This document shows, piece by piece, positions 1 to 40,805 of a stretch of 40,805 nucleotides of DNA. The stretch is taken from positions 1 to 40,805 of the forward strand of contig JAHBWH010000063.1 in the NCBI GenBank assembly GCA_019637115.1. The letters are read 5' to 3'. This DNA comes from Myxococcales bacterium (GTDB lineage Bacteria > Myxococcota_A > Polyangia > Polyangiales > Houyiibacteriaceae). A program made the position numbers and the translations under genes. Every line of letters starts with the position of its first letter. Position 1 is the first letter of the stretch. Below the pieces are notes generated by a model. It searched no databases, was not told the DNA's origin, and was given only the letters and a program-made list of their open reading frames with translations.

Positions 1-25
1 CGTTGAAGAACGAGGTTCTTCAACG
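1..25 (-). terminator. Perfect hairpin overlapping the FAD-oxidoreductase stop codon
   Basis: Positions 1-11 and 15-25 are perfect inverted repeats (11-bp stem) around the 3-base loop GAG. The stop codon of the minus-strand oxidoreductase (20-22) lies inside the stem. The position at the end of a six-gene minus-strand run suggests a transcription terminator. A following U-tract would lie outside the window and cannot be seen, so this could also be another inverted repeat. Confidence 0.5.
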
Positions 26-1621
26 GGCTGCTAGCGGGCGTCGCGCGAGCCAGACCTCGTCGGCCGCCCGCACGCCGTGCGCGAAGGACTCGACGAAGAG
101 CGCCAGCCCCGAGAGATCCGTGTGCGCGAGGTGGATCGCGCCGCGAGGCGCGGCTTCGTCGAGCCGCGCGCCGCCCCGGAGGAAGCCGACGCGCGGCTGC
201 ACCATGCCGTGCCCCCAGCGCCAGATGTCGAGCTGGCGGACGCGCGCGTCGAGGTCAGGGTGGGCGCGGCGCAGGTCGCGCATGCAAGCGTCCGCGAGGT
301 CGCGGTGCTCGGCCGCGAAGAGCCGGCGACGCCCCGCGTCGGCGTCGGCGTCGACGAAGGGGAGGTACCAGCTCCACACCGTCGGGCCATGGTCGCGCCC
401 GCGCTGGTGCGTGGCCGTTACGTAGCCGAGCGAGGGGCTGCCGTAGAGCACGTTGTCCCACGCGGGCGGGAAGCCGCGCTCCGCAGGCCGCTCGTCGAGG
501 TGCAGGGCCGCCACCGCCCACGCGCCGTACTCGAAGCCCTCGCGTGTGAGCTGGAGCTCGGGGGCGACGCGCGCCGCGACGAAGCGGGGGAGGGCGAGGA
601 TCGCGCGGTCGGCGAGGAGGCGCTCGCGCTGACCAGCTGCGTCGAGGAGCAGGACGTGCACGCCCGCGGACCCGTCGTCTCGCGGCTCCTCGTAGACGTG
701 CGCCGCGAGCTTGCCGGTCTCGACGCGCTCGCCGAGCGCGCCCGCGAGGTGCGCGACGAGGGCGCCGTTGCCCTCGGGCCAGGTGAGGAAGGGCGCGCCC
801 TCGAGCGCGTCGTCGCCTCGCCGCCCGCGGCTCGCCCAGTAGTAGACGAAGGCCCACGCGCTGGTCTCCTGCAGCGAGAGGCCGTAGTCGTCACGCGTCG
901 CGTACTCCGCGAGCCACCGCAGGCGCGGCGAGCGCAGACCGTGGCGGTCGAGGAAGGCGGCGGCGCTCTCTTCGTCGAGCGCGAGCAACGCGGGGTCGAG
1001 CACGGATCGGGCGAGCGGGACGTCGAAGGCGCCGCCGTCGACGTAGCGGGCGACGAGGCGCTCGAAGCGCGCGAGCTCGTCGAGGTCCTCCGCGCTCGCG
1101 CCCGCATAGGGGTAGAGCCCGGGGTACCAATAGCCGCGGTAGAAGACCCGCTCTTGCGGCTCCCGCACGAGGATCTCTTCGCGGCCGCCCTCTTCGTCGG
1201 CGGCGCCCATCTCGCCGAGCAGCTCGTAGAGGTCGCCGAACGACGGCGGGGGCAGCGGCAGGTAGTGCGCGCCCCAAGGGTACGCGGTCAGCGGGCTGCG
1301 TCCGCTGCGGCTCGTCCCGCCCGGCGCCGGCTCGAGATCGAGGACGACGAGGTCGCGCTCGCCGCGGCGCGCGAGCCGCCAACCGGCGCTGAGGCCCGCG
1401 GGGCCACCGCCGACGATCGCGACGCCGACCCGGCGCGTCGGCGCGTCGTCCCATGCCTGCCGCGGCAGCGGCTCCCGTAGGCGGTGGCCGAGCGCGACGT
1501 CGGGGCCGAGCAGGGCGCCCTCGGGCGGGCCGGGCGGAGGCGCGGCGCCCTCGCACGCGAGCAGCTCGGCGGCGAAGGGCGCGCCGAGCAGCAGCCGCAG
1601 CATCTCGCGTCGCGTGCTCAT
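20..1621 (-). CDS. FAD-dependent amine-oxidase-like oxidoreductase, Tat-type lipoprotein
   Basis: A 533-residue flavoprotein. The N-terminus has a twin-arginine motif (STRREML), a hydrophobic stretch and a lipobox ending at Cys23 (ELLAC), so it is probably exported folded by Tat and lipid-anchored. The dinucleotide-binding motif VAIVGGGPAG lies at about 68-77 and a C-terminal FAD-contact segment (AHTDLSG...FVESFAHG) closes the fold, as in the amine oxidase/protoporphyrinogen oxidase superfamily. The ATG at 1621 was chosen because it overlaps the upstream gene's stop by 4 bases (ATGA) and gives the signal peptide; the frame stays open 95 codons further upstream without a signal. The neighbouring spermidine-synthase-like gene makes a polyamine or amine substrate plausible, but this is inference. 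Confidence 0.85.
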   Translation of the reverse strand: MSTRREMLRLLLGAPFAAELLACEGAAPPPGPPEGALLGPDVALGHRLREPLPRQAWDDAPTRRVGVAIVGGGPAGLSAGWRLARRGERDLVVLDLEPAPGGTSRSGRSPLTAYPWGAHYLPLPPPSFGDLYELLGEMGAADEEGGREEILVREPQERVFYRGYWYPGLYPYAGASAEDLDELARFERLVARYVDGGAFDVPLARSVLDPALLALDEESAAAFLDRHGLRSPRLRWLAEYATRDDYGLSLQETSAWAFVYYWASRGRRGDDALEGAPFLTWPEGNGALVAHLAGALGERVETGKLAAHVYEEPRDDGSAGVHVLLLDAAGQRERLLADRAILALPRFVAARVAPELQLTREGFEYGAWAVAALHLDERPAERGFPPAWDNVLYGSPSLGYVTATHQRGRDHGPTVWSWYLPFVDADADAGRRRLFAAEHRDLADACMRDLRRAHPDLDARVRQLDIWRWGHGMVQPRVGFLRGGARLDEAAPRGAIHLAHTDLSGLALFVESFAHGVRAADEVWLARRPLAAR

Positions 1622-3213
1622 CGCTCGAGGCCGCGGGTCTCCGACTCGTAATAACGCACCAGCGTCTGATCGTTCAGGCGGTTGGGCTCGACGTCGAGGC
1701 GGGCCATGTCGGCGGGGAAGACGAAGAGCGTGGGGAGCACGTCGTCCGTCAAGAAGCGCAGCGGCTGGACCTCGGGCGCGAGGCGCTCGGGAGGATCGAA
1801 GGGCGTCTTGCGCGCGAGCACGAAGCCCCAGGTGCCGAAGCTCGGCACCGTCGCGTGGTAGGGGCCGGTGCGCAGGCCGGTCTCGCGCATCGTGCGCTCG
1901 ATGCACCAGAACGAGCGCCGGGCGAAGAGGGGCGAGGTGCTCTGCACGACGAGCGCGCCGTCGTCCGCCAGCGCGCGCGCCGCGAGCCGATAGAAGCGCG
2001 CCGTGTAGAGCTTGCCGAGGCTGAAATTGTTCGGGTCGGGGAAGTCGATGATGACGGCGTCGTAGGGGGCGGCGTCCGCCGGGCGCTCGTCGAGCCAGAC
2101 CAGCGCGTCGTCGTTCACGAGCTCGAGTCGCGGGTCCTCGAGCGCGCGCTGGTTGAGGTCGGCGAAGATACGCGCGGCCGTCTCGGTCATCGCCGGGTCG
2201 AGGTCCACGAGGGTGACCTCGCGGACGCTCGGGTAGCGGAAGACCTCGCGGAGCGCGAGCCCGTCCCCGCCGCCGAGGATGAGCACGCGCTCGCGGCGCG
2301 GGGCGAGGCTCATCGCCGGGTGCACCAGCGCCTCGTGGTAGCGGTGCTCGTCCGGGCTCGAGAACTGCAGGTTGCCGTTGAGGAAGAGGCTCATCCGGTC
2401 GCCGCTGCGCGTGACCACGATGCGCTGGTAGGGGCTCTGCACCGCGAGCACGACCGGATCCGTGTAGAGATCCTGCTCGCTCCAGGTCGTCAGCTCCTCG
2501 GCTCTCACGAAGGCGGTGAGCAGCAGCGCGGCGACGAGCGCGGCGAGCACGCGGACACGCACGACCGTCGCGCGATCGAGCAGCGGGCGGAGGATCACCG
2601 AGCCGATGACCGCGACCGCGGCGTTCAGCATCCCGAAGAAGAGCGAGGTGCGCGTGAGCCCCAAGGTGGGCACGAAGAAGAGCGCGAAGAGCACCGAGCC
2701 GAAGAGCGCGCCGACGTAGTCGAAGGTGAGCACCTTCGCGACGAGCTCCTCGAAGGCGAGGCGCTCCTTGAGGATGCGCATCAGGAGCGGGATCTCCAGC
2801 CCGACCAGGATGCCGATGACCATGATCAGGCCGTAGAGCAGGATCCCGAAGGACTCGGCGTGGGCGAAGCCGAGGAAGAGGAGCGGCGCCGAGCCTCCAC
2901 CGACCAGAGCGGCCGCGAGCTCGATCTCGAGGAAGCGCGCGGGGACGTCCGCCTTGATGAAGCGCGAGAGGAAGCTCCCGATGCCCATGGCGAAGAGGTA
3001 AGTGCCGATGGTCGTCGAGAACTGCGTGACCGAGTCGCCGAGGACGTAGCTCGCGACGGTCCCCGCGAGCAGCTCGTAGACGAGCCCCGAGGTCGCGATG
3101 ATGAGGACCGTCAGGAAGAGCAGCGTCGTCGCGCCCGGCGCGAGCGCCGGCGGAGGAGCCTGGAGGACCGCGTCGCCCTCGGCGGGCGGCGGCGAGGGCG
3201 TCTCGTCGCTCAC
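1618..3213 (-). CDS. Membrane-embedded spermidine synthase-like protein
   Basis: 531 residues. The first 235 residues contain about seven hydrophobic membrane segments (starting near 31-50). The C-terminal half is a spermidine/spermine synthase-type Rossmann domain: the nucleoside-binding loop LILGGGDGLALREV at about 311-324, an acidic residue at the end of the next strand (VDLDP, 336-340), and the active-site-like IIDFPDP at 388-394. Typical aminopropyltransferases lack the membrane part; the fused form is a known subgroup. It starts 11 bases after the DUF350 gene ends and overlaps the FAD oxidoreductase by 4 bases. Likely reaction: aminopropyl transfer from decarboxylated S-adenosylmethionine to a diamine at the membrane; the substrate is not determined by sequence. 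No S-adenosylmethionine decarboxylase gene was seen in the window. Confidence 0.9.
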   Translation of the reverse strand: MSDETPSPPPAEGDAVLQAPPPALAPGATTLLFLTVLIIATSGLVYELLAGTVASYVLGDSVTQFSTTIGTYLFAMGIGSFLSRFIKADVPARFLEIELAAALVGGGSAPLLFLGFAHAESFGILLYGLIMVIGILVGLEIPLLMRILKERLAFEELVAKVLTFDYVGALFGSVLFALFFVPTLGLTRTSLFFGMLNAAVAVIGSVILRPLLDRATVVRVRVLAALVAALLLTAFVRAEELTTWSEQDLYTDPVVLAVQSPYQRIVVTRSGDRMSLFLNGNLQFSSPDEHRYHEALVHPAMSLAPRRERVLILGGGDGLALREVFRYPSVREVTLVDLDPAMTETAARIFADLNQRALEDPRLELVNDDALVWLDERPADAAPYDAVIIDFPDPNNFSLGKLYTARFYRLAARALADDGALVVQSTSPLFARRSFWCIERTMRETGLRTGPYHATVPSFGTWGFVLARKTPFDPPERLAPEVQPLRFLTDDVLPTLFVFPADMARLDVEPNRLNDQTLVRYYESETRGLER

Positions 3214-3224
3214 GACAGGGCGGC

Positions 3225-3449
3225 TCAGCCGTGGATCGCGGCCGACACGATCAGCGCGACGCCGATGATCACCGAGCCGATCACGATGCCGAGCGCGGTG
3301 TTCTGGTCCTCCTCGATCTCTTTGCGGACCGAGAAGGGCGACACCTTCGTGATCAAGAAGAACGCGATCGCGAAGAAGATGAGCCCGATGACGCTGAAGA
3401 GGATCGCCTGCAGCGCGGCGCTCATCACGTGGTTCCAGTCGATGTTCAC
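3225..3449 (-). CDS. DUF350 family small membrane protein
   Basis: A 74-residue protein with two membrane segments (about 10-33 and 51-72) separated by a charged loop containing KEIEEDQNTALGIVIG, which matches the DUF350 family as I remember it. Such proteins are small inner-membrane proteins of unknown role. In other bacteria they sit beside polyamine-related enzymes (E. coli yjfL near the glutathionylspermidine synthase-like yjfC). Here the membrane spermidine-synthase-like gene follows after 11 bases, supporting a shared function. Confidence 0.85.
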   Translation of the reverse strand: MNIDWNHVMSAALQAILFSVIGLIFFAIAFFLITKVSPFSVRKEIEEDQNTALGIVIGSVIIGVALIVSAAIHG

Positions 3450-3461
3450 GGTTTGGTGGTT

Positions 3462-4256
3462 CTACACCCGAGAGCGCCCCCGCGTCACCCTCCGGATGGA
3501 GAGGAGGAGGGGCGGGGCCAGGAGGAGCGCGAGGGCGACCCCGAGCAGCGGCGCCGAGAGGCCCCCGCTCGTGACCTCCGCGAGCAGCTCGCCGTGGCCC
3601 TCTCCGGAGAGGCGCACGACGTAGTCGCCGGGAGGGACGTTCGCGAAGAACACGGTGGCGTCGCCCTCGACCGAGGCCTCGGCCTCGCGGACGGCGTCGC
3701 GGGGTAGGGGGCCGTCGCGCCCCGCGGCGAGCGCGAGGGTCGGCTCGGGCTCGAGCGAGACGTCGACGAGGGAGACCAGCGCCTCTCCGCTGCCCAGGAG
3801 GCGGACGCGGACCGTCGCGCGCTCCTCGAGCGCGAAGGGCGCGCCGTGGCGGACGAGGGACGCGAGCGCCTCCTCGTCGCGCGTCGGCGCGGCCCCGAGC
3901 TCGGCGCGCACCTCGCCGTGGTGGGCGGCCGGGCCGCCGAGGAAGGCGCTCGCGACGGCGAGGAGCGCCACGAGGCCGAGCGACGTGAGCCAGAGCCAGC
4001 GCAGCGGCGGCTCGTGACGGCCTCCTGCGCCAGGCGCTGGAGCGCGGGTTGACGTCTCCGGCCCCGACGTCTCCGGCCCCGACGTCTCGGGCCCCGACGT
4101 CTCCGGCCCCGACGTCTCGGGCCCCGACGTCTCCGGGCCCGACGTCTCCGGGCCCGACGTCTCGGGCCCCGACGTCTCGGGCCCCGACGTCTCGGGCCCC
4201 GACGTCTCCGGCCCCGACGTCTCCGGCCCCGACGTCTCCGACGTGGACGACGCCAC
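3462..4256 (-). CDS. Membrane protein with N-terminal ETSGP pentapeptide repeats
   Basis: 264 residues, not assigned to a known family. From the GTG at 4256, residues 7-66 are twelve ETSGP units encoded by a 15-base tandem repeat. A Pro/Gly linker follows, then a membrane segment (about 87-106), a beta-rich extracytoplasmic domain of about 120 residues containing [14 protein letters not shown] (carboxypeptidase-regulatory/CnaB-like style), and a second membrane segment near the C-terminus (about 234-254) followed by a basic tail. The GTG start is favoured by a GAGG sequence overlapping the upstream stop, four bases before the start. The repeat variants differ only at the third positions of the Gly and Pro codons, which supports translation of the tract. 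It lies 6 bases after the SurA-like gene and 12 bases before the DUF350 gene, so it is probably co-transcribed. Confidence 0.65.
4051..4240. repeat. 15-bp tandem repeat (12 full units), coding on the minus strand
   Basis: Unit GACGTCTCSGGSCCC begins every 15 bases from 4051 to 4216, with a partial copy at 4231. Three variants occur (CCGGCCCC, CGGGCCCC and CCGGGCCC endings). Only unit positions 9 and 12 vary, which are the wobble bases of Pro and Gly in the minus-strand reading ETSGP. Confidence 0.95.
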
Positions 4257-4262
4257 GTCGCC

Positions 4263-5231
4263 TCAGAGCCGCTTGTCGATGATCGCGTTGCGCCGGAGCT
4301 CTTCGAGGAAGAGGCGCTCCTGCCGCTCCATCGCGCGACCCATCATGTCTTGGTAGAGCTGGTCGCGGACGTCCTCGAAGGGCGGCATCGAGTCTCCGCC
4401 GCGCTCACGGTCGTGCACCAAGAAGATGTGGAAGCCCGACGGTCCGCGGACGGGGCGGCTGATCTCGCCCGTCTGCATCGTGAGCAGGGTCTGCTCGAGC
4501 TCGCCGGGGAGGTCGCCCTGGCGGAGCCAGCCGAGCTCACCGCCCCCGTAGAGCGCGATACCGTCGGCGAAGTTCTCGCGGCTCAGCTCCTCGCGGATGC
4601 CCTCGGCCTCGCGACGCGCGCGCGCCACCTCGGTGGCGCCCGCGCCCTCGGGCACGGCCACGAAGATGTGCGAGGTCCGGAAGCGCAGCGAGCGGTTCGC
4701 GCGCGCCAGCCGCTGGTCGTACACCCGTCGGACGTCCGCCTCGGTGATGTTGACGCGGCCACGGACGCGCTCGTTCAGGAGCCGGTAGCGGAGGAGCTGG
4801 CGCCGCAGGTCGGCGCGGTACTGAGCCTCCGTGTAGCCCTGCTCAGCGACGACCTCCCAGAACTCGGAGAGCTCGAGGCCGTTCTGGCGGACGACGTTCA
4901 GCACGGCGCGCTCCACGTCCGCCGAGCTGATCCGGATCTGCTGGGTCTGCGCCGCTCGCTCCACGAGCTCCTCGTCGATGAGGCGCTCGAGGATCTCGTC
5001 GTAGAGCTGGCGGAGCGCCGCGAGCCGCTGGAGCTCGGGCACCTCCATCAGCCGCGGCATGAAGGGGACGGCGCGGCGGCGCAGCTCGCTCAGGAAGATC
5101 GCGTGGTCGTCGACCACGGCCACCACGCGCTCGACCACCTCGGCGCGGGTGGGCTCGGGGCGCGCGACCGCCAGCACGGCGACGGCGATCGACGCGCTCA
5201 GCGCGGCGGCGCGTGACGACGCGGGGCTCAT
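4263..5231 (-). CDS. SurA-like periplasmic peptidyl-prolyl isomerase/chaperone
   Basis: 322 residues with a signal peptide (cleavage after about residue 30, TRA), an alpha-helical SurA N-terminal-like region (about 33-180, beginning [19 protein letters not shown]), and one parvulin domain (about 180-285) with [20 protein letters not shown] and [10 protein letters not shown]. SurA of E. coli has two parvulin domains; this protein has one, as in many delta-proteobacterial forms. Role: folding of outer-membrane proteins in the periplasm. It overlaps the upstream PPIase gene by 4 bases (5228-5231), so the two foldases are translationally coupled. Confidence 0.9.
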
Positions 5232-6295
5232 CGCTCCTCCTCTTCGGCGTCAGCGGCCGCTCCTGCCCCCTCGGGCACCTCGAGCTCGTCGGCGGAGGTC
5301 GGCACCTCGGGGACTCCGGCGTGGCTCAGATCGATGCGCACGGCGGCGAGCGCGTCCTCGTTGGTGCGGATCTCCGCCTCTCGCCGCAGGCGCTCGACGA
5401 GCTCTTCGACCGCGCGCTCGCGTTTCTCGCGCCAGAGGCGGTTCTGGATCGCGCGGCGCGACTCCTCGAGCGAGCGGCTGAGGGCGGCGCGGCGGCCCGT
5501 GAGCTTCACGATGTGGAAGCCCGCGCTGGATCGGACGAGCTCGGGGTGGACCGCGCCGATGTCCTGGATCGTGAAGGCGGCCTCGGCGACCTCGCGCGGG
5601 ACCGGGGCCTCGTCCTCGCGGGTCCCGTCGCGTGAGAAGAATCGGAGATCTCCACGCCGGGAGCCGCGGCTCGTCTCGGGATCCTCGTCGTGGCGCTCGG
5701 CGAGCTGGCGGAAGCGCAGCATGTCCTCGGGGGCGCCGAGGATCTCGCGGAGCACCCGGCGGGCGGCCGCCTCGTCGCGCATCAGGATGTGGCTGGCGCG
5801 CACCTGCTCGGGCTTGTTGAACTCGTCCCGGTTGGCCTCGTAGTGGGCGCGGATCTCCTCGTCGGTGACGTCGGAGAGCTGGATGGCGTCCTCGATGCGC
5901 GTCTTGAGCATCTGCTGGATCATCAGCTGCTTGCGAGTGCGCTGGACCTCGGGGAGCTCGTGCAAGCCGCGGCGCTCGGCCTCTTGGGCGAGCAGCTCGA
6001 AGCGGATGAGGTTGTCGAGGAACTCTCGGCGCCGCTCGGGGCTGTTGTAGCGCGCGCGCAGGTAGGGCGACTGGTCCGCGAGGGCCTCGGCCAGCTCACC
6101 GACGGTGATCGTGGTGTCGCCGACCTTCGCCAGCGTCTGCGCGGCTTGCTCCCGCGTCAGGCCGTGGCGTGGCCACTCCCCGTCGTCGTCCGCGACGGGC
6201 GAGGTCGGCTCGTCCTTCGAGCCGCAGCCGACCGCGGCGACGGTCGAGGCCAGAGCGCTCGAGGTGAGGCAGAGGATGGGGAGCCAGGGACGCAC
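5228..6295 (-). CDS. Parvulin-type peptidyl-prolyl isomerase lipoprotein
   Basis: 355 residues. The N-terminus is a signal sequence ending in AVGC, a lipobox near residue 24, so the protein is probably lipid-anchored. A helical chaperone region (about 50-160) precedes a parvulin domain (about 160-272: VRASHILMRDE, GDLRFFSRDGT, SSAGFHIVKLTGRR) and a helical C-terminal tail with an acidic end. It is the first gene of the minus-strand run and is followed at a 4-base overlap by the SurA-like gene. The start is a GTG at 6295 with no clear Shine-Dalgarno sequence before it. A redundant or specialised pair of foldases for outer-membrane or surface proteins is the likely role. Confidence 0.88.
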   Translation of the reverse strand: MRPWLPILCLTSSALASTVAAVGCGSKDEPTSPVADDDGEWPRHGLTREQAAQTLAKVGDTTITVGELAEALADQSPYLRARYNSPERRREFLDNLIRFELLAQEAERRGLHELPEVQRTRKQLMIQQMLKTRIEDAIQLSDVTDEEIRAHYEANRDEFNKPEQVRASHILMRDEAAARRVLREILGAPEDMLRFRQLAERHDEDPETSRGSRRGDLRFFSRDGTREDEAPVPREVAEAAFTIQDIGAVHPELVRSSAGFHIVKLTGRRAALSRSLEESRRAIQNRLWREKRERAVEELVERLRREAEIRTNEDALAAVRIDLSHAGVPEVPTSADELEVPEGAGAAADAEEEER

Positions 6296-6566
6296 GGGAG
6301 CCGGGCTAGCACGGGCCGTTCTCTACATCAACGGCGCTGGTCCGCGCCCCCCCCCCGGAAAGGCAGGCCGGCTCGCGGGCTGCGGCGGCGAGGCGTGTCG
6401 CGTTGGCCCCTACGGCGCTGCCCTCGGTCCTGCCCGCCGTCAGGGCTCCGGGCGGGTCGGGAAAGCCGGGCGCGGCCCCCCGGGGCTCTGCCCCCGGTCC
6501 CGGGCGGGTGCCACCCCCGCGCGACGGAGAGACGGCGCGTCGAGCGGGCTGCTATGCTCGAGGGCG
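6296..6566. other. GC-rich divergent intergenic region with a C10 run and hairpins
   Basis: This 271-base gap separates the minus-strand foldase operon from the plus-strand kinase. It contains a run of ten C at 6347-6356 and C/G-rich inverted repeats around 6480-6530 (for example GGGGC-TCT-GCCCC). No gene was recognised in it. It should hold promoters for both directions; only the weak minus-strand one is visible. Confidence 0.6.
6303..6331 (-). promoter_or_regulatory. Candidate sigma-70-type promoter for the foldase/polyamine run
   Basis: On the minus strand TTGATG (6331-6326) is followed after 17 bases by TAGCCC (6308-6303) preceded by TGC (extended -10 style). The -35 box matches the consensus at four positions, the -10 box poorly. 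A start of transcription near 6296 would place it at the GTG start of the lipoprotein PPIase, i.e. a nearly leaderless message, which fits the lack of a ribosome binding site. Confidence 0.3.
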
Positions 6567-7976
6567 ATGAACGAGCTCCAGCGACCCGAGCGGACCCTGG
6601 ACGCGCTGGAGGAGTGGGACGCCCGCCTCCGTCAGCTCACCGCCCACGTCCCCGGGATCGTCTACCGGTGCCGGCTGGACGCGGACTGGACGATGCTCTT
6701 CATCAGCGACGGCGTCGAGGAGCTCACGGGCCACCCGGCGCCCGCGTTCACGGGCAACGCCGGGCTCGCGTTCGCCGAGGTGATCCACCCCGACGACGCC
6801 GCGGAGCTCGAGCGGGCCGTGCGCGAGGCGGTCGCGGGGCACCAGCCGTGGACGCTGCGCTATCGCATCCGGCATCGCGACGGCGGCGAGCGCTGGGTCT
6901 ATGAGCGGGGGCGGGCGGTCTACGACGCGCAGGGCGGGGTGCTCCACCTGGACGGCGCCATCGTCGACGTGACGGCGCAGGTCGAGGCCGAGCAGGCGCT
7001 CGACGCGGCGCGCCACGAGCTCGAGGCGCGCAACGCCGAGCTCGAGGCCGCCAACGAGGCGCTCCGCGGCGCGCAGGCCTCCGAGGACGCCCTCTTCGAC
7101 GCCATGAGCGAGCTGCTGCCGGGGTCGGTGCTCGCGGGCCGCTACCGGATCGAGGAGCTGCTCGGCGCTGGGGGGATGGGTGTGGTCTATCGCGCGACCC
7201 AGCTCGGGCTCGAACGACCCGTCGCGGTCAAGGTGCTCCGGCCCCTCGGCCGCGGCGGCGCGCGCGCCGATCGGCTCCGCAAGCGCTTCGAGCGCGAGGC
7301 GAGGACCGCGTGCGCCGTCCAGCACCCCAACGCGGTGGTCATCCACGACGCGGGTTCGACCCCGGCAGGGTTGGTCTTCCTCGTGATGGAGCTCCTCGTC
7401 GGTCACACCGTCGCGTCCGAGCTCGAGGGGAACGGGCGGCTGCCCTTCGCGCGCGCCATCGAGGTCGCCGCGACGGTCGCCGACGTCCTCGGCGCCGCGC
7501 ACGAGGCGGGCATCGTCCACCGCGACGTGAAACCCGACAACGTCTTCGTCGCCCAGGTCGGCGACGGAGAGACCGTGAAGGTGCTCGACTTCGGCCTCGC
7601 GAAGCTCGTGGACGGGGACGAGCGCAGCGCGGGGCAGTCGCAGCTGACCGAGCACGGCCAACTCATCGGCACGCCGGACTACATGTCACCCGAGCGCCTC
7701 AGCCTCGAGGGGGAGCTGAGCGGCGCGGCCGACGTCTACAGCCTCGGCGTCATGCTCTTCGAGATGCTGACCGGGCGTCTGCCCTACGACATCAAGGGAG
7801 ACTCTCCTGCCCACCTCGTGGCCGCGCACCTCTTCCAGGCGCCCCGTCGCGCGAGCGAGCTCGTGCCCTCGCTGGCGCCCGAGGTCGACGACCTCTTGCT
7901 CGCCTCGCTCGCGAAGGATCCGGGGCGCCGCCCGTCGGCGCGCGAGGTCGAAGCGTCGTTGCGCGCGCTGCTCTGA
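6567..7976 (+). CDS. PAS-domain Ser/Thr protein kinase
   Basis: 469 residues from the ATG at 6567, preceded by GAGGG. An N-terminal PAS/PAC sensor domain (about 18-140: MLFISDGVEELTG, FAEVIHPDD, RYRIRHRDGGERWV) is followed by a short coiled coil (about 138-172) and a complete Hanks-type kinase domain (about 192-468). Catalytic elements are intact: the glycine loop GAGGMGVVY at 200-208, Lys222 in VAVKVL, HRDVKPDN with Asp320, DFG at 341-343, and GTPDYMSPE. There is no membrane segment, so it is likely a cytoplasmic sensor kinase of the large myxobacterial type. The upstream open frame (from 6105) has shadow-type composition and is not part of it. The small Cys-rich lipoprotein follows after 17 bases. 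Confidence 0.93.
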   Translation: MNELQRPERTLDALEEWDARLRQLTAHVPGIVYRCRLDADWTMLFISDGVEELTGHPAPAFTGNAGLAFAEVIHPDDAAELERAVREAVAGHQPWTLRYRIRHRDGGERWVYERGRAVYDAQGGVLHLDGAIVDVTAQVEAEQALDAARHELEARNAELEAANEALRGAQASEDALFDAMSELLPGSVLAGRYRIEELLGAGGMGVVYRATQLGLERPVAVKVLRPLGRGGARADRLRKRFEREARTACAVQHPNAVVIHDAGSTPAGLVFLVMELLVGHTVASELEGNGRLPFARAIEVAATVADVLGAAHEAGIVHRDVKPDNVFVAQVGDGETVKVLDFGLAKLVDGDERSAGQSQLTEHGQLIGTPDYMSPERLSLEGELSGAADVYSLGVMLFEMLTGRLPYDIKGDSPAHLVAAHLFQAPRRASELVPSLAPEVDDLLLASLAKDPGRRPSAREVEASLRALL

Positions 7977-7993
7977 TCCGTCACGACGCCGCG

Positions 7994-8335
7994 ATGACCC
8001 TCCGTGTCCCGTCTCCGTTCGCGCTCGCGCTGCTCGCTTCGGTCGCGCTCGCTGCGTGCTCGTCGTCGGGCAACGAGTTCTGCGGCGGCGAGGAGCGCTG
8101 CGAGCTCAGCTGCCCGGACGGGTACTGCAACTTCTACTGCGACGATCGCGCGAGCTGCGTGGGCGCCTGCGAAGGGGGCGAGTGCACGTTGACGTGCACC
8201 GGCGCGGCGCAATGCACGTTCACCTGTCCGCCGGGCGACTGCGCGATCTTCTGCCGGGGCGAGTCGACCTGCGCAGTGGACTGCGAGGGGTGTCGGGTGG
8301 ACTGCGCCCCGGGGACGACGTGCACGGGCGGATGA
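7994..8335 (+). CDS. Small Cys-rich lipoprotein
   Basis: 113 residues. A signal sequence ends in the lipobox LAAC (Cys near 22). The mature part holds eighteen further cysteines with regular alternation of CxxxC and Cx4-5C spacings (CTLTC, CTFTC, CAIFC, CAVDC). This looks like a short repeat of about nine residues, perhaps stacked and disulfide- or metal-stabilised; no known family was recognised. It starts 17 bases after the PAS-kinase gene and may be co-transcribed with it. The start ATG at 7994 gives the signal peptide directly. Confidence 0.75.
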   Translation: MTLRVPSPFALALLASVALAACSSSGNEFCGGEERCELSCPDGYCNFYCDDRASCVGACEGGECTLTCTGAAQCTFTCPPGDCAIFCRGESTCAVDCEGCRVDCAPGTTCTGG

Positions 8336-8344
8336 GCGCGCTCT

Positions 8345-8487
8345 GACACGAGACCGAGACCGTGTCCGAGACCGTGTCCGAGACCGTGTCCGAGACCGTG
8401 TCCGAGACCGTGTCCGAGACCGTGTCCGAGACCGTGTCCGAGACCGTGTCCGAGACCGTGTCCGAGACCGTGTCCGCGACCGTGCTG
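8345..8487. repeat. 12-bp tandem repeat between convergent genes
   Basis: Unit GAGACCGTGTCC occurs in ten perfect consecutive copies from 8356 to 8475, with degenerate copies on each side (8345-8355 and 8476-8487). It fills the gap between two convergent stop codons (8335 and 8493). Each unit contains the dyad GAC-CGT-GTC. The absence of any substitution between copies suggests recent expansion or homogenisation. Confidence 0.97.
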
Positions 8488-8492
8488 GGCGT

Positions 8493-8816
8493 TCAGAGCT
8501 TGCGCGCGCTGACGATCACGTGACGGCGGCTGTCGTCGACCTCGAAGGAGAACTCGATGCGGTCGCCCGCGGCGAGGCCCGAGAGCACGGCCTCGTCGTT
8601 CGCGAAGAAGGGCATCGTCATCGCGGGCATATAACCCGGCACCTCTTCGTGGTTGATCTCGGCGCGCGCGCCCTCGATGCGCTCGATGGTCCCCCGCGTC
8701 GTGTAGCGCGTCGTCTCGGTGGCGGCGGTGGTCGCCGCGGGCTCTTCCGAGCCTCCGCGATCACACGCAGCGAAGGACAGGGAGCCGGCGATGAGGAGCG
8801 TTGCGAGGAGCTTCAT
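8493..8816 (-). CDS. CusF-like copper-binding lipoprotein
   Basis: 107 residues from the ATG at 8816. The signal sequence ends in the lipobox FAAC (Cys18), followed by an Ala/Thr-rich linker and a small beta-barrel domain with the conserved segment INHEEVPGYMPAMTMPF. In the CusF/copper-binding periplasmic family the His and Met residues of this segment bind Cu(I)/Ag(I). Likely role: periplasmic copper handling. No copper pump or CusCBA gene is nearby, so its partner is not evident. The frame extends 12 codons upstream to 8852, but the signal peptide decides for the inner start. Confidence 0.85.
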   Translation of the reverse strand: MKLLATLLIAGSLSFAACDRGGSEEPAATTAATETTRYTTRGTIERIEGARAEINHEEVPGYMPAMTMPFFANDEAVLSGLAAGDRIEFSFEVDDSRRHVIVSARKL

Positions 8817-8866
8817 GACGAGAGTCCTGGCACCGCCCTCCGCGCCGGGCAAGCGCCGCCGAATCC

Positions 8867-8918
8867 GGACGTCGGACCCGGACGTCGAACCCGGACGTCG
8901 GACCCGGACGTCGGACCC
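8867..8918. repeat. 13-bp tandem repeat, four units
   Basis: Unit GGACGTCGGACCC starts at 8867, 8880, 8893 and 8906; one copy has a G-to-A change. It lies between two minus-strand genes, just downstream of the HD-GYP stop codon. The GACGTC core resembles that of the 15-bp array at 4051. Confidence 0.93.
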
Positions 8919-8925
8919 GGAGGGG

Positions 8926-10656
8926 CTACGCGCGGTGCCCAGTGGCGCTCGCGCGAAGGTGCTCGTACTCGGGCAAGAACGAGCGTCGGCGCTCGTCGCG
9001 GAGCTCGCGCGCCGGGAGCTCGAAGGGCTTCGGCGTGATCGCGAGGATGGCCGCCTCGTCCACCTCGTCGATGAGCTCGGGCGGGAGGTAGCGCTCGGCG
9101 TACACGCGATAGGTCCCGGACGTCACGAAGAGGTCGAGCACCTCGGGGTCGAGGTGATTGTCGCGCTTCATGAAGCCCATGATCTTCATGGTCTCGCTGA
9201 GCGTCTTGCCCTTCTTGTACGGGCGGTCCTGCGCCGTCAGCGCCTCGAAGACGTCGGCGATGGCCATCATCCGCGCGGGGACGGACATGTCGCCCGCGTA
9301 GAGCCCCTTGGGGTAGCCGCCTCCGTCCATCTTCTCGTGGTGGCCCCCCGCGTACTCCGGGACGCGCCGCAGGTTCCGCGGGAAGGGCAGCGCCTCGAGC
9401 ATCTGGATCGTCTGCACCATGTGCCCGTTGATGATCAGGCGCTCGCGCTCGGTGAGCGTCCCCCGCGCGATGAGCATGTTCTCGAGCTCGTCGGCGTCGA
9501 GCAGCGTCCGCGTCTCGCCCCCCTGGACGTAGGTGCGCGCGGCGATCTCCTTCACCCGTGCCTTCGCGGCGTCGTGGAGGAACTCGCCGCCCGTGTTGGT
9601 CTGCGCGAGGAAGGCGACGTCCTCGCGCAGCGCTCGGATCTCGGCCTCTGCCCGCTCGAGGGGGCTCGGGTCCCCCGCGGCCCCGCCTCCTTCGCGCGCG
9701 CAGGCCAGCTCCGCCTCGAGGGCCCGAATGCGCAGGTCGCGCTCGATCACCTCGGCCCGCGCCTTCACCATCTCGATGCGGTCCCAGATCGTCTCGAGCT
9801 TGGTGGCCTTGTCCATCACGTGGACCGGCGTCGTGACCTTCCCGCAGTCGTGGAGCCAGGCCGCGATCTTCAGCTCGTACCACTCCTCTTCGCTGAGGCG
9901 AAACCCCGCGAAGGGGCCGTCGGTCGCGGCCTGCGCCGCCTCGGCGAGCATCAACGTGAGGATGGGGACGCGCTCGCAATGTCCCCCGGTGTACGGCGAC
10001 TTGGCGTCGATCGCGGCCGCGATCATCTGGATGAAGCTCTCGAGCAGCGTCTTCTGCGCCTCGAGGAGCATCTGGTTGTCGAGGGCCACCGCCGCCTGCG
10101 AGGCGAGGGCCTCGACGATGTGGACGAGCTCGGGGTCGAACGCGACGACCTCTTTGGTCTCGGAGTCTTGCGCGTTTACGAGCTGCAGCACGCCGATGAC
10201 GCGGAAGTCGTTGTTGACCAGGGGGATCGTCAGGAAGGACTTCGAGCGATAGCCCGCCCGCTCGTCGAAGGCCTTCGTCCCGCGGAAGTCGAAGCCCTCC
10301 GCGACGTAGGCGTCGGGGATCGTGATGGACGACTTCATCAGCGCCGCGCAGGTGGCCACGTTGAACTGGTTCGGACGTCCGTCGGCGTCGTGGATCTTCA
10401 GCGGGGGGAGGTCGATGCTCTTGCCGGTGGTGCCCCCGAGCGCGATGCCGAGCGAGTCGTTGCGCATGATCGCGAAGCGGAGCTCGTCGCGGTCCGTGCG
10501 CAGGTAGAGCGTCCCGCCGTCTGCGTTGCAGAGCTTCTTCGCCTCGAGGAGGATCGTTTCGAGCAAACGCTCGCGGTTGCGCTCGGCGCTGAGCGCGACG
10601 CCGATGCGGTGCACGAGCTCGAGCCGCGCGATTTTCTCCTCGGGAGACACGCCCAT
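8926..10656 (-). CDS. GAF domain HD-GYP phosphohydrolase (probable cyclic-di-GMP phosphodiesterase)
   Basis: 576 residues. A GAF domain (about 22-195) is followed by an HD-GYP domain (about 203-520). The HD pair is at 269-270 (WLHDCGKVTTP), and HHEKMDGGGYP at 439-449 carries the second His pair and the GYP motif. Between the HD pair and the next conserved His (about 412) lies an extra segment of roughly 110 residues, largely coiled-coil (about 285-370). Typical HD-GYP domains have only 30-40 residues there; I believe a known subfamily shares this insertion, but cannot check. Expected function: hydrolysis of cyclic-di-GMP in response to a ligand bound by GAF. It is cytoplasmic with no membrane segment. 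Confidence 0.9.
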   Translation of the reverse strand: MGVSPEEKIARLELVHRIGVALSAERNRERLLETILLEAKKLCNADGGTLYLRTDRDELRFAIMRNDSLGIALGGTTGKSIDLPPLKIHDADGRPNQFNVATCAALMKSSITIPDAYVAEGFDFRGTKAFDERAGYRSKSFLTIPLVNNDFRVIGVLQLVNAQDSETKEVVAFDPELVHIVEALASQAAVALDNQMLLEAQKTLLESFIQMIAAAIDAKSPYTGGHCERVPILTLMLAEAAQAATDGPFAGFRLSEEEWYELKIAAWLHDCGKVTTPVHVMDKATKLETIWDRIEMVKARAEVIERDLRIRALEAELACAREGGGAAGDPSPLERAEAEIRALREDVAFLAQTNTGGEFLHDAAKARVKEIAARTYVQGGETRTLLDADELENMLIARGTLTERERLIINGHMVQTIQMLEALPFPRNLRRVPEYAGGHHEKMDGGGYPKGLYAGDMSVPARMMAIADVFEALTAQDRPYKKGKTLSETMKIMGFMKRDNHLDPEVLDLFVTSGTYRVYAERYLPPELIDEVDEAAILAITPKPFELPARELRDERRRSFLPEYEHLRASATGHRA

Positions 10657-10693
10657 GGTCTAGAGATACCATCGCCAGCGGGAGGCTTGGAAG

Positions 10694-10975
10694 GTGCGGG
10701 TGGTCTTCGAGCGGCTCGACGAGCCCTGTGTCGTTCGCGTGCCGGGCCCGGCAGGGCCTGAGGTGCACGAGCTCTGGCCGGTCGTCGTGGACGTCGCGAT
10801 CGACGGGGACCGCCTCCCCATGCGCTTCGTGTGGGACCGCTTCGCGCGGGTCCTCCGGGTCGACGAGCGGTGGCCGGGCCGTGTGAAGCTCGGAGACGCG
10901 CGCGCCGCGGCGGAGGCAGCGCGGGTGGCGCGCGAGGCGCTCGCGGCCGCCGCCGAGCACGCCTCGAAGACCTGA
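10694..10975 (+). CDS. Small hypothetical protein
   Basis: 93 residues from a GTG at 10694, with a strong ribosome binding site (GGAGG, 8 bases upstream). The first 65 residues look like a small beta-rich domain (VVFERLDEPCVVRV, LPMRFVWDRFARVLRVDERW), and the C-terminal 28 are an Ala-rich helix. No family was recognised. It is divergent from the HD-GYP gene with 37 bases between the starts. It may be a regulator or accessory protein, but nothing in the sequence fixes the function. Confidence 0.6.
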   Translation: MRVVFERLDEPCVVRVPGPAGPEVHELWPVVVDVAIDGDRLPMRFVWDRFARVLRVDERWPGRVKLGDARAAAEAARVAREALAAAAEHASKT

Positions 10976-11217
10976 CGTCCCGCCGCCGAGTTCGCCAAAC
11001 GAGGTCCGCCGAGCTGGTCCGGAGCCGCCGAACCCGGTCCGCCGGATCTGGCGAACCGGTCCGTCGTGACGTCCTCTCGCGCAGCCTCGCGGAGGGCGCG
11101 TCGGCCCCGAGACTATTTCGGCGGGACCAGGCCCCGACCGGGATATGCTCTCGGCGCTCGGCGGGCGAAGCCCGCGGTCGTCGAGGCTCGAACCGATCGA
11201 AGACTCCAGGACTCCGC
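10976..11217. other. Intergenic region with degenerate GGTCCG repeats and an inverted repeat
   Basis: Four GGTCCG elements lie at 11003, 11016, 11036 and 11058 within an imperfect repeat of GCCG/GAAC blocks. An 8-bp inverted pair, GTTCGCCA at 10990 and TGGCGAAC at 11049, flanks most of them. The remaining sequence up to the OmpA-like gene should carry its promoter, but no clear consensus was seen. AGG at 11208 is a weak ribosome binding site for the gene at 11218. Confidence 0.6.
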
Positions 11218-13017
11218 ATGACCCGCTTCGCACTCGCCTTCGCCTTCTCGCTGACGCTCGCGGCCCCCGCGCTGGCCCAGCGGACGACGCTCAACCGCTT
11301 CCGCGCGGCCGAGACCACGGACGACGCCTTCGGCCTGCGCCGACCCGAGGATCAGGGTCATCTGCGCGTCGGCGCGCAGCTCCACCTCGACTACGCGAGC
11401 GCGCCGCTCGTCTTCCGCGCCTCGGATGAGGACATCGGCGTCGTCGACCACCAGCTCATGGGGAACGTCGCCGTCTCCCTCGGTCTCATCGACCGCGCGA
11501 CGGTCTTCGTCGGCCTCCCCGTCAGCTTCGTCCTGACCGGCACCGACGAGGCGCTCGCGGGGATCACGCCGGCCAGCGGCCCTGGGCTCGGGGACGTTTA
11601 CCTTGGCGCGCGTTTTCGCATCTTCGGTGAGCGCGGCGACTTCTTCGGGCTCGCCGCGCAGCTCGCCATCACCCTGCCGACCGGCGGGGAGATGTATCGA
11701 GGGGATCGGCTCCCGACCGTCCACCCCGAGCTGCTCGCCGAGCTGCGGCCTGGGCTGCTCCGCTTCACGGTGAACGTCGGCGCGCGCATCCGGGAGCCCC
11801 AACAGGTCGCGGCCGACACGACGATCGGCAACGAGCTGACCTTCGGCGTCGGCCTGACCGCGCCGCTCTACGCGGACTTCCGAGACCCCTCGAAGGTCCG
11901 GCTCGATCTCCACGCGCAGATCTACGGCGCGAGCTCGTTCTCCGACTTCTTCGGCGAGAGCGTCACCGCGGTCGAGGCGCTCGGTGGCTTCAAGGTCCAC
12001 CTCCCGTCGGGCTTCGTGGTGGGCGCGGCGGGCGGCGCAGGCGTCGCCGCGGGCTTCGGGAGCCCGGCGGCGCGGGCCATCTTCACCTTCGGCTGGGCGC
12101 AGCCAATCGAGGTGCCGCCCGTGGCCGAGGAGGCGCCCGCCGACACCGACGGTGACGGCATCCCCGACGACCGCGACGCCTGCCCGTCCGAGGCCGAGGA
12201 TCTCGACGGCTTCGAGGACGCGGACGGATGCCCCGACCCGGACAATGACGGCGACGGCGTGCCCGACGCCGACGACCGCTGCCCGCTCGAGGCGGGGCCG
12301 GCCGAGAACGAGGGCTGCCCCGACAGCGACGCCGATGGCGACGGCGTGGTCGACCGCCTCGACGCCTGCGTCGACGAGCCCGAGGATCTCGACGGCTTCG
12401 AGGACGCGGACGGCTGCCCCGACCCGGACAACGACGGTGACGGCGTGCTCGACACGGACGACGCCTGCCCGACCGAGGCGGGCCCCGCGGAGAACCGCGG
12501 CTGCCCCGATCAGGACCGTGATGGCGACGGCGTCGTCGACCGCCTCGACAACTGCCCCGACGAGCCGGGGACCGCGGAGAACCAGGGCTGCGTGGCGCCG
12601 CAGCAGGTCCGCATCCAAGCGGGTCGCCTCGAGATCCTCGACAAGATCTTCTTCGCGACCAACCGCGACACGATCCAGCAGCGCTCCTTCCAGCTCCTCG
12701 ACAACGTCGCGCGGGTGCTGAACGCGCACCCCGAGATCACACACGTCCGGGTCGAGGGGCACTCGGACGACACGGGGAGCGCCGAGCGCAACCTCGACCT
12801 CAGCCAGCGCCGCGCCGAGGCGGTCGTCCGGCATCTCGTGCAGCGCGGTCAGGTCGCGGCCGAGCGGCTCTCGGCGCGCGGCTACGGTCCGTCGCGGCCG
12901 CTCACCAGCAACGACACCCCGGCGGGCCGCGCGGAGAACCGCCGCGTCGAGTTCCGGATCACGGACGGCGCCGAGGCGGAGGATGCGTCGACGGAGGCGG
13001 ACGCGCCGCAGGAGTGA
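11218..13017 (+). CDS. OmpA-family outer-membrane protein with thrombospondin type 3 repeats
   Basis: 599 residues. Signal peptide 1-21 (ALAQ), then a beta-strand-rich region (about 25-300) that looks like a membrane barrel (transporter/porin style: LGDVYLGARFRIFG, AAQLAITLPTGGEMY). Next come Ca-binding type 3 repeats (about 305-465; DTDGDGIPDDRDACP, DNDGDGVPDADDRCP and so on, with long acidic Asp runs), and an OmpA C-terminal peptidoglycan-binding domain (about 475-590; IFFATNRDTI, VEGHSDDTGSAERNLDLSQRRAEAV, ENRRVEFRI). It anchors the outer membrane to the cell wall. Cysteines in the repeats may form disulfides. The start ATG at 11218 fits the signal peptide; the frame is open upstream but has no signal there. 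Confidence 0.92.
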   Translation: MTRFALAFAFSLTLAAPALAQRTTLNRFRAAETTDDAFGLRRPEDQGHLRVGAQLHLDYASAPLVFRASDEDIGVVDHQLMGNVAVSLGLIDRATVFVGLPVSFVLTGTDEALAGITPASGPGLGDVYLGARFRIFGERGDFFGLAAQLAITLPTGGEMYRGDRLPTVHPELLAELRPGLLRFTVNVGARIREPQQVAADTTIGNELTFGVGLTAPLYADFRDPSKVRLDLHAQIYGASSFSDFFGESVTAVEALGGFKVHLPSGFVVGAAGGAGVAAGFGSPAARAIFTFGWAQPIEVPPVAEEAPADTDGDGIPDDRDACPSEAEDLDGFEDADGCPDPDNDGDGVPDADDRCPLEAGPAENEGCPDSDADGDGVVDRLDACVDEPEDLDGFEDADGCPDPDNDGDGVLDTDDACPTEAGPAENRGCPDQDRDGDGVVDRLDNCPDEPGTAENQGCVAPQQVRIQAGRLEILDKIFFATNRDTIQQRSFQLLDNVARVLNAHPEITHVRVEGHSDDTGSAERNLDLSQRRAEAVVRHLVQRGQVAAERLSARGYGPSRPLTSNDTPAGRAENRRVEFRITDGAEAEDASTEADAPQE

Positions 13018-13111
13018 AGCCGCGCCGCGAAGCGACGGCGGAGGTCGAGGCGGGCGAGGCGTGAGCAAAAGCAGCGCCCGCCGCCCGTCGTTCCGCGGTA
13101 GGTATCGGCGC

Positions 13112-14731
13112 ATGATGGATGGCGTCTTCGAGGTCCCCCTCCCCGAGAACGAGCCCGTGAAGGGCTACGCGCCTGGCTCGCCCGAGCGGGCCGAGCTCCA
13201 CGTCGCGCTCGCGAGCATCGCGTCCGAGCAGCTGGAGGTGCCGGTCGTGATCGACGGCAAACCCTTCCGCACCGGGCGCCTGACCGAGGTCGCGATGCCG
13301 CACGATCACGCGCACGTGCTCGCGACCGTGCACCACGCGACGGCGGCCGACGTGAACGCCGCCATCGAGGGCGCGCTCCGCGTCGCCCCCGCGTGGCAGG
13401 CGTTGCCCTTCGAGGAGCGCGCGGCGGTCTTCTTGCGGGCCGCGGATCTGCTCGCGGGGCCGTGGCGCATGCGCATCAACGCCGCCTGCATGCTCGGCCA
13501 GTCGAAGACGTGCCACCAAGCGGAGATCGACGCCGCCTGCGAGCTCATCGACTTCTTCCGCTTCAACGTCGCCTTCGCCCGGCAGATCCAGGCGATCCAG
13601 CCGCGCTCGGTGCCCGGGCAGTGGAACCGTACGGACTACCGCCCCCTCGAGGGCTTCGTGCTCGCGGTCACGCCCTTCAACTTCCTCAGCATCGCCGTCA
13701 ACCTCGCCGCGGCGCCGGCTTTGCTCGGGAACGTCGTGCTCTGGAAGCCGAGCCACACCTCGATGGTCGGGGTCTGGCATTGCCTGCAGCTCCTGCGGGA
13801 GGCGGGCTTGCCCGACGGCGTGATCCAGCTCATCGGCGGCGACGGTCCCGAGCAGGGACGCGCCGCGCTCGCGAGCGAGCACCTCGCGGGCATCCACTTC
13901 ACGGGCTCGACGGGCACGTTCCGCGCGCTCTATCAGGGCGTCGCGTCGAACCTCGAGCACTACCGGAGCCTGCCCCGCGTCGTCGGCGAGACGGGGGGCA
14001 AGGACTTCATCATGGCCCACGCCAGCGCCGACGCCGACGCGCTCGCGACCGCGATCGTCCGCGGCGGCTACGAGTACCAGGGGCAGAAGTGCTCGGCGGC
14101 CTCGCGCGTCTACGTCCCGCGGAGCCTCTGGCCTGCCGTCTCGGAGCGCGTCTGCGCGCAGATCGCCGAGCTGAAGATCGGCGACGTCACGGACTATCGG
14201 AACTTCCTCGGAGCGGTGATCGACGAGCGCGCATTCGGCCGCATCACCGGCTACCAAGCGCTCGCCAAGGAGAGCGCGAAGGTGCTCGCGGGCGGCGGCC
14301 ACGACCGCTCGAAGGGGTGGTTCGTCGAGCCGACCTTCGTCGAGGTCGCCGACCCGAAGCACCGCCTGATGCAGGAGGAGATCTTCGGCCCGATCGTGAG
14401 CGCCTTCGTCTACGAGGACGCTGCTTGGTCCGACACGCTGACGCTCGTCGACACGACCTCGCCCTACGGGCTGACCGGCGCGGTCTTCGCGACCGATCGC
14501 GCCGCCGTCCGCGAGGCGCAGGACCGGCTGCGCCAGGCGGCGGGTAACTTCTACGTCAACGACAAGCCCACCGGGGCCGTGGTCGGCCAGCAGCCCTTCG
14601 GCGGGGCGCGGGCGAGCGGCACGAACGACAAGGCCGGGAGCCTCTGGAACCTCGGGCGCTGGCTGAGCCCGCGCTCGATCAAGGAGACGTTCGTCCCCGC
14701 GCGCGACTGGCGCTACCCCTTCGTCGGCTGA
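13112..14731 (+). CDS. pruA: L-glutamate gamma-semialdehyde dehydrogenase (1-pyrroline-5-carboxylate dehydrogenase)
   Basis: 539 residues, the usual length of monofunctional P5C dehydrogenase. Aldehyde dehydrogenase hallmarks: the N-site motif VTPFNF, FTGSTGTF in the NAD-binding domain, catalytic Glu293 in ETGGKDF and catalytic Cys327 in YQGQKCSAASRVYV. KCSA(A)SR and NDKPTGAVVGQQPFGG are characteristic of P5C dehydrogenases. It oxidises glutamate semialdehyde to glutamate with NAD+, the second step of proline degradation. No proline dehydrogenase gene is adjacent. ATG codons at 13112 and 13115 are both possible; AGGT at about 13100 favours the first. Confidence 0.95.
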   Translation: MMDGVFEVPLPENEPVKGYAPGSPERAELHVALASIASEQLEVPVVIDGKPFRTGRLTEVAMPHDHAHVLATVHHATAADVNAAIEGALRVAPAWQALPFEERAAVFLRAADLLAGPWRMRINAACMLGQSKTCHQAEIDAACELIDFFRFNVAFARQIQAIQPRSVPGQWNRTDYRPLEGFVLAVTPFNFLSIAVNLAAAPALLGNVVLWKPSHTSMVGVWHCLQLLREAGLPDGVIQLIGGDGPEQGRAALASEHLAGIHFTGSTGTFRALYQGVASNLEHYRSLPRVVGETGGKDFIMAHASADADALATAIVRGGYEYQGQKCSAASRVYVPRSLWPAVSERVCAQIAELKIGDVTDYRNFLGAVIDERAFGRITGYQALAKESAKVLAGGGHDRSKGWFVEPTFVEVADPKHRLMQEEIFGPIVSAFVYEDAAWSDTLTLVDTTSPYGLTGAVFATDRAAVREAQDRLRQAAGNFYVNDKPTGAVVGQQPFGGARASGTNDKAGSLWNLGRWLSPRSIKETFVPARDWRYPFVG

Positions 14732-14748
14732 GCCGATCGGCTCAGCCG
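14725..14748. terminator. pruA: 24-bp perfect palindrome at the pruA stop codon
   Basis: The sequence CGGCTGAGCCGA and its exact reverse complement form a 24-base palindrome that includes the TGA stop of pruA (14729-14731). It lies between convergent genes (pruA and the aminotransferase ending at 14845), so it could terminate in both directions. There is no loop and no T-run, so function as an intrinsic terminator is uncertain. Confidence 0.45.
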
Positions 14749-14844
14749 GCGTCGCGTCGTCGGGGTCGCGGCGGCCTCCCGTCGGTGGCGCTCGAGGAGG
14801 GGCGACGCATCGCCTCCTTCTCGAGCGCTTCGTCGCGGCCCGTC

Positions 14845-16050
14845 TCAGACCAGCTTCGCGATGGCCTCACGCAGCCGCGCGATGCCCGCCTCGATCTGCG
14901 CCTCGCTGCAGGCGTAGCTCATGCGGAAGCAGCCGGGGGCGCCGAACGCGCTGCCCGGCACGAGCGCGCAGCGCGCCTCGTCGAGCAGGTAGGCGCAGAG
15001 CGCGAGGTCGTCCTCGAGCGCGACGCCTCCCGGGGTCTTCTTGCCGAGCAGCGCGCTCGCGTCGACGAAGACGTAGAACGCGCCCTCGGGCACGGTGCAG
15101 CTCAGCCCGGGCGTGCCGGAGATCCCCTCGACGACGAGCGCGCGGCGCTTCTCGAAGGCGGCGCGCATCTCGGCGACGCAGTCCTGAGAGCCCGTGAGCG
15201 CGGCGATCGTCGCGTGCTGCGCCGCCGTGGTCGGGTTCGTGGTCGCTTGACCCTGGATGGTGTTGCAGGCCTTCACGAGCGCCTTCGGCGCGAGCATCCA
15301 GCCGATGCGCCAGCCCGTCATCGCGTAGGTCTTGCTCACGCCGTCGACGATCACGATGCGGTCGCGGAGCTCCGGTGCGACCTCGAGGATCGACTTCTGC
15401 TCGAAGCCGCCATAGACGAGCTCGCCGTAGATCTCGTCGACGATGATCCAGCACGAGTGCTTGGCCAGCACGTCCGCGAGCGCGCGGAGCTGCTCGGCGG
15501 TGTAGGCGCTGCCGGTGGGGTTCGAGGGCGAGCAGAGCACGACGGCCTTCGTCCGCGGCGAGATCGCCGCCTCGAGCGCGGCCGGGGTCACGCGGTAGCC
15601 GCTCTCGGCCGTGGTCTCCACGATCACCGGCTCGGCGCCCGCGACGCGGACCTGCTCGGGGTAGCTCACCCAATAGGGCGCCGGGATCACGACCTCGTCG
15701 CCGGGCTCGTAGAGGGCGAGCGCGAGGTTGAACAGCGTGTGCTTGGCGCCGACCGACACGAGCACCTCGCTCGCCTCGTGGCGCGCGCCGCCACGCCGCG
15801 CTGCCGAGCGCGCGGCGATCGCCTCGCGCAGCGGGAGGATGCCGCCCGTCGCCGTGTAGCGGGTCGCGCCGGCGTCGATCGCCTTCTTCGCGGCCTCGCA
15901 GATGTGCTTCGGGGTGTCGAAGTCGGGCTCTCCGACGCTGAAGGAGAGCACGTCCACCCCCTGCGAGCGGAGGAGCGTCGCCTTCTCGGCGATGGCGACG
16001 GTGGCGGAGGGCTGGACGACGTCGAGGCGCTTGGCGAGGTCGAGGGTCAT
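14845..16050 (-). CDS. Aspartate aminotransferase-like PLP enzyme (class I)
   Basis: 401 residues, a fold type I aminotransferase. Characteristic segments: SFSVGEPDFDTP (36-47), RYTATGGILPLREAIA (64-79), LCSPSNPTG (172-180, cofactor-binding Asn), VDEIYGELVY (204-213) and the PLP lysine Lys240 in DGVSKTYAMTGWRIGW. The C-terminal Arg that binds the substrate carboxylate is in CFRMSYA. The pattern is that of the Thermus/Bacillus type aspartate (Igamma) subgroup; aspartate is the likely substrate but prephenate or other amino acids are possible. It is convergent with pruA and divergent from the sigma factor gene. Confidence 0.9.
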   Translation of the reverse strand: MTLDLAKRLDVVQPSATVAIAEKATLLRSQGVDVLSFSVGEPDFDTPKHICEAAKKAIDAGATRYTATGGILPLREAIAARSAARRGGARHEASEVLVSVGAKHTLFNLALALYEPGDEVVIPAPYWVSYPEQVRVAGAEPVIVETTAESGYRVTPAALEAAISPRTKAVVLCSPSNPTGSAYTAEQLRALADVLAKHSCWIIVDEIYGELVYGGFEQKSILEVAPELRDRIVIVDGVSKTYAMTGWRIGWMLAPKALVKACNTIQGQATTNPTTAAQHATIAALTGSQDCVAEMRAAFEKRRALVVEGISGTPGLSCTVPEGAFYVFVDASALLGKKTPGGVALEDDLALCAYLLDEARCALVPGSAFGAPGCFRMSYACSEAQIEAGIARLREAIAKLV

Positions 16051-16119
16051 GGCCCGGGGCTACCACCGAGGCCCCCTCGCTTCAACGTGGCGGCTCTCCT
16101 GCCCTCGGCGGCGGGGCCC

Positions 16120-16191
16120 GAGCTCCTGGCGCGGGCCGAGCTCCTAGCGCGGGCCGAGCTCCTGGCGCGGGCCGAGCTCCTGACGCGGGCT
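16120..16191. repeat. 18-bp tandem repeat, four units
   Basis: Unit GAGCTCCTGGCGCGGGCC starts at 16120, 16138, 16156 and 16174, with single-base variants (CTAGCG in the second, CTGACG in the fourth). A shortened copy continues to about 16207. It lies upstream of both divergent genes. Confidence 0.95.
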
Positions 16192-16206
16192 GCTGGCGCG
16201 GGGCCC

Positions 16207-16231
16207 GGGTCTTTGTGAGACCCTCGGGGTC
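16207..16231 (+). promoter_or_regulatory. Two overlapping, mutually exclusive hairpins upstream of the sigma factor
   Basis: GGGTCT-TTGTG-AGACCC (16207-16223) forms a 6-bp stem. GACCC-TCG-GGGTC (16219-16231) forms a 5-bp stem that shares the GACCC strand. If transcribed, only one could form at a time, an arrangement seen in attenuators. Alternatively they are operator half-sites. The distance to the sigma factor start is about 67 bases. Confidence 0.35.
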
Positions 16232-16297
16232 ACTCGGTCGAAAAAAGATCGTGGGCGCCGGTCACGAATCGGGCCGACGTGGGCACAGGGGGTTGTG

Positions 16298-16876
16298 ATG
16301 GCGATCCAGACACAGGTCGCGCCGACGGGGGAGGGCTCGCCCGATCCGATCGCGGCGCTCATCGCGGCGGGGCGGCATCGCGACGCGCTCGTCGAGTGCA
16401 CCCGCCGCCACGCGGCCTCGCTCGGCCGGCTCTGCTTCGCCCTGCTCGGGGACCAGGCCGAGGCCGAAGAGGTGCTGCAAGAGAGCCTCGTCGCCGCGTT
16501 CCACGCGATGCCCGGCTATCGCGCGGAGGGCAGCGTGGCCGCGTGGTTGCACGGGATCGCCAGGAGGCAGTGCGCCCGGCGGCTCGTGACCCGGGTCCGC
16601 CGCGAGCGGCGCCTACGCCTCGTCCACGACGCCGACGCCGCGGGCGCGCCGCTGCCGGACGAAGAGCTCGAGCGACGCCGCCGCGGCGAGCGCGTCCGCG
16701 CCGCGCTCGAGGAGCTCAAGCCCTCGGACCGGGAGGCGCTCCTGCTCCGATTCGAGTCTGGTCTCTCCTTCGCCGAGATCGCCGCGCTCCAGAGCCTCGA
16801 CGAGGCCACCGCCCGAAAGCGCGCGAGCCGCGCGCTCGCCCGACTCCGCACGCTCCTGACCGAGGTGGACCGATGA
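16298..16876 (+). CDS. ECF-type RNA polymerase sigma factor
   Basis: 192 residues, the length of an extracytoplasmic-function sigma factor. Region 2 (about 38-95): LCFALLGDQAEAEEVLQESLVAAF and VAAWLHGIARRQCARRL. Region 4 (about 128-188): RAALEELKPSDREALLLRFESGLSFAEIAALQSLDEATARKRASRALARLR, a helix-turn-helix that binds the -35 element. The ATG at 16298 has AGGGGG just upstream. The stop overlaps the start of the next gene by 4 bases (16873-16876), so the sigma factor and its presumed membrane regulator are translationally coupled. Confidence 0.93.
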   Translation: MAIQTQVAPTGEGSPDPIAALIAAGRHRDALVECTRRHAASLGRLCFALLGDQAEAEEVLQESLVAAFHAMPGYRAEGSVAAWLHGIARRQCARRLVTRVRRERRLRLVHDADAAGAPLPDEELERRRRGERVRAALEELKPSDREALLLRFESGLSFAEIAALQSLDEATARKRASRALARLRTLLTEVDR

Positions 16877-19800
16877 CCCCCGAACAGAACGAAGCCTTCC
16901 TCGACGATCTCAGCCGGCTCGTCGATGGCGACCCGGACGCCCTCGCCCGCTGGGCCGACGTGCTCGCGGACGACGACGGCGCTCGTGATCTGCTCCACGA
17001 GGCGCGCCAGGCAGCGACCTTCGTCCGCGACGCGGGCGCTGAGTTCGTCCTCCCGGCGGACCTCGAGGCGCGCGTGCTCGCGGCCGTGGGCGCGAGTGGG
17101 GCCGACGGCGCGTCCGTGACGGGGCCTCCGGAGGGCGCGTCCGTGACTGGGGCGGACGGTGCGTCCATGACGGGGCCGGTCGTCGCGGACAGCGGCGCGC
17201 CCGTCCCGAAGCCGTGGGCCGGCGCGGACGGCGCCGGTGAGGGGCTCGGAGCCCCGAGCGCGGCGTCGGACGTGAGCTTCGCGGCGCCCCCGACCGCGCC
17301 GGGATCCTCTCCTGGCGCGAGCGGGGCGACGCCCCCGACGAACGCCCACGACGCCGGTTGGGCGGCGTCGACGCCCGCGATCCCCACCGAGCACGCGCGA
17401 TGGGCTGGCGGAGGGGTGGCCGCCCATCCGCCCGCGCCCAACGGGTCGGCGTCCACGGGGACGCGGTCCACCGGGGCGCAGGCCAGCGCCGGCAAGGACG
17501 TGGGGAACGGCGTGGCGGTGCCGCTGAAGTCCCCGTCGCGCTTCGCCCGCTTCGCGGTCGCCGCCGCGGCGCTCGCGCTCATCGCCGGTGGCGTGACCTA
17601 CGTCGCCCTCGACACCACCAAGCCCGCGGGCGTCTCGGAGCCCCGGGCCGTGGCCTTCGAGGCTCGGGTCGACGCCATCGCGACGTCGGTGGGCGGGAGC
17701 GGGCTGACCTTCGTCTCCGCGCAAGGTGAGCGCCCCGCGACGGAGGGCGAGACGCTCACGGGGGCGCGTCTGCGCACGGACGCGCGGACGCGAGCGCGGC
17801 TCGTGCTCGGCGACGGCAGCGTCGTCACCGTGCAGCAGGGCAGCGAGCTCGCGATGGGCGCGGGTCGGCTCGTGGAGCTGAGCCGCGGCGAGGCGCTCTT
17901 CGACGTGGCGAGCGTCCCGGGCGTGGCGCCCTTCGAGGTGAGCACGCCGGCTGGCCGCGTGGAGGTCATCGGCACGAAGTTCCTCGTCACCGTCGACGAC
18001 GCGGGCGGCGCGGTGCGCGTGCTGCGCGGCGAGGTGCGGGTGCACCCGCCGACCGGCGCGGCCGTGAGCCTGAAGGCGGGCCAAGAGGCGCTGCTGCGCG
18101 AGTCGGCGGCGCACGTCGTCAACGCGGTCGATCTCGCCGGCTCGGTCGCGTGGACCGAGCTCGAGGGAGAGCCCGAGGACGACCTGCCCATCGCGGGCCT
18201 CGGCGAGCTGCGCGCGCATCGGCCCGGCGAGCGAGAGGCGCAGGAGCGCCCGCTCACGCTCTCCGAGCACCGGGTGCAAGTGCGCATCGTCGGCAACGTC
18301 GCGCGCACCGAGATCGAGGAGGCCTTCCGCAACGAGAGCGGGGACACCCTGGAGGGCGTTTATCGCTTCCCGCTCCCCCCGGACGCGCGCATCGCGAGCC
18401 TCTCCCTCGAGGTCGACGGCCAGTGGGAGGAGGGCGCCTTCGTCGCCAAGGACCGCGCGGCGGCGATCTGGCGAGGGGTGATCCGCAACGCGACGCCGGA
18501 GTCGCAGCGTCGTCAGCAAGAGGAGTGGATCTGGGTGCCGGGCCCGTGGCGGGATCCCGCCCTCCTCGAGTGGCAGCAGGGCGGGCGCTTCGAGCTGCGG
18601 ATCTTCCCCATCGCCGCGCGCAGCGAGCGCCGCGTGCGCATCGCTTACGAGCAGACGCTCGCGCCGCACGGCGAGGGGCGCCGATACGTCTACCCGCTCG
18701 CGCACGCCAGCGACGACTCGACCCGCGTCGGTCACTTCGAGGTGGACGTGCGCATCGCGGGCGACGCGCAGGCGAACGCGCGGGGCTACGAGCTGGTGCC
18801 GCAGCCCGAGGACGGCGCCGAGCGGCTCCGATACGTGCGCGAGGACTTCAACCCGAGCGGCGACCTCATCATCGACTACCGCAGCCCGACCGATCGCGGC
18901 GAGCTCCGCCATTGGGCCTTCGTCGGCGACGCGGTCGCTCCGCCGCCCGAGCGCACGCGCGAGGCCGAGGCCGTGCTCCGTGAGCACCGCAACCTCGCGT
19001 CCGACGGCCGACCCTACGCGCTCTTCTCGCTGCGCCCGACGCTGCCCGGCGCCATCGAGAGCCGCCCACGCGACTACGTCGTCGTCGTCGACGCGAGCCA
19101 GAGCATGTTCGGCGAGCGCTACCAGCGCGCCGTGCGGCTCGTGCGCGGGATGGTCGGCGAGATGGACCGCCGCGACCGCGTGACGGCGCTCGCCTGCGAC
19201 GCGCTCGGCTGCCGAGCGCTGGCCGGTGACCCGCGGGTGCCCGGCGCGCACGCCGCCGAGCAGGTCGTCGAGCTGCTCGAGAAGGAGGAGCCCGCGGGCG
19301 CGTCGGATCTCACCTTCGCGATGCGGGAGGCCCTCGCCCACGCCGGCCGGGTCGGTGCGGGGCGCGAGCGCGAGCTGCAGATCGTCTACGTCGGCGACGG
19401 CGTCGCGACCGTGGGCCCGCGGCGGCCCTCCTCGCTCGCGGCCGAGGCGAGCGAGCTGCTCGGCGGGCGCGCGCGGCTGACGACGGTAGGGATCGGGCAG
19501 GAGGCCGACGCGGTCGCGCTCGCCGCGCTCGCGCGGGTCGGCGGTGGCCAATACGTGCCCTTCGTGCCGGGGCAGTCCACGGGCCAGGCGGCGCTCGCCG
19601 TCCTCGAGGCGACCTATGGCGTGCGCCTCGAGAAGGTGGAGCTCTCGTTCCCCGAAGGCGTCGTCGAGGTCGCGCCGCGCGAGCTGCCGACGCTCCGCGC
19701 GGGCCAGGAGCTGATGGTCGCCGCGCGCCTGTCGCGCGAGCAGGTCTCCGGTGAGGTCGTGCTGCGCGGCATGGTCGCGGGGCAGCGCTTCGAGCAGCGC

Positions 19801-21201
19801 TACCCGGTCGAGCTCTCGGCGTCGCGGAGCGCCGGCAACGCCTTCGTGCCCCGCCAATGGGCCGCCAAGACCATCGAGGCGCTCGAGCTCGCGGGCGACG
19901 GCGCCGACGTGCCGCGGCTCGTCGCGCTCTCGAAGGGCTACGGCGTGATGTCGCGCCACACGTCGCTCTTGGTGCTCGAGAGCGAGGCGATGTTCCGCGC
20001 GTTCGGGGTCGATCGTGGGCGCGCGAGCGTGCAGTGGACGGGCGAGGATCCGATGGAGTACGGCGAGTCCGAGGGGACGATCTCGGTCGAGCCGCAGCGC
20101 TCGCTCGCTGACTCGCTCCGGACTGGGGCTGGGGCTGGTCGGGCGGCGCGGGCCGAGGCGCCCGCCAGCGTCGGCTTCAGCATGGCCTCCCCGGCGATGC
20201 CCCAGGCGAACGCCCTCGACGAGGTGGCCTCGCGCGAGATGGCGCGTCGCGCGCCGCGGCCGCTGGGAGGTCAGTGGATGCGAAAGGTCTGGTTCCGCGA
20301 GGGCAGCGTCGCCCGGACCGACGCCGTCCGCGACCGCGACGTCGCGGCAGTGCGCGCGGCCGAAGAGCGTCTGCGCGGCGAGCCGAACAGCCGCGACCGA
20401 CACCGCGAGCTCGTGCGCGCGCTCAGCCGCGCGGGGGACGTCGCGCGCGCCGAGCAGGTCGCGCGGGACTGGCTCGCGCGCGACCGCCTCGACGCCGAGG
20501 CGCTCACGTACCTCTCGGACGTCGTCGGGCGCCAGGGACGCCGGGCCGAGGCGCTGCGCCTGCTCAGCGGGATCGTCGACCTCTCGCCGAACGAGGCCCG
20601 CTTTCAGGAGCGCTTGGCCGGCGCGTTCGAGCGCGCGGGCGACGCGGCGCGCGCCTGCGCCCATCGGGTCGCGCTCGCGGAGGGCAAGCCCGAGGACGTC
20701 GACGCGGTCGCCGCCGCGATGCGCTGCGAGCGCGGCCTCGGTCGAGACGCGGCGGCCGAGCGGCTCCTCGCGCTCGCGTCCTCGGAGCGGCGCGCGCAGG
20801 TCGCGAGCGCAGCGGCGCGGGCTCCGACCCCGGCCCCCATCCGTGGGGAGATCTTGCTCGAGGGGAGCTTCGGCGGCGCCGACGTCGACCTCTCGCTCGT
20901 CACGCCCGAGGGGACGCGCTTGAGCTGGATGGGCGGCCGCACCACCGTCGTCGGCGACGACGCGATGCGCCGCGGCGCCGAGCGCCTGGGCCTCCGCCGC
21001 GCGACGACGGGCAGCTACTACGTGGAGGTCTCGCGCGTCGACGGAGACCGGAGCCCGGTGCGCGGTCAGGTCGTGATCACCGCGCTCGGAACACGGCAGA
21101 CCGTGCCCTTCGAGCTCGTCGGCGAGCGCGCGACCCTGGCCCGCGTCGACGTGGTGCGCCGCTGGCGGATGGAGTCGGGGAGCGGGCCGCGACCGCGGTG
21201 A
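16873..21201 (+). CDS. Giant membrane protein: degenerate anti-sigma N-terminus, FecR, VIT, VWA, TPR and DUF2135-like domains
   Basis: 1442 residues. In order: a cytoplasmic N-terminus resembling an anti-sigma zinc-finger domain without Cys/His ligands (about 1-75; LSRLVDGDPDALARWADVLA); a low-complexity Gly/Ala/Pro linker (75-220); one membrane segment (about 226-246); a FecR-type domain (about 265-415; GDGSVVTVQQGS, FEVSTPAGRVEVIGTKF); a VIT domain (about 455-600; VRIVGNVARTEIEEAFRNES, GVYRFPLPP); a von Willebrand A domain (about 733-905) with an intact metal-binding DASQS at 740-744; tetratricopeptide-like helices (about 1155-1300); and a C-terminal YfaP/DUF2135-like beta domain (about 1325-1428). 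It probably sits in the inner membrane, binds the co-encoded sigma factor inside and senses or holds ligands outside. The fusion of FecR signalling to VIT/VWA adhesion modules is the striking point. Confidence 0.9.
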   Translation: MTPEQNEAFLDDLSRLVDGDPDALARWADVLADDDGARDLLHEARQAATFVRDAGAEFVLPADLEARVLAAVGASGADGASVTGPPEGASVTGADGASMTGPVVADSGAPVPKPWAGADGAGEGLGAPSAASDVSFAAPPTAPGSSPGASGATPPTNAHDAGWAASTPAIPTEHARWAGGGVAAHPPAPNGSASTGTRSTGAQASAGKDVGNGVAVPLKSPSRFARFAVAAAALALIAGGVTYVALDTTKPAGVSEPRAVAFEARVDAIATSVGGSGLTFVSAQGERPATEGETLTGARLRTDARTRARLVLGDGSVVTVQQGSELAMGAGRLVELSRGEALFDVASVPGVAPFEVSTPAGRVEVIGTKFLVTVDDAGGAVRVLRGEVRVHPPTGAAVSLKAGQEALLRESAAHVVNAVDLAGSVAWTELEGEPEDDLPIAGLGELRAHRPGEREAQERPLTLSEHRVQVRIVGNVARTEIEEAFRNESGDTLEGVYRFPLPPDARIASLSLEVDGQWEEGAFVAKDRAAAIWRGVIRNATPESQRRQQEEWIWVPGPWRDPALLEWQQGGRFELRIFPIAARSERRVRIAYEQTLAPHGEGRRYVYPLAHASDDSTRVGHFEVDVRIAGDAQANARGYELVPQPEDGAERLRYVREDFNPSGDLIIDYRSPTDRGELRHWAFVGDAVAPPPERTREAEAVLREHRNLASDGRPYALFSLRPTLPGAIESRPRDYVVVVDASQSMFGERYQRAVRLVRGMVGEMDRRDRVTALACDALGCRALAGDPRVPGAHAAEQVVELLEKEEPAGASDLTFAMREALAHAGRVGAGRERELQIVYVGDGVATVGPRRPSSLAAEASELLGGRARLTTVGIGQEADAVALAALARVGGGQYVPFVPGQSTGQAALAVLEATYGVRLEKVELSFPEGVVEVAPRELPTLRAGQELMVAARLSREQVSGEVVLRGMVAGQRFEQRYPVELSASRSAGNAFVPRQWAAKTIEALELAGDGADVPRLVALSKGYGVMSRHTSLLVLESEAMFRAFGVDRGRASVQWTGEDPMEYGESEGTISVEPQRSLADSLRTGAGAGRAARAEAPASVGFSMASPAMPQANALDEVASREMARRAPRPLGGQWMRKVWFREGSVARTDAVRDRDVAAVRAAEERLRGEPNSRDRHRELVRALSRAGDVARAEQVARDWLARDRLDAEALTYLSDVVGRQGRRAEALRLLSGIVDLSPNEARFQERLAGAFERAGDAARACAHRVALAEGKPEDVDAVAAAMRCERGLGRDAAAERLLALASSERRAQVASAAARAPTPAPIRGEILLEGSFGGADVDLSLVTPEGTRLSWMGGRTTVVGDDAMRRGAERLGLRRATTGSYYVEVSRVDGDRSPVRGQVVITALGTRQTVPFELVGERATLARVDVVRRWRMESGSGPRPR

Positions 21202-21351
21202 CCAGGCCGCCTGGCTTCCGGTCTCGAGGCGGGTTCCCCGACCGGACGCCGGACCCGGACCCGGACCTCCATTGTGGCACCAAGTGCCGAAATCTTACCC
21301 GTGGTGCGCCCGTCGGATCCGAGGGGCGTTCGCGCATTAGGCTGACCCTCG
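21202..21351. other. Intergenic region with short GGACCC-type repeats
   Basis: Contains a short run of CCGGAC(C/G)-type elements (about 21237-21268) in the style of the longer arrays elsewhere. The sequence from about 21270 to 21300 is clearly less GC-rich (ATTGTGGCACC, AAATCTTACCC) and is the likely promoter area of the acylase gene, but no consensus was assigned. Confidence 0.5.
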
Positions 21352-23847
21352 ATGCCTCGTGCGCCCGTCGTGTCCTTCCTCCTGTTCGCTGCTTGCGCGG
21401 CGGACGCGCCCGATCCGGATCGGTTCACTGGGCTGTCGGCCACGGTCGAGCTCCGGCGGGACGACTTCGGCGTGATGCACGTGGAGGGGCGCACGGCTCG
21501 CGACGCGCTCTACGGGGCGGGATACGCGCAGGCGGTCGACCGCCTCTGGCAGATGGACATGGCGCGCCGCCGCGCGCTGGCGCGCCGGGCCGAGGTGATG
21601 CCCGACCGCGCTGACGACGACGCGCTCGTCCGGCACTTCGACTTCGCGGGGCTCGGCCGGGCCAACGCCGAGCGCATGCGCGTCGAGCACCCCGAGACCC
21701 ACGCGCTGGTGGTCGCGTGGGTCGCGGGCGTGAACGCGCGCGTTCGCGAGGTCCGCGACGGACGGGCGCCGCGGCCCTACGGCTTCGAGCTCCTCGACTA
21801 CGACCCGGAGGAGTGGTCGGTCGCCGACCCTTACAGCGTCGCGAAGCTCATCCTCTTCAACAACGCAGGGCAGCTCGAGTACGACCTGCTCGGCACCTTG
21901 CTCGAGCGCCTGGCGCCGACCTTCGCCGAGGCCATCCCGATCTTCGCGTCCTTCGACGGCGCGACCACCGCGCTCCCACCCGAGGAGCGCCCCGCGATCG
22001 GCGCCGCCCGTGCGCGCCCGCGCGCGATCCATCCCTCGCCGCCGACGCTCCCCCCCGACTTCGAGGCGCGCATGGCCGACTTCTCGGAGCGGATGCGCGA
22101 GCTCCGCCCGGGCGCGAGCAACAACTGGGCGATCGCCGGGCGGCATTCCGCCGACGGCCGCCCGCTCATCGCGGGCGATCCACACCAGCCGCTCCAATCC
22201 CCGTCGGTCTTCCAGATGCAGCACGTGCGGAGCGCGGACGGCGCGCTCGACGTGATCGGCTGGTCGTTCGTCGGGACGCCCTTCGTCCAGCTCGGGCACA
22301 ACCGACACGTCGTGTGGACCGCGACCACGACCTACCCGGACTGGATGGACCTGGTCGAGGTGCGGCTCATCCCCGAGAGCGCGGGCGGCCCCGCGATCGA
22401 GCTCGCCGGCGAGACCCACCCGATCGTCAGCCGCGAGGAGACCATCGTCGTGCGCGGAGGCGAGAGCCAGCAGGTGGTGGTCCGCGAGGTGCCGGGGGTC
22501 GGCCTGCTCTTGCCGCGAGACTTCTCACCGCTACCGATCACGCGCGGCACGAACCAGCTCCTCTTTCGATGGACGGGGTTCGTGCCAACGGTCGAAGCGC
22601 ACGCCTTCTTCCTGCTCGACGTCGCGCGCTCAGTCGACGACGTCGAGGCGGCGGTCGACCAGATGGAGCTCGGCGCGTTCAACTTCATCGCGGCCGACGC
22701 GCGCGACATCTCCTACCGATCGCGCGCTCGGGTCCCCGACCGCGGCGCCCCGGGCACGTTCCCGCCGAGCTGGGTGATGGTGGACGGACGCGATCCCGCG
22801 TCCGCGTGGACCGGCGCGTTCTTGCCACCCGAGCGCCTCCCCGCGAGCCGCGGCGGCGAGCGCGGGTGGGTCGCGACCGCGAACAACGACCCTTTCGGCT
22901 TCACCCACGACGGCGCGATCGAGGGTGACGCTTGGTACTATGGCGTCTGGTACGACCCGGGCACGCGCGCCGCGCGGCTCGAAGCCGAGCTGGAGCGGCT
23001 CGTCGAGCGCGGGGGCCTCACGCTCGACGACCTCGAGGCGCTGCAGACCGACACGCGCTCGATGTTCGCCGAGCGCTTCCTCCCCGCGCTCTTCGCGGCG
23101 AGCGACGCGCTCGACGCCGACCCATCGCTCGCACCCTTCCGCGCGCGCGACGATCTCGCGGGGTTGGTCGAACGGCTCCGCGCGTGGGATCTGCGCATGG
23201 ACCGCGCCTCACCAGAGGCGCTGGTCTTCCACGCCTGGGTCTATCGGGTGGTCGAGGCGACGATCGGCGATGAGCTCGGCCTGCTCTTCGACGCGCTGCT
23301 CGAGGCGTCGACGGTTTACGTGCTCAAGTTCGCGCTCCTCGCGATCGAGGAGGCGCCCGAGCTCGTCGAAGGAGGTGTGAACGCGGCGCTCTACCGCGCG
23401 CTCGACGGGGCGGCGGCGTGGCTCGTCGAGCGCTTCGGCGGGCTCGAGCCCGAGCGCTACGCCTGGGGTGAGTTCCACGGCAACGTCTTCACGAACGTCG
23501 CCGGCGGCGCGTTCGACCGCGGGTGGTACGCGACGGATGGGAGCGACGGCACGGTGAACGTCTCCGACGGCGCCGCCCTTCGACGCAGCGGCGCCGTCGC
23601 GCGTGTCGAGGCGGACGCGGGGGCGATCTACCGAATGGTCGCGGGCTTCCGCGAAGACGGGAAGCCGGAGGCGCGGGTGTCGTTCGCCATGGGGCAGAGC
23701 GCGGAGCCGACCTCGCCGTACTGGGAGAACAACCACCCCGCGTGGCTCGAGGGCGTGTACGCGCCCCTGGCGTTCGACGAGGGCGAGATCGAGGCGCGGA
23801 CGGTCGAGCGCTTCACGTTGGACGAGCGCGGCATCGCGCCGCGCTGA
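21352..23847 (+). CDS. Penicillin acylase-family lipoprotein (Ntn hydrolase)
   Basis: 831 residues, normal for the family. Signal sequence with lipobox FAAC near residue 15, so probably an envelope lipoprotein. The alpha part (about 30-230) starts with the usual RDDFGVMHVEGRTARDALYGAGYAQAVDRLWQMD. The predicted nucleophile is Ser256 in PGASNNWAIAG, which would become the N-terminus of the beta subunit after autocleavage. Downstream family elements: GDPHQPLQSPSVF, WTATTTYPDWMDL and WVATANNDPFG. Relatives hydrolyse amides such as penicillins, acyl-homoserine lactones or cyclic lipopeptides; the substrate cannot be told. It follows the giant VIT/VWA protein after 150 bases and may be independently transcribed. 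Confidence 0.92.
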   Translation: MPRAPVVSFLLFAACAADAPDPDRFTGLSATVELRRDDFGVMHVEGRTARDALYGAGYAQAVDRLWQMDMARRRALARRAEVMPDRADDDALVRHFDFAGLGRANAERMRVEHPETHALVVAWVAGVNARVREVRDGRAPRPYGFELLDYDPEEWSVADPYSVAKLILFNNAGQLEYDLLGTLLERLAPTFAEAIPIFASFDGATTALPPEERPAIGAARARPRAIHPSPPTLPPDFEARMADFSERMRELRPGASNNWAIAGRHSADGRPLIAGDPHQPLQSPSVFQMQHVRSADGALDVIGWSFVGTPFVQLGHNRHVVWTATTTYPDWMDLVEVRLIPESAGGPAIELAGETHPIVSREETIVVRGGESQQVVVREVPGVGLLLPRDFSPLPITRGTNQLLFRWTGFVPTVEAHAFFLLDVARSVDDVEAAVDQMELGAFNFIAADARDISYRSRARVPDRGAPGTFPPSWVMVDGRDPASAWTGAFLPPERLPASRGGERGWVATANNDPFGFTHDGAIEGDAWYYGVWYDPGTRAARLEAELERLVERGGLTLDDLEALQTDTRSMFAERFLPALFAASDALDADPSLAPFRARDDLAGLVERLRAWDLRMDRASPEALVFHAWVYRVVEATIGDELGLLFDALLEASTVYVLKFALLAIEEAPELVEGGVNAALYRALDGAAAWLVERFGGLEPERYAWGEFHGNVFTNVAGGAFDRGWYATDGSDGTVNVSDGAALRRSGAVARVEADAGAIYRMVAGFREDGKPEARVSFAMGQSAEPTSPYWENNHPAWLEGVYAPLAFDEGEIEARTVERFTLDERGIAPR

Positions 23848-23992
23848 CGCACGCACAGCGCGTCGTGCGCGTTGCGAGCGGCGTGGGCTCGACGGACGTC
23901 GGGGCGAGGGGTCGGAACGGCTCTCGGATTCGACACCTTCTGGTCGCGGACTCGGACTCGGTGCGCAGACGATTGAGCTCCGCGTGGCTCAC

Positions 23993-24015
23993 GGCGGGGG
24001 AGGACACGCCCCGCC
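23993..24015 (-). terminator. Candidate terminator hairpin between convergent genes
   Basis: GGCGGGG (23993-23999) and CCCCGCC (24009-24015) form a 7-bp GC stem with a 9-base loop, 20 bases beyond the stop of the minus-strand NFACT-R gene and inside the 188-base gap to the acylase stop. No T-run is seen on either side. Confidence 0.3.
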
Positions 24016-24035
24016 ACATCGGCGCGGCGCTGATC

Positions 24036-24416
24036 TCAGTCGTCGCCCATGCCCTGCGGGACCACCTTGATGCGCTTGAAGCGTTTCAACATCACCTGGC
24101 CCGCGGGCGCGCCCTTGGCCTTGGAGACGTCGGCGGCGCGGCAGTAATGGACCTCGACACGTGGCGCGCCTCGCGCTTTCGAGTGCCACGCAGCGAGCTG
24201 CGCCGCGCGTTCGATCACATCACGCGGGGGCTCGGCGGCGGACTCGCCTCGAACGACCACGTGGCTGCCCGGCGTGCCGCCGCCGACGTGCAGCCAGAGG
24301 TCGCGGCCCTTGGCTACGCGGAACGTGAGGTAGTCGTTGTCCGAGGCGCTGCGCCCGACGAGGATCTCCCACCCGTCGAGCTCGATCGTTCGGTACGGCT
24401 TGCCCTTGCTGCTCAT
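24036..24416 (-). CDS. Stand-alone NFACT-R (DUF814) domain protein
   Basis: 126 residues consisting only of an NFACT-R domain: GWEILVGRSASDNDYLTFRVAKGRDLWLHVGG (about 15-45), PGSHVVVRG, AAWHSKARG, and a C-terminal VMLKRFKRIKVVP. In RqcH/Rqc2/NEMF this domain is the C-terminal part of a much larger ribosome-quality-control factor; here the fibronectin-binding, coiled-coil and HhH parts are absent. Stand-alone versions occur in bacteria and, as CCDC25/Jlp2, in eukaryotes; RNA or nucleic acid binding is suspected. The ATG at 24416 (MSSKGKPYR) was chosen over 24449 because conserved sequence begins immediately after. It lies 57 bases after the radical SAM gene on the same strand. Confidence 0.85.
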   Translation of the reverse strand: MSSKGKPYRTIELDGWEILVGRSASDNDYLTFRVAKGRDLWLHVGGGTPGSHVVVRGESAAEPPRDVIERAAQLAAWHSKARGAPRVEVHYCRAADVSKAKGAPAGQVMLKRFKRIKVVPQGMGDD

Positions 24417-24473
24417 CGAACGCGCACCCTCGCGTGGCAGCGAGCGCACCGCAAGTGAACGCGCGTTCGACCC

Positions 24474-25343
24474 TCAGAGCCCGCGCGCGCGTTCGGGGCG
24501 GAGGCGGACGCGGCCCTCGAGCGCCGCGTCGATCAGCGCCACGATGCGCTCGCGATCCTTCGGGAGGACGCCGCCGAGCGGGAGGTAGTTGCTCGCGTGG
24601 TTGGTCCGGAAGACGCACTCGGTCGGCCGCGCGGCGTCGACCATGCCGCGCAGCTCGCGGAGGAGCGCGGGGACGGCGGGCACCTCGAAGCGTCCCCGGG
24701 CTTCGAGCGTGGCGAGCGGGGTCCCCGGCACCACCGTCACCGTCAGGGCGGCGAAGTACGCCGGGTCCATCTCCGTGACGAGCCGGGCGGTCTCCCGCGC
24801 GTGCTCCTCGCTCCGCTCCATCGCGACCCCGAGCAGGGCGATCACGCTCATCTCGATCCCAGCGTCGTGGCAGAGGCGCGCGGCCTCCACGTGCCCCGCG
24901 AAGGTGTCGCCCTTGGCGATGCGCTTGAGCGTCAGGTCGTCGCCGGACTCGGGCCCGAGGTAGAAGCGCGAGAGCCCGAGCGCGCGCAGCTCGGCCAGCT
25001 CGTCCGGACTCTTGGCCCGGACGTTCCGCGCCATCGCGTAGCAGCTCGCGCGCCGGAGGTTCGGGAAGAGCGACCGCGCACGCTCGAGGAGGGGGCGCCA
25101 ATGATCCATCGGCATCACCAGCGCGTCACCGTCCGCGACGAAGAGCTTGCGCACGTGCGGACCCGCGACGCTCGCGGCCTGCTCGAGGTCTTCGAGGCAG
25201 GCGTCGAGCGCGCGGAGCCGAAACACCTTGTCGCGGTACATGTCGCAGTAGGTGCAGTGGTTCCAGCTGCACCCGAGGGTCGCCTGCAGGATGAGCGCGT
25301 CGGCTTCGGAGGGAGGGCGGTAGAGTCGTCCTTCGTAACGCAT
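24474..25343 (-). CDS. Radical SAM protein of unknown function
   Basis: 289 residues from the ATG at 25343. The cluster-binding motif is CSWNHCTYC (about 28-36), i.e. CX4CX2C rather than the commoner CX3CX2C, preceded by LQATLG and followed by DMYRDKVFR; I recall this combination from a small radical SAM family without known substrate. A TIM-barrel body follows (GLSRFYLGPESGDDLTLKRIAKGDT, IALLGVAM, TVTVVPGTPL). The C-terminus (TNHASNYLPLGG) is also characteristic. It would use a 4Fe-4S cluster and S-adenosylmethionine in the cytoplasm. Upstream lies a 250-base repeat-rich gap; the open frame through that repeat is not part of the gene. Confidence 0.88.
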   Translation of the reverse strand: MRYEGRLYRPPSEADALILQATLGCSWNHCTYCDMYRDKVFRLRALDACLEDLEQAASVAGPHVRKLFVADGDALVMPMDHWRPLLERARSLFPNLRRASCYAMARNVRAKSPDELAELRALGLSRFYLGPESGDDLTLKRIAKGDTFAGHVEAARLCHDAGIEMSVIALLGVAMERSEEHARETARLVTEMDPAYFAALTVTVVPGTPLATLEARGRFEVPAVPALLRELRGMVDAARPTECVFRTNHASNYLPLGGVLPKDRERIVALIDAALEGRVRLRPERARGL

Positions 25344-25411
25344 GGTTCGTCTCGTACGGCGTCGGGGGCCGCTCACGCGGCGACATCGTTGCCACGTGTG
25401 GCTCGCTATGG

Positions 25412-25596
25412 CCGGTTTGCGCGGCTCGTTCGGTTCGCGTGGCTCGTTCGGCTCGCGTGGCTCGCGTGGCCCCATGGGCCGGCGTGGCCCCATCGGCTCG
25501 CGTGGCCCCATCGGCTCGCGTGGCCCCGTCGACTCGCGTGGCCCCGTCGACTCGCGTGGCTCGCGTGGCTCGCGCGGCCCGTTCGACCCATCCGGC
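25412..25596. repeat. Degenerate 9/18-bp tandem repeat
   Basis: A core of GGCTCGCGT (9 bases) and the 18-base combination GGCTCGCGTGGCCCCATC repeat with substitutions (ATC/GTC, GGC/GAC) across the gap between the thioredoxin-like gene (stop 25597) and the radical SAM start (25343). The first part (25344-25411) is non-repetitive and should hold the radical SAM promoter; nothing convincing was seen. Confidence 0.88.
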
Positions 25597-26223
25597 TCAC
25601 TCGCCTAGCAGCTCCGGTGGGAAGAGGGGCGAGCTGTCCGGCGCGGCGCCGGGGGGCGGCTCGGGGAAGTGAGGATCGCGAGGCGAGCGACGCCACGGGT
25701 CCTGCGGATCGCGCAGCCAGGCGGCAAGCGCCGTCGGCGTCAGCCCGCTCTGGTGCGAGATCGGCTCGAGCGTGGTCTGCGCCACTCGGCGTGCCTGGCC
25801 GTCGAGGACCACGAGCGTCGAGATTCGCTCGACCCGGTACCGCGCGAGCAGGTCGCGGTGGCGATCGAAGCGGCCGACGTTGACGTGCACGACCTCGTAG
25901 CCCTCACGGAGCGCATCGGCCGCTGGGGCCTGCGTGAGCAGCATCGCGACCTGGCGGCAGTCGGGGCACCACTCGGCGCCGAAGACGATGAGCAGCCGAG
26001 CGTCGCGCTCGCGCGCGCGCCGGAGCGCGCCCTGCAAGGTCTCGCGCAGCTCTTGGTCCTCGCGGAGGACGTAGACGAGCGCGTGATCGCTGTCGCGCGA
26101 CGGCGCGCGGACGCGCTCCTCGGCAGGAGCGGCGGGAGCCTCCGGGGGCTGCGTCGAGGGAGGCTCTGCGACGGGCTCGGCGCCGCACGCGACGGCCAGC
26201 AGGAGGAGGAATGGCGTCCGCAT
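25597..26223 (-). CDS. Thioredoxin-like lipoprotein
   Basis: 208 residues from the ATG at 26223. Signal sequence MRTPFLLLLAVAC with a probable lipobox (Cys13), a Pro/Ala-rich linker, then a thioredoxin-fold domain (about 55-165) with the redox pair in AEWCPDCRQVAMLL. The position normally holding the cis-proline (often IPT) reads RISTLVVLDG, so Ser replaces Pro. It probably acts as a periplasmic disulfide reductase or isomerase, or as a domain of altered function given the substitution. The C-terminal 40 residues are Pro-rich. The start was chosen by the signal peptide; the frame extends 19 codons upstream. Confidence 0.82.
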   Translation of the reverse strand: MRTPFLLLLAVACGAEPVAEPPSTQPPEAPAAPAEERVRAPSRDSDHALVYVLREDQELRETLQGALRRARERDARLLIVFGAEWCPDCRQVAMLLTQAPAADALREGYEVVHVNVGRFDRHRDLLARYRVERISTLVVLDGQARRVAQTTLEPISHQSGLTPTALAAWLRDPQDPWRRSPRDPHFPEPPPGAAPDSSPLFPPELLGE

Positions 26224-26310
26224 CGGTGAGGAGCCTAGCAGCCTCTCGGCCACCCGCCGCCAGCGCGACGCCCCCAGCACGGAGCCCCGGGCCCGCGCTA
26301 GGCACAGTTC

Positions 26311-26391
26311 GAGTCCGGTCCGCGTCCGTGTCCGTGTCCACGTGCCGTCCGCGTCCGGGGCCGAGCGTGTCCGTGTCCACGTCCGTGTCGG
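26311..26391. repeat. Irregular TCCGTGTCC-type repeats in a divergent promoter region
   Basis: The block CGTGTCCGTGTCCACGT occurs at about 26327 and again at about 26365, with shorter GTCCG elements between. The gap (26224-26442) separates the thioredoxin-like gene from the M1 aminopeptidase, so promoters for both must lie around this array. The CGTGTCC element is shared with the arrays at 8356 and 29229. Confidence 0.75.
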
Positions 26392-26442
26392 TCCCGCCTT
26401 CGCCGAACCCGCGTCACTGCGGCGTGTTCACCGAGAGGTGCT

Positions 26443-29196
26443 ATGTGCCTCGCCATGCGCAGGATTCTCTCGATCTCGCTCGTGCTCGCCGCGTGCGGTC
26501 CCCGCCCCGACGGCCAACGCCCGACCACCCTGGCGCCCGCGCCGGAGCCCGAATCGGTGGCGGTCGCGCCGCTGCCAGAGGAGGCGCCTCCCCTCGGCCA
26601 GCTCTCGGACGCGGTCGTCCCTCTTCGCTACCGGCTCGCCCTGAAGGTCATCCCGGATCAGCACGGCTTCGGCGGCGTCGTCGAGATCGACGCGCGCGTC
26701 GCCGAGCCGACACGGCGCGTGTGGCTCCACGGCGATCGCCTGCAGGTGCGGTCGGCGGCCGTCGTCCTCCCGGACGGCAGCGAGCTGTCGGCGCGCTACG
26801 AGCAGGTGCACGACGACGGCGTCGCGCAGCTCGTGACGGACGAGGTGATCCCCGCCGGGGAGGTCACGCTCCGCGTCGACTACGACGCGCCCTTCAACCG
26901 CGCGCTCCGCGGGCTCTACCGCGTCGACAGCGGGGGCGCGAGCTACGCCTTCACGCAGCTCGAGGCGGTGAGCGCGCGGCTCGTCTTCCCAGGCTTCGAC
27001 GAGCCTCGCTTCAAGGTCCCCTTCGAGGTCGCGTTGACCGTGCGCGAAGGGGAGGCCGCGATCTTCAACACGCCCGAGGTGGCGCGCGAGGCCGCGGGCG
27101 AGGGCCTCGTGACGGTGCGCTACGCGCCGACTCTGCCCTTGCCGACCTACCTGCTCGCGCTGGCCGTGGGGCCCCTCGACGTCGTCGAGCACGAGGCCAT
27201 CGGCGCGACGGCGCTCCGAGATCGCCCGGTGCCACTGCGCGGCCTCGCCGCGCGCGGGAAGGGCGCCGAGTTCGCCTACGCCCTCGAGCACACCGGCCGG
27301 ATGCTCATCGCGCTCGAGGAGTACTTCGGCATGGCCTACCCCTACGAGAAGCTCGACATCGCCGCCGTGCCCGACTTCGCCGCGGGCGCGATGGAGAACG
27401 CGGGCCTCGTCACCTTCCGCGAGGAGCTCCTCCTCCTCGGCGACGGGACGAACGCCCCCGAGCGGCAGCGCCGCGCGTACGCCTACGTGATGGCGCACGA
27501 GCTCGCGCACCAATGGTTCGGAAACCTCGTGACGATGGCGTGGTGGGACGACCTCTGGCTCAACGAGGCGTTCGCGACGTGGATGGGCAACAAGATCACG
27601 GGCGCGCTCTACCCCGAGTACCGCGCCGAGCTCTCGCAGCTCGACTCCGCGCACGCCGCGATGGCCACCGACTCGCTCGTCAGCGCGCGCCAGATCCGCC
27701 AGCCGATCGAGAGCAACCACGACATCAGCAACGCCTTCGACTCGATCACCTATCGCAAGGGCGGCGCCGTGCTGAACATGTTCGAGCGCTGGATGGGCGA
27801 GGAGGTCTTCCGACGCGGCATCCAGGGCTACATGCGGGCGCACGCGAACGGCAACGCGACGTACGAGGAGCTGCTCTCGGCCCTGAGCGAGGCGGCGGGA
27901 CGAGACGTCGCGACGAGCTTCCGCACGTTCCTCTTCCAGCCTGGCTTGCCCTTCCTCGCCGCGACCCCGAGCTGCGAGGACGGCCAAGGTGCCGTGCAGC
28001 TCCGACAGTCCCGGTATCTGCCCGTCGGCTCGGCCGGCTCGCGCCAGCAGAGCTGGCAGGTGCCCGTCTGCATCCGCTGGGCGGCGGGGCGCGGGGAGCC
28101 GCAGGTGACGTGCGCGCTGCTCGAAGAGCCCGAGGGCCGCGTGGCGTTGCCCGCGTGCCCCACCTGGATCCACCCCAACGCGGACGGGGCGGGCTACTAC
28201 CGCTTCGCGCTCGAAGGGGTCGCCCTCGCGGCGCTCCGGCGGGCGTGGGGCGCGCTCGGCGATCGAGAGCAGATCGCCTTCGCGGACAGCCTCGACGCCG
28301 CCGTGGACGCGGGGGCGCTCCCGGCCGCCGACCTCTATCGCAGCCTCGAGCCGCTCGCGCGCTCGACGGTCCGCTCGGTGGCGACCGCGCCGATGCCGCC
28401 GATCCGCTTCGCCTACGACCACCTCGTCGAGGAGTCGATGCGGCCGAACGTGAGCCGCTTCGCGGCGCGCCTCTACGCTCCGGCGCTTCGTCGCCTGGGG
28501 TGGACACCGCGGCGCGGAGAGGACGGCGAGCAAGCGATCCTGCGGGCCTCGGTGCTCGGCCACCTCGCCGGCGTCGCGCGGGACCCTGCGGTGCGCCGAG
28601 AGGCGTCGCGGCGGGCCCGCGCGTACCTCGGGCTCGACGGTCGCGAGCCCACGGGCAACCTCGACCGGAGCGCGCTCGACCCGAACCTCGTCGGCATGGC
28701 GCTCGCGGTCGCGGTGCAGGACGGCGACGCGGCGTTCTTCGACGCGCTGCTCGAGCGATTCCTCGCGAGCGACGACGCGCTCTTGCGGGGACAGCTCCTC
28801 GGCGCGCTCGCCTCCGCCAAGGACCCCGAGCTCGCAGCGCGAGCGCGGGCGCTCGCGCTGGACGCGCGCGTGCGGGTGAACGAGCTGTGGACGCCGCTCG
28901 GCGTACAGCTCGGCATGCCCGAGACGCGCGACGCCGCGTGGGCCTTCCTGCAGGAGCGCTTCGACGATCTCGCGGGGCGCCTCGAGGAGAGCGCGGGGAG
29001 CCTGCCGCGGCTGCTCGGGGGCGCGTGCTCGCGCGAGCGGGCCGACGAGATCGAGCGCTTCTTCGCGCCGCGCGTCGGCGAGCTCCAGGGCGGGCCGCGC
29101 AACCTCGCGACCACGCTCGAGAGCATCCGCCTCTGCGCCGCGCGCGTCGAGGCGCAGCAGGAGAGCGCCCGGGAGTTCTTCGCGCGCGGTCGCTGA
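26443..29196 (+). CDS. M1-family aminopeptidase, lipoprotein
   Basis: 917 residues. Short signal sequence with lipobox LAAC (Cys18), so an envelope-anchored zinc peptidase. Substrate-recognition GAMEN at about residue 315, zinc motif HELAHQW at 352 with the third ligand Glu in LNEAFATW 19 residues after the motif's second His, and the catalytic Tyr region DSITYRKGG. N-terminal beta saddle and C-terminal helical ERAP-like domain complete the usual M1 architecture. It removes N-terminal residues from peptides, probably for nutrition or envelope proteolysis. AGAGG lies four bases before the ATG at 26443; the alternative ATG at 26455 also gives a good lipoprotein signal but lacks a ribosome binding site. 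Confidence 0.93.
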   Translation: MCLAMRRILSISLVLAACGPRPDGQRPTTLAPAPEPESVAVAPLPEEAPPLGQLSDAVVPLRYRLALKVIPDQHGFGGVVEIDARVAEPTRRVWLHGDRLQVRSAAVVLPDGSELSARYEQVHDDGVAQLVTDEVIPAGEVTLRVDYDAPFNRALRGLYRVDSGGASYAFTQLEAVSARLVFPGFDEPRFKVPFEVALTVREGEAAIFNTPEVAREAAGEGLVTVRYAPTLPLPTYLLALAVGPLDVVEHEAIGATALRDRPVPLRGLAARGKGAEFAYALEHTGRMLIALEEYFGMAYPYEKLDIAAVPDFAAGAMENAGLVTFREELLLLGDGTNAPERQRRAYAYVMAHELAHQWFGNLVTMAWWDDLWLNEAFATWMGNKITGALYPEYRAELSQLDSAHAAMATDSLVSARQIRQPIESNHDISNAFDSITYRKGGAVLNMFERWMGEEVFRRGIQGYMRAHANGNATYEELLSALSEAAGRDVATSFRTFLFQPGLPFLAATPSCEDGQGAVQLRQSRYLPVGSAGSRQQSWQVPVCIRWAAGRGEPQVTCALLEEPEGRVALPACPTWIHPNADGAGYYRFALEGVALAALRRAWGALGDREQIAFADSLDAAVDAGALPAADLYRSLEPLARSTVRSVATAPMPPIRFAYDHLVEESMRPNVSRFAARLYAPALRRLGWTPRRGEDGEQAILRASVLGHLAGVARDPAVRREASRRARAYLGLDGREPTGNLDRSALDPNLVGMALAVAVQDGDAAFFDALLERFLASDDALLRGQLLGALASAKDPELAARARALALDARVRVNELWTPLGVQLGMPETRDAAWAFLQERFDDLAGRLEESAGSLPRLLGGACSRERADEIERFFAPRVGELQGGPRNLATTLESIRLCAARVEAQQESAREFFARGR

Positions 29197-29228
29197 AGCG
29201 TCGCCGTCCGCGCCGCGCGGGCTTCCGC

Positions 29229-29370
29229 GTCGGGCGTCCATGTCGGGCGTCCGTGTCGGGCGTCCGTGTCGGGCGTGCGTGTCGGGCGTCCGTGTCGGGC
29301 GTCCGTGTCGGGCGTCCGTGTCGGGCGTCCGTGTCGGGCGTCCATGTCGGGCGTCGGTGTCGGGGGGAGG
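29229..29370. repeat. 13-bp tandem repeat, ten units
   Basis: Unit GTCGGGCGTCCGT repeats at exact 13-base steps from 29229 to 29346 with a partial copy at 29359. Changes are limited to the last three positions (CCA, CCG, GCG). It occupies most of the 210-base gap between the aminopeptidase and the Cys-rich lipoprotein, both on the plus strand. The period is not a multiple of three, so it is not a coding repeat. Confidence 0.97.
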
Positions 29371-29406
29371 GGGACCCGCGGGGCGCGGAGCTGTTATGGT
29401 GGCTCC

Positions 29407-31677
29407 ATGGCGCGTTGGCTTCTCGGGCTCGGCGTGAGCGTCTCGCTCCTCGCCGTCGGTTGTGGGCGGACCGTGCTGCACTCGCCGCCGCCGGAGGTGG
29501 ACGCAGGCCCCGACGCCAGCGTCCTCCCCGACGGCGCCGTCACCGACGCGACCGGCTGCGCGTGCATGACCGACGCGGACTGCCCGATGGGCACCCGCTG
29601 CGACGGGTGCATCTGTCGGCGCGTCGACGGGTGCCGCTCGGATCTCGAGTGTCGACCGGGCGAGCGCTGCACCGACGGTCGCTGCGAGCGGCCCGCGGAC
29701 TGCGCCGCCGATGGTGACTGCGCGAGCGGCGAGGCGTGCGTGCGCGGTCGCTGCGAGCGCGTCGCCGAGTGCGCGGCGCGCGGCGACTGCGGGCCGGGTT
29801 TCGACTGCGTCGACGGACGCTGCGTCGCGCTCCCCGAGTGCATGGCCGATCGCGACTGCGGGCGCGCGGGCTTCTCGTGCGAGCGCGGCACCTGCGTGTT
29901 CACCGGCGAGTGCCGCAGCGACGCGGAGTGCACCCGCGGCTTCTCGTGTGAGGCCGCGCGTTGTGTCTTCTCGGGTGATTGCCTCTCGGACGGCGACTGC
30001 GGCGCGGGCTTCCGCTGCGACCGCGCGATCTGCGTGCCGACCGGCTGCGTGCGCGACGGGGACTGCCCGAGCGGGCAGATCTGCGACGCCCTCGCGCGCC
30101 GCTGCGTCCCCGCCACGGAGTGCGCCGTCGACGCGGACTGCCCCGACGGCGACGTCTGCTTCTTCGACCGCTGCTCGCCCCTCCGCCGGTGCCGCGCGCA
30201 CGCGGACTGCCCGCCGCCCGAGCGGTGCGACGGCTTCCGTTGCGTCGGCGACGGGCTCTGCCGACGCGACGCGGACTGCCCCGCCGACTACCGCTGCGAC
30301 TTCGGCTATTGCCAGCCGGGCGAGTGTCGCGTCGACGCGGATTGCACCTCGGGCTGGAGCTGCGTGGCGCAGCGCTGCTGGCCTGGGTCGTTCTGCGGCG
30401 AGGACGCCGACTGCCCCTTCCCGGGGCAGCGCTGCGTCGGCCGCACCTGCCAGGGAAGCGACTGCGCGCGCGACGGAGACTGCCCGCCTGTCTTCGGGAT
30501 GCCGGGCTTCACCAACACCTGCATCGACGGGGCGTGCGTCCCGCTTCCGGCGCCGGAGTGTCGCACCGACGTCGACTGTACGCGGCCGCTCGTCTGCAAC
30601 CTCGGGTTCTGCCAAGAGGGCGCGCGCTGCCCAGCGACCCCGTGCGGCGAACGCGAGGTCTGCGAGGACGGGCTCTGTCTCCCCGAGCCCGAGTGCCGCA
30701 GCGACGCCGAGTGCGCCGCCAGCGGCGTCGCGTGCCGCGCGGGGCGCTGCGTCTTCGTGGGCGAGTGCACGACGGACGCGATGTGCCCCGACCGGCATCG
30801 CTGCCTCGGCGGATCGTGCGCCTTCGTGGGCGAGTGCGTGCGCGACGCCGACTGCACGGTCGGCTTCGAGTGTGTGCTCGGGAGCTGCCGCTACGAGGGC
30901 GAGTGCGCGCGCGACGCCGACTGTCCGGACGGCGCCCGCTGCACCTCGAACGTCTGCACGAGCACGCCCTGCCGCGCGAACGACGACTGCCCGAGCGGGA
31001 CGACCTGCAACCTCTTCTCGCGCGCGTGCATCCCCGACATCCGCTGCACCGGCGACGGAGACTGCCCGCTCGGCTGGAACTGCATCGGCGACACGTGCGC
31101 GAGCCTCATCTTCTGCGCGCCGCCCTTCGACCGCGAGTGCCCGCCAGGGACCGTCTGCGCCGACTTCGGGAGCTGCTTCGTGTCGACCGATTGCGTGCGC
31201 GACGCGGACTGCCCCGGCGACGAGATCTGCGAGCTGCAGTATTGCCAGCCGACCACCTGCGCCTCGAACGCCGACTGCAACTACGGCTGGAGCTGCGCGG
31301 GCGCGCGCTGCATCCCGTGGCTCTTCTGCGGGATGGACGCGGACTGCGACTCCGGCCGCACCTGCGTGAACAACGTCTGTCGCGCGATCGGCGGCTGCGG
31401 ACGCGACAGCGACTGCCCGGGCGGGCAGATCTGTCTCGTCGGTGTCTGCACCTTCTTGCCCCCCGACCAGTGCGTCCGCGATGCGGACTGCCCCGAAGGG
31501 CAGGCGTGCAACTTCCGGTACTGCGAGCCGGCGATGCGCTGCCGCATCACGCGGGACTGCCCGCTCAACGAGGTCTGCGTCGACGGATTCTGTCGGATCC
31601 CGATCGAGTGCCGCGCCGACGCCGACTGTGGGCCGGGGCAGATCTGCGACGATCTGAACCGCTGCGTCATCCCCTGA
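29407..31677 (+). CDS. Cys-rich repeat lipoprotein (30 Dickkopf-like repeats)
   Basis: 756 residues. Signal sequence with lipobox AVGC (Cys near 19), a short Pro/Asp-rich spacer, then about thirty repeats of roughly 24 residues with four cysteines each: CxxDxDCPxGxxCxxxxC, for example CRSDAECTRGFSCEAARC. About 120 cysteines in all. Database pipelines often label such myxobacterial repeats Dickkopf N-terminal Cys-rich; the similarity is in Cys spacing. Most repeats keep an Asp-x-Asp/Glu before the second Cys, suggesting Ca binding together with two disulfides per unit. Likely a long rigid surface stalk. The ATG at 29407 was chosen for the signal peptide; the frame upstream runs through the 13-bp repeat and is not real. 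Confidence 0.88.
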   Translation: MARWLLGLGVSVSLLAVGCGRTVLHSPPPEVDAGPDASVLPDGAVTDATGCACMTDADCPMGTRCDGCICRRVDGCRSDLECRPGERCTDGRCERPADCAADGDCASGEACVRGRCERVAECAARGDCGPGFDCVDGRCVALPECMADRDCGRAGFSCERGTCVFTGECRSDAECTRGFSCEAARCVFSGDCLSDGDCGAGFRCDRAICVPTGCVRDGDCPSGQICDALARRCVPATECAVDADCPDGDVCFFDRCSPLRRCRAHADCPPPERCDGFRCVGDGLCRRDADCPADYRCDFGYCQPGECRVDADCTSGWSCVAQRCWPGSFCGEDADCPFPGQRCVGRTCQGSDCARDGDCPPVFGMPGFTNTCIDGACVPLPAPECRTDVDCTRPLVCNLGFCQEGARCPATPCGEREVCEDGLCLPEPECRSDAECAASGVACRAGRCVFVGECTTDAMCPDRHRCLGGSCAFVGECVRDADCTVGFECVLGSCRYEGECARDADCPDGARCTSNVCTSTPCRANDDCPSGTTCNLFSRACIPDIRCTGDGDCPLGWNCIGDTCASLIFCAPPFDRECPPGTVCADFGSCFVSTDCVRDADCPGDEICELQYCQPTTCASNADCNYGWSCAGARCIPWLFCGMDADCDSGRTCVNNVCRAIGGCGRDSDCPGGQICLVGVCTFLPPDQCVRDADCPEGQACNFRYCEPAMRCRITRDCPLNEVCVDGFCRIPIECRADADCGPGQICDDLNRCVIP

Positions 31678-31708
31678 GCCGGCGAAGAAAACCTGGTAGA
31701 ACGCGCGC

Positions 31709-32875
31709 ATGCCGCGCTTCCCCGACGTGTCCGCTGCGTCCGAGAGCCTCTCGACGGGCGTGTTCAGCCAGCTCGGCGCGCGCGCGCGGGCCCTCACGGC
31801 GGCGGGCCGCCGGCTCTACCCCCTCCACGTCGGCGACACCTGGATGGAGCCGCCCGAGGGGGCGCGGGCGCAGGCGCAGCGAACGTCGGAGCACCCGGGG
31901 CTGCACCAATACGCGCCGGTCCACGGCCTCCCCGAGCTGCTCACGGCCATCGCGCGTCGCCTCGACCGCCTCGGCCACCCCGTCGACAAGGCGCGCCTTC
32001 AGGTGGTCAGCGGCGCCACGAGCGGGCTCTCGATCATCGCGGAGGCGCTCCTCGATCCGGGTGACGAGGTCCTCTTGCCGGCGCCCTTCTGGCCGTTGAT
32101 TCGCGGCATCATCGCCAAGCGCGGCGCGACGCCGGTGCAGGTACCCCTCTGGGATCGTCTCGACGCCCTCGACGTCGAGGCGACGCTCGAGGCCGCCCGC
32201 TCGCCGCGAACCGTCGCCATCTACCTGAACTCGCCGCACAACCCGACCGGTCGGGTGTTGCCACCCGACGTGGTCGACGCGGTCGTGCGCTTCGCCCGGC
32301 GCCATCAGCTCTGGGTGATCGTCGACGAGGCCTACCAGGACCTCTACTTCGACGCGACGCCCGTGCCGATCTGGGCGCGCGAGGACCTCCGAGACCGCTA
32401 CGTCGCGTGCCACACGCTCTCCAAGAGCTACGGGCTCGCGGGGGCGCGCGTCGGTTACGTGCACGGCTGCGAGGCCGCGATGAAGGCGATCTCGGCGGTG
32501 CAGGCGTTCTCGACGTATTGCGCGCCGAAGCCGATGCAGGTCGCGGCGATCGCGGCCCTCGACGAAGGCGACGAGTTCCTCGCCCGCCGACGCGCGGAGT
32601 TCGGAGAGGCTGGCCGGCGCACCGCCGCGCTACTCGGCCTTCCGCCGCCCGAGGGCGGGACGTTCCTCTTCTTCGACGCCAGCCCCTATCTGCCAGAGGG
32701 CGCGACGGACGCGATGCCCTTCCTCGAGCGCGCGCTCGACGCAGGCGTGATGCTCACGCCCGGGGTCTCGTGCGGCGAGGCCTATGCGCGCTGGGTGCGG
32801 ATCTGCTTCACGAGCCTCCCGCTCGACGAGCACGACCAGGCCCTCGCGGCGCTCGCCACAGCGCTCCGACGATGA
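31709..32875 (+). CDS. Class I/II aminotransferase
   Basis: 388 residues, fold type I PLP enzyme: YPLHVGDTWMEPP (37-49), HQYAPVHGLPEL, LNSPHNPTGRVLP (173-185), VDEAYQDLYFD and the PLP lysine Lys239 in TLSKSYGLAGARVGYVHG; C-terminal Arg in WVRICFTS. It is only distantly similar to the aminotransferase at 14845 and has a different PLP-lysine motif (SYGLAGARVGY instead of TYAMTGWRIGW). Substrate unknown. It follows the Cys-rich lipoprotein after 31 bases and may be co-transcribed, though no functional link is evident. Confidence 0.9.
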   Translation: MPRFPDVSAASESLSTGVFSQLGARARALTAAGRRLYPLHVGDTWMEPPEGARAQAQRTSEHPGLHQYAPVHGLPELLTAIARRLDRLGHPVDKARLQVVSGATSGLSIIAEALLDPGDEVLLPAPFWPLIRGIIAKRGATPVQVPLWDRLDALDVEATLEAARSPRTVAIYLNSPHNPTGRVLPPDVVDAVVRFARRHQLWVIVDEAYQDLYFDATPVPIWAREDLRDRYVACHTLSKSYGLAGARVGYVHGCEAAMKAISAVQAFSTYCAPKPMQVAAIAALDEGDEFLARRRAEFGEAGRRTAALLGLPPPEGGTFLFFDASPYLPEGATDAMPFLERALDAGVMLTPGVSCGEAYARWVRICFTSLPLDEHDQALAALATALRR

Positions 32876-33056
32876 CGAGCGCGCACGGTCCTGAGTGCGC
32901 AAAGGTAGGGGCCGCGCTCGAAACCGCTTACTTGGTCGACCATCTCGTGGTAGCATGTGAACGCGATTCGCCCGCCGGGCGTGGGCTCTGGCCCCCATCG
33001 TGCTGTCGGGATCCTTCCGGAATTCACGGGCACGTCCGTTGCTCTAAGCTGTCACC
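32876..33056. promoter_or_regulatory. Intergenic region with possible promoter for the hypothetical gene
   Basis: No tandem repeat was seen in this gap, unlike most others. Around 32929-32957 TTACTT is followed after 17 bases by TAGCAT, a weak -35 and a fair -10; the 10-bp palindrome TGGTCGACCA lies between them and could be an operator. The sequence here is less GC-rich than its surroundings. Confidence 0.3.
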
Positions 33057-33707
33057 ATGTCCGCTTCCGAAGCTTCGCTGTTGTTGGCGGTAGGCGGGCT
33101 CCCCGAGGAGCTCCAAGGCTGGGTCGCGTCGCGGCCCTTCGACGAGGCGTGGGAGGGCTGCGGGCGGCCGGAGTGGCTGGTCGCCCTCGCGACGTCGGCC
33201 GGCGTCGACCGATTCGCGCTCGTCGCGGTCATCTGCGACGTGATCGAGCGCGCGCGCTTGGCGACGGAGCTCCCCGAGGCGTTCCAGCTCGCCAAGGGTT
33301 GGACGAGGGGGCAGGTCGACGGCCGCGCGTGCTGGGCGGCGGGGTTCCGCGCCATGGAGCTCGCCCGACGCGCGCCGGACGCGCGGGTGCGTGTCGCGGC
33401 CCGCGCGGCGGCGGCGGCAGCGTTCGCGTGCGACGCGGACGCCGACGAGGGCTACTACGCGTCGCGCGGGCACGCGGTCGAGGCGGTCCAGATCGCGGCC
33501 AGCGGGCTCGACGCCAACGAGCGGAGCCTGCTCGCGTCCCACGTCCGGCGGCGCATCTCGGCCGAGTCGGTCCTGCGGGGCCTGAAGGGAATCGCCGAGC
33601 GTCGCTCGTCGGTCCCACCGCCCGGCGGGGAGTCCGACGGCGGCGTCCACGTCGCGTCTGTCCACGCGCGCCTCGCATCGTCGGACGACGCGCACCGTCC
33701 GTACTGA
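33057..33707 (+). CDS. Hypothetical helical protein
   Basis: 216 residues, not assigned to a family. No signal peptide or membrane segment, so probably cytoplasmic. The sequence is mostly helical and Ala-rich (RRAPDARVRVAARAAAAAAFACDADAD), with a conserved-looking start LPEELQGWVASRPFDEAWEGCGRPEWLVALA and a disordered Ser/Pro/Gly C-terminus. The ATG at 33057 was taken as start; a clear ribosome binding site is not seen. It is followed by a 13-bp repeat array just after its stop. Confidence 0.7.
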   Translation: MSASEASLLLAVGGLPEELQGWVASRPFDEAWEGCGRPEWLVALATSAGVDRFALVAVICDVIERARLATELPEAFQLAKGWTRGQVDGRACWAAGFRAMELARRAPDARVRVAARAAAAAAFACDADADEGYYASRGHAVEAVQIAASGLDANERSLLASHVRRRISAESVLRGLKGIAERRSSVPPPGGESDGGVHVASVHARLASSDDAHRPY

Positions 33708-34058
33708 CCCGACCGCACCCGCCGCCGCGACCTGCCGACGCAACCTGCCGCCGCGACCTGCCGCCGCGACCTGCCGCCACGACCCGCCACCGCGACCTGC
33801 CGACGCGACCTGCCGACGCGACCGAACCGCGTCGGACCACCGGCGCCGCTCCCGACGCGCATCGGATGAGGCACGTTCTGGCCCCTGAGGCGGCGTCGTC
33901 TCGCGGTCGCCACGCCCGAGCCCGCGCCGATCCACGCGCCCGAGGGTTGTCCCTCGCGCGCCGTTCGTGGACGATGGGAGTGAATCGCGGCGAGCGCGTG
34001 ACCGTCGCAAGGACGAGCGCGCGAGCGACCGATGAGGAGCGCCATGCGAGGAACGACG
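33708..34058. other. 350-base intergenic region upstream of the TPR gene
   Basis: The first third is a 13-bp tandem array (33727-33830). The rest has no recognised gene, hairpin or consensus promoter; it ends with GAGGA six bases before the chosen ATG at 34059. Confidence 0.7.
33727..33830. repeat. 13-bp tandem repeat, eight units
   Basis: Unit GCGACCTGCCGCC at exact 13-base steps: 33727, 33740, 33753, 33766, 33779, 33792, 33805 and 33818, followed by a partial copy. Variation is at the first bases (GCAACC, ACGACC) and last bases (GCC/GAC/ACC). It starts 20 bases after the stop of the upstream gene. Confidence 0.95.
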
Positions 34059-34907
34059 ATGAAGTGGTCATGGGCGGCGGGGCTCGTCACGAGCTCCATG
34101 CTCGTCGGCGTTGCACCAGCGCTGGCGGACGACGCCGAGGTCCAATACCGCATGTGCCTCGTCCACAAGCAGGCGTCTCGCTGGGAGCAAGCGGCCGAGG
34201 CCTGTCGTGAGGCCACGCGGCTGCGCCCGACGCACGCGAACGCGCACTTCACGCTCGCTTCCGTCTTGCGACAGATGGGCCGGCTCGAGGACGCGCTCAC
34301 GTCCTTCCGCGAGGCGGCCCGGCTCGAGCCGAACAACGGCAACGCGCACGGCATGATCGGGGCGCTCCTGATACGCCTGCGCCGCTACGAGGAAGCGATC
34401 GAGCCGCTGCGCCGCGCGTGCGAGCTCCAGCCCGACGAGACGACGAATTGGTCGAACCTCGGCACGGTCTACCGGCGGCTCAACCGGCTCGAGGAGGCCT
34501 CCACCACCTTCGAGTCGGGCCTGCGTCGCAACCCGGACGACCTCGGTCTGCTCAACAACTTCGCGGTCGTGCTCCGGCAGCGGCGGATGAACGAGCAGGC
34601 GATCATCCTCTTGCAGCAGGCGCTCGAGCGGAACCCGGACCAGGGAGAGCTCCACCTGAACCTCGCGATCGCGCTCCGCGGCGCGAGCCGTCACGAGGAC
34701 GCGATCCCGCACTACGCGAAGGCGCTCGAGCTCGGGCAACGCGGCGGAGGCATCCTCTTCGATCTCGCGATCTGCTACGAGCAAGTCGGGCAGTACGACC
34801 TCGCGATCGAGACCTACGAGCGCTACATGCGCGAGGTCCAGTCCCGCGATCCAGCCGCCGCCCAGCGGGCGCGAGACTCCGTGCAGCGCTTGCGCGATCG
34901 CATGTGA
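34059..34907 (+). CDS. Periplasmic TPR-repeat protein
   Basis: 282 residues from the ATG at 34059 (GAGGA six bases upstream); ATG codons at 34032 and 34044 are in frame and possible. Signal peptide of about 23 residues (ending ALA), then about seven tetratricopeptide repeats covering the rest (for example ANAHFTLASVLRQMGRLEDALTSFREAARLEPNN, with the usual W/LG/Y, A and P positions). Such repeats are protein-binding scaffolds. It probably acts in the periplasm or at the surface; its partner is unknown. ilvD follows after 99 bases, with a hairpin between. Confidence 0.88.
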   Translation: MKWSWAAGLVTSSMLVGVAPALADDAEVQYRMCLVHKQASRWEQAAEACREATRLRPTHANAHFTLASVLRQMGRLEDALTSFREAARLEPNNGNAHGMIGALLIRLRRYEEAIEPLRRACELQPDETTNWSNLGTVYRRLNRLEEASTTFESGLRRNPDDLGLLNNFAVVLRQRRMNEQAIILLQQALERNPDQGELHLNLAIALRGASRHEDAIPHYAKALELGQRGGGILFDLAICYEQVGQYDLAIETYERYMREVQSRDPAAAQRARDSVQRLRDRM

Positions 34908-34929
34908 GCGGCGCGGGCGCGATCGAATA

Positions 34930-34954
34930 CCTCGGCATGGTGCCCTCGCCGAGG
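34930..34954 (+). terminator. Candidate terminator hairpin after the TPR gene
   Basis: CCTCGGC (34930-34936) pairs with GCCGAGG (34948-34954) across an 11-base loop, 23 bases after the TPR stop codon. No T-run follows, so it is only a candidate. Confidence 0.3.
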
Positions 34955-35006
34955 GGATGCTCGGAATCGCGTTGAGCCCTCCTCGCGCGCGGCCCATCCT
35001 CCGGGC

Positions 35007-36719
35007 GTGAGCGAGAGCACCCCCAAGTCCCCGAAGCTCAACCGCACCAGCGCTCGGCTGACCGAGCCTCGGGCCCAAGGCGCGTCGCAGGCGATGCTCC
35101 ACGCGACCGGCCTCCGAAGCGAGGACCTGGGCAAGGCGCAGGTCGGCATCGGCGCGGTCTTCTACGAGAGCAACCCGTGCAACATGCACCTCGGCGATCT
35201 CTCGGACGAAGTGAAGCGCGGCGTCGAGGCCGCCGACCTCATCGGGTATCGCTTCTTCAGCGTCGGCGTCTCGGACGGGATCTCGATGGGCACCGAGGGC
35301 ATGAGCTACTCGCTCCCTTCGCGCGAGCTGATCGCCGACGCGATCGAGACCGGGATGGGCGCTCACTTCTACGACGCGCTCGTCGCGGTCCCGGGCTGCG
35401 ACAAGAACATGCCCGCGTGTGTCATCGCGATGGGCCGGCTCAACCGCCCCGCGCTGATGGTCTACGGCGGGACCATCCGACCTGGGCACCGCACGACGAA
35501 GGCGGGCGAGAAGGTCGTGCTCGACGTCGTCAGCGCGTTCCAGAGCTACGGCGAGTACCTCGGCGGGCACATCGACGACGACGAGCGCGCGGACATCGTC
35601 GCCAAGTCCTGCCCGGGGCCCGGCGCCTGCGGCGGCATGTACACCGCGAACACCATGGCCACGGCGATCGAGGCGATGGGGCTGACGCTGCCGTACTCCT
35701 CCTCGACGCCGGCGGAAGACCCGGCAAAGCGCGAGGAGTGTCGCGCGGCCGGCGCCGCGATCCGTGCGCTCCTCGCGTCCGATCTGAAGCCGCGCGACAT
35801 CGTCACGCGGGCGAGCCTCGAGAACGCGATGGTCGTCGTCACCGCGCTCGGCGGCTCGACGAACGCCGTCCTCCACTTGCTCGCGATCGCGCACGCCTTC
35901 GACCTGCCGCTCACGCTCGCCGACTTCCAGGCGGTCAGCGATCGCGTGCCGCTCCTCGGTGATCTGAAGCCGAGCGGGCGCTTCGTCATGGAGGACCTGC
36001 ACCACGCCGGCGGCACGCCGGCCGTGCTTAAATACCTCCTCGAGCGAGGCCTCCTCGACGGCAGCGCGATGACGGTTACCGGCAAGACGCTCGCTGAGAA
36101 CCTGGCGGCGCTCCCGGGGCTCCACGAGGGGCAAGAGGTCGTCGTGCCGCTCGAGCGACCCCTCAAACCGAGCGGCCACATCACGATCCTCCAGGGCAGC
36201 TTGGCGCCGGACGGCGCGGTGGCGAAGATCACCGGCAAGGAGGGGCTGCGCTTCTCGGGCGAGGCGAAGGTCTTCGACTCCGAAGAAGAGATGCTCGCCG
36301 CGGTCGAGCGCGGTGAGGTCCGCGCGGGCCACGTGATCGTGATCCGCTACGAGGGGCCGAAGGGGGGGCCCGGGATGCCGGAGATGCTCGGGCCGACGAG
36401 CGTCATCATGGGGGCAGGGCTCGGCAAGGAGGTCGCGCTCCTGACCGACGGTCGCTTCAGCGGCGGCTCACACGGCTTCATCGTCGGCCACGTCTGCCCC
36501 GAAGCGGCGGAGGGCGGCCCCATCGCGCTCGTGCGCGACGGCGACCCGATCGTGATCGACGCCGAGACGCGCCGGATCGACGTCCTGGTGGACGAGGCGA
36601 CGCTCGCCGCCCGGCGGGCCGAGTGGGCGCCGCCGGCCCCGAAGGTGACCCGGGGCTGGCTCGCGAAGTACACGAAGCTCGTGGGGCCCGCGTCGAAGGG
36701 CTGCATTACCGACGGCTGA
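35007..36719 (+). CDS. ilvD: Dihydroxy-acid dehydratase
   Basis: 570 residues, normal length. Dehydrates 2,3-dihydroxy-isovalerate and -methylvalerate in branched-chain amino acid synthesis. Iron-sulfur ligands and signature motifs are all present: NPCNMHL (Cys near 56), [11 protein letters not shown] (near 127-137), [17 protein letters not shown] (near 200), and the C-terminal [25 protein letters not shown] conserved Lys follows Asp in GCDKN. The start is a GTG at 35007 with a weak ribosome binding site; no better start precedes the conserved sequence. No other ilv or leu genes are adjacent, so it is probably transcribed alone. A tandem repeat begins directly after the stop codon. Confidence 0.96.
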
Positions 36720-36868
36720 ACACCAACGGTCGAGCACCGAGGTCGAGCACCGACGGTCGAGCACCGAGGTCGAGCACCGACGGTCGAGCACCGACGGTCG
36801 AGCACCGAGGTCGAACACCGAGGTCGAACACCGACGGCTGAACACCGACGGCTGAACACCGACGGTTG
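36719..36868. repeat. Alternating 13/14-bp tandem repeat between convergent genes
   Basis: About twelve units start at 36721, 36735, 36748, 36762, 36775, 36789, 36803, 36816, 36829, 36843 and so on. Two unit types alternate: CACCGAGGTCGAG (13 bases) and CACCGACGGTCGAG (14 bases). Both have dyad symmetry (ACC-GA-GGT and ACCG-A-CGGT), with TCGA or CTGA between units. It starts at the ilvD stop and ends 47 bases before the stop of the convergent lipoprotein gene. Confidence 0.93.
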
Positions 36869-36914
36869 AACGCGAACGGCGAGGAGCCCCCCGGACGGAG
36901 CGGCCGGCGCGCCC

Positions 36915-37634
36915 TCAGCGAGGCACGCAGTTGCCGAGGCGCACGAACGTGAGCGCGCCCGCCTCGACGCGAATGCCCGTCGAGTCCGCGCCGCGATCGC
37001 TGCCGACGACCGTCTCGCAGCGCGCCGCGCCCGCTGCCGTCAGGGTGTGGCTGCCGGGCGGGACGTTGGCGAACGCGACCGCGCCGTCCATCGACGTCTC
37101 TGTGAGCGCGGGCATCGGCTGTGAGCTCTCGAAGTAGAACGGGCCATCACCCGCGCCGAGCGCGAAGGTCATGCCCTGGGCGTCGGCGCCCCCGCCGGTT
37201 GCGCCTCGGGCGAGGACGAGCACGAGCCCCGCGGACGGGTTCGCGTCGAGGCCGATGCCGAGCAAGAGGATCTGGACGAGCGTCGGCTCGGCGGTGTCGA
37301 CCTTGACCTCGACGTCCGTGTCGCGCGTCGTGAGCGAGAAGACCGTCGGGGTGCGATCGGGGTGGGTCGCGCGGAACGCGACGTCGCGCTCGGCAGGCAC
37401 CGTGAGCGTCGCGTACCCAGCGGTGTCGGCGATCGCGCAGCCGTAGCCCGCGGGCTCGGTCACGCAGACCTCCGCGCCCACGTCAGGCTCGCCTCCGGTC
37501 ACCTCCGTCACGAGGATCCGCGCCTCGACCGTCGGCACCTCGTCATCGCCGCACGCGGCCATCGCCGAGACGGCGCAGAGCGCTCCCACGAGCGCGCGCG
37601 CTCCATGCGGCCTCGTCCTCCTCATCATCCCCAT
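36915..37634 (-). CDS. Lipoprotein with carboxypeptidase-regulatory-like beta domains
   Basis: 239 residues from the ATG at 37634, preceded by GGAGGG with a good spacing. Signal sequence with lipobox MAAC (Cys28), then beta-rich sequence typical of secreted prealbumin-like domains (ARILVTEVTGGEPDVGAEVCV, GYATLTVPAERDVAFRATHPD; later MDGAVAFANVPPGSHTLTA). Three or four cysteines may pair as disulfides. No catalytic motif is present. It is probably a surface or periplasmic binding protein of unknown ligand. The frame is open 44 codons further upstream, but the signal peptide and ribosome binding site fix the start. Confidence 0.75.
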   Translation of the reverse strand: MGMMRRTRPHGARALVGALCAVSAMAACGDDEVPTVEARILVTEVTGGEPDVGAEVCVTEPAGYGCAIADTAGYATLTVPAERDVAFRATHPDRTPTVFSLTTRDTDVEVKVDTAEPTLVQILLLGIGLDANPSAGLVLVLARGATGGGADAQGMTFALGAGDGPFYFESSQPMPALTETSMDGAVAFANVPPGSHTLTAAGAARCETVVGSDRGADSTGIRVEAGALTFVRLGNCVPR

Positions 37635-37729
37635 CCCCGTCCCTCCGATCCCTTCGCGGCCTCGCCGCGTCCGATGGTCTACGTGGGCGCGCGGCGACGA
37701 GCAACTGCCGTTCACGCACGTCACCGATC

Positions 37730-37802
37730 GGTCACGCGGACCGGACGGGTCACGCGGACGGGTCACGCGGAGCGGTCACCCGGACCGATCACGATCACGC
37801 GG
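37730..37802. repeat. 13-bp tandem repeat with internal hairpin symmetry
   Basis: Unit GGTCACGCGGACC-like, starting at 37730, 37748, 37761, 37774 and 37787. The unit carries inverted arms GGTC and GACC around a 5-base centre. It lies upstream of the lipoprotein gene at 36915-37634 and ends 15 bases before the stop of the AgmX/PglI-like gene. Confidence 0.88.
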
Positions 37803-37816
37803 GGCGCCCGCGCGGA

Positions 37817-38905
37817 TCACTCGCAGAGGGGCCGCTGAGCCAGGCTGGGATCGGGGACGAGCAGGAGGGGGACCACCACATCCACCACGCCCGCCGGGCT
37901 CGGAGGCGAGAGCTGCATCGCCCCGATCGCCTGGAGGACACACGCGCGCACCCCGGGATCGCCGATCGCGTCCGCGCGGGCGCAGGCGTCGGCGACGCCC
38001 CCATCGGCGGCGACACGGAACGAGACCTCCAGGCGGCCACCCGCGGCGGCCTCTGGCGGGGCGAGCGAGAGGCACTCGCGGAGCGCGGGGCGAGCCGCGT
38101 CGATCGCCTCGAGCAGGACGCGCACGGGCAGCTCGCCCTCACGCTCGGTGCTCGGCGGCAAGCCATCAAGGCAGAGCCCTGCGTCCGACGCGAGCGGGGC
38201 GGCCGCGGCGGGGAGCTGCACGTTGCTCGGCAGCGCCACGGCGAACGCCGCCTCGAGCGAGGCCGGCAGCGCCACGAGGAAGGGGCGCAAGCTCGCGAGC
38301 GGGAGCGCCGCATCGCCCGTGACGATCACGCGCGCTGGGGTCTCCATCGCGGCCAGGCGCGCCGCGAGCGCGGCGGCCGCGTGAGGGCCGGCCTCCTCCC
38401 GCGTGACCTCGCGATCGGTCCGTCGGAGGTGTGCGCCTTCACCGGTGACGAAGAGCACGACGTCCGAGCCGCGACGTGGGGTCGTCGCCGTGAGGACCGC
38501 CAACGTGAGCGTGCCGCTCCCCCGACGGCCCCAGACCCCGAGGAGCTGCACTGGGCCACGCCCGGTGAGGCGGGGTGTGAGCGCGTCGGGAGGAGCTGGC
38601 AGCGGGCGGATGGGGAGGGCGACCGAACCCTCGAGACGCCACGCGCCTCCCGCCGCGCCGCCGCGCAGCAAGCAGCCCGCGTCGCTCTCGCCCGCGCCGC
38701 GCTCGTCGAGGCGCTGCGCCGCTCGCACGAGGTCCTGCACCGTCGCGAGCGGCCCGAGCGCGCGCGCGAGCCCTGGGGGCTCGTGCACCGTCTCGACGAC
38801 CGTCCCGTCGTTCTCGCGCGCGACCTCCACAGGCGTGGCCACGGGCGGAGGCGTCCCCCCGCAGGCGACCGAGACAGAGACCGTCAGCAGCAGCAGCCGA
38901 GCCAC
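37817..38905 (-). CDS. Lipoprotein with AgmX/PglI-like C-terminal domain
   Basis: 362 residues from a GTG at 38905. Signal sequence LLLLTVSVSVAC gives a probable lipoprotein. The central part is a mixed alpha/beta region without recognised motifs. The last 90 residues fit the AgmX/PglI C-terminal domain of myxobacterial gliding/secretion-related proteins: LRECLSLAPPEAAAGGRLEVSFRVAADGGVADA, VRACVLQAIGAMQLSPP, VVDVVVPLLLVP, with the characteristic pair of cysteines. This TonB-C-like domain probably binds periplasmic or outer-membrane partners. The GTG start is chosen because the signal peptide begins there; upstream codons run through repeats. The ribosome binding site is weak. Confidence 0.72.
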   Translation of the reverse strand: MARLLLLTVSVSVACGGTPPPVATPVEVARENDGTVVETVHEPPGLARALGPLATVQDLVRAAQRLDERGAGESDAGCLLRGGAAGGAWRLEGSVALPIRPLPAPPDALTPRLTGRGPVQLLGVWGRRGSGTLTLAVLTATTPRRGSDVVLFVTGEGAHLRRTDREVTREEAGPHAAAALAARLAAMETPARVIVTGDAALPLASLRPFLVALPASLEAAFAVALPSNVQLPAAAAPLASDAGLCLDGLPPSTEREGELPVRVLLEAIDAARPALRECLSLAPPEAAAGGRLEVSFRVAADGGVADACARADAIGDPGVRACVLQAIGAMQLSPPSPAGVVDVVVPLLLVPDPSLAQRPLCE

Positions 38906-39149
38906 GAACGCACCGTAGCAGCAACCGGTTCGCGGCGTGTGGGGAGGCGTCGGCTGACCGGTTCGCGACGTGTGGGCGGGTGCGGGCTGGGCGCGGGCTG
39001 GGGGCGCACCGAACAGCAACCCATTCGCGACGTATGGCGAGGCGCGGCGATGTCGAAGCGGTGATCCGCTCGTGGTCGCTCGGCGACGGCGGGGTTCATC
39101 CAAGACGCGAACCTCGGGTGCGACGTCAGCTTGCTCAACGTCAGCGACG
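38906..39149. other. Intergenic region with 31-base direct repeats
   Basis: A block beginning CAGCAACC and running through TTCGCGRCGTRTGG to GAGGCG occurs at 38919-38949 and at 39014-39044; a third, partial copy of its core is at 38962. GC-rich filler (GGTGCGGGCTGGGCGC) lies between. The first copy ends 14 bases upstream of the GTG start of the AgmX/PglI-like gene. No gene was recognised. Confidence 0.7.
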
Positions 39150-39165
39150 TCAGCTCGACGTCAGC
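39122..39165. repeat. GACGTCAGC repeats across the hslO stop codon
   Basis: Copies at 39122, 39137 (AACGTCAGC), 39146 and 39157. The copy at 39146-39154 contains the TGA stop of the Hsp33 gene, and the copy at 39157 lies inside its last codons. Confidence 0.85.
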
Positions 39166-40010
39166 AGGTGCCGGAGCGCCTCGACCTCCACCCGGTACTC
39201 CGCGCCGCACCAATCGCAGCCGATCTCCAGCGGCGCGCCTGCGTCGACCATCTCCTGGAGGTCGTCCGGGCCGAGCGTCGAGAGCCCGGCGAGGATCCGT
39301 ACGTGGCTGCAATCGCAGCCCGCGCGCACTTCGCTGTCACCGAGAGGTGTGTACGGCATGCCATAGAAGACCTCCTCGATGAGGTGGTCCGGCGAGGCGT
39401 CTGTCGCCACGAGCCGCCCGCGGATGTCGTCGAAGTCGTCCTCGAGCCGCTGCGCCAGGATCATCACCGCCGCCTCGCGATCGGGCGCCTCTGGGAGCAG
39501 CTGCACGAGGTAGCCGCCCGCGGCCTTCAGCTCCCCGTCCTCGACGATCACCGCACAGCGAACGACCGTCTCGATCTGCTCCGACAGCTGCATGTAGCCC
39601 ATCAAAGCGTCGTCGAAACCGCGCTCGTCGGCCTCGACGACCCCTTGGTGGAGCTCGCCGTTCGGCAGCGAGCGCATCATCTGCAGCACCGCGCCCGCGC
39701 CGAGACGAAAGCTCGGCGCCTCGGGCCGGCGCTGAACGAGGCCACGGCTCCAGCCGTCGGGGTGGGAGTCGGCGATGAGCGTCCCGCTCCCCGCGGCGCC
39801 CTTGAGCACCCCTTGGACACGGAGCGTCGGCGACATCGTTTCTCGGAAGAGGATGGCGCCGGTGACCATCTCGCCGAGGAGCCGAGCCTCGGGGGTCCCG
39901 ACGTCGAGCCCTTGCGCGCGCAACACCGATCGCACGGTGTCGGTCGTCCGGACCGCCATCATGCGAAAGGCGCCGTCGTCGGTCATGGCTCGGAGCGCTC
40001 GATCCCTCAT
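39150..40010 (-). CDS. hslO: Redox-regulated chaperone Hsp33
   Basis: 286 residues, normal for Hsp33. The N-terminal substrate-binding domain contains family segments (GEMVTGAILFRETMSPTLRVQGVLKG and LIADSHPDGWSRGLVQ). The C-terminal redox switch has the zinc-binding cysteines Cys232 and Cys234 (CDCS) and Cys265 and Cys268 (CDWC), the standard CXC-X30-CXXC arrangement. It is activated by oxidation in the cytoplasm and protects unfolding proteins. The ATG at 40010 has GGTGGG just upstream; the frame extends 133 codons further upstream over the pseudogene region, which is not part of the protein. Confidence 0.95.
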   Translation of the reverse strand: MRDRALRAMTDDGAFRMMAVRTTDTVRSVLRAQGLDVGTPEARLLGEMVTGAILFRETMSPTLRVQGVLKGAAGSGTLIADSHPDGWSRGLVQRRPEAPSFRLGAGAVLQMMRSLPNGELHQGVVEADERGFDDALMGYMQLSEQIETVVRCAVIVEDGELKAAGGYLVQLLPEAPDREAAVMILAQRLEDDFDDIRGRLVATDASPDHLIEEVFYGMPYTPLGDSEVRAGCDCSHVRILAGLSTLGPDDLQEMVDAGAPLEIGCDWCGAEYRVEVEALRHLLTSS

Positions 40011-40132
40011 GACCCACCGTTGACGCCGAGAAGCCACGAATGCAAGCCCGGCGTGCTGTCCGTGGGGCCGGACGCATCTTTGCACCGCTCGGTAGAGCGA
40101 GGGGCCAGGCCTCCGGGCAGCAGCGCCGGGCG

Positions 40133-40370
40133 TCAACCCGAAGGCGCCGCCCGTCGCCGATCGCGCGCGAGCAGTGCCACGGTCAGCGCGGTGCGGTCCG
40201 CACGCGAGCGGGCGCGCGATTGTTGAACCAAGAGCCGACAGAACTGTTGCGAAGCCATCCCGGTCTTCTGGCGAATGTTCCGCATCGTCGACTTCACGCT
40301 CTCCGGCGAAAGGTCGAAGAGCCGAGCGACCTCGCGAGCGGGAACAGAGTAGGACGACGGCGAGCTGGGA
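40133..40370 (-). pseudogene. Remnant of a LuxR/sigma-like HTH regulator (C-terminal part only)
   Basis: A minus-strand frame reads PAREVARLFDLSPESVKSTM and continues RNIRQKTGMASQQFCRLLV, a LuxR or sigma region-4 style helix-turn-helix, then a basic tail to the TGA at 40133-40135. Upstream the frame stays open to a stop near 40460 but contains no ATG, GTG or TTG before the HTH itself, so the N-terminal part and start are missing. The upstream extension has no protein-like content. It is less GC-rich than its neighbours. A short product from the internal GTG near 40304 is possible but would lack half the HTH. Confidence 0.5.
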
Positions 40371-40805
40371 CCGAGGCTTCGGCGTGCTGAGGTCGGCGGA
40401 GGACCCCAACGGGGAGACGACGTCGATGGCCTACGATGGGCTCTGCCGCTTCGTGGCGGTCACCTCGCCGGACGCGCGGAACGCGTGCGGCGAGGCGCCG
40501 ACGCAGGTCGACGACGTGGACGCGGGCGGCGACGTCGGGGACGATGCTCGGGGACCTCGGCGCGGTGACGACGGTGCACGACTGGCGCTACGAGTGGGAC
40601 GCGGCCGACAACCTCCTCGTGGTGGACGACGAGAGCGACGGCGAGCAGTGGCCCGCGCACGTGAAGCCCCGGCGCCAGCGGGTGGCGCACGACGCGCTCT
40701 ATCGGGTGGTGGGCATCGAGCACGACTACCGACAAGACGACGGCACCTACGCGGCGACCGGGCAGGCGTACCAGGACTGGCGCGACGAGCAGGCACACCA
40801 GCGGC
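40366..40805 (+). pseudogene. Frameshifted, 5'-truncated Rhs/YD-repeat protein remnant (runs off the window)
   Basis: A plus-strand frame reads RGFGVLRSAEDPNGETTSMA then YDGLCRFVAVTSPD, a typical YD/Rhs repeat. The match then moves to the +1 frame, which reads from the ATG at 40544 MLGDLGAVTTVHDWRYEWD, NLLVVDDESDGEQWPAHVK and YRVVGIEHDYRQDDG and stays open to the last base. The change of frame falls at about 40490-40545. No start or signal region is present. Intact Rhs/TcB proteins are very large shells for toxins; this piece looks like an internal fragment. The distal part could continue beyond 40805. Confidence 0.65.

What the first reader, a model, noticed from the sequence alone, without database searches (positions are those of the whole stretch)
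16298..21201. ECF sigma factor coupled to a giant FecR-VIT-VWA-TPR-DUF2135 membrane protein
The sigma factor overlaps by 4 bases with a 1442-residue single-pass protein. Its FecR region normally senses envelope signals, while VIT and VWA (intact DASQS metal site) are adhesion modules known from animal extracellular proteins. Together with TPR and a YfaP-like end, this would be one polypeptide that binds something outside and controls transcription inside: a contact or matrix-sensing switch.
Basis: partly seen in the sequence, partly recalled or inferred. Interest (0 to 1): 0.65.

Follow-up and report, generated by a model that had tools for sequence, protein, structure and literature searches.

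The report
Self-regulated sigma factor with giant periplasmic sensor
A myxobacterial gene pair encodes a transcription switch and the very large membrane protein predicted to hold it off, whose outward-facing part has the fold of an animal blood-plasma protein; the pair is conserved across many Myxococcota genomes and seems mainly to control its own production.

Summary
An ECF sigma gene (16298-16876) overlaps by ATGA a 1442-residue, single-pass protein (16873-21201). Its order is: anti-sigma domain, disordered linker, TM, FecR, VIT, VWA with MIDAS, TPR, DUF2135-like end. All 32 sampled Myxococcota loci that carry the anti-sigma domain have the sigma gene directly upstream. Of 18 related ectodomain proteins lacking that domain, one has any ECF sigma directly upstream, a distant one; nearly all 18 are lipobox lipoproteins. 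Two independent losses of the domain coincide with loss of the adjacent sigma. Sixteen of 31 aligned orthologues keep the zinc anti-sigma motif, and the N-terminal model resembles RsiW. The ectodomain model resembles human ITIH1 and the PupR FecR domain. New here: a fixed-spacing promoter motif (GGTCACGAA-N15-CAC) precedes the sigma gene in about 27 of 30 loci and is essentially unique in the focal genome, suggesting autoregulation with a very small regulon. 'Contact or matrix sensing' is not shown: the ectodomain is anchored in the inner membrane, so most likely periplasmic, and its ligand is unknown.

The parts
16260..16286 (+). conserved two-box promoter-like motif GGTCACGAATCGGGCCGACGTGGGCAC, 38 nt from its first base to the sigma ATG
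   Evidence: present with fixed spacing in about 27/30 orthologous loci; best site of this genome by a wide margin
16298..16876 (+). ECF sigma factor, 192 aa (regions 2 and 4)
   Evidence: orthologues in more than 30 loci
16873..21201 (+). 1442-aa single-pass anti-sigma/sensor protein
16873..17088 (+). anti-sigma domain, residues 1-72, zinc ligands lost in this lineage
   Evidence: dN/dS 0.36
17089..17532 (+). Ala/Gly/Pro/Ser-rich cytoplasmic linker, residues 73-220, near-neutral
   Evidence: (dN/dS 0.94)
17554..17610 (+). single transmembrane helix, residues 228-246, N-in/C-out
17767..18039 (+). FecR domain, residues 299-389
   Evidence: structural match to PupR CSS domain 6ovk_R
18259..18648 (+). 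VIT domain, residues 463-592; the most conserved region
   Evidence: ITIH1 match
19078..19554 (+). VWA domain, residues 736-894
19090..19104 (+). MIDAS motif DASQS, residues 740-744 (with S811, D842)
   Evidence: complete in 29/31 orthologues
19195..19212 (+). invariant Cys pair C775/C780 in the VWA, opposite each other in a predicted hairpin
   Evidence: 31/31 orthologues
20332..20817 (+). TPR-like helical repeats, residues 1154-1315
20851..21177 (+). C-terminal beta-sandwich resembling DUF2135/YfaP, residues 1327-1435

Best explanation
[quoted passage not shown] Residues 1-72 hold the sigma factor in the cytoplasm. A single helix crosses the inner membrane, and about 1190 residues (FecR, an ITIH-like VIT-VWA unit, TPR and a DUF2135-like end) read the periplasm. 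When the ectodomain is engaged or damaged, the sigma factor is released, most likely by stepwise proteolysis of the membrane protein as for FecR/RseA, and transcribes its own operon from the GGTCACGAA-N15-CAC promoter. In some species it also transcribes one exported protein. Because sensor and sigma come from one operon, activation rebuilds the sensor and gives negative feedback. Supported by computation: operon, domain identities, topology, co-inheritance of anti-sigma domain and sigma, and the conserved promoter motif. Inferred: binding, release by proteolysis, the signal, and transcription from the motif by this sigma.
For: Same gene pair in 33 loci, most with junctions of -4 to +4 bp. Anti-sigma HMM and sigma HMM hit the same 32 loci; 18 domain-less relatives have one distant adjacent ECF (L101), Fisher p about 2e-12, not corrected for phylogeny. 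The sigma clade is absent genome-wide (E<=1e-20) in all 10 tested genomes that have only domain-less forms, including G061 where the domain was lost. The tree places both domain-less exceptions L048 and L098 inside the anti-sigma clade. Zinc motif C..HxxxCxxC in 16/31 orthologues and zf-HC2 Pfam hits in 3. Anti-sigma model pLDDT 94; RsiW (5wuq_C) Z 5.3, 68 of 70 aligned. Ectodomain model: ITIH1 E 2.9e-22, PupR FecR 2.8e-5. Relatives are lipoproteins, so the ectodomain is outside the cytoplasm. Promoter words TCACGAA 18/30 against 0.1 expected; fixed spacing.
Against: No contact between the anti-sigma domain and the sigma factor was computed. The focal domain has lost its zinc ligands, and plain Foldseek found no match at E<0.001; RsiW appeared only in the second-look alignment of four chains. 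FecR-type N-termini can activate rather than inhibit their sigma (PMC9249621), so the sign of regulation is uncertain. The promoter matrix was trained on the same loci. No signal, protease or ligand is identified.
Confidence: 0.8

Rival explanations
1. FecR-like activator: the N-terminus is needed for sigma activity (pro-sigma) rather than being a pure inhibitor, and the signal comes through an outer-membrane TonB-dependent transducer as in FecA-FecR-FecI.
For: FecR domain present with PupR-like fold; type II topology like FecR; E. coli FecR N-terminus has pro-sigma activity after RseP cleavage (PMC8144685).
Against: No TonB-dependent receptor among the window genes scanned. No FecR C-terminal/STN Pfam domain; VIT-VWA takes its place. 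fecIR is not autoregulated (PMC9249621), whereas a conserved promoter motif lies in front of this operon. Zinc-type anti-sigma motif in half the orthologues.
Confidence: 0.15
2. Contact or matrix-sensing switch: the VIT-VWA part binds a surface or matrix ligand through the MIDAS metal site.
For: MIDAS residues kept in 29/31 orthologues; VWA matches ligand-binding animal VWAs.
Against: Anchored in the inner membrane; nothing indicates exposure beyond the outer membrane. Relatives that are lipoproteins often have altered MIDAS. Fold similarity does not give a ligand.
Confidence: 0.1
3. Mostly a periplasmic scaffold or trap protein whose own N-terminal domain merely sets its abundance; the sigma factor has no other important target.
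For: In the focal genome no other site scores near the operon's own; ectodomain-only lipoprotein relatives exist without sigma, so the ectodomain has a job of its own.
Against: Four other genomes have one further good site each, always directly before an exported protein; sigma factors can use weaker promoters that the scan would miss.
Confidence: 0.3
4. Chance neighbours: the sigma gene and the large protein are unrelated in function.
For: None beyond the absence of a direct binding test.
Against: 32/32 co-occurrence, two co-losses, conserved overlap and shared promoter.
Confidence: 0.02

Closest known systems
Class I (zinc-type) anti-sigma factors, e.g. RsiW-SigW of Bacillus subtilis, RseA
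   Same: four-helix N-terminal domain, adjacent to its ECF sigma gene, followed by a single TM helix; H-x3-C-x2-C motif in half the orthologues; model aligns to RsiW over 68 residues
   Different: zinc ligands lost in the focal lineage; periplasmic part of about 1190 residues with FecR, VIT, VWA, TPR and DUF2135-like domains
FecR/PupR cell-surface-signalling regulators (FecI-FecR-FecA)
   Same: type II membrane topology, FecR domain right after the TM helix, cognate ECF upstream
   Different: no TonB-dependent transducer nearby, no FecR C-terminal domain found, VIT-VWA follows FecR instead; operon preceded by its own conserved promoter motif whereas fecIR is not autoregulated
Leptospira LIC12757-LIC12756 (ECF sigma and FecR-like regulator)
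   Same: ECF with membrane FecR-like protein having a cytoplasmic N-terminus and no known TonB-dependent transducer (PMC12155086)
   Different: the published regulator has a non-cytoplasmic part of residues 94-350 only
Inter-alpha-trypsin inhibitor heavy chains (ITIH1, 6fpy)
   Same: VIT-VWA unit: Foldseek E 2.9e-22; VIA-align Z 21.8 over 514 residues
   Different: 15-16% identity; membrane-anchored bacterial protein with anti-sigma, FecR, TPR and DUF2135-like parts
Bacterial VIT-VWA proteins such as TIGR03788 (marine sortase target)
   Same: VIT followed by VWA; residues 712-1038 match the model
   Different: 112.9 bits against a cut-off of 551.65
YfaP / DUF2135
   Same: C-terminal 110 residues resemble it (hhalign E 2.9e-4, beta-sandwich model)
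   Different: no Pfam hit; probability only 40%

Membership tests
Class I anti-sigma factor | N-terminal helical domain of about 70-100 residues | tested here: met
   AlphaFold2 model pLDDT 94, helices 3-17, 21-26, 28-33, 35-56, 64-79
Class I anti-sigma factor | fold like solved class I domains | tested here: inconclusive
   RsiW 5wuq_C Z 5.3, 68/70 aligned, but only 4 chains compared and no plain Foldseek hit
Class I anti-sigma factor | encoded next to its ECF sigma gene | tested here: met
   32/32 loci with the domain
Class I anti-sigma factor | H-x3-C-x2-C zinc motif (optional: non-zinc members exist, PMC7406223) | tested here: not met
   absent in the focal protein (LADDDGAR), present in 16/31 orthologues; not obligatory for the class
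Class I anti-sigma factor | binds sigma regions 2 and 4 | not testable with these tools
FecR-type regulator | FecR domain, periplasmic, type II membrane protein | tested here: met
   (31/31)
FecR-type regulator | FecR C-terminal (transducer-binding) domain | tested here: not met
   no such Pfam family in 31 members at E<=0.01
FecR-type regulator | adjacent TonB-dependent transducer | tested here: not met
   none among the main window ORFs and L005 flanking ORFs scanned; a distant one was not sought
ITIH-like VIT-VWA proteins | VIT followed by VWA with MIDAS | tested here: met
ITIH-like VIT-VWA proteins | overall fold of the VIT-VWA unit | tested here: met
   6fpy top Foldseek hit E 2.9e-22; Z 21.8
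DUF2135 (YfaP) | family profile match | tested here: inconclusive
   no Pfam hit; hhalign E 2.9e-4, P 40%
TPR | tandem helical repeats | tested here: met
   model helices 1154-1315; consensus-TPR structure matches; Pfam TPR_19 in 17/31 members at E<=0.01, below cut-off in the focal protein
TIGR03788 marine sortase target | score above family cut-off | tested here: not met
   112.9 against 551.65 bits

The most novel reading that the evidence does not exclude
A self-replenishing periplasmic guard protein. The ITIH-like ectodomain, which in relatives stands alone as a lipoprotein, has been fused to an anti-sigma domain. Its engagement, consumption or cleavage then directly triggers resynthesis of itself through a dedicated sigma factor and a promoter found almost only at its own gene.
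Probability: 0.3. Interest if true: 0.8.

Novelty: new variant of a known kind. Interest (0 to 1): 0.62.

Why it matters
It joins an ITIH-type VIT-VWA unit, best known from animal plasma proteins, to bacterial ECF signalling in one conserved polypeptide. It supplies a concrete promoter motif and natural gain/loss comparisons, so the sensor's target genes and signal can be tested directly. It also shows that a free-standing lipoprotein ectodomain and a sensor ectodomain can interchange, and offers a possible case of a sigma factor whose main job is to maintain its own sensor.

Tried and rejected
Whole-protein searches of many genomes failed for technical reasons; a 191-residue VIT query worked. 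The single genome-contig scan with one protein found only one relative, so it says little about distribution. Plain Foldseek of the anti-sigma model gave nothing significant. Classical ECF promoter patterns (GAAC/CGT types) were not clearly enriched upstream of the sigma genes. A large regulon was sought: one-mismatch matches are not clearly more numerous in sigma-bearing than in sigma-less genomes, so there is no evidence for one. Pfam gave no family for three of the four extra candidate targets; the fourth was not scanned. An ECF sigma next to one lipoprotein form (L101) is a distant one; the one near L048 is separated by another gene. Seven literature searches bearing on ECF sigma factors, FecR or VIT-VWA found no description of this architecture in the open library; subscription papers could not be read and the main ECF reclassification paper was not found. 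Modelling the sigma/anti-sigma complex was not possible. ECF group assignment was not testable.

Full report
What is there. The window is a whole contig (C395) of an 8.9-Mb assembly of 434 contigs. At 16298-16876 lies an ECF sigma gene (regions 2 and 4). Its stop codon overlaps by ATGA the start of a 1442-residue ORF ending at 21201. Pfam finds FecR, VIT and VWA above cut-off and TPR weakly. There is one transmembrane helix at 228-246 with positive charges on the N-terminal side. A long low-complexity linker separates residues 1-72 from the membrane.

A close relative (L005, Myxococcota MAG Prado145) has both genes with the same overlap: 83% identity for the sigma factor and 72-73% for the large protein. 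A divergent aminotransferase gene is conserved upstream. Rough dN/dS by region from this one pair is 0.36 for residues 1-72, 0.94 for the linker, 0.12 for VIT, 0.22 for VWA, 0.25 for TPR and 0.31 for the C-terminal domain. FecR is looser at 0.55. The proposed domains are thus under purifying selection and the linker is nearly free.

Distribution. A VIT query found close homologues in several genera of the family, and in further genomes of the same order and phylum. In all 32 loci that carry the N-terminal domain, a sigma gene of one clade lies immediately upstream, mostly with a junction of -4 to +4 bp. Eighteen more distant or derived relatives lack the N-terminal domain. Nearly all of these begin with a signal peptide and lipobox cysteine. 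They include two neighbouring paralogues in the focal genome (C413). Only one of the 18 (L101) has an ECF sigma directly upstream, and it is a distant one. A tree of the VIT-VWA region puts two of the domain-less proteins inside the anti-sigma clade: L048 (now a lipoprotein) and L098 (TM kept, sister of L094, which shares degenerate MIDAS residues). The cognate sigma is absent from the whole genome of L098's host and from nine other tested genomes that have only domain-less forms. L048's host keeps a second, complete copy. Loss of the domain therefore goes with absence of the sigma factor.

Identity of the N-terminus. Sixteen of 31 orthologues carry C...H-x3-C-x2-C, the zinc anti-sigma motif. 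In the focal family the ligands are replaced (LADDDGAR) while the flanking R38-D39 stay. Zinc-less members of class I anti-sigma factors are known (PMC7406223). The model of residues 1-80 is a confident helical domain (pLDDT 94). The second-look aligner gave RsiW from the SigW-RsiW complex at Z 5.3 over 68 of 70 residues. That alone is modest, since only four chains were compared and plain Foldseek was not significant, but it agrees with the motif.

The ectodomain. The model of residues 251-1442 has pLDDT 83 and pTM 0.79. Human ITIH1 is the best Foldseek match (E 2.9e-22), covering VIT, VWA and the part after it; the PupR signalling domain matches the FecR part at 1.9 A. MIDAS residues are complete in 29 of 31 orthologues. 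C775/C780 are invariant in 31 of 31 and predicted opposite each other in a hairpin, which suggests a disulfide. The C-terminal beta-sandwich resembles E. coli YfaP weakly. The lipoprotein relatives put this ectodomain outside the cytoplasm. In the focal protein it is tied to the inner membrane, so the periplasm is its likely place.

Upstream of the sigma gene in about 27 of 30 loci lies GGTCACGAA followed, at fixed distance, by CAC. TCACGAA occurs in 18 of 30 upstream regions against 0.1 expected in shuffles, although much of the surrounding intergenic DNA of window and L005 aligns poorly. Exact assignment of the -10 element and start site is open. In 744 kb of loci every strong match lies before the sigma gene, apart from sites fetched on purpose. 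In the focal genome the operon's own site scores 33.2 with flanks; on the 27-base core it scores 31.9 and the next best 21.5. Four other genomes have one further site each scoring 23-29, in every case directly before an exported protein (L129, L133, L137, L192). Sigma-less genomes show no comparable site before a gene among the loci fetched. The simplest reading is autoregulation plus few exported targets. This differs from fecIR, which is not autoregulated (PMC9249621).

Mechanism. I propose sequestration of the sigma factor by residues 1-72, an unknown periplasmic input through FecR-VIT-VWA-TPR-DUF2135, release probably by regulated proteolysis (as RseP cleaves FecR, PMC8144685), and transcription of the operon itself. 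Supported by computation: operon, domains, topology, co-inheritance and motif. Inferred: binding, sign of regulation, protease, signal and promoter use. 'Contact sensing' remains a guess.

Limits.

Noticed in passing
own genome C413: L002 880-5370 and L003 652-5088 (L038): Two neighbouring lipoprotein genes with FecR-VIT-VWA-TPR and a DUF2135-like end but no anti-sigma domain or sigma gene; MIDAS degenerate (DVSAG, DVSGA). Possible partners or competitors of the focal ectodomain.
   Followed up: partly
L129, L133, L137, L192 at about position 1500: Good copies of the sigma promoter motif directly before genes for exported proteins of unknown family: candidate targets in four other genomes.
   Followed up: partly
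L101 643-1315 (oriented locus): A lipoprotein form of the ectodomain with a different, distant ECF sigma gene directly upstream.
   Followed up: partly
L094 and L098: Sister lineage with degenerate MIDAS; L098 has also lost the anti-sigma domain and the sigma gene, and evolves fast.
   Followed up: partly
window 16110-16190: 4.5 copies of an 18-base GC-rich tandem repeat between the divergent aminotransferase and sigma genes; the L005 intergenic region aligns poorly there.
   Followed up: no
window 4263-6295, minus strand: Two overlapping genes for SurA-like peptidyl-prolyl isomerases.
   Followed up: no
window 11212-13017: OmpA-family protein with thrombospondin type 3 repeats.
   Followed up: no
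window 24036-24449, minus strand: A short gene for a free-standing NFACT RNA-binding domain.
   Followed up: no
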